From Agathobaculum butyriciproducens (GTDB taxonomy: Bacteria; Bacillota; Clostridia; Oscillospirales; Butyricicoccaceae): a DNA stretch of 45,348 nucleotides. The notes beneath the pieces are model-generated. The model did not search any database and had not been told where the DNA came from. It saw only the letters and a program-made list of their open reading frames with translations. Below, one piece after another: positions 1 to 45,348 of the stretch (positions are counted from its first letter, which is position 1; the number at the start of each line of letters is the position of its first letter). The stretch is from contig QEKJ01000021.1 in assembly GCA_003096535.1 (NCBI GenBank), positions 1-45,348 on the forward strand. Direction: 5' to 3'. The position numbers and the translations under genes are program-made.

Positions 1-203
<203 letters not shown>

Positions 204-398
204 TTGTATTAAAAGAACCGAAGTTCATTTAATCGACTTTAGAGTCTGACGTGTCACTTTGTTTTAACTGGAGTTGTGACTTCCAGCGATTTACCAAGAG
301 TAAAAAACTCTCGAAATTTCAGGTTCGCACTACAACCTTCGTTCTTTTGAACAAAAGTTTAAGCACATCGTTGTTTAATTTACAAGGTACAATCTGCT

Positions 399-411
399 GT
401 TTTCAAAGAGT
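399..411 (-). promoter_or_regulatory. rRNA leader boxA antitermination site
   Basis: On the minus strand the leader between the rRNA promoters and 16S reads ACTCTTTGAAAAC. This matches the Gram-positive boxA form CTTTGAAAAC used by NusB/NusE antitermination of rRNA operons. It lies about 195 nt before the mature 16S 5' end, in the expected place. The rest of 204-457 is AT-rich leader with no ORF of note. Confidence 0.7.
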
Positions 412-457
412 TTTCACAACTTTTCGTTGTTCTTAACTGCTCATCAACAGCTTATTT

Positions 458-486
458 AGTATATCAAAACCAGAAGCATTTGTCAA
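458..486 (-). promoter_or_regulatory. rRNA promoter P2
   Basis: On the minus strand TTGACA (486-481), a 17-nt spacer and TATACT (463-458) form a near-perfect sigma-A promoter about 255 nt upstream of the 16S 5' end. The sequence just after TTGACA (AATGCTTCTGG) resembles that of P1 (AATGCTCTTGG), so the two promoters look like a duplication. Confidence 0.88.
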
Positions 487-575
487 GAACTTTTTTCAAA
501 TTCTTTTTTGAAGAATCAAGCCGTTCTAAATCAAACTTTTCGGTTTTGCGCTTGTCTCTGAGAGACAGCTTTAAT

Positions 576-604
576 AGAATACCAAATCCAAGAGCATTTG
601 TCAA
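576..604 (-). promoter_or_regulatory. rRNA promoter P1
   Basis: On the minus strand TTGACA (604-599), a 17-nt spacer and TATTCT (581-576) lie 118 nt upstream of P2 in the same orientation. Tandem strong promoters are typical of rrn operons. Confidence 0.85.
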
Positions 605-644
605 ATACTTTTTTCGTTTTTTGCAAAAAATTTTGCTGCAAACG

Positions 645-671
645 AAAAACGACGGCTCACGCCGTCGTTTT
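645..671 (-). terminator. Terminator of the EamA transporter gene
   Basis: An 11-bp perfect stem (AAAACGACGGC / GCCGTCGTTTT, loop 657-660) is followed on the minus strand by T residues. The stop codon TGA of the transporter lies inside the loop, so the end of the reading frame forms the terminator arm. It separates this operon from the rRNA promoters. Confidence 0.85.
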
Positions 672-1553
672 CTCTTTCTCCCGATGTTCGGACAAAATCA
701 GACCGCCGAGCGCCAAAACCGTGCCCAGCCACATGATCGGCGTCATGGTTTCGTGCAGAATCAACGCTGAGCTTACTATTGTAATAACCGGCGTTGCATA
801 AATGTACACGCTGGTTTTCACCGGACCGAGCAGGAAAACCGCGCGATTCCACGTCACAAAGCATGTTGCAGACGCACAAAGGCCCAGAAACAGCAGATTT
901 GCCAGATGAACCGGCTGCGTCCACACGCTCAAACCGGACGGAAACCCTTCAATCACCGCAGGAACGAGCAAAAACAACAAACCGTATCCAAAAATGCGGC
1001 AGGTAAGCGGAATGGTACGGTAGCCCATGTGACCAAGTTGGCGCACGAGCACCGAGTACACACCCCAGACCAAAGCCGCGCCTACGCCGAGCAGTGCGCC
1101 AATCGGGCTGAAATGCAGCTCACTGACGCCCGCGAGCGACACGAGCGCGACACCCGCCATCGCACAAACAAAGCCGAAAAAGAACCATTTGCTGAGTTTT
1201 TCGTGCAGCACGACCGCTGCGATCAGCGCGGTAAACAGCGGCGCTGCCGCTACGATAACACCGACCAGCGACGCGGAAATGTATGTCAGCGCAATATTTT
1301 CCATCAAAAAGTACAGCGTAACGCCCGAAAGACCGGCCAGTGCAAACAATCCCTCATGCCACCGTTTCTGCGGGCGCATGAGGCCCTTTCCCACGATGAG
1401 CAGCGCCAGAAAGCCGAGCGTGAACCGCGCTACCATAATCTCCAGCGGCGTGAACGCGCGCAGCAGCACCTTGGTGGAGACAAATGTCGTGCCCCAGACA
1501 AGCACGCTGAACGCGCCGAACAAATGCCCCTGTATTCTGCTATTTTCCTGCAT
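657..1553 (-). CDS. EamA/DMT-superfamily transporter
   Basis: This 298-aa, highly hydrophobic protein should be a ten-helix inner-membrane permease of the drug/metabolite transporter superfamily (two EamA repeats). The N-terminal repeat shows the typical pattern of a Trp-Gly pair followed by a conserved region (FSVLVWGTTFVSTKV, residues 14-28). The second repeat has LVWGVYSVLVR near 161-171. The length is normal for the family. ATG at 1553 follows GGAGAA. It starts 30 nt after the solute-binding lipoprotein gene and is the last gene of a pgeF-led operon. The substrate cannot be read from the sequence; the family exports amino acids, nucleosides or drugs. Confidence 0.85.
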   Translation of the reverse strand: MQENSRIQGHLFGAFSVLVWGTTFVSTKVLLRAFTPLEIMVARFTLGFLALLIVGKGLMRPQKRWHEGLFALAGLSGVTLYFLMENIALTYISASLVGVIVAAAPLFTALIAAVVLHEKLSKWFFFGFVCAMAGVALVSLAGVSELHFSPIGALLGVGAALVWGVYSVLVRQLGHMGYRTIPLTCRIFGYGLLFLLVPAVIEGFPSGLSVWTQPVHLANLLFLGLCASATCFVTWNRAVFLLGPVKTSVYIYATPVITIVSSALILHETMTPIMWLGTVLALGGLILSEHREKEKTTA

Positions 1554-1583
1554 GATATTCTCCTTTTCAGCGAAAACAGGCGG

Positions 1584-3452
1584 TTACGGCTTGACCCAGT
1601 TCTCCTGTCCTGCGAATGCGTTATACGGTGCCGGATTGAAATGATTGATCAGACCGCTTCTGAGCACAACCTGCTGCCGCTCAAATGCCAGCGGAATGAG
1701 CGGCATTTCGTTCAGAAATGTCGTGTACAGACCCTCCGTATTCTCGCCGCTGCGGTACGCCGTGATGGCATTGCTCATGTCCTCACTCGAGTACGATCCA
1801 TAGTTCAGTCCGCCCTGCGGAGACAGCAGCGGGCGCAGATCGAAGTCCGGCGTCAGCTGGGTTTCGCCGTAGTACGCGTCGAACGATCCGCTCTGCAGCA
1901 TGGAAACATAGGTATCATACGGCTCCTCATCCACCGTGACATTGACGCCGTTCAGCGAATTCCACGAAGCCGCGACCTGTTTTGCCGCCGCTACCTTAAA
2001 CGCGTTGTCCGAGTTGACGAGCAGGCGGAACGAAAGCTGCACGGTCGCCGCATCCGTCACTATCGTATCGGTTACTGCGGTATCGGTCGAGCCGGAACCG
2101 TCCGTAGAATCGGTCGAATCGCCAGAGTCCGTATTCTCATTGTCCAAAAGCACAACTTTCCCGTCTGAAACCGTCGAATCGGTCCGGTTTTTCGGCGTGC
2201 GCACGGTCAGAAAATCCACCTTGTAATCGGTATCGCTTGCCCGGCCGCTCGTATAATAGATAAAGTCGCCGTCCTCGTCGTAGTAGCCGTCCTCCTCGGA
2301 AGAGTCCGAAGAAGTGTCCGAATCATCATCGGAATTGTCCGTAGAATCCGAATCTCCGTCCGAAGAATCGGTATTGCCGTCGCTGCCGCCTGCCGAAGCC
2401 GCACCCTCCTGTGCCGCCTCGCGCAGCAGCTGTGCCGCAGTCATCAAATCCGCCGACAGGCTGTACGACACGCCGGTGTCCGCCGGCTGCGGATTGATCG
2501 GCAGCACCGCCGGATCGGCATAATCCTGCAGCTGGGTTGCACACAGACCCTGACGGCTGATCGCCATAGAAAGCGCCTGCCGCACTTTTGCATTCGTGAA
2601 CTGGCTGTTATTGTAATTCAGACCGATATAATGCAGCATAGCACTGCTCACCGGAACGGTATCGACCTCGCCGGTGAATGCGATATTCTGGTCGTCCGGC
2701 GCAATACGGGCGCTGCGCATGATGGATACATCGCCGGTGCGGAAGCTGGTGTCCGCCGCATCCGCGCGCGTCATTTTGACCAGCGTAATGTGCCGAATGG
2801 TGCCGAGAAAGCCGCCGTGCCAGTTCTCGTTGGCCTCCAGCGTCCATGCGGCGCCGTTCTGAACCGGCTTGTACGGTCCGGTACCCTCGGCGAACTCTCC
2901 TTCGTCAGTCGTACCCGCCCGATAGATCGGAATATCCAGCAGTTTCGGGAAGTTAACATTCGGCGACGCAAGCGTAATGCGGACCATGCGCTTTGTCACC
3001 GCTTCGATCGAGGCAACCTCGGTCAGTCGGTTGTGGTACGGCGAACTTTCGTTTTCCAGCACAGTCTTGAGACTTTCGGCAACATCACTTGCCGTCAGCT
3101 CCGCACCCGACCAGAACTTGATGCCCTTTTTTATCGTAAAGCTGAACGCGGTTCCATCGCTCGTATAATCCTCGCACAGCTCGTTTTCGAGTGTAAAATC
3201 ACTTTTTATCTCAAAAAGACCCTCGTAAAGCGCCTCACGCAGCATGCTGTTGACCTCGGTGCCGTCCATGACCGGATTGAGCGTTGTGCCCGAGCGATAC
3301 CACGCCAGACCGAAATACGCGTCCGACACATCCACGTTGTCTACCGGTGCGCCGTCGCCGTCGTTTCCCTGTCCAAATGGGAACGTGCAGCCGCTGAGCA
3401 CGACCAAAGCCGCCATTGTCAGTGCCAGCGCACGTTTTTTCCAACTTTTCAT
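1584..3452 (-). CDS. ABC transporter solute-binding lipoprotein, peptide/nickel (SBP_5) family
   Basis: The 622-aa lipoprotein has a type II signal peptide with lipobox LSGC (lipidated Cys22). It then shows the SBP_5 fold signatures: a YEGLFEI segment followed by L..E...YTSDGTAFSFTIKKGIKF, SGAELTASDV, and a C-terminal RPLLSPQGGLNYG region. The family binds oligopeptides, nickel or similar ligands outside the membrane. No permease or ATPase gene is adjacent, so it is an orphan binding protein. Two low-complexity Ser/Asp/Thr-rich stretches (about 350-392 and 430-465) interrupt the usual domain, an odd acidic insertion. It lies 17 nt after pgeF and 30 nt before the EamA gene. Confidence 0.85.
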   Translation of the reverse strand: MKSWKKRALALTMAALVVLSGCTFPFGQGNDGDGAPVDNVDVSDAYFGLAWYRSGTTLNPVMDGTEVNSMLREALYEGLFEIKSDFTLENELCEDYTSDGTAFSFTIKKGIKFWSGAELTASDVAESLKTVLENESSPYHNRLTEVASIEAVTKRMVRITLASPNVNFPKLLDIPIYRAGTTDEGEFAEGTGPYKPVQNGAAWTLEANENWHGGFLGTIRHITLVKMTRADAADTSFRTGDVSIMRSARIAPDDQNIAFTGEVDTVPVSSAMLHYIGLNYNNSQFTNAKVRQALSMAISRQGLCATQLQDYADPAVLPINPQPADTGVSYSLSADLMTAAQLLREAAQEGAASAGGSDGNTDSSDGDSDSTDNSDDDSDTSSDSSEEDGYYDEDGDFIYYTSGRASDTDYKVDFLTVRTPKNRTDSTVSDGKVVLLDNENTDSGDSTDSTDGSGSTDTAVTDTIVTDAATVQLSFRLLVNSDNAFKVAAAKQVAASWNSLNGVNVTVDEEPYDTYVSMLQSGSFDAYYGETQLTPDFDLRPLLSPQGGLNYGSYSSEDMSNAITAYRSGENTEGLYTTFLNEMPLIPLAFERQQVVLRSGLINHFNPAPYNAFAGQENWVKP

Positions 3453-3469
3453 TGTATTGATCCTTTCGC

Positions 3470-4270
3470 TTACAGACAGATCATGCCGCCCTGCACGCCG
3501 CGCACGCCGTGCGTTACGCGGTGCGACCAGAACTCATCCGAATGACACATGGTGCAGATGCCGCTGTCGATCACATTTTCCGCCGAAAGTCCGGCATCCT
3601 GCAACAGCTTTACGCCAATGCCCTGCAGGTCCACATGGAATTTCGGACCTTTCTCCATGATGAACGGATGCACCTGTGCACCGAGCAGCTCTTCCATCGC
3701 TTCCGGCACATCCGCATCAGTCTCGAAGCACTCCTGCCGGATGGACGGACCGAGCACGGCGATCAGGCTTTCACGTTTTGTGCCGAGCTGCTCTTCCATC
3801 ACATCAACGGTTTTCGGCAGAATGCCTGCCGCCATGCCGCGCCAGCCGGAATGACACACGCCTGCGGTATGCGTCGCCGGATCATATAATAAGGTGACAA
3901 CGCAGTCCGCGTAAAAGCCGATGATGGGCGTGTCCGCGAGTGCGGTCACGATCGCGTCCGACTGCCATTCCATCGGGCGGTGCAGACCCATGCCGACCTT
4001 GTCCTCGGTCACGACCGACACCTGCGTGTCGTGGATCTGCTTGGTGAGCGTCATGCGCGTCTCATCCACGCCGAGCGCCTCGCCCAGCAGGCGATAGTTT
4101 TCGCGCACATTCTCCAACTCGTCACCGCGGTTGAAGCCTAAATTCAGACTTTCGCACGCGCCTGTGCTCACACCGCCGAATTTGGTGGTGAAGGCATGCC
4201 GCACCGGAATCCGTCGGCAGGTATAATATACGAAAGAACCGCGCTGTACGCGGCACATAGACTCGTTCAT
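3470..4270 (-). CDS. pgeF: Peptidoglycan editing factor PgeF (YfiH/laccase-domain family)
   Basis: This 266-aa protein has the hallmark motifs of the YfiH/DUF152 family: HAFTTKFGGVS (25-35), GFYADC (118-123), VCHSGWRG (138-145) and LGPSIRQECFE (173-183). His80, Cys123 and His140 match the metal/catalytic triad known in E. coli YfiH. The family is linked to removing wrongly built muropeptides, and some members were described as polyphenol oxidases or purine nucleoside phosphorylases. ATG at 4270 follows a strong GAGGAGG. It is the first gene of the operon, behind a good promoter at 4340-4312. Confidence 0.88.
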   Translation of the reverse strand: MNESMCRVQRGSFVYYTCRRIPVRHAFTTKFGGVSTGACESLNLGFNRGDELENVRENYRLLGEALGVDETRMTLTKQIHDTQVSVVTEDKVGMGLHRPMEWQSDAIVTALADTPIIGFYADCVVTLLYDPATHTAGVCHSGWRGMAAGILPKTVDVMEEQLGTKRESLIAVLGPSIRQECFETDADVPEAMEELLGAQVHPFIMEKGPKFHVDLQGIGVKLLQDAGLSAENVIDSGICTMCHSDEFWSHRVTHGVRGVQGGMICL

Positions 4271-4311
4271 AGTCGTTCCTCCTCGTCTCTTCCATGAGGG
4301 AATACAGAATT

Positions 4312-4340
4312 ATTATAGCAAATCGCCCTGCTGTTCACAA
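4312..4340 (-). promoter_or_regulatory. Sigma-A promoter of the pgeF operon
   Basis: On the minus strand TTGTGA (4340-4335), a 17-nt spacer and a consensus TATAAT (4317-4312) lie about 40 nt upstream of the pgeF start. Confidence 0.75.
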
Positions 4341-4401
4341 GAGCGCACACCGGCCGTTTTCAAAAAACACCAAAAACCGCGTATGTCAGCTTGTCTTTTT
4401 C

Positions 4402-4430
4402 TTGACAGTTTGACGAATAGGCTTTACAAT
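4402..4430 (+). promoter_or_regulatory. Sigma-A promoter upstream of rny
   Basis: TTGACA (4402-4407), a 17-nt spacer and TACAAT (4425-4430) read toward rny. Transcription from here would give a leader of about 340 nt. A second AT-rich box TATAAT follows at about 4439-4444 but has no -35 at the right distance. Confidence 0.7.
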
Positions 4431-4436
4431 TAAACA

Positions 4437-4777
4437 TAGTATAATACCTGCTGTAACAGAGCCGGTGCCAATGGTGAGCACGGCTTTTTTCAAAGGCATT
4501 ATCATGAACCGCCAATTCCGATGCGGATTGACGGAACCGCATTTTTCTTTTGACAGCGCAAAACCCTGATTTTTTCGAGCGAATCTTCGCTTTTTCGGCG
4601 TATTCTGCCTTTATTCTTCGTGCAGTGCTCATGCGTGCTGCGCGTGTTTCACCGTGGAATCAGCTTGTTTTCTGCCGAACTGCCGCTCTATTGAGAAACA
4701 GCACCGCAGATCTGCGGTATTGTCTTGGTTTTGTGCCGTCTCCCAAAATTCGTAAATAGGAGGACACACCAACAGAC
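4437..4777 (+). other. Long hairpin-rich leader of rny
   Basis: No protein frame is convincing here. Three hairpins stand out. At 4460-4490 a stem (AGCC.GTGC / GCACGGCT) is followed by six T. At 4521-4546 ATGCGG / CCGCAT is followed by five T, and its arms interleave with TTCCG (516-520 of this kilobase) and CGGAA (532-536) in an H-type pseudoknot pattern. At 4703-4718 there is a 16-nt perfect palindrome. The first two look like attenuators between promoter and gene. No riboswitch family was recognised. Confidence 0.45.
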
Positions 4778-6322
4778 ATGAGCAACATCATCATACCGAT
4801 CATCACCGGTATCGTGTGTCTCGCAGTAGGCGTAATCATCGGATTCCTGTATCGCAAGAGCGTTGCGGAAAAAGAGATCGGCTCTGCCGAGACCGAGGCC
4901 ACCCGCATCATCAACGAAGCGATCAAGGCCGGCGAGACCAAAAAACGCGAATCCATACTCGAGGCAAAGGACGAAATCCACAAGCAGCGCGTCGAAGCCG
5001 ACCGCGAGCTGAAGGAACGCCGCAATGAGACCCAGCAGCTTGAGCGCCGCCTGATTCAGCGCGAGGAAGCACTGGACAAGAAGAGCGACATGCTCGACCG
5101 CAAAAATGATGACCTTAACCGCCAGCTGGATGCAAGCCAGAAGGAAAAGGAAGAACTCGAGCGCATCAAGCTCGAGCAGGTAGAAAAGCTGGAGCAGATT
5201 GCCAGCATGACCCGCGACGAAGCACGCGAGATGCTCGTCCAGTCCATTGAAAACGAAGCGACCCACGATGCAGCCGTCAAGCTGCGCGAGATCAATCAGC
5301 GCCTGAAGGACGAGAGCGAGCAGACCGCCCGCGAGATTATCTCGACCGCAATTCAGCGCTGTGCCGCCGATCAGGTATCCGAGGCGACCGTTTCGGTCGT
5401 TCCGCTGCCGAACGACGAGATGAAGGGCCGCATTATCGGCCGAGAGGGCCGCAACATCCGCACGCTGGAAACCCTTACCGGCGTAGACCTCATCATCGAC
5501 GATACGCCAGAGGCTATCACCCTGTCCTCGTTCGATCCGGTTCGCCGTGAGATCGCACGTCTGGCCCTCGAAAAGCTGATCGTTGACGGTCGTATTCATC
5601 CGGCCCGCATTGAGGAAATGGTTGACAAGGCTCGCCGTGAGGTTGAGCAGATCATCAAGAGCGAAGGCGAGCGTGCTACCTTCGAGACCGGCATCCACGG
5701 CATTCATCCGGAGCTGGTCAAGATTCTCGGCCGCCTGCGCTACCGCACCAGTTATGGTCAGAACGTCCTGCAGCACTCCATCGAGGTGGCACACATTGCC
5801 GGCATGATGGCCAGCGAACTCGGCCTCGATCCGGTTCCGGCACGCCGTGCAGGTCTGCTGCATGATATCGGCAAGGCCATCGACCACGAGGTTGAAGGCA
5901 GCCACGTTCAGATTGGCGTAGACCTTGCCAAGAAGTACAAGGAATCCCAGCCGATCATCCATGCCATCGAGGCACACCACGGCGATGTAGAGGCTAAGAC
6001 CATCGTAGCATGTCTGGTTCAGGCAGCCGATGCCATCTCCGCTGCACGTCCGGGCGCTCGCCGCGAGAACCTGGAGAACTATATCAAGCGTCTGGAGAAG
6101 CTCGAGAGCATCGCCAACGAGACGCCCGGTGTTTCCGGTTCGTTTGCCATTCAGGCAGGCCGCGAGATTCGCATTATTGTCAATCCGGAGAAGGTTTCGG
6201 ACGACAAGATGGTGCTTCTCGCCCGCGAAATCGCCAAGAAGATCGAGAACGAGCTGGATTATCCCGGCCAGATCAAGGTCAACATGGTACGCGAAACGCG
6301 TGCGATCGACTACGCAAAGTAA
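4778..6322 (+). CDS. rny: Ribonuclease Y
   Basis: This 514-aa membrane-anchored endoribonuclease starts mRNA decay in Firmicutes. Domains in order: an N-terminal transmembrane helix (about 4-23), a long charged coiled coil (about 28-160), a KH RNA-binding domain with GxxG loop GREG (221-224), and an HD phosphohydrolase domain with His333, His362-Asp363 (LLHDIGKA) and His400-His401. The C-terminal tail ends in [11 protein letters not shown], as usual for RNase Y. Length is normal. AGGAGG at 4758-4763 gives a 14-nt spacing to ATG, rather long, but no better start exists. A strong terminator follows at once, so it is monocistronic. Confidence 0.98.
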
Positions 6323-6327
6323 AAGCA

Positions 6328-6361
6328 TACCCCGCAAGAGAATCTCTTGCGGGGTATTTTT
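6328..6361. terminator. rny terminator
   Basis: A 13-bp perfect stem (TACCCCGCAAGAG / CTCTTGCGGGGTA, loop AAT) is followed by TTTTTA on the plus strand, six bases after the rny stop. An AAAA run on the 5' side may let it also stop the convergent histidine-kinase transcript. Confidence 0.93.
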
Positions 6362-6378
6362 ATGCCTTTTTTCAGCTT

Positions 6379-8148
6379 TTAATCTTTATTGCAGACGATG
6401 AACCGCACGCCGCCCTTTATATTTTCCGCCTTGCATGTCAGGCCGTGCAGAGCGAGGATTTTCTGCAGAATGGCCAGTCCCAGTCCGTGCCCGCCTGCGC
6501 GGCCGCGCGCCTTATCGCCGCGATAGAACATCTCGAACAGGCGCGGCAGCTCGTCCTCCGGAATGGGCTCACAGTCATTCTCGACGGTCAGCAGATGATT
6601 GCGGCTGTTCGTCAGCCGAACGGACACGCGCCCGTTTTCCGGCGAATACTTGGCGGCGTTCTCCAGCAGGCAGCCGACGGCACGCCGCAGCAGCGTTTCG
6701 TCGCCGCGGATACGCACGCTGTCCGCAATATCGGCGGTCAGGCGGCGTTTTTCGAACAGCGGCGCATACTCGGTCAGTACATCGCGCACCAGCGCGGTCA
6801 GATTGAGCGTTTTGCGGTTTTTCAGCTCATCCGTGCGGTCCAGACGGGTGTAATCCAGCATTTCGCGCACCAGACCGTTCATCCGGTCGGTTTCCTGCTC
6901 GATAGCGGCAAGGTAGCGCGCGTTTTCCTCGGGCGAAATGTCCTGCGCGATGGCCTCGGCGTACCCGCCGATGAGCGCGAGCGGCGTTTTCAGGTCGTGG
7001 CTGGCCGCCGACACGAACTGCTGGCGTTTGTCCTCGAGGTCGCGCTCGCTGTCCCAGCGGGTGTGCAGAGTAGCCGCCATTTCGCTCAGCGCACGGTTGA
7101 GTTCGCCGATTTCGTCTCCGCGGTTCAGGTCAGGTTTGAATTCGTCGAATGCGAGAATGGATACCCGATTGGCTTCTCTTGCCGTATCAACCAGTGGGTC
7201 GGACACCATTCGACGCACAATTTTATAAAAGAGGAACACAAATATCAGGTACAGCGCAATCGTGATAGGCGGCATAAGGTAAAAACAAGTACCGTATGCG
7301 CTTTCTCGATTGACCAGCGCCGCTGTAACAAAGATTACCTTGCCATCATACGGCATCGTTTTCAATGTGCCGACATACCGTTTCGAGGCCCGTATCTCTG
7401 CCCACTCTTCGTCCGGTATGTTTTCGCCGTCTATCGCCCGCAGTTCGGTATCCAGATAGCGCAGTGCGTCAAAGTAGCCCTCCATCACTTCGTCCGTGCG
7501 AAATGGCCATTTCCCCGGTATGTATGCACCTATGTACTCGCCTCCGTCGGAGCAGAACTGATTTGTTTCCTCAACCGGTGTTTGAGCCGTCCATTCCTCA
7601 TAAACAATCTGAATTCGATTCGGGAAAAAGATAACTTGTGTATCTGTCTTGACCTGTCGGCCATAGACTGTAACTATCGGTTCCGAAAGCTCGTGAGTGT
7701 ATGCCTCGTTCATTTCGCGCAGAGACTGTTCGGAAAAATCGCTCAAATCAATACCATAGTCCATTCCCGAAGACGGATGATAGTACAGCATCAGCGGCGA
7801 TTTAATCAGAACCCGCTTATGATTTTCATCATAATACCGTATGATATAGGGCGTATCTACATTGTAATAGGGTGTATCTACACCATCCCTCCACAGATTG
7901 CCGCGCAGCAAATCATATTCCTCTGTGCCCGCCGCCGGATAGCGCGCCGCATCGCCTTTCAGAACTTCAAGGTCACGCATCAGCCAGCCCGTGTTTGCTT
8001 CCATGCTGGCATTAGCTTCCTCTCGAGCTTTATCCTGCGCAAGCTTTGCCACTTGCCACACCCACGGCACCAGAAACACCGCCAGAATCACCGCCACAAC
8101 CGCGGTCAGCCTGGCCGCGATGCCGATTTTACGAAACCGCTTTTTCAT
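6379..8148 (-). CDS. Sensor histidine kinase with large extracytoplasmic domain
   Basis: This 589-aa kinase has TM1 (about 12-31), an extracytoplasmic sensor of about 255 residues, TM2 (about 290-311), a HAMP linker, a HisKA domain with phospho-acceptor His384 (SHDLKTPL) and an HATPase domain with the N box LLENAAKY (Asn497) and G2 box GGHGLGLAI (552-560). The G1 box is written NDCEPIP rather than DxGxGI, a variant that I believe occurs in clostridial kinases. It would phosphorylate the regulator encoded just upstream. The ATG overlaps the regulator stop codon in ATGA (8148-8145), so translation is coupled. The signal is unknown. Confidence 0.93.
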   Translation of the reverse strand: MKKRFRKIGIAARLTAVVAVILAVFLVPWVWQVAKLAQDKAREEANASMEANTGWLMRDLEVLKGDAARYPAAGTEEYDLLRGNLWRDGVDTPYYNVDTPYIIRYYDENHKRVLIKSPLMLYYHPSSGMDYGIDLSDFSEQSLREMNEAYTHELSEPIVTVYGRQVKTDTQVIFFPNRIQIVYEEWTAQTPVEETNQFCSDGGEYIGAYIPGKWPFRTDEVMEGYFDALRYLDTELRAIDGENIPDEEWAEIRASKRYVGTLKTMPYDGKVIFVTAALVNRESAYGTCFYLMPPITIALYLIFVFLFYKIVRRMVSDPLVDTAREANRVSILAFDEFKPDLNRGDEIGELNRALSEMAATLHTRWDSERDLEDKRQQFVSAASHDLKTPLALIGGYAEAIAQDISPEENARYLAAIEQETDRMNGLVREMLDYTRLDRTDELKNRKTLNLTALVRDVLTEYAPLFEKRRLTADIADSVRIRGDETLLRRAVGCLLENAAKYSPENGRVSVRLTNSRNHLLTVENDCEPIPEDELPRLFEMFYRGDKARGRAGGHGLGLAILQKILALHGLTCKAENIKGGVRFIVCNKD

Positions 8149-8822
8149 GTTGATCCCCCCAATCGGTAGCCCTTGCCGTACACCGCACGGATATGCTGCG
8201 ACGCTGTACCGAGCGCTTTACGCAGGCTGGCAATGTGCCGGTCGATCATGCGCTCGTCCCCGTCGAAATCTGTGCCCCATACCCGCTCGATAAGCAAATC
8301 GCGCGACACCGTGCGTCCCTGCTCACGCAGCAGCAGTTCGAGTATCTTCGCCTCCTTGGGACGCAGATTCACCGGATTTCCGTCCACCGTTACCGTGCCC
8401 GAGGCCGTATCCATCAGGATATTCGCGTAGCCGAGCTCACTCGCGCCCAGCCGCAGCCCGCGGGCCCGCCGCATGAGCGCCTGTGCCTTTGCCACCAGCA
8501 CCGGAAACGAAAACGGCTTGGTGATATAATCGTCCGCGCCCGCGCGGAACCCTGCCAGCGTGTCGCCCTCCTGCCCAAGTGCCGTGACGAAAATGACCGG
8601 TACGTCGCTCTCCTGCCGCACCGCTTCGCAGACCTCCAGCCCGTTCAGATGCGGCATCATAACGTCCAGCACCAGCAGGTCGAACGGCTGCGCCTGTGCC
8701 AGCACGAGCGCCTGTTCGCCGTCATACGCCGGTGTCACCGCCACGCCTGCCGCCCGAAAGAAATCCTGCATCAGCGCGGATAACGCCTTGTCGTCCTCCG
8801 CCAAAAGAATGTGTCCTGCCAT
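8145..8822 (-). CDS. OmpR/PhoB-family response regulator
   Basis: The 225-aa regulator has an intact receiver: acidic pair Asp10-Asp11, phospho-acceptor Asp53 (VLDVMMP), Thr80 and Lys102 (TKPF). It is followed by a winged-helix DNA-binding domain (about 130-225; RPKEAKILELLL, ERVWGTDF, VYGKGYRL). It pairs with the overlapping downstream kinase gene. ATG at 8822 follows GAGAGGGGG. A weak promoter (TTGGAT, 16 nt, TATGCT, minus strand near 8900-8870) is possible upstream. Confidence 0.95.
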   Translation of the reverse strand: MAGHILLAEDDKALSALMQDFFRAAGVAVTPAYDGEQALVLAQAQPFDLLVLDVMMPHLNGLEVCEAVRQESDVPVIFVTALGQEGDTLAGFRAGADDYITKPFSFPVLVAKAQALMRRARGLRLGASELGYANILMDTASGTVTVDGNPVNLRPKEAKILELLLREQGRTVSRDLLIERVWGTDFDGDERMIDRHIASLRKALGTASQHIRAVYGKGYRLGGST

Positions 8823-8907
8823 GGGAATGCCCCCTCTCTATCTGTCATTGGTCTATCCTTTTCCTGTATTTAGTATAGCATAGAATTGTCCATTCTTTAT
8901 CCAATGA

Positions 8908-8944
8908 AAAAAGCCTTTCCGAAAAAATTTCGGAAAGGCTTTTG
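8908..8944. terminator. Terminator after the HAD phosphatase gene
   Basis: A long perfect stem (AAAAGCCTTTCCGAAA / TTTCGGAAAGGCTTTT) has A-runs on one side and T-runs on the other, so it can work both ways. It ends the minus-strand HAD gene before the two-component operon. Confidence 0.9.
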
Positions 8945-8968
8945 TATCGTTCGATTGAGACGGCTTCT

Positions 8969-9760
8969 TTACGCCTGCGGCGGGATACAGCCCACGCCGT
9001 CCAGAATAAAGTGCGGACGGTATGCGTAGTTCTCCACATCCTGACGGGAAGTGCAGCCGGAGAGCACCAGAACGGTGTCCAGACCGGTTTCGATGCCGGC
9101 AACGATGTCGGTGTCCATGCGGTCGCCGATCATGGCCGCCTCGTGCGAATGCACGCCCAGCAGGCGCAGACCGGTACGCATCATCAGCGGATTCGGCTTG
9201 CCGACATAGTATGCGGTCTTGCCGGTGGCCAGCTCGATCGGCGCAACCAGTGCGCGGCACGCCGGAATGATGCCCTGCTCGGACGGGCCGGTCAGATCGG
9301 AGTTGGTCGCGATCAGGCGCGCGCCCTTGTTGATCAGATCGACCGCCTTGAGGATGGTCTGATAGTTGTAGGTGTTGGTTTCACCCGCGATAACGTAATC
9401 CGGGTCAACATCGTTCATCACGATGCCCGCCTCGTACAGCGCACCAACCAGACCGGGCGCACCGATTACATACGCAGATGCGTGCGGCTTCTGGCTGGCG
9501 ATGAACTTCGCGGTAGCCAGCGCGGAAGTGTAGAAATGCTCCTCGCCGATCTCCAGACCCATGCGGGCCAGCTTCTGCTGCAGCTCAAGCGGCGAACGCT
9601 CGGAGGAGTTGGTCAGGAAAAGGAAGCTCTTGTTTTCACGCTGCAGCCAGTCTACAAATTCAGGTACACCGGGCAGCAGACGGTTGCCGTGATAGATAAC
9701 ACCGTCCATATCGCAAATGAAGCCTTTCTTCTCGCGAAGCAGCTCTAATTCTTCGTTCAT
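8969..9760 (-). CDS. HAD-IIA (NagD/p-nitrophenylphosphatase-type) sugar/nucleotide phosphatase
   Basis: This 263-aa HAD hydrolase has motif I CDMDGVIYHG (nucleophile Asp17, acid Asp19), motif II FLTNSS (48-53), the motif III lysine in VGKPNP, and motif IV GDRMDTDI. The C2A cap between motifs II and III is typical of the NagD subfamily, which hydrolyses small phosphate esters in the cytoplasm. An in-frame start lies 36 nt upstream, but the ATG at 9760 follows AAAGGAGA at 8-nt spacing and is preferred. Single-gene unit with its own promoter and terminator. Confidence 0.92.
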   Translation of the reverse strand: MNEELELLREKKGFICDMDGVIYHGNRLLPGVPEFVDWLQRENKSFLFLTNSSERSPLELQQKLARMGLEIGEEHFYTSALATAKFIASQKPHASAYVIGAPGLVGALYEAGIVMNDVDPDYVIAGETNTYNYQTILKAVDLINKGARLIATNSDLTGPSEQGIIPACRALVAPIELATGKTAYYVGKPNPLMMRTGLRLLGVHSHEAAMIGDRMDTDIVAGIETGLDTVLVLSGCTSRQDVENYAYRPHFILDGVGCIPPQA

Positions 9761-9829
9761 TATGCTGATCTCCTTTCGGTAACGACCCATGCTCAAACAG
9801 CATGGCCGGAAATCTTTTTGTCCATTCTT

Positions 9830-9858
9830 ATTATGCGGAAAATTTCAGCCAACGTCAA
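9830..9858 (-). promoter_or_regulatory. Promoter of the HAD phosphatase gene
   Basis: On the minus strand TTGACG (9858-9853), a 17-nt spacer and CATAAT (9835-9830). The leader then forms a small hairpin (CCATGCTC / GAGCATGG type, 9787-9805) before the ribosome site. Confidence 0.65.
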
Positions 9859-9897
9859 GAGCCAACCGAGGAAAAAATGTTAAATCCTCGTAAAGAG

Positions 9898-10180
9898 CTG
9901 AAAAGAGAGCGGAGAGTGAGGAGTGAAGAGTGAAGATTTTCTTCTCCGGACGCATACCAAGGGACACAGGCGGCTCTGCCGCCGTGTCCCGCCCCGCGAA
10001 CGCAGTTCGCGGCATAAAATACGCGATTTGCTTGCATAATCGCACCCACAAGGCAGGCGGTGCGCACCGCCGAGCCTTCCGCGGGCGCCCATGTTCACGC
10101 CAACCCCAAAATCCCGCAGGGATTTCTGCACCCAGAAAACCCGTCACGCCGCGGAGCGCGTAAAATGGAGCGCCTCCGGC
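9898..10180. repeat. Spacer built of short perfect palindromes
   Basis: There is no gene here. A GA-rich run of GGAGTGAAGAGTGAAG type (9910-9935), similar to the arms at 20393 and 36708, leads into a chain of short hairpins. These are GGGACAC.GGCGGC / GCCGCC.TGTCCC (9960-9991), CCGCGAAC / GTTCGCGG with loop GCA, the 16-nt palindrome GGCGGTGCGCACCGCC, AATCCC / GGGATT, and GCGCC / GGCGC. It resembles clusters of REP-like hairpins, not a coding remnant. Confidence 0.55.
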
Positions 10181-10185
10181 GCGAC

Positions 10186-10216
10186 AAAAAAGTCAGGACA
10201 TGCGCCTGACTTTTTT
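10186..10216. terminator. Bidirectional terminator-like hairpin
   Basis: A 12-bp perfect stem AAAAAAGTCAGG / CCTGACTTTTTT has A and T runs built into its foot. Confidence 0.7.
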
Positions 10217-10222
10217 AACAAA

Positions 10223-10268
10223 CACGAAAACACCCCGAAAACCGGAAAGTTTTCGGGGTGTTTTCGTG
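10223..10268 (-). terminator. Terminator of aspS
   Basis: A 19-bp perfect stem (CACGAAAACACCCCGAAAA and its complement) is followed on the minus strand by TTTGTT. A further 15-bp perfect hairpin (CGTACCAAAGGCCGC, 10324-10356) lies between it and the gene but has no T-run. Confidence 0.75.
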
Positions 10269-10369
10269 CAATAGGTGTTCCCGCCCTGCCCACAAAGCGG
10301 GCGCGCGCGGCGACACCGTCCCTCGTACCAAAGGCCGCAGAGCGGCCTTTGGTACGACGCGAGAGCCTT

Positions 10370-11695
10370 TTACGGCTCGAGTCGGTTCATATCACGCGGG
10401 AACATGGATGCCTCGCGGATGTTGTTCAGCCCCAGCAGCTGCATGGTCAGGCGCTCCAGACCGATGCCCAGACCGCCGTGCGGCGGCATACCGTACTTGT
10501 GCAGCATGGTGAAGGACTCAAACAGCTCGGCGTTCATCTTGCGGGCCGCCAGCTTGTCCATCTGCTCCTGATAATCGTGGATACGCTGACCGCCGGTGGT
10601 AATCTCCAGGCCGCGGAACAGCAGGTCGAACGACAGCGCCAGCTTCGGGTCCTCCGGGTCGTCCTTTGCATAGAACGGACGCTTTGCGGACGGGAAGTGG
10701 GTTACGAATACGAAATCAGAGTCGTGCTCCTCCTTTGCCCACTGGCACAGCAGCACTTCTTCGTCCGGGTTGAGGTCGTAACGGTTCTTGGACTTATGAC
10801 CGAACTTCTCCTCCATGATCTGCTTGGCCTCGTGGAAGCGGATGGTCGGGATCTCCTTGATCTCCGGAACCTCGGCGTTCAGCATAGCGAGTTCCTCAGC
10901 GCAGTGCTCCTTAACGTAAGCCATAACGGACTTCAGCATGCCGGTCTCCATTGCCATTACATCGTACATGGAATCGATATAGGCCATCTCGAAGTCCAGA
11001 CCCATATACTCGTTCAGATGACGGGAGGTATTGTGACGCTCTGCACGGTAAACCGAGCCGATCTCGTATACACGGCCGAATGCACCGGCGAGGTACTGCT
11101 TGTGGAACTGCGGGGACTGTGCCAGATAAGCCGGAGTGCCAAAGTAATCCAGCTTGAACAGGTTTGCGCCGCCCTCAGCGCCTGCAACTACGATCTTCGG
11201 GGTGTGGATGTGGGTGAAGCCCTGCGACTGCATGTACTGTGCAAAGCCGTCAGCGATCGCACCCTGTACGCGGAAGATCGCCTGCTTGCGCGGATGACGC
11301 AGCGTGATCGGACGCAGCGGCAGATCAACATCGAGGGACAGACCCATATACTTCTTGCCGAGCGGTACCGGCAGCTGGTCGTACGGCTTGCCGAGGATGG
11401 ACAGTGCGCTCAGAACGACCTCAACGCCGTGCTCTGCACGCGGCTCCTCACGAACGGTACCGGTAACCTCGAGTACCATTGCGTCCTTGACATCCGAACG
11501 CTTGATGCCGCCGATCTCGTCACCCTGGAAGGTGCACTGGATCAAACCGCGCTCAACGCGCATTACAACAAAAGAAAAGTCAGACATATCGCGTACACGG
11601 TGAACCGTGCCGCGGAACGTGACCTCGCTGCCGACTGCTTCGCAGACGCGCTTTACGGTGTCAACGTACTGACCCGCTTCATGAATCATTTCCAT
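10370..11695 (-). CDS. aspS: Aspartyl-tRNA synthetase, archaeal type, probably nondiscriminating (Asp/Asn)
   Basis: This 441-aa class IIb synthetase has an OB-fold anticodon domain (about 20-110) and a catalytic core with motif 2 VYRAERHNTSRHLNE, the FRGLEITTGGQR element and motif 3 GLGIGLERL. It ends in FPRDMNRLEP. It lacks the GAD insertion of bacterial AspRS and aligns by eye with archaeal AspRS rather than AsnRS. His32 in GTVHRVRD falls where discriminating archaeal enzymes have Trp and nondiscriminating ones His. It may therefore also charge tRNA-Asn with Asp, needing GatCAB to finish Asn-tRNA. Annotation as AsnRS is the main confusion risk. Confidence 0.88.
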   Translation of the reverse strand: MEMIHEAGQYVDTVKRVCEAVGSEVTFRGTVHRVRDMSDFSFVVMRVERGLIQCTFQGDEIGGIKRSDVKDAMVLEVTGTVREEPRAEHGVEVVLSALSILGKPYDQLPVPLGKKYMGLSLDVDLPLRPITLRHPRKQAIFRVQGAIADGFAQYMQSQGFTHIHTPKIVVAGAEGGANLFKLDYFGTPAYLAQSPQFHKQYLAGAFGRVYEIGSVYRAERHNTSRHLNEYMGLDFEMAYIDSMYDVMAMETGMLKSVMAYVKEHCAEELAMLNAEVPEIKEIPTIRFHEAKQIMEEKFGHKSKNRYDLNPDEEVLLCQWAKEEHDSDFVFVTHFPSAKRPFYAKDDPEDPKLALSFDLLFRGLEITTGGQRIHDYQEQMDKLAARKMNAELFESFTMLHKYGMPPHGGLGIGLERLTMQLLGLNNIREASMFPRDMNRLEP

Positions 11696-11734
11696 AATAT
11701 TACGCCTCTCTGTTTACAATTTTCAGATAGAGTT

Positions 11735-11763
11735 ATTGTAGCATGGATTTACTGCCGTGACAA
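11735..11763 (-). promoter_or_regulatory. Promoter of aspS
   Basis: On the minus strand TTGTCA (11763-11758), a 17-nt spacer and TACAAT (11740-11735) lie about 40 nt before the start codon. Confidence 0.75.
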
Positions 11764-11803
11764 GGTTTTACCAGTGAAATCCACGCTGTTTTGACAATTT
11801 TTC

Positions 11804-13249
11804 TTATCGTTTCAGCCTGCGGAGCACCGCCTGTACTTCCTCGCGGCCCTCACCGCTGACGATAATGCACACCGCATAAACACCTGCACCGACCACGACA
11901 GCCGCGCCAAGGCGAATGAGATTGCCGACCGGCAGCAGCGTGCACGCAAAGGCCGCCGCGCCGCACAGCAGCGCCGAAACGATGATGCGCACCAGACTGA
12001 TCGGTGCCACACGGAACAGGAATCGGCTGCGCACGCGCACACAGGTAATGATAAAGTAGGACGCAAATGCGACCACCGAACCGAGCGCACCGCCCGTAAA
12101 TCCGAGGGTTTTGAGCAGAATGACACTCGAAACCACCTTGATAACTGCTGCGATCGCGCTGTTCTGCAGAACGTGTACGGTGGACTGCTCCAGCTCATAC
12201 GCCTTGTTGGCGTACTCGGTCAGGCCCATGAACAGCATGGCAAGCGCAGTATACGCAATGACCGGCGCACCGGCGGCATACTTCGCGGGGAACAGAAACC
12301 GGCTGAGCGGCAGCGCCACCGCAGTCAGACCCGCAACAGCAGGCACAGCAATCAGCAGATACAGCCGCACGCCCTGATCGAGCAGCGGCTTTGCCGCGGC
12401 TTTGCCGCCCTCGCGCCAGCCGCGCAGCACGGCAGGATACACGCCGCGCATAATACCGACCGAGATCATCGTGAACAGACCGCTCGCGATCGAGTTGTTA
12501 TTCGAGTAGTATGCGTACAGAATGTTGCCGTAAAAACCGACAACGAGGTATTTGTCGATCTGGTTGAGCAGCGCCACCGAGATGGAAACGCCCATCAACG
12601 GTACGCCGTATTTGAGGAACCTGTTCAGCAGCGGCTTGGAGAAATACTTCAGCCGCACAACAACCGGCAGGCTGAGTGCAAACACCGCACCGATGGCAGC
12701 TACACCATCCGCAATGGTATTGGCAAAGATAGCCGGGAACGGCGACGGATAATTCGACTTGCCGCCGACAAGCGCGAATGCAACCGCGAGCTTGAGCACC
12801 GCCGAGGTCAGCGACCACAGGATGGATGCTTTGACGCGGCCGAGCTGAATCAGCGCCGCATTAAGCACCTGAAACGCCGTGTAGGTGCAGAACATCAGCG
12901 CACCGCCCAGATAAACCGGGCTTTGCGTCACAGCTGCCGTAATGCAGCAGCCGATGGCAACGAGCACGCACAATCCCACATAGATGGTAGAAACCGTGGA
13001 GAACAGGCCGCGTCCTTCATCGGCGCGGTACTCCTCACCGACATAGCGGGTGGCGGAATTCGCCATCCAGCCCGCAAGGATGAGGTACAGCAGCTGTATC
13101 GTGGTGTTGGTCAGGTTGAATGCACTGACCGCACCCTCCACAAAGATGTGGGAATACAGCGAGGAACACCCGATGACGAGCAGTCCTTCGACCACCTTGG
13201 CCGGCAGGAACAGCATCGCATCGCGTGTCATGGTATTTTTAGAGGACAA
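11804..13249 (-). CDS. Wzx/MATE-type polysaccharide flippase
   Basis: This 481-aa polytopic membrane protein has about 12-14 hydrophobic helices and a scattered pattern typical of the MOP (Wzx/PST) superfamily, which flips lipid-linked sugar repeat units across the membrane. Only the general family can be read from the sequence. The first codon would be TTG at 13249, preceded by GCGAGGG at about 8 nt; an ATG six codons in (13231) has no ribosome site. It is divergent from the GT/CsaB fusion gene, and the three neighbouring glycan genes suggest one wall-polymer function. Confidence 0.82.
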   Translation of the reverse strand: MSSKNTMTRDAMLFLPAKVVEGLLVIGCSSLYSHIFVEGAVSAFNLTNTTIQLLYLILAGWMANSATRYVGEEYRADEGRGLFSTVSTIYVGLCVLVAIGCCITAAVTQSPVYLGGALMFCTYTAFQVLNAALIQLGRVKASILWSLTSAVLKLAVAFALVGGKSNYPSPFPAIFANTIADGVAAIGAVFALSLPVVVRLKYFSKPLLNRFLKYGVPLMGVSISVALLNQIDKYLVVGFYGNILYAYYSNNNSIASGLFTMISVGIMRGVYPAVLRGWREGGKAAAKPLLDQGVRLYLLIAVPAVAGLTAVALPLSRFLFPAKYAAGAPVIAYTALAMLFMGLTEYANKAYELEQSTVHVLQNSAIAAVIKVVSSVILLKTLGFTGGALGSVVAFASYFIITCVRVRSRFLFRVAPISLVRIIVSALLCGAAAFACTLLPVGNLIRLGAAVVVGAGVYAVCIIVSGEGREEVQAVLRRLKR

Positions 13250-13279
13250 AAGAAAAACCCTCGCTTTCCGTCAAATAGA

Positions 13280-13422
13280 TAGGCAAGACCGCATAATTGA
13301 ACAAAAGCGCAAAATTTCCGTAAAGCGCCGCGGCAGCGCGACCGGAGCCTGCGCAAGGAGCCGCGGCAGCGCGACCGGAGCCTGCGCAAGGAGCCGCAGC
13401 TTCAATTGTGCGGTGTTGCCTT
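13280..13422 (+). repeat. MITE-like repeat, copy A
   Basis: The left end AGGCAAGACCGCATAATTG and right end CAATTGTGCGGTGTTGCCT are inverted repeats of about 20 bp. The same ends bound copies at 30145-30312 and 35959-36160. Compared with copy B this copy lacks about 90 bp of interior. It carries a 33-bp unit repeated exactly in tandem (13328-13360, 13361-13393; core CGGCAGCGCGACCGGAGCC). It lies in the divergent promoter region of the flippase and GT/CsaB genes. No ORF. Confidence 0.8.
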
Positions 13423-13504
13423 AAGTATACCATGAAAGCGGTGGAAACACAAACTTCGTTTGCCGAAAAATCGCCGAAAAAGCCGCATTTTCCTGTCTCA
13501 CGGT

Positions 13505-13534
13505 TTTGCAATCCCCCTGTTTTCATGGTATACT
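13505..13534 (+). promoter_or_regulatory. Promoter of the GT/CsaB fusion gene
   Basis: TTTGCA (13505-13510), an 18-nt spacer and TATACT (13529-13534). A start near 13541 would leave a 25-nt leader containing GGAGG and supports the TTG start at 13566. Confidence 0.65.
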
Positions 13535-13565
13535 GATTATACTTGTCAAGTGGAGGTATTTGACT

Positions 13566-15797
13566 TTGCGAATCATGCATGTAATGGGCGGCGGCGATGT
13601 AGGCGGCGCCAAGACCCAGATTATGAATACCGTGACCGGACTCAACCGCAATAACGATGTAATGCTCATCTCGTTCCGCGCAGGTCCGTTTGCAGATGAA
13701 GCGCGCGAGCGCGGCATTGATGTGCGCGTGATCGAGCGGCACAATCCGTTCCGCGCGGCACGGACCATGCGCGACCTGGTAGATGCGTTCAAGCCCGACA
13801 TTATTCACTGCCACGGCGGCCGTGCCAACCTGATGGGAGCCATGGTGCGCCGCAGCCGTCAGGTGCCGATCGTCACGACCGTGCACTCAGATTACCGGCT
13901 GGACTACCTCGGCAGTCCGCTCAAGCAGTACACGCTCGGCACGGCGAATGCCATCGCGCTGCGCTTTCTCGACTTCTATCAGCCGGTCGCAGACCGTATG
14001 GCGCGCACGCTCATCGAGCGCGGCTTTGACCCGGAGCGCATTGTAAAAATCTACAACGGTATGGATTTTGATCGTCCGGAGGGTGAATTTGACCGTGTGG
14101 CCTATCTGCGGGACACCTACGGTGCTAAGATCGAGGACGGCGACGTGCTGTGCGGCATTGCCGCGCGTCTGACCGCCGTCAAGGATATTGCGACCACCAT
14201 CCGCGGCTTTGCCGAGGCGCTAAAATCCGCGCCGCAGCTGCGCCTGTTCATCGCCGGCGACGGCGAGGACGAGGACATGCTCAAAAAGCTGTGCGACCAG
14301 CTCGGCATGCACGAGCGCGTGACATTCTGCGGCTGGGTATCGCCGGTCATGCCGTTCTTCCGCGCGATGGATATCAACCTGCTGTCCTCGGTGTCCGAAA
14401 CCTTCCCGTATTCCATTCTGGAGGGCGTTTGTGCCGGCTGTGCGACCATCTGCTCGGATGTCGGCGGCATGCCCGAACTCATCGACACCGGTGAAAACGG
14501 CTATATCTTCCCGGTCGGGGACGATAAGCGGCTGGCGGAATATCTGATCCGTCTGGGCAACGATGCCGCGCTGCGGCAGAAATTCGCGGATGCGCTGTAC
14601 GAAAAAGCCTCCCGCGATTTCTCGCGCGACAAGATGTGCGAACGCCAGATGGAAAACTACCGTCATCTGCTGGCACGGTTCCATCGTCCGAAAAACGAGC
14701 GTGAGAGCATTGTCATCTGCGGCGCGTACGGACGCGGCAACGCCGGTGACGATGCCATCCTCGAGGCCATTGTGCAGGAGATGCGCCAGCTCGATCCCGA
14801 ACGCACCATCTGCGTGATGTCGCGCCGTCCCAAGGAAACGCGCCTCGTTTACCGCACGAACGCCATCTATACGTTCAACGTGTTCTCCGTGCTGCGTAAA
14901 TTCCGGCACGCGGCGCTCTATATCAACGGCGGCGGCTCGCTGATGCAGGATGTCACGTCCACCCGCTCGATCTGGTACTACTGCTACACGCTGTACGCCG
15001 CCAAAAAGCGCGGCTGCAAGGTAATGATGTACGGCTGCGGCATCGGTCCGATCAACCGTCCGGGCAACCGCCGGATGGCCGCCAGGACCATTGACACATC
15101 GGTTGACCGCATCACGCTGCGCGATGACAATTCCCGCGCACTGCTTGCCGAAATGGGCGTTACCCGGCCGGATATCCGTGTTTCCGCCGACCCGACCATC
15201 ATTCTGACGCCGGCGCCGCGTGAAATCGTCAATATCGCCCTCGAGCAGAGCGGCATTGACCCGAACGGAAAGTATATCGGCTTCGGTCTGCGCAACTGGA
15301 AGGGTCTGGACACGGCTCTGCCCGAAATCGCGGCTGCAGCCAACTACGCCTACGAAAAGCACGGCCTGACGCCGGTTTTCGTACCCATCGAGTTCCCGAG
15401 CGACCTCATGCCCGCAGAACGTGTCGGCGCACTGCTGCACTGTCCGTGGCACGCCGTGCGTACCCGACAGCCCATCGAAGTCACCATCGGCATCCTCTCC
15501 CGCATGAAAACCGTGGTTGGCATCCGACTGCATTCGCTGATGTTCTCCGCCGGTCAGGGCGTTCCGGTCGTCGGCATGAGCTACGATATCAAGGTGGACG
15601 GCTTCCTGAAATATATCGGCAGCCGCACCTGCCTGCAGCTTTCGTCCGTCAAGGCGGAGCCGCTGTGCCGCCTCATTGACGAGTGCGTCTCCGGTGCGCT
15701 CGATAACGAGGTGCACCGCACCGCGGAAATGCTGAGAGAAAGAGAATCCGAGAATGTGAAGGGTGCAGCGAAGCTGCTGAACATTTCCGAAAACTAA
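13566..15797 (+). CDS. Fused GT4 glycosyltransferase and CsaB-type polysaccharide pyruvyl transferase
   Basis: This 743-aa protein has two domains. Residues about 1-370 are a GT-B family 4 glycosyltransferase (GGGDVGGAKTQ donor-side loop; IYNGMDF; the E-x7-E region with SVSETFPYSILEG). Residues about 380-735 are a polysaccharide pyruvyl transferase of the CsaB family (ICGAYGRGNAGDDAI, YINGGGSLMQD, RLHSLMFSAGQGVPVVGMSYD). CsaB adds ketal pyruvate to secondary wall polymers that hold SLH proteins. The fusion suggests that one protein makes and decorates the sugar. The start is taken as TTG at 13566, 9 nt after GGAGG; an upstream ATG at 13506 lies within the promoter, and ATG at 13575 is spaced too far. 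Confidence 0.9.
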   Translation: MRIMHVMGGGDVGGAKTQIMNTVTGLNRNNDVMLISFRAGPFADEARERGIDVRVIERHNPFRAARTMRDLVDAFKPDIIHCHGGRANLMGAMVRRSRQVPIVTTVHSDYRLDYLGSPLKQYTLGTANAIALRFLDFYQPVADRMARTLIERGFDPERIVKIYNGMDFDRPEGEFDRVAYLRDTYGAKIEDGDVLCGIAARLTAVKDIATTIRGFAEALKSAPQLRLFIAGDGEDEDMLKKLCDQLGMHERVTFCGWVSPVMPFFRAMDINLLSSVSETFPYSILEGVCAGCATICSDVGGMPELIDTGENGYIFPVGDDKRLAEYLIRLGNDAALRQKFADALYEKASRDFSRDKMCERQMENYRHLLARFHRPKNERESIVICGAYGRGNAGDDAILEAIVQEMRQLDPERTICVMSRRPKETRLVYRTNAIYTFNVFSVLRKFRHAALYINGGGSLMQDVTSTRSIWYYCYTLYAAKKRGCKVMMYGCGIGPINRPGNRRMAARTIDTSVDRITLRDDNSRALLAEMGVTRPDIRVSADPTIILTPAPREIVNIALEQSGIDPNGKYIGFGLRNWKGLDTALPEIAAAANYAYEKHGLTPVFVPIEFPSDLMPAERVGALLHCPWHAVRTRQPIEVTIGILSRMKTVVGIRLHSLMFSAGQGVPVVGMSYDIKVDGFLKYIGSRTCLQLSSVKAEPLCRLIDECVSGALDNEVHRTAEMLRERESENVKGAAKLLNISEN

Positions 15798-15800
15798 ACC

Positions 15801-15830
15801 GTAGGGCGGGGTGCCCTCAGCCCGCCCTAC
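15801..15830. repeat. GTAGGGCGGG-family hairpin (short form)
   Basis: A 10-bp perfect stem GTAGGGCGGG / CCCGCCCTAC encloses a 10-nt loop. It shares its ends with the longer elements at 21603 and 26095. It sits between two glycosyltransferase genes. Confidence 0.75.
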
Positions 15831-15870
15831 GATATATGATAAAACAATCCACTAAAGGGGTTATATAGAT

Positions 15871-17058
15871 ATGAAGAACCACATCGTCTGTCTTTCGACA
15901 ACGAACTACCATCCTCTGCCGACGCGCAAGCAGAACGTGATGAGCCGTCTGCGCAACAGCGAAATCCTGTATTTTGATCCTCCGGTGTCCATGATCGCAC
16001 CGCTCAAGGACAAAAAAGCCTCCGCATATATCGAAAAGTACAAGCAGCCCGGCGAAAAAGTCGAGGGACACGAAAACATCACTGTGTACGCACTGCCGCC
16101 GGTACTGCCGTTTTTCAACAAATTCCGCTGGATCAACAAAATTAACCAGAAGCGGCAGGCGGCGTTCATCCGCGAAAAGATGCGCGAGCACGGCTTCGGC
16201 GACGAGACCGTGCTGTGGTGCTACTCGCCGTCCTCGTGCGACATTGTGGAGCACCTGCCGCACGCCAAGCTGGTATACGACTGTGTAGACCGTCATTCCG
16301 CGTACAAGGGTCACATCAATCCCAAGGTTGTGGACAAGATGGAGCACGATCTGGCCAAGCCTGCCGATCAGGTATTCGCAACCGCGGTCGGTCTGGCAGA
16401 GACACTGGAAAAGATCAACCCGACCACCCAAATGATCCCGAACGGCGCGGCTTACGAGATCTTCTCGCGCGTACAGACCGAGAAGGACACCCTTCCCTGC
16501 CCGGAGGACATGAAGGATCTGCCGCATCCGATCTACGGCTTTGTCGGCATGCTGCAGGAGTGCATCGACTATGCACTGATCGAAAAGCTGGCGAAGAGCC
16601 GTCCGAACGCGACGATTTTCCTGATCGGACGCACGCTGCCGGGTGTTGACCTGACAAATCTCAAGCAGTACCCGAACATCGTATTCCACGGTCTGGTGCC
16701 GCAGCCCGAGCTGCCCGCATATCTGGCGCAGATGGACGTCTGCCTGAACGTATTCCGTGCCGGTGCGCTCTCCAAGGACGTTTCACCGCTCAAGTTCTAC
16801 GAATATCTGGCAACCGGCAAGCCGATCGTTTCCACGCGCGAGCCGCTGCAGGTCGAGGATTTCAAGGATGTGGTCTACATTGCCCGCAATCCCGAGATGT
16901 TTCTGCCGCTGTGCGATGCCGCTGCCAAGGAAAACCGTCCGGCATGGACGGAAAAACGCCTTGCCTACGGCGCGCAGTGCTCGTGGACCGAGCGCGTGCA
17001 CCAGATGGAAGAGGTGCTTTACAAAAAGGGCGTTCTGCACGAAAGTGCAGAGGAGTAA
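15871..17058 (+). CDS. GT-B fold glycosyltransferase
   Basis: This 395-aa protein resembles GT4/GT1-type enzymes of the TuaH/galactofuranosyl-transferase kind. It has an N-terminal Rossmann half with the KLVYDCVDRHS segment, a GFVGMLQECIDYALIEKLA segment in the middle, and the C-terminal donor-binding signature SPLKFYEYLATGKPIVST. It acts in the cytoplasm on a lipid-linked or wall-polymer acceptor; the sugar cannot be read. ATG at 15871 follows AAAGGGG. It follows the GT/CsaB fusion by 73 nt that contain only a repeat hairpin, so the two may be co-transcribed. Confidence 0.82.
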   Translation: MKNHIVCLSTTNYHPLPTRKQNVMSRLRNSEILYFDPPVSMIAPLKDKKASAYIEKYKQPGEKVEGHENITVYALPPVLPFFNKFRWINKINQKRQAAFIREKMREHGFGDETVLWCYSPSSCDIVEHLPHAKLVYDCVDRHSAYKGHINPKVVDKMEHDLAKPADQVFATAVGLAETLEKINPTTQMIPNGAAYEIFSRVQTEKDTLPCPEDMKDLPHPIYGFVGMLQECIDYALIEKLAKSRPNATIFLIGRTLPGVDLTNLKQYPNIVFHGLVPQPELPAYLAQMDVCLNVFRAGALSKDVSPLKFYEYLATGKPIVSTREPLQVEDFKDVVYIARNPEMFLPLCDAAAKENRPAWTEKRLAYGAQCSWTERVHQMEEVLYKKGVLHESAEE

Positions 17059-17108
17059 AATTTATCTTTGGGCATTTACACGAATCCCGAAAAAAGCGGG
17101 TAAAATAC

Positions 17109-17137
17109 TTGCATTAACAAGTTAAATTGGCTAAAAT
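17109..17137 (+). promoter_or_regulatory. Promoter of the purine operon
   Basis: TTGCAT (17109-17114), a 17-nt spacer and TAAAAT (17132-17137). CTTG/CAAG arms (CTTGCATTAACAAG, 17108-17121) overlap the -35 as a possible operator. Transcription would start near 17144, leaving a leader of about 190 nt before purE. Confidence 0.6.
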
Positions 17138-17180
17138 AAATATGTATCGTCACCGTTGGTTTTAAGAAAGAGGTGTACTC

Positions 17181-17276
17181 ATGACCGGCAGCGTATTTTT
17201 GAACCAGACTGCAGCTGAACAGTTTTTTGTTCTCGGGCATTCGTGCATTCTCTCGGGCATCGGTGCACATAAATGA
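17181..17276 (+). CDS. Possible 31-aa leader peptide upstream of purE
   Basis: ATG at 17181 follows AGAAAGAGGTG and opens a 31-codon frame ending TGA at 17274-17276, just 9 nt before a strong hairpin. The peptide (MTGSVFLNQTAAEQ...) shows no run of regulatory codons. The frame covers two imperfect direct repeats of TCTCGGGCATNCGTGCA type (17231-17268). Their GGGCA cores could pair with the 3' arm of the hairpin. The placement suits a translated attenuator. Expression is not shown. Confidence 0.35.
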   Translation: MTGSVFLNQTAAEQFFVLGHSCILSGIGAHK

Positions 17277-17285
17277 GCGATTATA

Positions 17286-17319
17286 GGGCACGGGTATACC
17301 CGTGCCCTCATTTGTTTTT
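17286..17319 (+). terminator. Attenuator-like hairpin just before purE
   Basis: A 9-bp GC-rich perfect stem GGGCACGGG / CCCGTGCCC (loop TATA) is followed by TCATTTGTTTTT. The purE ribosome site AGGAGG (17322-17327) comes right after. A terminator between promoter and first gene implies regulated read-through. The T-run is interrupted, so strength is uncertain. Confidence 0.6.
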
Positions 17320-17335
17320 GTAGGAGGAATAACAA

Positions 17336-17827
17336 ATGAAAAAAGTTCTCGTTGTCATGGGATCCGACAGTGATCTCAAGGTAATGGAAAAGTGTGTTGA
17401 CCGTCTGAAATCGTTCGATATTCCGACTGAGGTCCGCATCTGCTCCGCGCACCGCACCCCGGCCGCTGCCGAGCAGCTGGCGAAGAACGCGGCAGCCGAA
17501 GGCTTCGGCGTTATCATCGCGGCAGCAGGCAAGGCCGCACATCTCGGCGGTGTACTGGCGGCTTACACCACGCTTCCGGTAATCGGCGTGCCGATGGCCA
17601 CCAGCGTCATGGGCGGCATGGACAGCCTGCTCTCCATCGTGCAGATGCCCAAGGGCATTCCGGTGGCAACCGTTGCGATTGACGGCGCAGACAACGCCGC
17701 TATCCTCGCAGCACAGATGATCGCCCTGTCGGATGACGCGCTGGCACAGAAGCTCGCGCAGTTCAAGGCCGATATGGCAGCGGAAGTTACCGCAAAGGAC
17801 GAAAAGGTTCGCGCTCAGTTCGCGTAA
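17336..17827 (+). CDS. purE: N5-carboxyaminoimidazole ribonucleotide mutase PurE (class I)
   Basis: The 163-aa enzyme moves the carboxyl group of N5-CAIR to make CAIR in purine synthesis. Class I motifs are present: [12 protein letters not shown] (6-17), SAHRTP (about 39-44) and the [12 protein letters not shown] loop. Length is normal. No purK, its usual partner, is nearby, so CO2-dependent carboxylation or a distant purK must supply the substrate. It is the first purine gene, with ATG 8 nt after AGGAGG. Confidence 0.97.
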
Positions 17828-17973
17828 TCTATATAGGTATCTCTGATACCGCATCCCCGCAAGGTAAAGGCATTGGTGCCGCTCCCATTGGCAGCTAAAA
17901 TGTACAACCTGCAAACACTTAGCAGCACTAAAACTCCCGCGCCGCAGCGCGCATTAAATCCAACCACAGGTTC

Positions 17974-18006
17974 GTAAAAACCGGGAGCATGTATCACGGT
18001 TTTTAC
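17974..18006 (+). repeat. Conserved-loop hairpin, copy 1
   Basis: The stem GTAAAAACCG / CGGTTTTTAC holds the 13-nt loop GGAGCATGTATCA. A second copy at 26875-26907, on the other strand, has the identical loop but a different stem. The T-run in the 3' arm could make it a weak terminator. Confidence 0.7.
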
Positions 18007-18056
18007 ACAAGTGCGTGCAAAAGTTTCAACCACCGGGCGGAACTTTTGGTAGCTTA

Positions 18057-18087
18057 GGGCATATCCGAACACTGTTCGGTATGTCCC
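18057..18087. promoter_or_regulatory. PurBox-like palindrome upstream of purC
   Basis: ATATCCGAACACTGTTCGGTAT contains CCGAAC twice in inverted order, 3 bp apart. The Bacillus PurR PurBox is AWWWCCGAACWWT, and ATATCCGAACACT differs from it at one position. Known PurBox pairs are about 14-17 bp apart, so this tight arrangement may be a different operator or only an RNA hairpin. Confidence 0.35.
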
Positions 18088-18161
18088 CTCGATTGAAAGC
18101 GTGCTTTCAATCGAAAAGTCGTTTCAAATTAACACTACTTATACAAATGGAGGAATTGGAC

Positions 18162-18872
18162 ATGGAAAAGAAAGAACAGCTGTACGAAGGCAAGGCTAAG
18201 AAGGTATTTGCTACCGACGACGCAAATCTCGTAATCGTTGACTACAAGGACGATGCAACCGCATTCAACGGTGAGAAGAAGGGCACCATCACCGGCAAGG
18301 GCGTGATCAACAACGTAATGAGCAATCACATGTTCCAGCTGCTCGAGCAGCAGGGCGTGCCGACCCACTTTGTCGAGCAGCTCTCCGAGCGCGAAACCCT
18401 GGTAAAGAAGGTCTCTATTGTACCGCTGGAGGTCATCATCCGCAACATTTCCGCCGGTTCCTTTGCAAAGCGTTTCGGCGTGGAAGAGGGCATCGTATTC
18501 GACGAGCCGACCATCGAGTTCTCCTACAAAAACGATGAGCTTGGCGACCCGCTCATGAACGCTTACCACGCTATCGCACTGAAGGCTGCTACCCGTGAGG
18601 AGATCGAGACCATCAAGGCAATGGCCTTCAAGGTAAACGAAGTTATGAAGCAGTACTTCGATACCCTGAACGTCATCCTCGTTGACTTTAAGCTCGAGTT
18701 CGGCAAGACTGCGGACGGCAAGATCGTTCTCGCAGACGAAATCTCTCCGGATACCTGCCGCCTGTGGGACAAGACCACCAAGGAGAAGCTGGACAAGGAC
18801 CGCTTCCGTCGTGACATGGGCGGTGTCGAGGAGGCATATCAGGAGATCATGAAGCGCGTTATGGGCAAGTAA
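18162..18872 (+). CDS. purC: SAICAR synthetase PurC
   Basis: The 236-aa enzyme joins aspartate to CAIR using ATP. Typical motifs are present: the start [20 protein letters not shown]-type [14 protein letters not shown], and DFKLEFGK near the C-terminus. ATG at 18162 follows TGGAGGA at 18149-18155. An open frame extends 49 codons upstream through hairpins and is not part of the gene. purF follows after 42 nt. Confidence 0.97.
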
Positions 18873-18914
18873 GCCCATCCGCAAGGCAAGATTCGGACAA
18901 GAAAAGGCTGAAGA

Positions 18915-20387
18915 ATGAAATATCGTATTTTAAGAAAAAGCAGCACTCCGTTTGACAAGGTGCATGAGGAGTGCGGTGTATTCGGTATCGCAGCGCCGGA
19001 AGGCAAGGAGATTTCCGCCGCGCACGACGCGTATACTGCACTGTTTGCTCTCCAGCACCGCGGTCAGGAGGCTGCCGGTATCGCCGTGAACAAAAACGGC
19101 GTGATCCACTGCCATAAGGACACCGGTCTGGTCAGCGCCGTGTTCAATCAGGAGATTCTGGACAACATGCCCGGCTCGATGGCTATCGGTCATGTGCGCT
19201 ACTCCACCACCGGCGATACCCGTCGCGAGAATGCGCAGCCGATCTCCATCACCCATGTAAAGGGCAATCTCGCGGTTGCGCACAACGGTAACCTCGTAAA
19301 CGCAGGCGAGCTGCGCCGCGAGATTGAGCTGGACGGCGGCATTTTCCGTTCCTCGAACGACACCGAGGTGCTGGTCTACACCATTGTTAAGGAACGCCTC
19401 AAGTGCGGCTCTATTGAAGAAGCCGTTATGAACACCATGCACCGCATCGAGGGTGCCTACTCGCTGGTCGTCATGTCCCCGCGCAAGCTGATTGCGGCAC
19501 GCGACCCGCACGGCTTCCGTCCGCTGTGTATCGGCCTGCTGGACAACGACTGCTACATTTTCGCTTCCGAGACCTGTGCTCTGGACGCGCTCGGTGCAAA
19601 GTTCATCCGCGATGTAGAACCCGGTGAGGTCTGCGTTGTCGAAAACGGTGAGCTGCGCTCCATGCACTGCGGTATCGAGTGCAAGTCCTCCGCGTGCGTA
19701 TTCGAGTACATTTACTTTGCCCGTCCGGACTCCATCATCGACGGTGCATCGGTTGAGCTGGCCCGTCAGGAGGCCGGCAAGTATCTGTCCATCGAGCATC
19801 CGGTCGGCGCTGACGTGGTTATCGGCGTACCGGATTCCGGTATCCCGGCAGCCATCGGCTACGCGAAGTTCTCCGGCATTCCGTACGGCGTCGGTCTCAT
19901 CAAGAACCGCTATATCGCCCGCACCTTTATCCAGCCGGGTCAGGACAAGCGCGAGCGCTCCGTGCGTCTCAAGCTGAATGCCCTGCGCACCGCTATTGAG
20001 GGCAAGCGCGTCATCATGGTCGATGACTCCATCGTCCGCGGTACGACCTGCGGCCGTCTGGTAAAGCTGCTGCGCGACGCAGGCGCGGCTGAGGTTCACA
20101 TGAGAATTTCGGCACCTCCGTTCCGTCATCCCTGCTTCTTCGGCACGGATATTCCGGAGCGCAACCAGCTGCTCGCACACAACCGCACGGTTGAGGAAAT
20201 GCGCGAGATCATAGGCGTGGATTCGCTCGGCTTCCTGTCGCTCGAGGCCTGCCGCAAGATTGCAGTCGGCTGCAAGCTGGGCTTCTGCGATGCATGCTTC
20301 TCCGGCGAGTACCCGATCCCGGTACCCGAGCAGGTGGATAAGAACATGTTCGAGATCGAGATTCCGCTCCCCTCTAACAAAGACTAA
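18915..20387 (+). CDS. purF: Amidophosphoribosyltransferase PurF
   Basis: The 490-aa enzyme makes phosphoribosylamine from PRPP and glutamine, the first committed step. A 19-residue propeptide precedes nucleophile Cys20 (EECGVFGI), so it is made as a precursor as in Bacillus. The glutaminase half (20-240) is followed by a PRPP-binding half with VIMVDDSIVRGTT. Four cysteines in positions matching the Bacillus [4Fe-4S] ligands are visible (SACVFEY, HPCFFG, FCDACF), so an oxygen-sensitive iron-sulfur form is likely. The ribosome site before ATG is weak (GAAAAGG). Confidence 0.97.
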   Translation: MKYRILRKSSTPFDKVHEECGVFGIAAPEGKEISAAHDAYTALFALQHRGQEAAGIAVNKNGVIHCHKDTGLVSAVFNQEILDNMPGSMAIGHVRYSTTGDTRRENAQPISITHVKGNLAVAHNGNLVNAGELRREIELDGGIFRSSNDTEVLVYTIVKERLKCGSIEEAVMNTMHRIEGAYSLVVMSPRKLIAARDPHGFRPLCIGLLDNDCYIFASETCALDALGAKFIRDVEPGEVCVVENGELRSMHCGIECKSSACVFEYIYFARPDSIIDGASVELARQEAGKYLSIEHPVGADVVIGVPDSGIPAAIGYAKFSGIPYGVGLIKNRYIARTFIQPGQDKRERSVRLKLNALRTAIEGKRVIMVDDSIVRGTTCGRLVKLLRDAGAAEVHMRISAPPFRHPCFFGTDIPERNQLLAHNRTVEEMREIIGVDSLGFLSLEACRKIAVGCKLGFCDACFSGEYPIPVPEQVDKNMFEIEIPLPSNKD

Positions 20388-20392
20388 CTTTT

Positions 20393-20512
20393 GAATTGAG
20401 AATGGAAAATGGAGAATGGAGAATGACGGTTACGCGCATAGCGCGTCAATTTAATCCGGCGCTCTGCGCCGAACCACAATTCTCAATTCTCCATTATCAA
20501 TTTTCCATTTTT
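20393..20512. repeat. GAATTGAGAATGG-family inverted-repeat element
   Basis: The left arm is a run of GAATGGA-type units (20393-20425). The right arm is its approximate reverse complement (20477-20512, CAATTCTCAATTCTCCATT). Between them are two small perfect hairpins (ACGCGC / GCGCGT and CGGCGC / GCGCCG). It lies in the purF-purM spacer. Similar arms occur at 36708-36928. Confidence 0.7.
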
Positions 20513-20548
20513 CTCGTTCATACGATAAATGAAAGTGAGATGTAAAAC

Positions 20549-21589
20549 ATGAGTGTAAGCCGTTCTGAAAGCTACAAGGCTGCCGGCGTTGACGTTACCG
20601 CAGGCTATGAAGCGGTCAAGCTGATGAAGCCGATGGTAGAAAGCACCTTTACCAAGGGCGTTATGGGTACGCTCGGCGGCTTCGGCGGCCTGTTCCGTCC
20701 GGATTTCAATGGCATGAAGGATCCGATCCTCGTTTCCGGTACGGATGGCGTCGGCACCAAGCTCAAGCTGGCGTTCCTGATGGACAAGCACGACACCGTT
20801 GGCATCGACTGCGTTGCCATGTGCGTAAACGATATCGCCTGCTGCGGTGCACAGCCGCTGTTCTTCCTCGACTATGTTGCAGTCGGCAAGAACCACCCGG
20901 AGAAGATCGCACAGATGGTTTCCGGTATCGCAGAGGGCTGCCGTCAGGCAGGCTGCGCGCTGATTGGCGGCGAGACCGCTGAAATGCCGGGCTTCTATCC
21001 GGAAAACGAGTACGATATGGCCGGCTTCTCTGTCGGCATGGTCGATAAGGAAAAGATGATCGACGGCACCGGCATCAAGGCCGGCGACGCGCTGATCGGT
21101 GTTGCCTCCTCCGGCGTACACTCCAACGGCTATTCTCTGGTTCGCAAGACGCTCGGCATCAACGAGAAGTCTGTCCGCCGCTACATCGACGAATTCGGCA
21201 AGACCCTCGGCGAAGAGCTGCTGACCCCGACCAAGATCTACGTTAAGGCGATCCAGTCCCTGATGGGCAAGGTTGAGGTCAAGGGCATCAGCCACATCAC
21301 CGGCGGCGGCTTCTATGAAAACGTACCGCGCATGCTGCCGGCAGGCATCGTTGCCAAGATTGAGAAGGCTGCTATGCCGGTTCCGCCGGTATTCGACCTG
21401 ATCGCAAAGACCGGCAAGATTCCGGAGCGCGACATGTACAACACCTTCAACATGGGCGCCGGTCTGGTTCTGGCCGTTGCCGCTGAGGACGCTTCCCGCG
21501 CGGTTGCAGCAATTTCCGCTGCAGGCGAGCAGGCTTATGTGATCGGCGAGTGCGTAAACGGCGCTGAAAAGGGCGTAGAGCTGGTATAA
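20549..21589 (+). CDS. purM: AIR synthetase PurM (phosphoribosylformylglycinamidine cyclo-ligase)
   Basis: The 346-aa enzyme closes the imidazole ring to make AIR from FGAM with ATP. Family marks: [14 protein letters not shown] (ATP-binding), [21 protein letters not shown] and [13 protein letters not shown]. Length is normal. The ribosome site (GTGAGATG) is weak after an inserted repeat element, which may have replaced the original leader. Confidence 0.97.
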
Positions 21590-21602
21590 TCTATCCCGTT
21601 TT

Positions 21603-21684
21603 GTAGGGCGGGGTGCCCTCACCCCGCTGCTTCTAACGATAAGCAGATAATTTATAACGGCGGGGTGAGGGCACCCCGCCCTAC
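21603..21684. repeat. GTAGGGCGGG-family inverted repeat (long form)
   Basis: Perfect 24-bp terminal inverted repeats (21603-21626 and 21661-21684, starting GTAGGGCGGGGTGCCC) enclose 34 bp. It lies in the purM-purN spacer and would form a very stable hairpin in the operon mRNA. Confidence 0.85.
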
Positions 21685-21734
21685 GGAGAAGAAGATGCTG
21701 TTTTCAGCATACTTCGATTTTCGGAGAAAAATAA

Positions 21735-22358
21735 ATGACAAAAATTGCAGTTTTGGTTTCGGGCGGCGGCACGAACCTGCAGGCGCTCATTGACGCACAG
21801 CAGGCGGGCAAGATCGAAAACGGACAGATTTCGCTCGTTATTTCGTCCAACCCGAAGGCGTATGCACTCGAGCGTGCCGCAAAAGCGGCTATTCCCTCCA
21901 AGGTGCTGCGCCGCAAGGACTTTTCCGACGCGGAAGAGTACGGCAAGGCGCTTACCGCTCTGCTGGAGAACGCAGACATCGGTCTGATCGTGCTCGCAGG
22001 CTTCATGACCGTCCTGCCGGACAGCTTCTGCCGCCATTTTGAAAACCGCATTATCAACGTACATCCCTCGCTCATCCCCTCCTTCTGTGGAGAGGGCTTC
22101 TACGGTCTGCGCGTGCATGAAGCCGCGCTGGCAAAAGGGGTAAAGGTTACCGGTGCGACCGTACATTTTGTATCCGAAGTGGTAGACGGCGGCGCAATCA
22201 TCGCGCAGAAGGCCGTTGAAGTAGAGGATGGCGACACACCGGAGACCTTGCAGAAGCGCGTCATGCAGAACGCAGAGTGGATTCTTCTGCCGCAGGCAGT
22301 ATCCGACTTCTGCGCAGGCAGACTGCGCGTGGACGGTGCTATCGTCCATAAAAACTGA
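21735..22358 (+). CDS. purN: GAR transformylase PurN
   Basis: The 207-aa enzyme formylates glycinamide ribonucleotide using 10-formyl-THF. Motifs: VSGGGTNLQAL (GAR phosphate loop, 8-18), and a catalytic segment with Asn and His in INVHPSLIPSF, then GATVHFVSEVVDGG with the Asp. Length is normal. ATG follows GGAGAA. The IMP cyclohydrolase gene starts 17 nt later. Confidence 0.96.
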   Translation: MTKIAVLVSGGGTNLQALIDAQQAGKIENGQISLVISSNPKAYALERAAKAAIPSKVLRRKDFSDAEEYGKALTALLENADIGLIVLAGFMTVLPDSFCRHFENRIINVHPSLIPSFCGEGFYGLRVHEAALAKGVKVTGATVHFVSEVVDGGAIIAQKAVEVEDGDTPETLQKRVMQNAEWILLPQAVSDFCAGRLRVDGAIVHKN

Positions 22359-22375
22359 ACAGGAGTAACAGCATT

Positions 22376-23089
22376 ATGAGCAAGAATGTTTTTGACATCA
22401 GCCAGGAGCTGATGAGCAACGCATATCCCGGCCGCGGCATCATTCTCGGCCGCACCCCGGATAATAAAAAGAATGTTATCGCCTACTTCATCATGGGCCG
22501 CTCGGAGAACAGCCGCAACCGCGTGTTCACCGAAACCGAGGACGGTATCCGCACCGAGGCATTTGACCCGTCCAAGATGGTCGATCCCTCGCTGATCATC
22601 TATCATCCGGTGCGCCTGTACAACGGCACGCTGGTCGTTACCAACGGCGACCAGACTGATACCATCGTGGACTATCTCAAGCAGGGCAAGAGCTACTTCG
22701 AAGCGCTCCGTACCCGCGAGTTTGAGCCGGACGCGCCCAACTACACCTCCCGCATTTCGGGCGTTGTCAATCCGGACGGCTCCTACAGCCTGTCCATCCT
22801 CAAGAACTTCACCTCGGACCGCACCGCCAACAAGCGTTTCTTCTATGAGTACGATAAGCCGGTTGCCGGTCTGGGACACTTCATCCATACCTATCAGTGC
22901 GACGGCGATCCGCTGCCGCCGTTCCGCGGCGAGCCCAAGTGCATCCGCATCGAGCTGCCCATCCGCGAGTTCACCAACCTGCTCTGGAACAGCCTGAACG
23001 AGCAGAACAAGGTTTCGCTGTTCGTGCGCTACGTCGATCTGGAGACCGGCGAAGTTGAGCAGGAAATCCGCAACAAGAACGCAGAATAA
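22376..23089 (+). CDS. purO: IMP cyclohydrolase, PurO type
   Basis: This 237-aa protein matches the IMP_cyclohyd family (archaeal PurO fold), not the MGS-like domain of bacterial PurH. Visible marks are NAYPGRGIILG (about 15-25), the YFIMGRSENSRNRVF segment and FTSDRTANKRFFYEY. It closes FAICAR to IMP, the last step of the pathway. It is paired with a stand-alone AICAR transformylase 30 nt downstream, so together they replace bifunctional PurH. Some clostridia have this arrangement. Ribosome site AGGAGT. Confidence 0.9.
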   Translation: MSKNVFDISQELMSNAYPGRGIILGRTPDNKKNVIAYFIMGRSENSRNRVFTETEDGIRTEAFDPSKMVDPSLIIYHPVRLYNGTLVVTNGDQTDTIVDYLKQGKSYFEALRTREFEPDAPNYTSRISGVVNPDGSYSLSILKNFTSDRTANKRFFYEYDKPVAGLGHFIHTYQCDGDPLPPFRGEPKCIRIELPIREFTNLLWNSLNEQNKVSLFVRYVDLETGEVEQEIRNKNAE

Positions 23090-23119
23090 CTGCGACCTGA
23101 TGAGCAGAAAGGACTATTT

Positions 23120-24295
23120 ATGAAAGAATTAGCCTTAAAGTACGGCTGCAATCCGAACCAGAAGCCGGCCCGCATTTTTATGACCGAGGGCGAGCTTCCG
23201 ATCGAGGTACTCAACGGCAAGCCGGGTTATATCAACTTCTGTGACGCATTCAACTCTTGGCAGCTCGTCCGTGCGCTGAAAAAGGCGACCGGCCTGCCCG
23301 CAGCTGCGTCCTTCAAGCACGTTTCTCCGGCCGGTGCCGCTCTCGGCAAGCCGCTGACCGATATTGAGAAGCAGATGTACTTTGTTGACACCGACAAGGA
23401 GCTGTCTCCCATCGCATGTGCGTACATCCGCGCACGCGGCGCTGACCGTCTGTGCTCCTACGGCGACTGGGCGGCTCTGTCCGACACTTGCGACGCAGAC
23501 ACCGCTTCCTACCTTGCACACGAGGTTTCCGACGGCATCATCGCGCCGGACTTCACCGCTGAGGCCCTCGAGATCCTCAAGACCAAGCGCAAGGGCGGCT
23601 ACAACGTTGTCAAGATCGACCCGAACTATGAGCCGAAGCCGATCGAGCAGCGCGATATTTTCGGCATCCGCTTTGAGCAGGGCTACAACAACTACGAAAT
23701 CAACGAGAGCCTGCTCACCAACATCGTTACCGAGAACAAGAATCTGCCGGAGAGCGCAAAGCACGACATGATCCTTGCGCTCATCACGCTCAAGTACACG
23801 CAGTCCAACTCGGTCTGCTACGTCAAGGACGGCATGACCATCGGTGTCGGCGCAGGTCAGCAGAGCCGCATCCACTGCACCCGTCTGGCTGGCAACAAGG
23901 CCGACAACTGGTTCGTTCGTCAGCATCCGAAGGTTCTCGGTCTGCAGTTCGTTGACGGCATCCGCCGCCCGGACCGCGACAACGCAATCGACGTTTACAC
24001 CTCGGACGAGTATGAGGACGTACTGGCTGAAGGCGTATGGCAGAAGACCTTCAAGGTAAAGCCGGAGGTGCTCACCGCCGAGGAAAAGAAGGAGTGGATC
24101 GCCAAGAACACCGGCGTAACCGTTGGTTCGGACGCATTCTTCCCGTTTGGCGACAATGTAGAACGCGCACGCAAGTCCGGCGTGGAGTACATCGTACAGC
24201 CGGGCGGCTCCATCCGCGATGACAATGTTATCGAGACCGCGAACAAGTACGGCATCACGATGGCGTTCACCGGCATGCGTCTGTTCCATCACTAA
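23120..24295 (+). CDS. purH: AICAR transformylase (stand-alone PurH C-terminal domain)
   Basis: The 391-aa protein corresponds to the AICARFT half of PurH: the N-terminus starts directly at LKYGCNPNQKPAR, with no MGS/cyclohydrolase domain before it. The catalytic Lys-His pair lies in SFKHVSPAGAA (about 65-75). NSVCYVKDGMTIGVGAGQQSR and GSDAFFPFGDN are typical. It formylates AICAR with 10-formyl-THF. The stop TAA shares one base with the next ATG (TAATG, 24293-24297), so the membrane-protein gene is translationally coupled to it. Confidence 0.95.
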   Translation: MKELALKYGCNPNQKPARIFMTEGELPIEVLNGKPGYINFCDAFNSWQLVRALKKATGLPAAASFKHVSPAGAALGKPLTDIEKQMYFVDTDKELSPIACAYIRARGADRLCSYGDWAALSDTCDADTASYLAHEVSDGIIAPDFTAEALEILKTKRKGGYNVVKIDPNYEPKPIEQRDIFGIRFEQGYNNYEINESLLTNIVTENKNLPESAKHDMILALITLKYTQSNSVCYVKDGMTIGVGAGQQSRIHCTRLAGNKADNWFVRQHPKVLGLQFVDGIRRPDRDNAIDVYTSDEYEDVLAEGVWQKTFKVKPEVLTAEEKKEWIAKNTGVTVGSDAFFPFGDNVERARKSGVEYIVQPGGSIRDDNVIETANKYGITMAFTGMRLFHH

Positions 24296-24828
24296 TGAAA
24301 CTGCTGAAAGGCTATTATGCCTACTTAGCCGTATCCGGCGGACTGCTGCTCGGTCTGGCCGCGCAGAACAACTGGGCACTGCAGATGCTGGCGTTCGCGC
24401 TGGTGTCTGCCGGTGCGCTGTCCGTGCAGAATGTGTCCCGCTGGTACATGCGCGCAAGCATTGCCGCGGACGTGACGATGGCGTTCAAGCTCATCCTCGG
24501 TCCAGCAGTCATCCCGCCCGGCCTGCTGCGGATTGTGCTGCAGTATGCGGCACTCGTGCCGCTGCTGCTCACCGGCTGCATGCTGCTGATGGGTGTCAAA
24601 GACCAGATGCACAAGATCGACCGCAGCACCCTGCCCGAATGGGTTTTGCTGGTGGTCTGGAGCACAGGCTGCATCCTTACACTGCTCATCGCGCCCGGCT
24701 GGCTGAATGACTATCTGGCGCCGCTGGCGGCAAAGGCGGCAAACACGCTCCTGCCGGTCGGCTATGTTGCACTTATTGTAGAAATGTTCCGCGCACAGCG
24801 TGTGTATTTACAAACGGAGGAACAATAA
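24295..24828 (+). CDS. Unknown membrane protein embedded in the purine operon
   Basis: I do not recognise this 177-aa protein. It has about five hydrophobic segments (roughly 8-28, 33-48, 78-100, 117-137 and 145-164), short positively charged loops (KDQMHKIDRS) and no catalytic motif. Its ATG overlaps the purH stop (TAATG), and its own TAA is followed directly by the purD ATG at 24829 with no gap; the purD ribosome site ACGGAGG lies inside this gene. Such locking on both sides argues for a role linked to purine synthesis, for example transport of a purine or cofactor, or anchoring. This is inference. Confidence 0.8.
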   Translation: MKLLKGYYAYLAVSGGLLLGLAAQNNWALQMLAFALVSAGALSVQNVSRWYMRASIAADVTMAFKLILGPAVIPPGLLRIVLQYAALVPLLLTGCMLLMGVKDQMHKIDRSTLPEWVLLVVWSTGCILTLLIAPGWLNDYLAPLAAKAANTLLPVGYVALIVEMFRAQRVYLQTEEQ

Positions 24829-26079
24829 ATGAAAGTTTTGGTTATCGGCGGCGGCGGCCGTGAGCACGCCATCGTCCATACATTGAAGAAGAGCCCCAAG
24901 GTGGACCACATCTGGTGTGCGCCGGGCAACGGCGGCATTGCCGCTGAGGCAGAGTGCGTTGCCATCAAGGCAACCGACATCGACGGCATGGTTGCTTTCG
25001 CCAAGGAGCACAAGCCGGATCTCGTTATGGTAGCACCGGACGACCCGCTTGCACTCGGCATGGTAGACGCACTCGAGACCGCAGGCATCCGTGCCTTCGG
25101 TCCGCGCAAGAACGCTGCCATCATCGAGGGCAGCAAGTCCTTTGCGAAGGATTTAATGCAGAAATACAACATCCCGACCGCGGGCTACGCTGTTTTTGAG
25201 AACTCCGCAGACGCGATCGAGTACATCAAGAAGAACGGTGCGCCGATTGTTGTCAAGGCGGACGGTCTTGCACTCGGCAAGGGCGTTACCGTTGCTATGA
25301 CCGAGGAAGAAGCCATCGAGGCAGTCAAGGACGCGATCGACGGCGGTGCATTCGGCGGTGCCGGTGCGCGTGTCGTTATCGAGGAGTTCCTGACCGGTCC
25401 GGAGGTTTCCGTGCTCGCCTTCGTAGACGGCAAGCACCTCAAGACCATGCCGTCCGCACAGGATCACAAGCGTGCCTACGACCATGACGAAGGCCCGAAC
25501 ACCGGCGGTATGGGCGCATTCTCGCCGTCCCGCTTCTATACCGACGACATTGCCGCCGAGTGCATGGAGACCATCTTCAAGCCGACCGTCGCGGCCATGG
25601 AGAAGGAAGGCCGTCCGTTCAAGGGCGTGCTGTATTTCGGCCTGATGCTGACCCCGAAGGGCCCGCGCGTTATCGAGTACAACGCTCGTTTCGGCGACCC
25701 GGAGACGCAGGCTGTCCTGTCCCGACTGGACACCGACCTGTTCGACATCTTCAATGCCGTTATCGACGAAAAGCTCGAGGATATCGACATCAAGTGGGCG
25801 GACAATGCCGCCTGCTGCGTCTGCATGGCGTCCGGCGGCTATCCGAAGGCCTACGAAAAGGGCAAGGAGATCACCGGTCTGGACGATGTGACCGACTCGT
25901 TCGTATTCCACGCCGGCACCGCCGTCAAGGACGGCAAGCTGGTAACGAACGGCGGCCGCGTGCTCGGCGTAACGGCTACCGCACCGACCCTTGACGAAGC
26001 CATCCAGAAGGCTTATGCCGATGTGAAGAAAATTCACTTCGATAAGGCGCATTACCGCACCGATATCGGCGTAAAGTAA
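24829..26079 (+). CDS. purD: GAR synthetase PurD
   Basis: The 416-aa ATP-grasp ligase joins glycine to phosphoribosylamine. Marks: VLVIGGGGREHAI (2-14), GPRKNAAIIEGSKSFAK, PIVVKADGLALGKGV, the HDEGPNTGGMGAFSP segment and EYNARFGDPETQ with metal-binding Glu/Asn. Length is normal. It starts right after the stop of the membrane-protein gene. It is the last recognisable purine gene of the operon; purB, purK, purL/Q/S are not in the window. Confidence 0.97.
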   Translation: MKVLVIGGGGREHAIVHTLKKSPKVDHIWCAPGNGGIAAEAECVAIKATDIDGMVAFAKEHKPDLVMVAPDDPLALGMVDALETAGIRAFGPRKNAAIIEGSKSFAKDLMQKYNIPTAGYAVFENSADAIEYIKKNGAPIVVKADGLALGKGVTVAMTEEEAIEAVKDAIDGGAFGGAGARVVIEEFLTGPEVSVLAFVDGKHLKTMPSAQDHKRAYDHDEGPNTGGMGAFSPSRFYTDDIAAECMETIFKPTVAAMEKEGRPFKGVLYFGLMLTPKGPRVIEYNARFGDPETQAVLSRLDTDLFDIFNAVIDEKLEDIDIKWADNAACCVCMASGGYPKAYEKGKEITGLDDVTDSFVFHAGTAVKDGKLVTNGGRVLGVTATAPTLDEAIQKAYADVKKIHFDKAHYRTDIGVK

Positions 26080-26094
26080 TATTTTACGTTTATT

Positions 26095-26174
26095 GTAGGG
26101 CGGGCTGACCCCAGCCCGCCGTCGTTCGCGTCAGCAGTTGACGAAAACGGCGGTGCGGGGTCACCCCGCCCTAC
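26095..26174. repeat. GTAGGGCGGG-family inverted repeat (diverged long form)
   Basis: The ends GTAGGGCGGG and CCCGCCCTAC match the copies at 15801 and 21603. The arms are less perfect and a nested stem (CGTCGTT / AACGGCG region) fills the middle. It lies between purD and the unknown 174-aa gene. Confidence 0.75.
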
Positions 26175-26205
26175 ATTCTGCGTTAATGGAAGAAAGGAAA
26201 AAAGA

Positions 26206-26730
26206 ATGAAAATCGAACAGCAAAATCAGATTTTGGGCTGCATGAACGATGTTCTCAACCAGAACGGCTTCCGTGCGGAGATCATGCAGAAGGACGGCGC
26301 ACCGACCATTCTGCGCTGCGAGGCGATGCGTCAGGGCAAGGTTGCCAAGGACGTTGTGATCGAAGCCTGCTTCATCCCGATGCAGCTGCCCGCAGAGGAC
26401 ATGGGTCTGCTGCAGTTCTTCGTCACTCTGTTTCAGGGTGCACCGGAAAACAACAAGGTGCAGCTCCGCCATGCGTGCGACTACTGCAACAACTTCTGTG
26501 CGCTCGGCTCGTTCGGCTTCTTTGAGGAGGCCGGTCAGATTTACCTCAAGCACAACACATTGGTAGACGGCTCTCTCGAGCTCGAGAAAATCATTCCGTT
26601 TGTGGCGGACAACATTTCCGTGCTCATCGCGGCAGTCTCCCGCTTCATCGACGGTCTGGCGCAGATTGCCTACGCAGGCATGACGCTCGACGCTGTTATT
26701 GAGCAGGATTTGTTCCCGAAGCTCGGCTAA
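26206..26730 (+). CDS. Unknown 174-aa cytoplasmic protein
   Basis: The protein family was not recognised. It has no signal peptide or membrane segment. The N-terminal half (QILGCMNDVLNQNGFRAE) and the mixed alpha/beta pattern recall small chaperone-like YbjN/CesT-fold proteins, but this is a weak impression. It has a cysteine cluster CDYCNNFC (about 91-98). AGAAAGG precedes ATG. It follows purD by 126 nt that hold a repeat element, so it may share the purine transcript. A convergent terminator lies downstream. Confidence 0.75.
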   Translation: MKIEQQNQILGCMNDVLNQNGFRAEIMQKDGAPTILRCEAMRQGKVAKDVVIEACFIPMQLPAEDMGLLQFFVTLFQGAPENNKVQLRHACDYCNNFCALGSFGFFEEAGQIYLKHNTLVDGSLELEKIIPFVADNISVLIAAVSRFIDGLAQIAYAGMTLDAVIEQDLFPKLG

Positions 26731-26741
26731 TTGCAAACAAG

Positions 26742-26907
26742 AAAACACCGCAGAGTCTTGCTCTGCGGCGAGGCTGTCGCGGAACTACAGTTCCGCCAAC
26801 AAGCAGGAACGGACCGTAGGCCGTTCCAAAGTCGTCCGAAAATTCCTATATAGAAACTTTCTCCCTCCAGAAGTCAAAAAAGCGTGATACATGCTCCCGC
26901 TTTTTTG
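26742..26907. repeat. Hairpin cluster, including an incomplete terminator
   Basis: AAAACACCGCAGAG / CTCTGCGG (26742-26768) is the same stem as the full terminator at 26987 but lacks the closing TGTTTT. It is followed by small perfect stems (GCGGAAC / GTTCCGC; GGAACGG / CCGTTCC) and then the conserved-loop hairpin. There is no ORF in 26731-27050. Confidence 0.55.
26875..26907 (-). repeat. Conserved-loop hairpin, copy 2
   Basis: Read on the minus strand, a 10-bp stem CAAAAAAGCG / CGCTTTTTTG holds the loop GGAGCATGTATCA, identical over 13 nt to the loop at 17984-17996. The stem sequence differs from copy 1 but still pairs fully. Confidence 0.7.
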
Positions 26908-26986
26908 GCATTTGCAATGCAAATGCTATTTGACACGCGCTATCGCGCTAATTGGTTGAAATCACAAAATTATAAATTTATCGTCG

Positions 26987-27026
26987 AAAAACACCGCAGA
27001 GCAAAGCTCTGCGGTGTTTTCTTTTT
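26987..27026. terminator. Bidirectional terminator between the 174-aa gene and rmuC
   Basis: A 15-bp stem AAAACACCGCAGAGC / GCTCTGCGGTGTTTT (loop AAA) is followed by CTTTTT and preceded by an A-run, placed between convergent genes. Confidence 0.9.
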
Positions 27027-27050
27027 CCGAGAAAGCGGTTAAAAATCTCT

Positions 27051-28514
27051 TCACTCTTCTTCCGAATCGGTGCCGATATCCAGAACCTTCTGCGTTTCGC
27101 TCTCGCTGAGCTCGGTAACGCCCTTCAGCTTGCGGCGGATAGCGCGCGTGCGCGTACCGACCAGCTTATCCAGTTCACGGCTCGCCTGATCAAGTCGGTT
27201 CTGCGTCTGCGTCAGGCAGGCTTCAAACTTATCAAACTCGGTCTTGACTGCGCCGAGCACGCTCCAGACCTCACCCGAGCGCTTCTGAATCGCAATCGTG
27301 CGGAACGACATCTGCAGACTGTTCAGCAGCGCCGCCATCGTGCTCGGACCTGCCAGATTAACATGATAGTCCCGCTGCAGAATCTCCACCATGCCGCGGC
27401 TGACGGCTTCGGCATACAGTCCCTCGAACGGCAGGAACATGATGCCGAACTCGGTCGTATGCGGCGGCGCAAGGTACTTATCATGAATGTCCTTCGCCTC
27501 GGATTTGAGGGTGGCGATCAGTTGCTTGACGCATGCGTCAATCTGCTCGCGCGAGCCTTCCTCATATGCGTCACGGAGCGCCCCGTAGGTGTCTCCCGGG
27601 AACTTGGAGTCAATCGGCAGCCAGACAAAGCTGCCGTCCTCAACGGGCAGCTTGACCGCGTACTCGACTACATTGCGGCTGTTCGGCACGGTCGCCACGT
27701 TGGTCTCGTACTGCTCGGGCGCGAGAATATCCTCGAGGATCGCACCCAGCTGAATCTCGCCCACAATGCCGCGGGTCTTGACATTGGTGAGCACCTTCTT
27801 CAAATCACCGACACCCTGTGCCAGCGTCTGCATCTCACCGAGGCCCTTGTAAACCTGCTCCAAGCGCTCGTTGACCAGCTTAAACGACTCGTTCATGCGC
27901 TCAGACAGCGTTTTCTGCAGCTTTTCGTCTACAATCTGGCGCATATCGTCCAGCTTTTTGTTGTTGTCCTCCTGCATGGCACGCAGATTTTTATCCACCG
28001 TAACGCGGATATTCTCCAAATCCTGCTTGGTCTCACCCGTGAAGGTGTGCAGATTTTTATCTACCGTTTCGCGGATAGTTTCCAAATCCTGTTTGGTTTC
28101 GCCGGTGAACGTGTGCAGATTCTTGTCCATCGTGCTGCGGATAGTTTCCAGATTCTGTTTTGTCTCACCCGTGAAGGTGTGCAGGTTTTTATCCACGGTT
28201 TCGCGGATATTAGTCAGATTCTGCGTTGTTTCCGCCGTAAAACCCTGCAGACGCGTCTCAAACCGGCCGAGCTGATCGGTCAGACCGCTCATTTTGTCTC
28301 CAAGGCTCTTGTCCATCGCGGAAAGCTGATTGCTCTGCGCTTCCCGGCCTTCGCGCAGGTTTTGCGTCACGAGCGTGCCGAGCGCAGTAATGGATGCGGT
28401 TGGGTCAATCTGCTGCGGAAGCTCCGGCTTTTCCGGCTTGCGGGTCAGCAGAACGATGACCAGTCCCAGCAGGATTACCACCAGAACCAGGGTTATAATG
28501 GGTATGTATTGCAT
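27051..28514 (-). CDS. rmuC: RmuC-family DNA recombination protein
   Basis: The 487-aa protein has an N-terminal membrane helix (about 4-23), a coiled-coil region, and the RmuC nuclease-like domain (about 230-430; GIVGEIQLGAILEDIL, VWLPIDSKFPGDTY, EFGIMFLPFEGLYAEA). RmuC limits inversions and may act in DNA repair. The coiled-coil region contains 4-5 near-identical 22-residue repeats (DKNLHTFTGETKQ, DNA about 27985-28225). ATG at 28514 follows AAAGGAGAA, which overlaps the relQ stop codon; an upstream extension of 27 codons into relQ has no ribosome site. Second gene of a relQ-rmuC operon. Confidence 0.93.
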   Translation of the reverse strand: MQYIPIITLVLVVILLGLVIVLLTRKPEKPELPQQIDPTASITALGTLVTQNLREGREAQSNQLSAMDKSLGDKMSGLTDQLGRFETRLQGFTAETTQNLTNIRETVDKNLHTFTGETKQNLETIRSTMDKNLHTFTGETKQDLETIRETVDKNLHTFTGETKQDLENIRVTVDKNLRAMQEDNNKKLDDMRQIVDEKLQKTLSERMNESFKLVNERLEQVYKGLGEMQTLAQGVGDLKKVLTNVKTRGIVGEIQLGAILEDILAPEQYETNVATVPNSRNVVEYAVKLPVEDGSFVWLPIDSKFPGDTYGALRDAYEEGSREQIDACVKQLIATLKSEAKDIHDKYLAPPHTTEFGIMFLPFEGLYAEAVSRGMVEILQRDYHVNLAGPSTMAALLNSLQMSFRTIAIQKRSGEVWSVLGAVKTEFDKFEACLTQTQNRLDQASRELDKLVGTRTRAIRRKLKGVTELSESETQKVLDIGTDSEEE

Positions 28515-28525
28515 AATTTCTCCTT

Positions 28526-29191
28526 TTACAGCACTTTCAGTTCTTTTGCGATGCGCTGCATCTCCTGATCGGTCTCCGCAATAACATCCGCACACTTCTT
28601 CAAATCATCGGACATATGCTCCGGAATCTCCACATCGGATTTATAGCGCAGCTGGTGCTCCAGGCTGGCCCAGAAATCCATCGCCATCGTGCGAATCTGC
28701 AGCTCGATGCGTACCGGCTGCGTGCGTTCCGCGAGGAAAATCGGCACCTCGAGGATCAGATGCAGGCTGCGGTAGCCGTTCGGCTTGGGATTGGCAATGT
28801 AGTCTTTCTTCTCGATCAGCGTCAAGTCGTCCTGCCGCATGAGCATGTCCGCTACCGTGTAAATATCCTCGATAAACGGACAGATCACGCGGATACCGCC
28901 AATATCATTCAGATTGTCTATCATGGACTGCAGCGTGATCGGAAATCCGCGCCGCTTGAGCTTGCCGATAATGCTGCGCGGACTTTTGATGCGGCTCTTG
29001 ATGGCATCGATCGGGCTTGGCTTGCCCGAAATACGCGACTCGTCGCTCAGAATATCCAGCTTGGTTTTGATCTCGCGGATGCCGGATTCGTACAGCATCA
29101 TCATCTGCTGCATTTGCATCGCGGATTCGATCAGCAGTTCCTCGTCGTGCTGCGACAGCCGGTCAATCGCGAAAAAGTCAGCCAGTTCCAT
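28526..29191 (-). CDS. relQ: Small alarmone synthetase RelQ (GTP pyrophosphokinase)
   Basis: This 221-aa protein has only the RelA/SpoT synthetase domain: IKSRIKSPRSI (67-77), IGGIRVICPF, the substrate-binding IANPKPNGYRSLHL and ELQIRTMAMDFWASLEH. It lacks the HD hydrolase and TGS/ACT domains, so it makes (p)ppGpp but cannot degrade it. RelQ-type enzymes form tetramers in Firmicutes. It heads an operon with rmuC (11-nt gap). GGAGGG lies before ATG 29191. A strong promoter is present at 29256-29228. Confidence 0.95.
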   Translation of the reverse strand: MELADFFAIDRLSQHDEELLIESAMQMQQMMMLYESGIREIKTKLDILSDESRISGKPSPIDAIKSRIKSPRSIIGKLKRRGFPITLQSMIDNLNDIGGIRVICPFIEDIYTVADMLMRQDDLTLIEKKDYIANPKPNGYRSLHLILEVPIFLAERTQPVRIELQIRTMAMDFWASLEHQLRYKSDVEIPEHMSDDLKKCADVIAETDQEMQRIAKELKVL

Positions 29192-29227
29192 AGTTTTTCC
29201 CTCCTTGGGTCACTCTCTTCTGCGGTT

Positions 29228-29256
29228 ATTATACCACATTCGGCGATTGGGTACAA
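29228..29256 (-). promoter_or_regulatory. Promoter of relQ-rmuC
   Basis: On the minus strand TTGTAC (29256-29251), a 17-nt spacer and consensus TATAAT (29233-29228). Confidence 0.78.
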
Positions 29257-29388
29257 TCCGCAGACGTCCCCCCTTTTGTGGGCTATCCGGCATCTGCCGA
29301 TGAAGTGTCCGCTGTGCGGCAAATTTTCGGCGGCGCGTATATTTTCCGCAGCAGCCGACCATACTGTCAGCAACGGAGGTAAAGGGAC

Positions 29389-30102
29389 ATGAAGCAATAT
29401 CAATCCAAACACACCGCGGCGCTCTCTACCCGCGGATTCTACACCATTCTTTCGCTGTGTGCGCTCATCATCGCCGCATCCGCATGGGTGATCTGGGGCA
29501 ATGCACACCGGCAGAACGCGGTCGAGCCGGACACCGGCATGCCTATCATCGCACCGGCCGACTCGACCGCCGAAGCACCGACCGAACCGGCCACCGTTCC
29601 GCAGCAGGAGCAGGAACCCGAGTCAGTGATCGAGGAACAGCCGGTCGCGGCGGCAGAGCCGGAACCGGCGGTGACGGTCAGCGCACCCGTGTATGTGCGG
29701 CCGGTGTCCGGAGCCGTGCTGACTCCATTTTCGGGTGACACGCTGCTGTTCCAGCCGACCATGGGTGACTGGCGTGTTCATGCCGGCACAGACTTCTCTG
29801 CCGAAGCCGGCGAAACCGTGCTCGCACTGACCGACGGCACTGTACAGCAGATTGCCGAGGACGGTCTGTACGGCACCTGCGTGACACTGACGCACAATAA
29901 CGGCCTGACCTCGTCGTACTGCGGCATGGACGATGTACGCGTGCAGGAAGGGCAGGTTGTCTCCGCCGGTGAGGCGCTCGGCGTGTGCGCGGACAGCATT
30001 CCCGCAGAATCCGCACTCGGCACCCATGTGCATGTGCAGGTGACGCAGAATGACGCGCCGATTTATGTACTCACGCTGCTCGATGAAGATGAGCCGGAGT
30101 AA
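29389..30102 (+). CDS. Membrane-anchored M23 (LytM) peptidase, SpoIIQ-like
   Basis: The 237-aa protein has one N-terminal transmembrane helix (about 18-36), an acidic Pro/Glu-rich linker (about 45-95) and a LytM domain. Zinc ligands are complete: HAGTDF (His and Asp) and THVHVQV (second His of HxH). It could therefore cut peptidoglycan peptides, unlike Bacillus SpoIIQ, which has lost a ligand; clostridial SpoIIQ keeps them. GGAGG precedes ATG 29389. A CATACTGT box with TATATT upstream (29337-29368) faintly resembles a sporulation sigma-E/F promoter. No spoIID is adjacent, so the sporulation role is inferred. Confidence 0.85.
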   Translation: MKQYQSKHTAALSTRGFYTILSLCALIIAASAWVIWGNAHRQNAVEPDTGMPIIAPADSTAEAPTEPATVPQQEQEPESVIEEQPVAAAEPEPAVTVSAPVYVRPVSGAVLTPFSGDTLLFQPTMGDWRVHAGTDFSAEAGETVLALTDGTVQQIAEDGLYGTCVTLTHNNGLTSSYCGMDDVRVQEGQVVSAGEALGVCADSIPAESALGTHVHVQVTQNDAPIYVLTLLDEDEPE

Positions 30103-30144
30103 ATTGACACAGACTGTGCGTCCTCTGCTCCTTCACAAATATTT

Positions 30145-30312
30145 AAGGCAATACCGCATAATTGAACAAGAGCGATTTGCGAGCAAATTTTGCGTGCTGA
30201 CAAGGCGCGGTTTTGCGGTAATACTTGATGTATTACCGTGAAATCGCAACAAAGTCAGGACATAAAATTTCCGCAAAGCGCCGCAGCTTTAATTGTGCGG
30301 TGTTGCCTTAAG
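30145..30312 (+). repeat. MITE-like repeat, copy B
   Basis: This is the fullest simple copy, about 168 bp. Ends TTAAGGCAATACCGCATAAT and ATTGTGCGGTGTTGCCTTAA are inverted repeats starting and ending in TTAA. An internal 9-bp hairpin CGGTAATAC / GTATTACCG lies at about 30215-30240. It contains no ORF. It follows the M23 gene by 42 nt. Confidence 0.8.
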
Positions 30313-30403
30313 AAATCTTTCATCATTTTGTGCAGGAATCGGCGAAAAAATTGCGGTACAATAATACCGTAAAAAGAAAACTTTCCCGCAGGAGGAACAG
30401 GCT

Positions 30404-30505
30404 GTGAAACAGAATAATTTGACGAAAAACAGGCTTTGGGCATGGCTGCACCGCCTGATGGGGTTGTGCTTTGGGCCGATTGAACAAAGCAAGAATCGCA
30501 TTTAG
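30404..30505 (+). CDS. Possible 33-aa microprotein
   Basis: GTG at 30404 follows a consensus AGGAGGA at 7-nt spacing and opens a 33-codon frame ending TAG. The peptide starts MKQNNLTKNRLWAWLHRLMG, basic and amphipathic with Trp/Leu/His, then has a CFGPIEQSKNRI tail. The good ribosome site in an otherwise non-coding region is the only support; no clear promoter was found. The frame ends exactly where the giant inverted repeat begins. Confidence 0.4.
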   Translation: MKQNNLTKNRLWAWLHRLMGLCFGPIEQSKNRI

Positions 30506-30507
30506 CC

Positions 30508-31128
30508 GCTTGCGAAGCGAGGGAAATTGCGCTGACGCCGCGCGGGCGCACAAGAGGGTGGACAACCTACGGTTTTCCACCCTCTTGTGAATCTCCCCTT
30601 TTCCCTTAGATAGCTTGGCGCAGATTACCCACATGTGACCGCTTCGAAATAAGGGAACGGCAGAGGTTTTTTACTACCGTGTCTTTCTCAACATATTCGC
30701 AGTGTCAGACAGCGTACTACTACACATACGGGCTACTCTGCGCAGGTGCGGCATGACAGTGCCGCACAATTCTTTAGCGCGTTATAATAGACAGGGCCTA
30801 CGAAGATAAATGGTACCAAACGCCTAATCCGTAGGTGCTGTCTATAATCTCCGACTAACGAATTGCGCGACACTGTTATGTCGCGCCTGCTTAGACTTTC
30901 CGTTATGTGTAGCAGCACGCTGTCTGTGAACTGCGAATATTTCACGAAACAAACGTAACGGTAACCCGACTGCCGTTCCCCTTTTCGAAGCGGTCACCGC
31001 TCTCCGATTTGCATCAGACTATCTAATAAGGGAAAGGCAGGAGTTCAAAGAGGAAGGAAAACCGCAGGTTGTCCTTCCTTTTTGCCCCCGCGGCGGGCGC
31101 CGCGAATCCCCGCGCTCCGCAGAGCGCA
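30508..31128 (+). repeat. Giant nested inverted repeat / candidate large structured RNA
   Basis: A rod of about 620 nt with no ORF, AT-richer than its surroundings. Helices from outside in: CTCC.CCTTTTCCCTTAGATAG region (30593-30613) with 31019-31043; a perfect 15-bp GTGACCGCTTCGAAA (30635-30649) with 30983-30997; a perfect 11-bp GGGAACGGCAG (30653-30663) with 30970-30980; a perfect 10-bp ATATTCGCAG (30693-30702) with 30931-30940; a perfect 10-bp CAGACAGCGT (30706-30715) with 30917-30926; CTACACAT (30720-30727) with 30905-30912. Mirrored side hairpins sit at 30746-30767 and 30865-30886. An inner stem TAGACAG / CTGTCTA and CCTACG / CGTAGG closes a 27-nt loop (30803-30829) containing GGTACC. 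An outer hairpin (30551-30587) mirrors the terminator hairpin at 31049-31084. Not a family I recognise. Confidence 0.75.
31049..31084 (+). terminator. Terminator at the 3' end of the giant inverted repeat
   Basis: AGGAAGGA / TCCTTCCT with loop AAACCGCAGGTTG is followed by TTTTG on the plus strand. It fixes the likely transcription direction of the structured element. Its loop is nearly the reverse complement of the loop of the hairpin at 30551-30587. Confidence 0.65.
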
Positions 31129-31221
31129 ACTCCCCCCGCTGGGTCAGTGCAGCGAAAAAAGGCTGCCGCTCGGAAAGGCACAGCACCAACGTGCCTCGTG
31201 TGCCCCAGATAGTCAGTGCAG

Positions 31222-31258
31222 GAAAAATAAAAGGACGTACCATGAAAGTACGTCCTTT
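31222..31258 (-). terminator. Terminator of the degenerate response regulator gene
   Basis: Stem AAAGGACGTAC / GTACGTCCTTT (loop 31241-31247) is followed on the minus strand by TTATTTTT. Confidence 0.88.
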
Positions 31259-31261
31259 CCC

Positions 31262-31924
31262 TTATTCTGCTTCCTGCAGATAATAGCCGATGCCTCGCTC
31301 GGAGATCAGCTCGGCCTTCGATCCGACCGCACGCAGCTTGCGGCGCACAAGTGTCAGATAAACCTCGATGTTATTGTAGGTCGCGTCCCTGCCTGCTCCC
31401 CAGACCTTCTGGTGCAGCATTTCACGCGGCAGCACCTGTCCCGGTTCCCGCAGGAACATCTCTACAAGCTGCAGCTCCTTGCCGGACAGACGGACTTCGC
31501 CGTCATTGCTCGACAGCACACAGCGGCCGCGGTCAAGCGTCAGGTCGCCGGCGGTCAGGATTTCACTCTGCATCATTCTCGGCCGACGTGCCAGTGCATT
31601 GACATGCGCCAGAATCTCATCGCTCTGGCACGGACGCATGAGTACATTGTCCGCACCCGCATTCAGAATACGGATACGCGCCCGCGCGGTCGTGTGACCT
31701 GCCATGACGAGCAACGGTGTCATATCACCGCTTTCTCGCAGAGAGCGCACCGCATCGACGGTCTTCTCATCCAGCTTAGTGGCATTGTACACGATTACAT
31801 CATATATATTCTCCGAAATATCAAGCGTGTCGCTCTCCGGCTGCTGATCATACAGAATATGTTCATGCTTGAAGGTGGCGAACAGGCGCTCGTCCTGCTC
31901 TGCATTGATTAGCAAAATACGCAT
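31262..31924 (-). CDS. Atypical response regulator with degenerate receiver and winged-helix domain
   Basis: The 220-aa protein has an OmpR-like layout: receiver (1-115) and a trans_reg_C DNA-binding domain (about 130-220; RLSGKELQLVEMFL, HQKVWGAGRDATYNN, RGIGYYLQ). The receiver has lost key residues: the acidic pair region reads NAEQDE, the phospho-acceptor position is Asn47 (VIVYNATK), the Thr position is Ala and the invariant Lys is Arg97 (MRPC). It probably works without phosphorylation. No kinase gene is next to it. ATG at 31924 follows AGGAGGAGA; an in-frame start 30 nt upstream has no site. Confidence 0.88.
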   Translation of the reverse strand: MRILLINAEQDERLFATFKHEHILYDQQPESDTLDISENIYDVIVYNATKLDEKTVDAVRSLRESGDMTPLLVMAGHTTARARIRILNAGADNVLMRPCQSDEILAHVNALARRPRMMQSEILTAGDLTLDRGRCVLSSNDGEVRLSGKELQLVEMFLREPGQVLPREMLHQKVWGAGRDATYNNIEVYLTLVRRKLRAVGSKAELISERGIGYYLQEAE

Positions 31925-32073
31925 GAGAACATCTCCTCCTATCGGTGTAACCATTGTGCCGAACTTGTGTGGATTTTTTGTGTATAGCTTATGGATAAAT
32001 TGTTAAATTGATTCTTTTTCATCAAGCTGCCGTCAAGCGATACGGCAACCCATTTTCAACATTCACGGAATAT

Positions 32074-32105
32074 AAAAGGGAGAAAACAACGTTTTCTCCC
32101 TTTTT
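32074..32105 (-). terminator. Terminator of the yqeG-to-peptidase operon
   Basis: A 14-bp perfect stem AAAAGGGAGAAAAC / GTTTTCTCCCTTTT (loop AAC), just after the M24 peptidase stop. Runs of A and T on both sides allow bidirectional use. Confidence 0.9.
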
Positions 32106-32111
32106 CGCAAT

Positions 32112-33176
32112 TTACAGAACAATAAGCTGCTTGGACGCATCGGTCAAATCAATGCAGCCGTCCTCAATGACGTACAGCATATCCTCAATACGCACGCCAA
32201 ACTTGCCCGGCAGATAAATACCCGGCTCTGCGGTGACGATACTGCCTGCCGGCAGCGGCGCTTCTCCGCGCGGAGAGGCAACCGGAGCCTCGTGGATCTC
32301 CAGTCCTACACCGTGGCCGAAGCCGTGGCCGAAGGCATCACCGTAGCCTGCCGCCTCGATAATCTTACGGCCTGCTGCGTCAACGTCCCGACCGGTCACA
32401 CCGGCCTTGCAGGCAGCAATGCCTGCAAGCTGTGCGTTCAGCACCGTGTCGTACACGGTCTGCATCTCGTCGGTGACATGGCCGACCGCGACCGTGCGCG
32501 TCATATCCGAGCAGTAGCCGTCATAAATACAGCCGAAGTCCATCGTCACGAAATCGCCCGCTTGGATGGTCTTTTCACCCGGTACGCCATGCGGCTTGGA
32601 GCTGTTCGCGCCCGAAACGACGATCGGATCGAACGACATGTTCTCCGCGCCATAGTGTAGCATGAGGTAGGTCAGCCGTGCCGCGATCTCCTTCTCGGTC
32701 ACGCCGACCTTGATGTCGTTCAGTACCTCCTCGAGCGCCTGCTCCGCGATTCGCTGTGCCGCGACGATCTTCTCAACCTCGTCCTCTTCCTTGCACATGC
32801 GCAGCTGCTCCACACCGTCCTCGAGACGGACGGCTGTCGCGTGCAGCGCCGTGCCCCAGGACATGAACTCCGCATAGGTAAGCGTTTTGTCCTCAAGAGC
32901 GACCTTTTTCGCGCCGTCCTCGTCAAGCAGCTCATTGATAAGCGCAGAATAGCTCTGGCCCGCCTTGATCTCGCGCACCTCGAAGTCCTTGATGGCCGCG
33001 TGTGCCGCTTCGACATAACGGAAATCCGTGAAGAATACCGCCTGTTTAGCCGACAGGTACACCGCGCCTGCCGTCGAGTGAAAGCCCGTGGCGTAGCGGC
33101 GGCTGATCTCGCTGGTCAGCACCAGCGCGTCATACGGCTGCTCGAGCAGCATGGCACGCAGTTCGTTTCTTTTCAT
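32112..33176 (-). CDS. M24B Xaa-Pro aminopeptidase/dipeptidase
   Basis: The 354-aa protein has a creatinase-like N-domain (1-120) and a pita-bread catalytic domain with all five metal ligands: Asp213 (VTMDFG), Asp224 (CSDMTRT), His288 (FGHGVGLEIHE), Glu317 (AEPGIY) and Glu331 (GVRIED). It removes or splits residues N-terminal to proline in the cytoplasm. pepP and pepQ cannot be told apart safely. It is last in a yqeG/TIM-barrel/aroQ/peptidase operon, 19 nt after aroQ; in related genomes efp often follows, but not here. Confidence 0.94.
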   Translation of the reverse strand: MKRNELRAMLLEQPYDALVLTSEISRRYATGFHSTAGAVYLSAKQAVFFTDFRYVEAAHAAIKDFEVREIKAGQSYSALINELLDEDGAKKVALEDKTLTYAEFMSWGTALHATAVRLEDGVEQLRMCKEEDEVEKIVAAQRIAEQALEEVLNDIKVGVTEKEIAARLTYLMLHYGAENMSFDPIVVSGANSSKPHGVPGEKTIQAGDFVTMDFGCIYDGYCSDMTRTVAVGHVTDEMQTVYDTVLNAQLAGIAACKAGVTGRDVDAAGRKIIEAAGYGDAFGHGFGHGVGLEIHEAPVASPRGEAPLPAGSIVTAEPGIYLPGKFGVRIEDMLYVIEDGCIDLTDASKQLIVL

Positions 33177-33195
33177 GGTAATCGCCTCTTAAATA

Positions 33196-33630
33196 TTAGC
33201 CGATGATGGATTTTACCGCATCCACGGCGAGCAGATAGCTGTGCTTGCCGAAGCCTGCAATGACGCCCGCACACACCGGTCCGATGACCGACTTGTGGCG
33301 GAATTCCTCGCGCGCATGCACGTTGGACATATGTACCTCCACGCAGGGCAGGCGCACAGCCGCAATCGCATCGCGGATGGCGTAGCTGTAGTGCGTGTAC
33401 GCACCGGCGTTCATGATGATCGCATCGCAGTCCTCACGAGCCGCGTGAATGCGGTCGATCAGCGCACCCTCGGAGTTGGATTGAAACACCGCGCATTCCA
33501 TCCCCAGCCGTTCGCACTTCTGTACAACCTCCGCGTTGATGGATGCCAGCGTGTTCGAACCATAAATGCCCGGCTCGCGCTGACCGGTCAGGTTCAGGTT
33601 GGGACCGTGGATCAGTAATACCTTTTTCAT
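33196..33630 (-). CDS. aroQ: 3-dehydroquinate dehydratase, type II
   Basis: This 144-aa shikimate-pathway enzyme dehydrates 3-dehydroquinate. Type II motifs are complete: [18 protein letters not shown] with Arg18 and catalytic Tyr23, [28 protein letters not shown] (Asn74, His80), [17 protein letters not shown] (His100, Arg111). Forms a dodecamer in known members. Length is normal. Confidence 0.97.
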
Positions 33631-33696
33631 GGTGATACCCCCCGTTTTCTTTTGTTATCGTCTTTGATGGAAGCCTATTTTTCTTTTAATCAGTAA

Positions 33697-34566
33697 TTAC
33701 ACATTGAGAATTTCTAATTTGTCCATGAAGCACTGCTTCATGGCTAAAGCGTCCTCCGCCTGCGTTCCGGCGGATTCGCAGATAAACGTCGGTGCGTAGC
33801 CGCGTGCGGCGGTTTCCTCAGCGACCGGCGTGAAATCCGGACCGTATACCGTATCCGCGAACGTCAAATGGCGCACCTCGCCCTTATCGTTATACTCGAT
33901 ATGAGAGAAGTGGGCGTGCAGCTTGGCGGTACGCTCGTGACCGATGGTATTTTCCATCAGATCGAACAGCGCTCTCACTTCCTCTCGGGTGTTCATATGG
34001 CCGCCCGTGCGGCAGTTGAGATGACCGAAGTCGATGCACGGCAGCAGGCGGTCATCGGCAGCCACCAGCTCACAGACCTCCTCGGCAGTGCCGAGCACGC
34101 TCTTTTTGCCCATGGTTTCCAGGCAGACCGCGCAGCCGGTCAGGTGAGCCTCATCCAGCGCACGCAGGATGTTTTTTACGTTTTCGTGCGAGTTGCGCAT
34201 GGCGCGGTCACGGGTCAGCTTGCCCTGACCGCCGCAGTGCACGACCATACGCGTTGCGCCAAGCGGCACAGCCAGCCGCGCGGTCTCCAGCACATAACCG
34301 ACATTTTTCTCCATGCGCTCGCTCTCCTCGGACGAGAGATTGATGAAATACGGCGCATGAACGCTCATCTGAATGCCGTGCTGCTTGGCTGCCGCACCGA
34401 TTTTGAGGGCGGTCTCCTCGCCGCAGCGCACGCCGCGTCCGCACTGATACTCAAACGCGGTCAATCCCATCTGTGCGAGCCATGCAGGCGCATCCTCGCT
34501 CTTCTTGAAGCCTGCGGCGGCAAACGACTCCGAGTTGCCCGCAGGACCGAATTTCGGCTCAGCCAT
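33697..34566 (-). CDS. TIM-barrel protein of the endonuclease IV / sugar isomerase superfamily
   Basis: The 289-aa protein has an AP_endonuc_2 barrel with conserved metal-site strands: VHAPYFINL, VVHCGGQG, CLETMG, CIDFGHLNCR, HAHFSHIEYND and ICESAG. These resemble Nfo (VHAPYLINLA, HPG, ENT, CLDTCH) but several ligands differ, so DNA repair or sugar isomerisation are both possible. ATG at 34566 overlaps the yqeG stop by 8 nt (ATGGCTGA); a longer frame into yqeG lacks a ribosome site. Confidence 0.85.
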   Translation of the reverse strand: MAEPKFGPAGNSESFAAAGFKKSEDAPAWLAQMGLTAFEYQCGRGVRCGEETALKIGAAAKQHGIQMSVHAPYFINLSSEESERMEKNVGYVLETARLAVPLGATRMVVHCGGQGKLTRDRAMRNSHENVKNILRALDEAHLTGCAVCLETMGKKSVLGTAEEVCELVAADDRLLPCIDFGHLNCRTGGHMNTREEVRALFDLMENTIGHERTAKLHAHFSHIEYNDKGEVRHLTFADTVYGPDFTPVAEETAARGYAPTFICESAGTQAEDALAMKQCFMDKLEILNV

Positions 34567-35071
34567 GATGTGCTCTCGCCTCCATTCTGCGCCGTCCGCG
34601 CGCGATAAAGCCGCGCTCAAGCTGATAGCGCACATTGATCCAGAAAAACCGGCGGTCGAGCGTTTCGACGTAGCAGGTCAGCGCGCCTGCGCGGTTGCCG
34701 CCGAACACGTCGGTGAAAATCTGGTCGCCGATAACGGCAATCTCGCGCATGGACAGGCCAAGCCGATTTGCCGCCTTGCGGAAGCCGCGCGAAAACGGCT
34801 TTCCGGCATGGCTGATATAACCCACACCGAGCGGCTCGCAGAACTTTCCTACCCGCTCGGGATGGTTGTTGGAGAACACCAGCACAGCGATGCCGGCATC
34901 CTTCAGCCGATCGACAAAGGTGTGCAGCGTATCGGGCGGCAGAGCAGCCTTGTGGGATGCCATTGTGCCATCCAGATCGACCAGCACGCCGCGTACGCCG
35001 TGGGCAGTCAGCACCTCCGGCGTAATATCGTAAATCGAATCAAATACATAATCGGGAATCAGTTTGCTCAT
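34559..35071 (-). CDS. yqeG: YqeG-family HAD-IIIA phosphatase
   Basis: This 170-aa HAD hydrolase has motif I VDLDGT (Asp32, Asp34), motif II FSNN, a motif III lysine in HAGKPF and motif IV GDQIFTDV. It is the size of Bacillus YqeG, whose physiological substrate is unclear (related to phosphatidylglycerophosphate phosphatases). First gene of a four-gene operon; AGGAGTG precedes ATG 35071. Confidence 0.92.
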   Translation of the reverse strand: MSKLIPDYVFDSIYDITPEVLTAHGVRGVLVDLDGTMASHKAALPPDTLHTFVDRLKDAGIAVLVFSNNHPERVGKFCEPLGVGYISHAGKPFSRGFRKAANRLGLSMREIAVIGDQIFTDVFGGNRAGALTCYVETLDRRFFWINVRYQLERGFIARGRRRMEARAHHG

Positions 35072-35122
35072 TCATACACTCCTGTTAATACCCGTATTCT
35101 AATTTAGCGTAATGCTACATAT

Positions 35123-35151
35123 AGTGTAATGGAATTTATTCAAAAAGTCCA
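35123..35151 (-). promoter_or_regulatory. Possible promoter of the yqeG operon
   Basis: On the minus strand TGGACT (35151-35146), a 17-nt spacer and TACACT (35128-35123). The -35 is poor; TTGAAT lies nearby at a worse spacing. Confidence 0.4.
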
Positions 35152-35184
35152 GAAAAGATAATTTTATCGCAAAGGAGTCGATCC

Positions 35185-35961
35185 ATGATGGTCTACACGA
35201 AAAACCTTATTCTGGTATGCACCGGACGCGACACGACGAAAGCCGCTTCGCTCGGCATGCCGGTTTTGCAGCTTTGCCTTGGCATTTCGCAGTCCGGGGC
35301 GCTGCAGCGGCTCAAGGTGTCCGCGGTGCAGCGACACTGCCTGCTCGGCGTGACCGACCCGCCGCAGGCTATCAACTTCTGCAGCGCCGAGCGCATTGCC
35401 GCCGATCTGGTTTTCGAGGCGCGGCGCACGGAAGCGCCCGGCGTATTCGCGGATTTTGAGCACGACACGCCGCTGAACCGCCGCCTGCTGGCCGCATTCG
35501 ACGAAGCACTGTACGATGCGGATATTCCGCTGTATGTGCCGCTCGAGTGCGGACGCACGCTGTCGCACGCGATACTCACGGTCTCCACCGCGATTTCGGG
35601 CGGCAGTCTGACCGAGTACATTTCCTCCCTGCAGGGCATTTACAGCGCTGCGCGGATTGCCGCGTTTCTGCAGCCGGTTTCGCAGGATTTCACCCTGCCG
35701 TCACCCACGCCGAACGGCATTTCACTCAGTGCCGCAGCAAGAGCCGCGCTGCTCGCGCAGACCGGCGCGCAGCCGTTCTTTTCGCGCGAGCTGTGCGCGA
35801 AATACTTCACCTACATGGATGCAGACGGACAGGCACACTTTGTCCTGTACGACGATGATTCCACGCTGGCAGCCAAGCTGGCGCAGCTGGCGGGCTGCGG
35901 CGTGCAGAACGTGTTCGCGCTGTTTCCGGATGCGGCAGGGCTGCTGAAGCCGCAGACGTAA
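35185..35961 (+). CDS. Degenerate GH18-like (chitinase-fold) protein
   Basis: The 258-aa protein has two traits of GH18/YaaH-SleL barrels: a PGVFADFE strand (about 86-93), where the catalytic DxxDxDxE usually lies, and a C-terminal FTYMDADGQAHFVLYDDDSTLAAKLAQLAGCGVQNV stretch, like the end of that domain. The acidic catalytic motif is not complete, so activity is doubtful. No signal peptide is seen. ATG follows AAAGGAG. Its TAA stop is shared with the left end of MITE copy C, so the original C-terminus may have been altered by insertion. Confidence 0.65.
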   Translation: MMVYTKNLILVCTGRDTTKAASLGMPVLQLCLGISQSGALQRLKVSAVQRHCLLGVTDPPQAINFCSAERIAADLVFEARRTEAPGVFADFEHDTPLNRRLLAAFDEALYDADIPLYVPLECGRTLSHAILTVSTAISGGSLTEYISSLQGIYSAARIAAFLQPVSQDFTLPSPTPNGISLSAAARAALLAQTGAQPFFSRELCAKYFTYMDADGQAHFVLYDDDSTLAAKLAQLAGCGVQNVFALFPDAAGLLKPQT

Positions 35962-36160
35962 GGCAGCACTGCACAATTAAGACTACGGCGCTTTGCGGAA
36001 ATTTTGTATCCTGACTTTATAACGGTTCCTTGTGCAGGCTCCGGTCGCGCTGCCGCTGATTCTACGGTAATACATCAAGTATTACCGCAAAGCCGCGCCT
36101 CGTCAGTGCACAAAATCCACTCACAAATCGCTCTTGTTTAATCATGCAGTATTGCTTTAA
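35959..36160 (-). repeat. MITE-like repeat, copy C
   Basis: About 202 bp, inverted relative to copies A and B. On the minus strand it aligns along its whole length with copy B, with an extra block of about 35 nt that contains the CGGCAGCGCGACCGGAGCC module found in copy A. The internal CGGTAATAC / GTATTACCG hairpin is kept. Its two ends supply the stop codons of both convergent neighbours (TAA at 35959-35961 and, on the minus strand, 36159-36157). Confidence 0.8.
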
Positions 36161-36636
36161 TCCGTCGTGATATGCGCGGTCGCGGCGCGTGTCAGCTTGA
36201 TGAGATCCGCCGGTGCACATTCGATCTGGAAGCCAATCTTGCCCGCAGAGACCATCACGGTCGGAACATTGTTCACGCTCTCGTCAAACACGGTCGGGAA
36301 CGCCTTTTTCATGCCGACCGGCGAGCAGCCACCGCGTACATAGCCGGTAAGTCCCAACAGTTCCTTGACATGCACCATCTCGACCGACTTTTCGCCTGCC
36401 GCCTTGGCTGCTTTTTTCAGGTCAAGCTCCTTTGCGACCGGAATAACGAATACATGAAAGCCGCCCGATTTGCCTCGTGCAACCAGCGTCTTGAATACCT
36501 GATCGGGGTTCTGACCGAGCAGTTCCGCAACCGAAACACCGTCTACGGCGTCCTTGCCGTGCGGATATTCGTGCGGCTTATAGGCGATCTTGTGCTGCTC
36601 GAGCACACGCATTACATTTGTTTTATCCGAAGCCAT
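36157..36636 (-). CDS. ybaK: YbaK/EbsC-type Cys-tRNA(Pro) deacylase
   Basis: This 159-aa protein of the YbaK/ProX editing family hydrolyses Cys-tRNA(Pro) made by ProRS. Visible marks are QVFKTLVARG with the conserved Lys, the HVFVIPVAKELDLKKAAKA stretch, YVRGGCSPVGMKK and the VSAGKIGFQIECAP segment. ATG at 36636 follows AGGAGC; a start 30 nt upstream has no site. The stop codon coincides with the end of MITE copy C. Confidence 0.92.
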   Translation of the reverse strand: MASDKTNVMRVLEQHKIAYKPHEYPHGKDAVDGVSVAELLGQNPDQVFKTLVARGKSGGFHVFVIPVAKELDLKKAAKAAGEKSVEMVHVKELLGLTGYVRGGCSPVGMKKAFPTVFDESVNNVPTVMVSAGKIGFQIECAPADLIKLTRAATAHITTD

Positions 36637-36707
36637 ATTGTTCGCTCCTATCTGCAATTTATACAAATATTATAGACTTCACTTGTGCGATATGCAAGGG
36701 AATATCG

Positions 36708-36928
36708 GAATTGAAAATTGAGAATGAAGAATGGAAAATTATCGCGGCGGTTGAATCAATACGTCGTTTGTAAATTCATTTGCACTCGTATACCTCGTAG
36801 GGGCGAACAGTGTTCGCCCAAGTCATCGTTAAATGAGTGCGGGAACACACTGTGCTCCCCTGCGGAGTAGATAGTACAGACATTGGACAACTGCGGTACC
36901 CATTTTACCCGCCATTCATTCTCAATTC
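36708..36928. repeat. GAATTGAGAATGG-family arms enclosing a GTAGGGG-type hairpin (nested repeats)
   Basis: The left arm GAATTGAAAATTGAGAATG (from 36708) and right arm CATTCTCAATTC (ending 36928) match the arms at 20393-20512. Between them lies a second element starting GTAGGGGCGAACAGTGTTCG (36797) and ending TGTGCTCCCCTGC (about 36863), related to the GTAGGGCGGG family. No gene in 36637-36960. Confidence 0.65.
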
Positions 36929-36958
36929 AAAAAGGGAACCGAAATCGGTTCCCTTTTT
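36929..36958 (-). terminator. Terminator of the RND efflux operon
   Basis: A 14-bp perfect stem AAAAAGGGAACCGA / TCGGTTCCCTTTTT (loop AA), directly after the RND stop codon. Confidence 0.92.
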
Positions 36959-36960
36959 GC

Positions 36961-39900
36961 TTACTGCTGCGGATTTTTCTTATGGAAGTTAAACTTGGGC
37001 AGCTTGATTTTCTTAAACAGGCCGGAAAGGCGGGAAGCGACGCTGTCGGTCAGCGAATAGTAAACCGGGGTGATAAACAGCGTTGCGATGGTGGAGATAA
37101 CCATACCGGTCATCATAACAACACCCATCGGCTTCATCATCTCGGAGCCTTCGCCGCTGGAGCATACCATCGGCACAAGGCCGAGGATAGTGGTCATAGC
37201 GGTCATCAGCACCGGACGGACACGGCGCGGACATGCGTTCAGGATAGCCGTATTCTTATCCTCACCGCGCTGACGGCGCTGCAGGGTATAGTCGATCAGC
37301 ACGATGGACGAGTTGACGACTGTACCGGCCAGAATGATAACACCGAGCAGTGCGACCATGGAAACATGATTTCCGGTCGGCCACAGCAGGATCATCGAGC
37401 CAAGCAGACCGATCGGCAGGATCAGCATGATTGCAATCGGCAGCGAGAACGAGTTGAACTGCGTTGCCAGAATGAAATATACCAGCAGGATTGCCACCGC
37501 AAGGGCCAGCATCAGCGTACCGGTGGTCTCTGCGATCTGCGAAGCAGCGGTATCGCCTTCGCCGACCTCTACGCCGTCCGGCAGCTCGTACTTGGCAACA
37601 ATGTCGTCAACAGCCGCCTTAATGGCATTGCTGTCACCGGATTCGCTTTCACCGGTGATGGTAACGGTCTCCTTCTGGTTCTTGCGCACGATGGACTGCG
37701 GGCTGAGCTCGGTGTAGACATCCGCCACCATGGACAGCGGTACGGTGCCGCCGGTCATAGTCGGAATTTGCATGGAGCGCAGTGCGTCCAGACTGGTTGC
37801 TACATCCTCGTCACCGGCAACGGTAACGTCGTATTCCTCACCGTTCATGCGGAGCGTGGTTGCGGTCGAGCCGGTCAGCTCACCACGAACCAGACCGCCA
37901 ATGGTAGCCGCATTCAGACCGAAGCGAGACGCATTCTCGCGGTTGATCTTAACGGCAACACGCGGGGTCTGCTCGCCTGCCGAGGATTCCACGTTGATAG
38001 CATCCGGCAAGGCGCTGATCTGGTTTGCCAGATCGCCTGCCGTCTCAGCCAGCTGGTCGTAGTCATCGCCGGTCAGCTCAACGCTGATGTCCGAATCCGT
38101 GGACATCGACATGGTGCTGCTGGTCGAAACCGTCAGTTCACAGCCTGCAATATCCTGCAGGTCATGGCGCAGCTGCTTGGCGATATCCGCTGACGAGCGG
38201 TCACGCTGATCGAGATCTACCAGTGAAATGGTAACGCTTGCGCCCGAGGACGAGGACATGATCGAGGTCGAAGAACCGGTCGAGTAGTAGATCTGCTCCA
38301 GCTCCGGGATGGTATCAACTGCGATGGCCGCAATGCGGTCCTCGATGGCGGCAGTGTCCTCCATAGTCGAACCGTTCGGCATGGAAACCGTAACACTCAC
38401 CTCACCCTCATCCATCTCCGGGATGAGCTCCATGCCCGCCTGGCTGACGCTGAGCACGCTGACAATACAGATGACAACGGTCAGCGCGACGCCTGCCCAG
38501 CGGTGGGTGATCAGGAAATTCAGCGAACTGCGGTATGCACGCGACAGCGGCTTTTCGGTGATCGGCGTTGCGCCCGAGCCCTGCGGCTTGATGCTCTGCT
38601 GCTTGGTGCCGCCGAGCAGGAAATAGCACAGCAGCGGCACGAGCGTGATGGAAATGATCAGCGAGCTGAGCAGCAGCGCTACGATGGTGATACAGAATTC
38701 CTTGAACATCATGCCGGCCATGCCGCCGGAGAGTGCGATCGGCAGGAATACGGCGACCGTGGTCAGCGTGGAGGCGATAACTGCACCGATGACCTCGCCG
38801 GTGCCCTTGGTGCAGGCCTCCAGACGGTCGTAGCCGTCCGCTCGATAGGTAAAGATGTTCTCCAGAACAACGATCGAGTTATCCACGATCATACCTACGC
38901 CGAGCGTGATACCGCCGAGCGACATCATGTTCAGCGTAATGCCCAGCACGTTCATAATCAGGAACGTAAACAGGATACAGCACGGCATTGCGATGGTAAC
39001 AGCCATGGTCGCGCCGAAGTCGCGCAGGAAAAGGAACAGCACGATTGCGGCGAACAGCACGCCCATCCAGATGTTCTGAATAGCGTTATCAACCGTCATG
39101 TTGATATAGTCGGACTGATCCATAACGATATTCCACTGCAGGGAATCGTTGCTCTTAAGCAGGGAGTCAAACTCAGCCTTGGCCAGCTCGGCAATCTGCA
39201 CGGTGTTCGAGCCAGACTGCTTGTTGACCGACAGGATGATACATTCCTCACCGTCAACCTTGGAGATGGCGTCCTGATCCTTCGGCTGCATGGAAACATC
39301 CGCAATCTGGCTCAGACGGACCGTGCCGCCTGCCGGAAGCGAGATCAGAGCGTTCTTAACATCATCAATGGACGAATACTCGCCGTCCGTGCGGACAGCC
39401 AGCGTCTGCGAACCGTTATCCAGATCGCCGCCCGGAATGGCGATGTTGTCCGCGCCGAGCTGCTGACCGATGGACGAAATGGTCAGGTTATAACCCTTCA
39501 GGCGGGAGGCGTCCGTGTGGACTGCGATCTCCTGCTCGTAGCCGCCCGAAATATCAACAGACGCTACGCCGTCCAGACGCTCAAGCGCCGGCTGAATCTC
39601 GTCCTCGGCGATGGACTGCAGAGAGGCCAGATCGTTGCCACGCAGCGCCACCGAAACGACCGGCATGGAGTCAATATCAATCGACATAACGGTCGGGTCG
39701 GATGCGTCATCCGGCAGCTGGCTCTTTACCTGTGCAACCTTGTCGCGCAGGTCGGTCATTGCCTGATCCATATCGGTATCATTCGTAAACCGGATGACCA
39801 GCATAGCCATATTCTCGGACGAGGTGGACTGGAGCGTATCCAGACCGGACAGACCCGCTACCGCACCCTCGAGTTTTTTGGTTACCTGCTGCTCGATATC

Positions 39901-40071
39901 CTCCGGACCGGCACCCGGGTAAGTAGCGTAAACAACCGCTGCCGGAACCTCCATGGACGGCATGAGCGCCAGCGGCAGGTTCTGGAAGCTGTAAAAACCA
40001 AACACAACGACCAGTATGTACAGCAGGATGGTCATTACATGGTGTTTGATAAAGGTTTGTGCGAATTTCAT
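36961..40071 (-). CDS. RND-family efflux pump (AcrB/SwrC type)
   Basis: This 1036-aa, full-length RND transporter has TM1 near 13-31, TM clusters around 335-540 and 850-1015, and two large external loops. TM4 carries GGITLGVGMIVDNSIVVLENI with the proton-relay Asp. The family exports drugs, lipids or peptides by proton antiport. The external loops contain the porter repeats (PVVSVALRG). It follows its adaptor gene by 6 nt. In monoderms SwrC is the best known relative. Substrate unknown. Confidence 0.95.
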   Translation of the reverse strand: MKFAQTFIKHHVMTILLYILVVVFGFYSFQNLPLALMPSMEVPAAVVYATYPGAGPEDIEQQVTKKLEGAVAGLSGLDTLQSTSSENMAMLVIRFTNDTDMDQAMTDLRDKVAQVKSQLPDDASDPTVMSIDIDSMPVVSVALRGNDLASLQSIAEDEIQPALERLDGVASVDISGGYEQEIAVHTDASRLKGYNLTISSIGQQLGADNIAIPGGDLDNGSQTLAVRTDGEYSSIDDVKNALISLPAGGTVRLSQIADVSMQPKDQDAISKVDGEECIILSVNKQSGSNTVQIAELAKAEFDSLLKSNDSLQWNIVMDQSDYINMTVDNAIQNIWMGVLFAAIVLFLFLRDFGATMAVTIAMPCCILFTFLIMNVLGITLNMMSLGGITLGVGMIVDNSIVVLENIFTYRADGYDRLEACTKGTGEVIGAVIASTLTTVAVFLPIALSGGMAGMMFKEFCITIVALLLSSLIISITLVPLLCYFLLGGTKQQSIKPQGSGATPITEKPLSRAYRSSLNFLITHRWAGVALTVVICIVSVLSVSQAGMELIPEMDEGEVSVTVSMPNGSTMEDTAAIEDRIAAIAVDTIPELEQIYYSTGSSTSIMSSSSGASVTISLVDLDQRDRSSADIAKQLRHDLQDIAGCELTVSTSSTMSMSTDSDISVELTGDDYDQLAETAGDLANQISALPDAINVESSAGEQTPRVAVKINRENASRFGLNAATIGGLVRGELTGSTATTLRMNGEEYDVTVAGDEDVATSLDALRSMQIPTMTGGTVPLSMVADVYTELSPQSIVRKNQKETVTITGESESGDSNAIKAAVDDIVAKYELPDGVEVGEGDTAASQIAETTGTLMLALAVAILLVYFILATQFNSFSLPIAIMLILPIGLLGSMILLWPTGNHVSMVALLGVIILAGTVVNSSIVLIDYTLQRRQRGEDKNTAILNACPRRVRPVLMTAMTTILGLVPMVCSSGEGSEMMKPMGVVMMTGMVISTIATLFITPVYYSLTDSVASRLSGLFKKIKLPKFNFHKKNPQQ

Positions 40072-40077
40072 GCGCGC

Positions 40078-41256
40078 TTAGCCCTCCCCGCCGTCTGCGG
40101 CGTCCGAGGTAACGACATGCACGGCTGCACCGTCCGACAGATAGGACTGACCCTTGGTAACAACCCGGTCGCCCGCCTTGAGGCCGGAAACGATCTCGGT
40201 CGAATCCTTGGTAACCAGTCCGGTAGTGACGGTAACGCGGGTTGCGGCAGTTCCGTCCGCATTTACGGTGAACACATACTGCTCGTTGTTGTTGCCGGTC
40301 AGGATGGACTCGGTCGGCACGGAAATCGTGCTTGCGCGGCGGTCGGTATAGAAGGTGACGGTAGCAAACGCGCCGATCGGCGGCTTGGTGCCGGACGGCA
40401 GAGAAACCGAAACGTCATACAGATTGGTCTGTGCATTGGCAGCCGCCGGCAGCGTGCTGACCGTACCGTTCATCGACTCCTTGGAGACAGCGGAAACCGT
40501 GACGCTTGCGGTATCGCCGACCTTGATGCCGGTGAATACGTCCTCAGCGACAGAAACCTGCACCTCAACCGCACCGTTCTCGGCAATGACCACGCTCGGC
40601 TGCGCCGAGGATGCCATGCCGCCGCGGTCTACGTTTACAGCCGTAACCGTACCCGAGCACGGAGCGGTTACCGTGCCAAGGCTTGCCTGCTTGTTGATCT
40701 GGTCCATAGATGCCTGAATCTGCGCCAGAGACGCGGACTGCTGGGCCTCAGCCTGCGCGACACCCGCCTGCGCCTGCGTCAGTGCCTGCTTGGCCTTGGT
40801 CAGATCCTGCTCGGCAGCCGCACCGGCTTCGAGCAGTGCTTCCGTGTTGCTGACCGCCAGTTCCGCCTGCTCCACACCGACCTTTGCCGATTCAATCGCA
40901 CGGTCGGTCGCGGTCTTTGTGGCGCTGTAGGATTGCTGCAGCGAGCTCATCGTCGAGGTAACCGTCGAGGTATCCACCGTAAACAGGGTCTGACCCTTGG
41001 ATACGGTGTCGCCTTCGCTGACGTTCAGCGTCTGCACCTGACCTGCCAGCAGTGGGAACACCTGCACCTCATTGACGGCGGCAATCTTGCCATTCAGCGT
41101 GTACTCCGAGCTCATCGCACCCGAGGTAACATCGGTTACCTCAACCGCAGTGCTGTTTGAACTTTCCTCCTCGGTTTCCTCTTCCTTGCCGCAGCCTGCA
41201 CACAGTACCATCGCACCGGCCAGCAGCGCCGCAAGGATTCGTTTGCTATTGCTCAT
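40078..41256 (-). CDS. RND efflux adaptor lipoprotein (HlyD/MFP family)
   Basis: The 392-aa lipoprotein has a lipobox LCAGC in its N-terminal 25 residues, an acidic/Ser linker, a split biotinyl-lipoyl domain (VFPLLAGQVQTLNVSEGDTV and APCSGTVTAVNVDRGG), an alpha-helical coiled-coil hairpin between these halves, then beta-barrel and membrane-proximal domains. It joins the pump to an outer factor; in a monoderm it would be anchored on the outer membrane face. ATG at 41256 follows GGAGG at good spacing; six codons upstream is another ATG before that site. Confidence 0.93.
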   Translation of the reverse strand: MSNSKRILAALLAGAMVLCAGCGKEEETEEESSNSTAVEVTDVTSGAMSSEYTLNGKIAAVNEVQVFPLLAGQVQTLNVSEGDTVSKGQTLFTVDTSTVTSTMSSLQQSYSATKTATDRAIESAKVGVEQAELAVSNTEALLEAGAAAEQDLTKAKQALTQAQAGVAQAEAQQSASLAQIQASMDQINKQASLGTVTAPCSGTVTAVNVDRGGMASSAQPSVVIAENGAVEVQVSVAEDVFTGIKVGDTASVTVSAVSKESMNGTVSTLPAAANAQTNLYDVSVSLPSGTKPPIGAFATVTFYTDRRASTISVPTESILTGNNNEQYVFTVNADGTAATRVTVTTGLVTKDSTEIVSGLKAGDRVVTKGQSYLSDGAAVHVVTSDAADGGEG

Positions 41257-41312
41257 CGGGGTCCTCCAATTCATTATATATATCTGCTATATTCGCAAAA
41301 ACGGTCAGCTTA

Positions 41313-42578
41313 TCAAGTTGTTGCCGTAATTACACCGCGTTTTGCCCACTGATAGGTGTTGTAAGCGGTCAGCAGATCAATACGCGCTGCAACCTCGGTC
41401 TCCTGTGCGGTGGTGAAGGTATCAAGCGCATCCGTGTACGCCATCTTGGAGATCATGCCGCGCGTGTACTGCACCTGGCTTACCGTAAACGTCTTTTTCG
41501 CCTGTGCGAGATCGGCATCCGCCGCAGCAAGTGCGGTCTGCTTCTCCTGCAGGTCGGTATACAGCTTGCGGAAGGAAGCGGTCGTGCTCTCCTTCTGTGC
41601 GTCGCGGTCGATCTTGGCTGCCTGATAAGCATACAGCGTGTTGGTCTTATTGTTCTCGTAATCGTCGGACGCGGTCTGCATTGCGTACTCCTTGGAGTAG
41701 ATCGCGTAGCTGTTCTTGAGCGCCTCGGCAAGATCCTTGTTATAATCAATGGAGGTGACCTGCTCGGCGGTTACGACCGGAAGATCGCTCGTTTCGATCT
41801 GCGTACCGGTGGTATAGCCGCACTGGATAGCGAGCGTGTTGGTCAGCGCCTCTACCTGCGTGGTCAGCGAAGCCTTGCCGGCAACGGCGCTCTCTCGCTG
41901 CGCCTGCAGGCTCTTGAGCGTGTTTACACCGGTCATACCCAGCTTTACCTGCTTCTGCACAGTCGCAATGTTGCGGTCGAGCTGCTGAATGCTGCGGTTT
42001 GTCTGGTTGAGCGTATACTTCATGCCGCGCAGAGAAATGTACGTGTTTTCCGCACTCAGGCAGATTTCATCGGCTGCATTCTGCATCTGACGGCGGGTGT
42101 TATCAACCGTTTTCTCCTGATCTTCCTCGGCGTCGTCCTCGTCGTCGTCGAGGTTCTTGTACGATGCTTCGGCGGCTGCCAGGTTGCGCTGCAGAATGGA
42201 AATCTGGCTCTCAAGCGTCTTGCGCAGACCGGCGTTCTCCTTGTCGGTTCCCAGTTCCTTCAGCGTTTTCTGCAGTTCCTTGATCTGCTTCCGGTAGGAC
42301 GAAATCTGCTCGGAAAGCTGGAAATAGCTTTCCATGTACCGGTCGCTGACATCGGTCTTTTCCGCGCTGAGCACGGTGTTGTTGTTCGCCTTGATGGTGA
42401 CGTTGTTCTGGCGGACGGTCTCCTCCAGCTTGTCAAACGTCAGCTTGACCGGCGCCGTCGGCTGGGTCTGGGTGGTGCCGGTGGTGTTCGTCGCGGTCTT
42501 GGTATCGGCGGCAAATGCCGGTACGACCATGCCGCACAGCAGAGCAGCAGAAAGACCAGCTGCAATGGTTCGTTTCAT
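41313..42578 (-). CDS. TolC-like secreted coiled-coil protein 1
   Basis: The 421-aa protein has a Sec signal peptide (MKRTIAAGLSAALLCGMVV, cleavage after AFA) and two long helical coiled-coil halves like the TolC/outer-membrane-efflux-protein family, ending NTYQWAKRGVITATT. A Gly-x-x-(N/S) pattern (KLGMTGVNTLKSLQAQR; RGMISKMAYTDALDTF) marks the usual repeat turns. It is a paralogue of the next gene. The window otherwise suggests a Gram-positive cell, so a true outer-membrane channel is not expected; it may bridge the wall. ATG 42578 follows AGAGGAG. Confidence 0.83.
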   Translation of the reverse strand: MKRTIAAGLSAALLCGMVVPAFAADTKTATNTTGTTQTQPTAPVKLTFDKLEETVRQNNVTIKANNNTVLSAEKTDVSDRYMESYFQLSEQISSYRKQIKELQKTLKELGTDKENAGLRKTLESQISILQRNLAAAEASYKNLDDDEDDAEEDQEKTVDNTRRQMQNAADEICLSAENTYISLRGMKYTLNQTNRSIQQLDRNIATVQKQVKLGMTGVNTLKSLQAQRESAVAGKASLTTQVEALTNTLAIQCGYTTGTQIETSDLPVVTAEQVTSIDYNKDLAEALKNSYAIYSKEYAMQTASDDYENNKTNTLYAYQAAKIDRDAQKESTTASFRKLYTDLQEKQTALAAADADLAQAKKTFTVSQVQYTRGMISKMAYTDALDTFTTAQETEVAARIDLLTAYNTYQWAKRGVITATT

Positions 42579-42597
42579 TATAATATATACTCCTCTC

Positions 42598-43881
42598 TTA
42601 TGCGGCTGCGGTGGTGATAAGTACGCCTTCCTTGGCCCATTCGTACTGGTTATATGCAGTATACAGCGACAGATACGCGCTTTCCACATTCAGCTTTGCG
42701 GTCGTTACGGCATCCTGCGCCTGCTGATACGCCAGCTTAGAGATGATGCCCTTCCTGTACTTCACGGTCGCGGTTTTCAGGTCAAGCTCCGCCTGTGACT
42801 GTGCGGTTCGCTTGGCTGCCAGAGTCGTCCGGCAGTCCTTGACGGTCTTGTAGGTGCTGTCGAATGCAGCCACTACCGACTCCTTGGCCGCCGCCAGTGC
42901 GTCCTCAGCGGACTTGACCGCCTCGGCGGTACCGCTGATGTTCTTGTCGTACGAGTTGTACGCGCTGCGCACAGCATCCTGCTTCTGCCAGATGAGGAAG
43001 CTGTTCTTCTGCGCCTGCTCCAAATCCTTCTGATAGGACATCTTATCCAGATTGCCCTCGTACAGCGTCTCAAAGTCGGCCGGCATCACGATGGTGTTCG
43101 CGTCCAGACCGCACATCAACGCAACGCTCGAACCGAGGTTTTCGCGGGTGGTCTCCAGTGTGTCGATGGACTGCGCCAGCTTGTCGCGCTGATTCTGCAC
43201 CGTGTCAAGCTGCAGCTGCCCAATCATGCCGAGTTTTCTCTGAGTTTTCAGCACAGCCAGATTGCGGTCCAGCTGTTTCAGCGTTACCTGCAGGTTTTCC
43301 TTGGTGTAGCCCAGATTTTTAATGGTAATCAGCATGGTCTGTGCACCGAGCGCCAGCTGACCGGAGACATTTTTCGCCTGCTTGCGCAGCGTGTACGCCG
43401 CGTCATCCAGCTGGGACAGCATGGCCATTGCCTGCTGCATGCCGCTGACGGCATTCTGATTCAGGCTGATCTGGTAATCCTTTAATACCTGCAGCTGTGC
43501 TTCGTAGGTTTTGTACAGATCAGGCTGCTGTGTCTTGTTGATTTTCTTCATCGCATCTTCCATGCTGATGATAAGATCGGTGTAAATCTGACTTTCGCTC
43601 TGACCTGCCGAGCCTGTCGAGCCACTCGACGCATACGAGCTACTGTCCAGCGAAGCTGCCGTTTTATTCAGCATTTTCACCGTGTTATTGTCACTCTCCA
43701 CCGTACGCTTGACGCCCAGCAGACCCATTTTCTTGACGGTATACGCCGCCGGTTTGCTCTGCGCGGTGCTCGTCCCGGTCTGCGGCGCTGCCGGTTGTCC
43801 GGTGCTTACCGCGCCTGCAGGCCATACAAATCCGGCGCACAGCACCAGAGACAGCAGTGTGCGCTTCCAGTTTGCTTTCAT
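42598..43881 (-). CDS. TolC-like secreted coiled-coil protein 2
   Basis: The 427-aa paralogue of the neighbouring gene shares layout and C-terminus (NQYEWAKEGVLITTAAA). It has a signal peptide (about 1-24, ending PAGA), a Ser/Thr-rich stretch (about 75-95) and TolC-type repeats (KLGMIGQLQLDTVQNQR; KGIISKLAYQQAQDAV). ATG at 43881 follows GAAAGGAG. It starts 13 nt after the LacI regulator gene, so it belongs to the same transcript. Confidence 0.83.
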   Translation of the reverse strand: MKANWKRTLLSLVLCAGFVWPAGAVSTGQPAAPQTGTSTAQSKPAAYTVKKMGLLGVKRTVESDNNTVKMLNKTAASLDSSSYASSGSTGSAGQSESQIYTDLIISMEDAMKKINKTQQPDLYKTYEAQLQVLKDYQISLNQNAVSGMQQAMAMLSQLDDAAYTLRKQAKNVSGQLALGAQTMLITIKNLGYTKENLQVTLKQLDRNLAVLKTQRKLGMIGQLQLDTVQNQRDKLAQSIDTLETTRENLGSSVALMCGLDANTIVMPADFETLYEGNLDKMSYQKDLEQAQKNSFLIWQKQDAVRSAYNSYDKNISGTAEAVKSAEDALAAAKESVVAAFDSTYKTVKDCRTTLAAKRTAQSQAELDLKTATVKYRKGIISKLAYQQAQDAVTTAKLNVESAYLSLYTAYNQYEWAKEGVLITTAAA

Positions 43882-43894
43882 ATAGGCTCCTTTC

Positions 43895-44917
43895 TCACAA
43901 CAATTCCCTTGTGATAATGCTGGTGTGAATGTATTCGATGCTCTGCCGCGGCGATTCTCCGGTACGCAGTGTATGCGCCAGCACTTCGATCGCGCGCGTC
44001 GTCTGCGCCGAAAAATCCTGATCGACGATGAAATCCAGCCGTCCGTCCTCCAAATACTGGCGCGCATGCGGCGTCAGATCGTGACAGACAACGTGAATGC
44101 GCCGATTGGGCTTTGCGCGCTCGAGCGCGTCCATACAGCCGCGCACGGACTCGTTTGCCATATAAATACCGCGCAGACGCGGGTTCTGCCGCACCTGCTG
44201 CAGTACGCCGTCGTAGGTCAGCTCGTACTGCTCGACACTCTCGATGACGTTTACGTTTACGTTATCATCAAAAATCTCGTGCAGGCGGTCAAGGAAGCCG
44301 CGCACACGCAGTCCGTGCGCCGTGAATTCACGGTTGCCGGTAACGACGAGCACATCCTGTCCCTCAACGTACGGTGCAAGCAGTCCGGCGGCAATCCGGC
44401 CGGATTTGACCATGTTCTGTCCGATATGATACAGGCGGCGGCTCTGCCGCACATCCGAGTCGCAGGTAACGACCGGAATGCCGATTGCGACCAGCCGGTC
44501 GATTTCCTCACTCATCGCTACCGTGTCCGGCGCGGTGACAATGAGACCGTCAATGCCGCGCTCCTCCATGCGTCCGATGGCCTCGAAATACGCACGGTGC
44601 GAGCGGTTTTTCAGCTCCTCCACCAGCACATTTACATCATTTAATCCGCGGTTGTGTACAGCCACGCGAATGCCCTCGCGCATCCGGCGGATGAAAAACG
44701 CATCCCAGCTCGGCAGGATTACGCCGATGCGGAACGCGCCGTGTCCCGCACGGGCGGCCTGCCGCTGCGACGGCGTTTTGTAGCCGTATTCGCTGATTAT
44801 TTTCTGCACGCGCTCCCGCACTTCCGGCGCTACATTCGGTCGGCCGTTTACAACTCGGTCCACTGTTCCACGCGATACGCCGCACTGCTCTGCGATCCAC
44901 TGTGCAGTTACCTTCAT
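43895..44917 (-). CDS. LacI-family transcriptional regulator
   Basis: This 340-aa regulator has an N-terminal helix-turn-helix (TAQWIAEQCGVSRGTVDRVVNG, about 4-25) and a periplasmic-binding-protein-like effector domain (about 62-330; RIGVILPSWDAFF, DGLIVTAPD, GIPVVTCDSD). Such effector domains bind sugars, often of the ribose/inositol kind. It is first in the efflux operon and divergent from a Gfo/Idh/MocA gene, so it may control both units through TGCA-rich palindromes between them. AAAGGAG precedes ATG 44917. Confidence 0.94.
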   Translation of the reverse strand: MKVTAQWIAEQCGVSRGTVDRVVNGRPNVAPEVRERVQKIISEYGYKTPSQRQAARAGHGAFRIGVILPSWDAFFIRRMREGIRVAVHNRGLNDVNVLVEELKNRSHRAYFEAIGRMEERGIDGLIVTAPDTVAMSEEIDRLVAIGIPVVTCDSDVRQSRRLYHIGQNMVKSGRIAAGLLAPYVEGQDVLVVTGNREFTAHGLRVRGFLDRLHEIFDDNVNVNVIESVEQYELTYDGVLQQVRQNPRLRGIYMANESVRGCMDALERAKPNRRIHVVCHDLTPHARQYLEDGRLDFIVDQDFSAQTTRAIEVLAHTLRTGESPRQSIEYIHTSIITRELL

Positions 44918-44993
44918 AAGATATTCTCCTTTTCAGGCATCCATGTATCCTCTTTTATCCCTAAAAGACACATTTTTGCCACAATACGTTCAT

Positions 44994-45022
44994 ATTTTAT
45001 CATAGTGCAGTAAAGCGCACAA
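44994..45022 (-). promoter_or_regulatory. Promoter of the LacI/efflux operon
   Basis: On the minus strand TTGTGC (45022-45017), a 17-nt spacer and TAAAAT (44999-44994). Confidence 0.6.
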
Positions 45023-45050
45023 GCGTTTCACCGCATTTTAGACACCAACG

Positions 45051-45099
45051 TGCAATGTGTTGCATTTTCCTGTGCATTTTCTATTTTAGCACAATGCAC
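45051..45099. promoter_or_regulatory. Candidate operators of the LacI regulator
   Basis: The perfect palindrome TGCAATGTGTTGCA (45051-45064) is followed by GTGCAT (45072-45077) and ATGCAC (45094-45099) in inverted order. Another TTGCAC follows nearby. They lie upstream of both divergent promoters. Confidence 0.5.
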
Positions 45100-45195
45100 G
45101 GATATTTTGCACGATTTTTTTGCGCTCCGCTTTGCTATTTTTCACCAAACAGAAGCCCCAAAATTGGGCGGTGCGCTGAAAAATACGCTGCACCC

Positions 45196-45224
45196 TTGAA
45201 GCACACCCGCAAGTGGTTTATAAT
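45196..45224 (+). promoter_or_regulatory. Promoter of the dehydrogenase gene
   Basis: TTGAAG (45196-45201), a 17-nt spacer and consensus TATAAT (45219-45224), 33 nt before the start codon. Confidence 0.75.
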
Positions 45225-45256
45225 AGAATCACCTTATATAAAAGGAGAGAATTCCA

Positions 45257-45348
45257 ATGGGCATTTTGAAAATTGGCGTTGTAGGCTGCGGCCGAATCGG
45301 CAAGCTGCACATCAACAACCTGATCAACTCCGTACCGGGCGTTCAGGT
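45257..45348 (+). CDS. Gfo/Idh/MocA-family NAD(P)-dependent dehydrogenase, N-terminal part
   Basis: Only about 30 residues are in the window. They begin MGILKIGVVGCGRIGKLH, the Rossmann GxGxxG nucleotide-binding motif (GCGRIG) of this family, followed by INNLINSVPGVQ. inositol 2-dehydrogenase (IolG) starts very similarly and LacI-type regulators often control inositol genes, so IolG is a fair guess. AAAGGAG precedes ATG. Confidence 0.8.
   Translation, partial: MGILKIGVVGCGRIGKLHINNLINSVPGVQ

Follow-up and report, generated by a model that had tools for sequence, protein, structure and literature searches.

The window analyzed here, a 45,348-nt stretch of DNA from Agathobaculum butyriciproducens, carries at positions 30508–31128 a segment that folds back on itself along its entire length. 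It is located between two converging genes, a peptidase M23 gene on the plus strand and a regulator-like gene on the minus strand, the product of the latter having a transcriptional-regulator C-terminal domain and a weak match to the receiver domain. A sequence-only reading had offered two identities for this locus, a large structured RNA or a novel hairpin element, and the question is which of them applies and to what the element belongs. Our answer is that the segment probably belongs to a family of hairpin-ended repeats (similar to MITEs, PATEs and REPINs) that occur throughout the genus as dispersed, non-coding elements without a transposase, the form here being an uncommonly large foldback. 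The observations can be explained without any RNA function.

The fold itself is confirmed. The region 30480–31150 forms a single rod with the minimum free energy of –351.1 kcal/mol, compared to the mean of –209.05 kcal/mol (sd 8.55) for 20 dinucleotide shuffles (z = –16.6), and self-BLAST yields an inverted match of 70.5% over 638 columns at 30507–31126. Repeat finding identified inner arms of 97 nt, complementary at 76%, outer arms of 53 nt, complementary at 74%, and a perfect 15-bp helix formed by GTGACCGCTTCGAAA at 30635–30649 (plus strand) and its right copy at 30983–30997 (minus strand). The long rod with helices and mirrored side hairpins, as described from the letters, is therefore real. 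Its left arm, with a type I end hairpin, spans 30508–30812 (arm HMM match 30501–30840, plus strand), and the right, inverted arm, with a type II end hairpin, 30827–31128 (arm HMM match 30795–31168, minus strand), the inner limits of both being approximate.

Each arm carries smaller hairpins. The side palindrome, further called the P hairpin, is found at 30549–30589 in the left arm (type I, CACAAGAGGG...CCCTCTTGTG, by repeat finding) and at 31046–31084 in the right arm (type II, AAAAAGGAAGG...CCTTCCTCTTT on the minus strand). The h1 side hairpins, GTGCGGC/GCCGCAC at 30746–30767 and GCGCGAC/GTCGCGC at 30865–30886 (both plus strand), differ from each other by compensated pairs. Further out lie the outermost mini-hairpin of the left arm at 30507–30519 (CGCTTGCGAAGCG, plus strand), with similar ones seen by eye at several other simple ends, and an outer mini-hairpin of the right arm at 31112–31127 (GCGCTCCGCAGAGCGC, plus strand). 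On the right, at 31133–31178 (minus strand), lies a flanking module common to some other copies (matches to query 654–699), which by eye resembles a degenerate form of the 64-bp hairpin unit described below.

In line with the sequence-only reading, no ORF of at least 80 aa (the lower limit of the ORF list) is wholly inside the rod, and the rod is AT-richer than the adjacent genes, its GC being 0.527, compared to 0.627 and 0.557 for the two genes and to 0.563 for the entire window. Consensus scanning of 30100–31300 produced six terminator-like sites (1.7 expected), one of them within the rod at 30746–30767 on the plus strand, and a sole sigma-70-like promoter (1.0 expected by chance) at 30197–30225, outside the rod; none was listed within the rod. 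A plus-strand terminator with a T-run, also claimed earlier, can be seen by eye as the right P hairpin followed by T5, but this site is absent from the consensus scan list. Two more features of the window are a separate 169-bp MITE-like inverted repeat at 30143–30311, immediately to the left of the rod, with ends TTAAGGCAATACCGCA that are 88% complementary over 24 nt and have a further exact match at L031:2410–2425, and a 16S rRNA gene on the minus strand, truncated by the left end of the contig (1–203).

With Rfam 15, only SSU rRNA reaches the gathering score over the window and no family, OLE, GOLLD and ROOL included, does so in the rod, while a permissive scan of 30400–31300 gives one sub-threshold SR1 match, outside the rod. 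The earlier statement that the rod fits neither these three nor other known RNAs is thus upheld at both thresholds. A copy from A. massiliense compared with Rfam yields 13 matches up to E = 1, all below the gathering scores and mostly to models of eukaryotic microRNAs.

The rod is one of many. When the genome that contains the window (2.81 Mb, 57 contigs, 99.7% complete) was searched at the DNA level, at least 98 matches were obtained for the best 40 of 88 candidates, merging into at least 40 places, the window included; matches are found on both strands since the query itself is nearly palindromic. Patterns of the end hairpins add eleven more sites, known by these hairpins alone. By a crude codon-usage gene call the 40 places are intergenic, although five extend 12–57 bp into a called gene, and they lie between tandem (26), divergent (9) or convergent (5) genes; all neighboring gene pairs at the same loci, the 40 included, are distributed as 169, 26 and 25, respectively. 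The identity of long matches to the window copy is about 69–80%, hence this copy has no recent sister among the copies found. Eight of the 40 places have a solo arm, one of them (L037) retaining a small remnant of the second arm.

In this genome, the interior of the repeat consists of the two inverted arms, and next to many copies there is a 64-bp hairpin unit comprising a terminator-like stem and a T-run. Of 41 such units found in the fetched loci, 40 are read towards the arm, and the distance to the arm is below 200 bp for all; the unit is missing from many ends, among them the left end in the window. The flanking units result in two foldbacks exceeding 1 kb (L012), and the region L012:8040–9345 contains 11 terminator-like sites, compared to 2.4 expected, those of the array pointing inward from both sides. 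Folding of copies together with 350-base flanks gave no clear copy boundaries.

Outside this genome, matches were found in 22 of 24 other genomes of Agathobaculum (DNA search, at most nine best candidates scored per genome) and in none of 35 genomes of other genera in the same search, where distant relatives could be missed. Among the matches listed, those in relatives are confined to the element ends (query 21–134 or 546–660), so that the search in related genomes recovered the ends but not the interior. Scanning a collection of species genomes with the end motif yielded 28 stretches, of which 16 belong to Agathobaculum and 12 come from various unrelated genomes; the latter were taken as chance, and none of them is among the best 70 of 74 shell-HMM rows. 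Phage and plasmid records gave no match in a distant blastn search, and an end-motif search of viral contigs gave three exact matches. The repeat has so far been seen in a single genus, Agathobaculum, whose members are gut bacteria.

The interior is species-specific across the genus. In A. massiliense and in the relative G004 about 230–365 bp with little self-inversion separate the end shells, and the interiors of eight G004 copies fold into many hairpins; in two sister genomes, G010 and G024, genes of XRE regulators are present between the arms at several places. A 105-aa XRE-type HTH gene (L112:2189–2506, L046:698–1015) has nine matches in G010 and seven in G024, several of them between inverted arms. 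DnaA-box-like palindromes, TTATCCACA or close to it, were observed by eye inside elements of relatives (L044, L048, L253).

What is conserved genus-wide is the shell, in which G+C-rich mini-hairpins are followed by the P hairpin and a short linker (AATCACCCC or GAACTCC, then TTTCCC); the outermost end modules vary between copies, though the hairpin ends are inverted. For the P stem (helix 2), standard pairs make up 90.5% of cells across 51 shell sequences, with 13 of 16 pairs changing on both sides, and the outer mini-hairpin (helix 1) is paired in only 55.7% of cells. The covariation score of the two helices is 0.386, compared to 0.189 in partner shuffles, which ignore kinship, and 0.129–0.180 for slid helices; the number of further pair types, 28, does not exceed that in shuffles (29.3). 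Genus-wide, the P stem has nine one-sided, 144 two-sided and 77 unpaired cells. In the window's own genome, Watson–Crick pairs occupy 0.859 of P-stem cells, compared to 0.551 with shuffled partners (72 of 75 arm matches), and 0.929 of h1 cells, compared to 0.792 (64 of 75), kinship being ignored in both comparisons. Hence, the small P and h1 hairpins are maintained by compensatory change. As templated repair of quasi-palindromes can also keep hairpins matched, compensation alone is no proof of selection.

The end hairpins of the window's own genome fall into type I (non-A) and type II (A), which are combined in 23 of 29 rods; five of the remaining rods have two ends of one type, and one rod has two of the other. 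All three aligned A. massiliense elements are of the I/II kind, and in all eight aligned copies of G004 the two end hairpins are consistently different. Among 15 distinct inverted pairs of relatives, a crude classifier assigned four as mixed, three as I/I and eight as II/II, all eight II/II rows coming from G010 or G024 and two of these rows being one place. The two-type rule is thus not genus-wide.

The long rod behaves differently from its small hairpins. The consensus of 31 copies is a near-perfect palindrome (250 of 258 core pairs are Watson–Crick), whereas in single copies about 17% of paired sites differ, with 2003 one-sided and 289 two-sided cells. The two-sided changes compare with 219 expected if independent, and 142 of the 289 are Watson–Crick; one-sided changes comprise 493 G-U and 457 A-C; RNAalifold reports two Watson–Crick types in 34 of 208 pairs, copy orientations being partly mixed in all these counts. 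One-sided changes with nearly equal G-U and A-C numbers indicate strand-neutral decay rather than RNA covariation. The earlier suggestion that mirrored hairpins of differing sequence hint at selection for folding, with covariation among homologs as a check, therefore holds in part: the end and small hairpins covary and are kept by compensation, but the long rod pairing is not.

As the orientation of a near-palindrome is ambiguous and mixes the pair tables, further tests were based on single arms. The alignment comprises 67 arms, and GTGACCGCTTCGAAA is its best-conserved 15-column stretch; not included are the L017 arms, a single arm from L018 and from L022, and the second L033 arm. In 31 copies, left arms differ from each other by 25.0%, right arms by 25.2%, left from right by 26.5%, and arms of the same copy by 29.0%. 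The difference between arms of the same rod is 0.332, compared to 0.276 for randomly paired arms, with none of 5000 permutations as extreme (29 rods, columns 30–290); the permutation was run on columns 30–290, 120–290 and 160–290. The column window 280–320 is trivially different, as the two arms share one stretch of DNA at the center (approximately the final 30 columns of the arm).

Counted over biallelic columns as far as 290, heteromorphic column-rod cells number 1476 of 2588, compared to 1138 expected. The P block shows the excess clearly, as do parts of the middle and inner blocks, and it is weak or absent at columns 108–160 and 190–235. In the phase tests, made on 29 rods from the 40 places with block columns chosen after the heteromorphy pattern had been seen, linkage within blocks is near 1.0 for the outer block, 19:0 for the middle block and 17:4 for the inner block with the loop, and phases between blocks are random (8:11, 9:12, 13:13, 11:10, 9:11, 8:8, 9:13, 9:10). 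Linkage is lost in columns 105–167 and 219–254, and both intervals include 15-column stretches that rank among the best conserved; the one between the outer and middle phase blocks (105–167) contains GTGACCGCTTCGAAA (in the window, its left copy), and a further best-conserved stretch, 199–215, lies within the middle block. The three nested blocks, which tend to be unlike in the two arms, give the impression that interior segments were inverted or shuffled. The phase pattern fits nested interior inversions of one unequal-armed ancestor, and also fits module exchange under selection against matching arms.

Comparison of genomes provides a view of turnover. Two A. massiliense copies, L085 and L063, are 94% alike over 572 columns and have unlike flanks, which demonstrates spread. 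Three copies from this species (L085, L247, L249) directly follow terminator-like hairpins, as judged by eye, and no target duplication was seen by eye in the flanks of three A. massiliense copies, whose boundaries are uncertain. Six sites are common to G010 and G024 by alignment of both flanks, others looking paired by score only, and such sharing implies that insertion is slow there. At one orthologous site (L177), with flanks 98–99% alike, G024 is without about 220 bp present in G010, that is, most of one arm, and about 65 bp of the outer part of the reduced arm remain. Most simply, rods turn into solo arms by deletion. No clean empty site was observed at the sites compared: the flanks of L176 were not found in G024, and those of L177 show the mostly missing arm instead. 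At a second shared site (L174:2200–5515 and L175:1890–3384 in the two sister genomes) the right flank and the arms are common, and each genome has its own left flank and its own enclosed genes, as if the arms were exchange points. A repeat of about 180 bp at L177:3552–3735 in G010, absent from the orthologous G024 site, is found in a dozen or so other places of G024 with identity up to 97%, and is perhaps a recently active small repeat.

We favor a mobile repeat, given the intergenic copies, the conserved inverted hairpin ends, the 94% pair in A. massiliense and the one-sided decay of the rods. The unit would spread as a whole, its hairpin ends being recognized by an enzyme supplied in trans, which may act on single-stranded or hairpin DNA; a search for PF01797 (Y1, RAYT-type transposase) gave no matches in the window's own genome, the same search being positive in five of 14 control genomes. 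The arm missing in G024 would be a deletion, the family may be old and decaying in the species of the window, and recombination between arms may have inverted interior segments relative to the ends. As a counterpoint, copies diverged by about 25% are still mostly full length, and this could reflect retention for function.

A more specific and rather speculative scheme derives the phase pattern from copying via a hairpin intermediate in which nested segments are flipped, similar to the rolling-hairpin “flip/flop” known from parvovirus replication. The outer, middle and inner blocks of an unequal-armed ancestral palindrome would have been inverted independently, so that the two variants of a block are both retained in most copies but the phase is random, with switch points in the intervals containing the best-conserved repeats. 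We know of no non-autonomous repeat with such a mode of replication, and, if true, this would be a bacterial mobile palindrome replicating in a way new for non-autonomous repeats.

Slightly less credible still, and in our view unlikely, is that the repeat family encodes large structured RNAs in multiple copies, with transcription of every copy or arm and a role at the RNA level. It agrees with the strong compensatory change in the P and h1 hairpins, the many hairpins in the G004 interiors and the strand bias of one-sided changes in the P stem (A-C 72, G-T 5 in the outer-to-center reading, that is, G-U on the opposite strand). However, a few sequence types account for this bias, the h1 counts are G-T 7 and A-C 3, the rod pairing has no strand bias, and the rarity of one-sided relative to two-sided and unpaired cells in the P stem is more like a DNA palindrome. 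Species-dependent interiors without an Rfam match, and the absence of a listed promoter-like site inside the element, argue in the same direction. A single large RNA is not supported, given the number of places, the decay of the rod and the unlike arms; of the two identities proposed at the outset, the hairpin element is the one that stands.

Equally doubtful is a BIME-like functional island, where inverted stacks of terminator-like hairpins would stop transcription from both sides or shape the nucleoid and be kept by selection. The inward-pointing array of L012, the nearly uniform orientation of the 64-bp units and the mostly full length of old copies are in its favor, but nine of the 40 places are flanked by divergent genes, a context that does not require a terminator, no more than five are flanked by convergent ones, and the 64-bp unit is missing at many ends. 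Finally, a known IS end present twice in inverted orientation, as the inverted arms and the XRE gene enclosed by such arms in G010 and G024 might suggest, is very improbable for 620 bp with no transposase gene and no PF01797 in the genome, arms differing by about 25–29%, and an inverted arrangement that recurs at most of the 40 places, eight being solo arms.

In bacterial DNA, long palindromes are generally regarded as unstable, and the genome studied here has dozens of foldback repeats of at least 0.6 kb despite this presumed instability. The arms, unlike beyond chance, and the scrambled-looking block phases form a natural record of bacteria tolerating, inverting and pruning long inverted repeats. 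Moreover, genus-wide hairpin-ended repeats could be mistaken for large RNAs by RNA-discovery pipelines.

Among the papers listed for Agathobaculum, Butyricicoccus and Faecalibacterium, one listing being dominated by gut-microbiome studies, we found no description of such a repeat. Foldback (FB) transposons, known mainly from eukaryotes, likewise have long inverted arms with no coding capacity. Bacterial MITEs (Correia/NEMIS, RUP, ERIC), characterized in passages of PMC2229807 as shorter than 200 bp and mostly A+T-rich, with TA termini and target duplications, are likewise non-autonomous, intergenic and bounded by inverted repeats, and fold into stem-loops, whereas the Agathobaculum repeat is about 420–1100 bp long and has G+C-rich ends. 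REPs and REP dimers, the partners of RAYT transposases, also have two inverted palindromic units, some being heterodimers with different stems, and occur in clusters and as singletons that can be dimer remnants; most of their spacers are 20–100 bp, according to passages of PMC3733652, compared to about 230–450 bp here, and the RAYT domain gave no match in the genome of the window. PATEs, the palindrome-associated transposable elements of Haloquadratum, are described in PMC3119063 as related to IS605-type ends and as devoid of inverted terminal repeats, whereas the Agathobaculum repeat is bounded by related hairpin modules in inverted orientation and has a foldback for an interior. With PATEs, as portrayed there, the Agathobaculum repeat shares a non-coding and dispersed character, near-terminal palindromes (here the P hairpins at the two ends), deletions in the core, heterogeneous outer regions and the fact that no target duplication has been seen.
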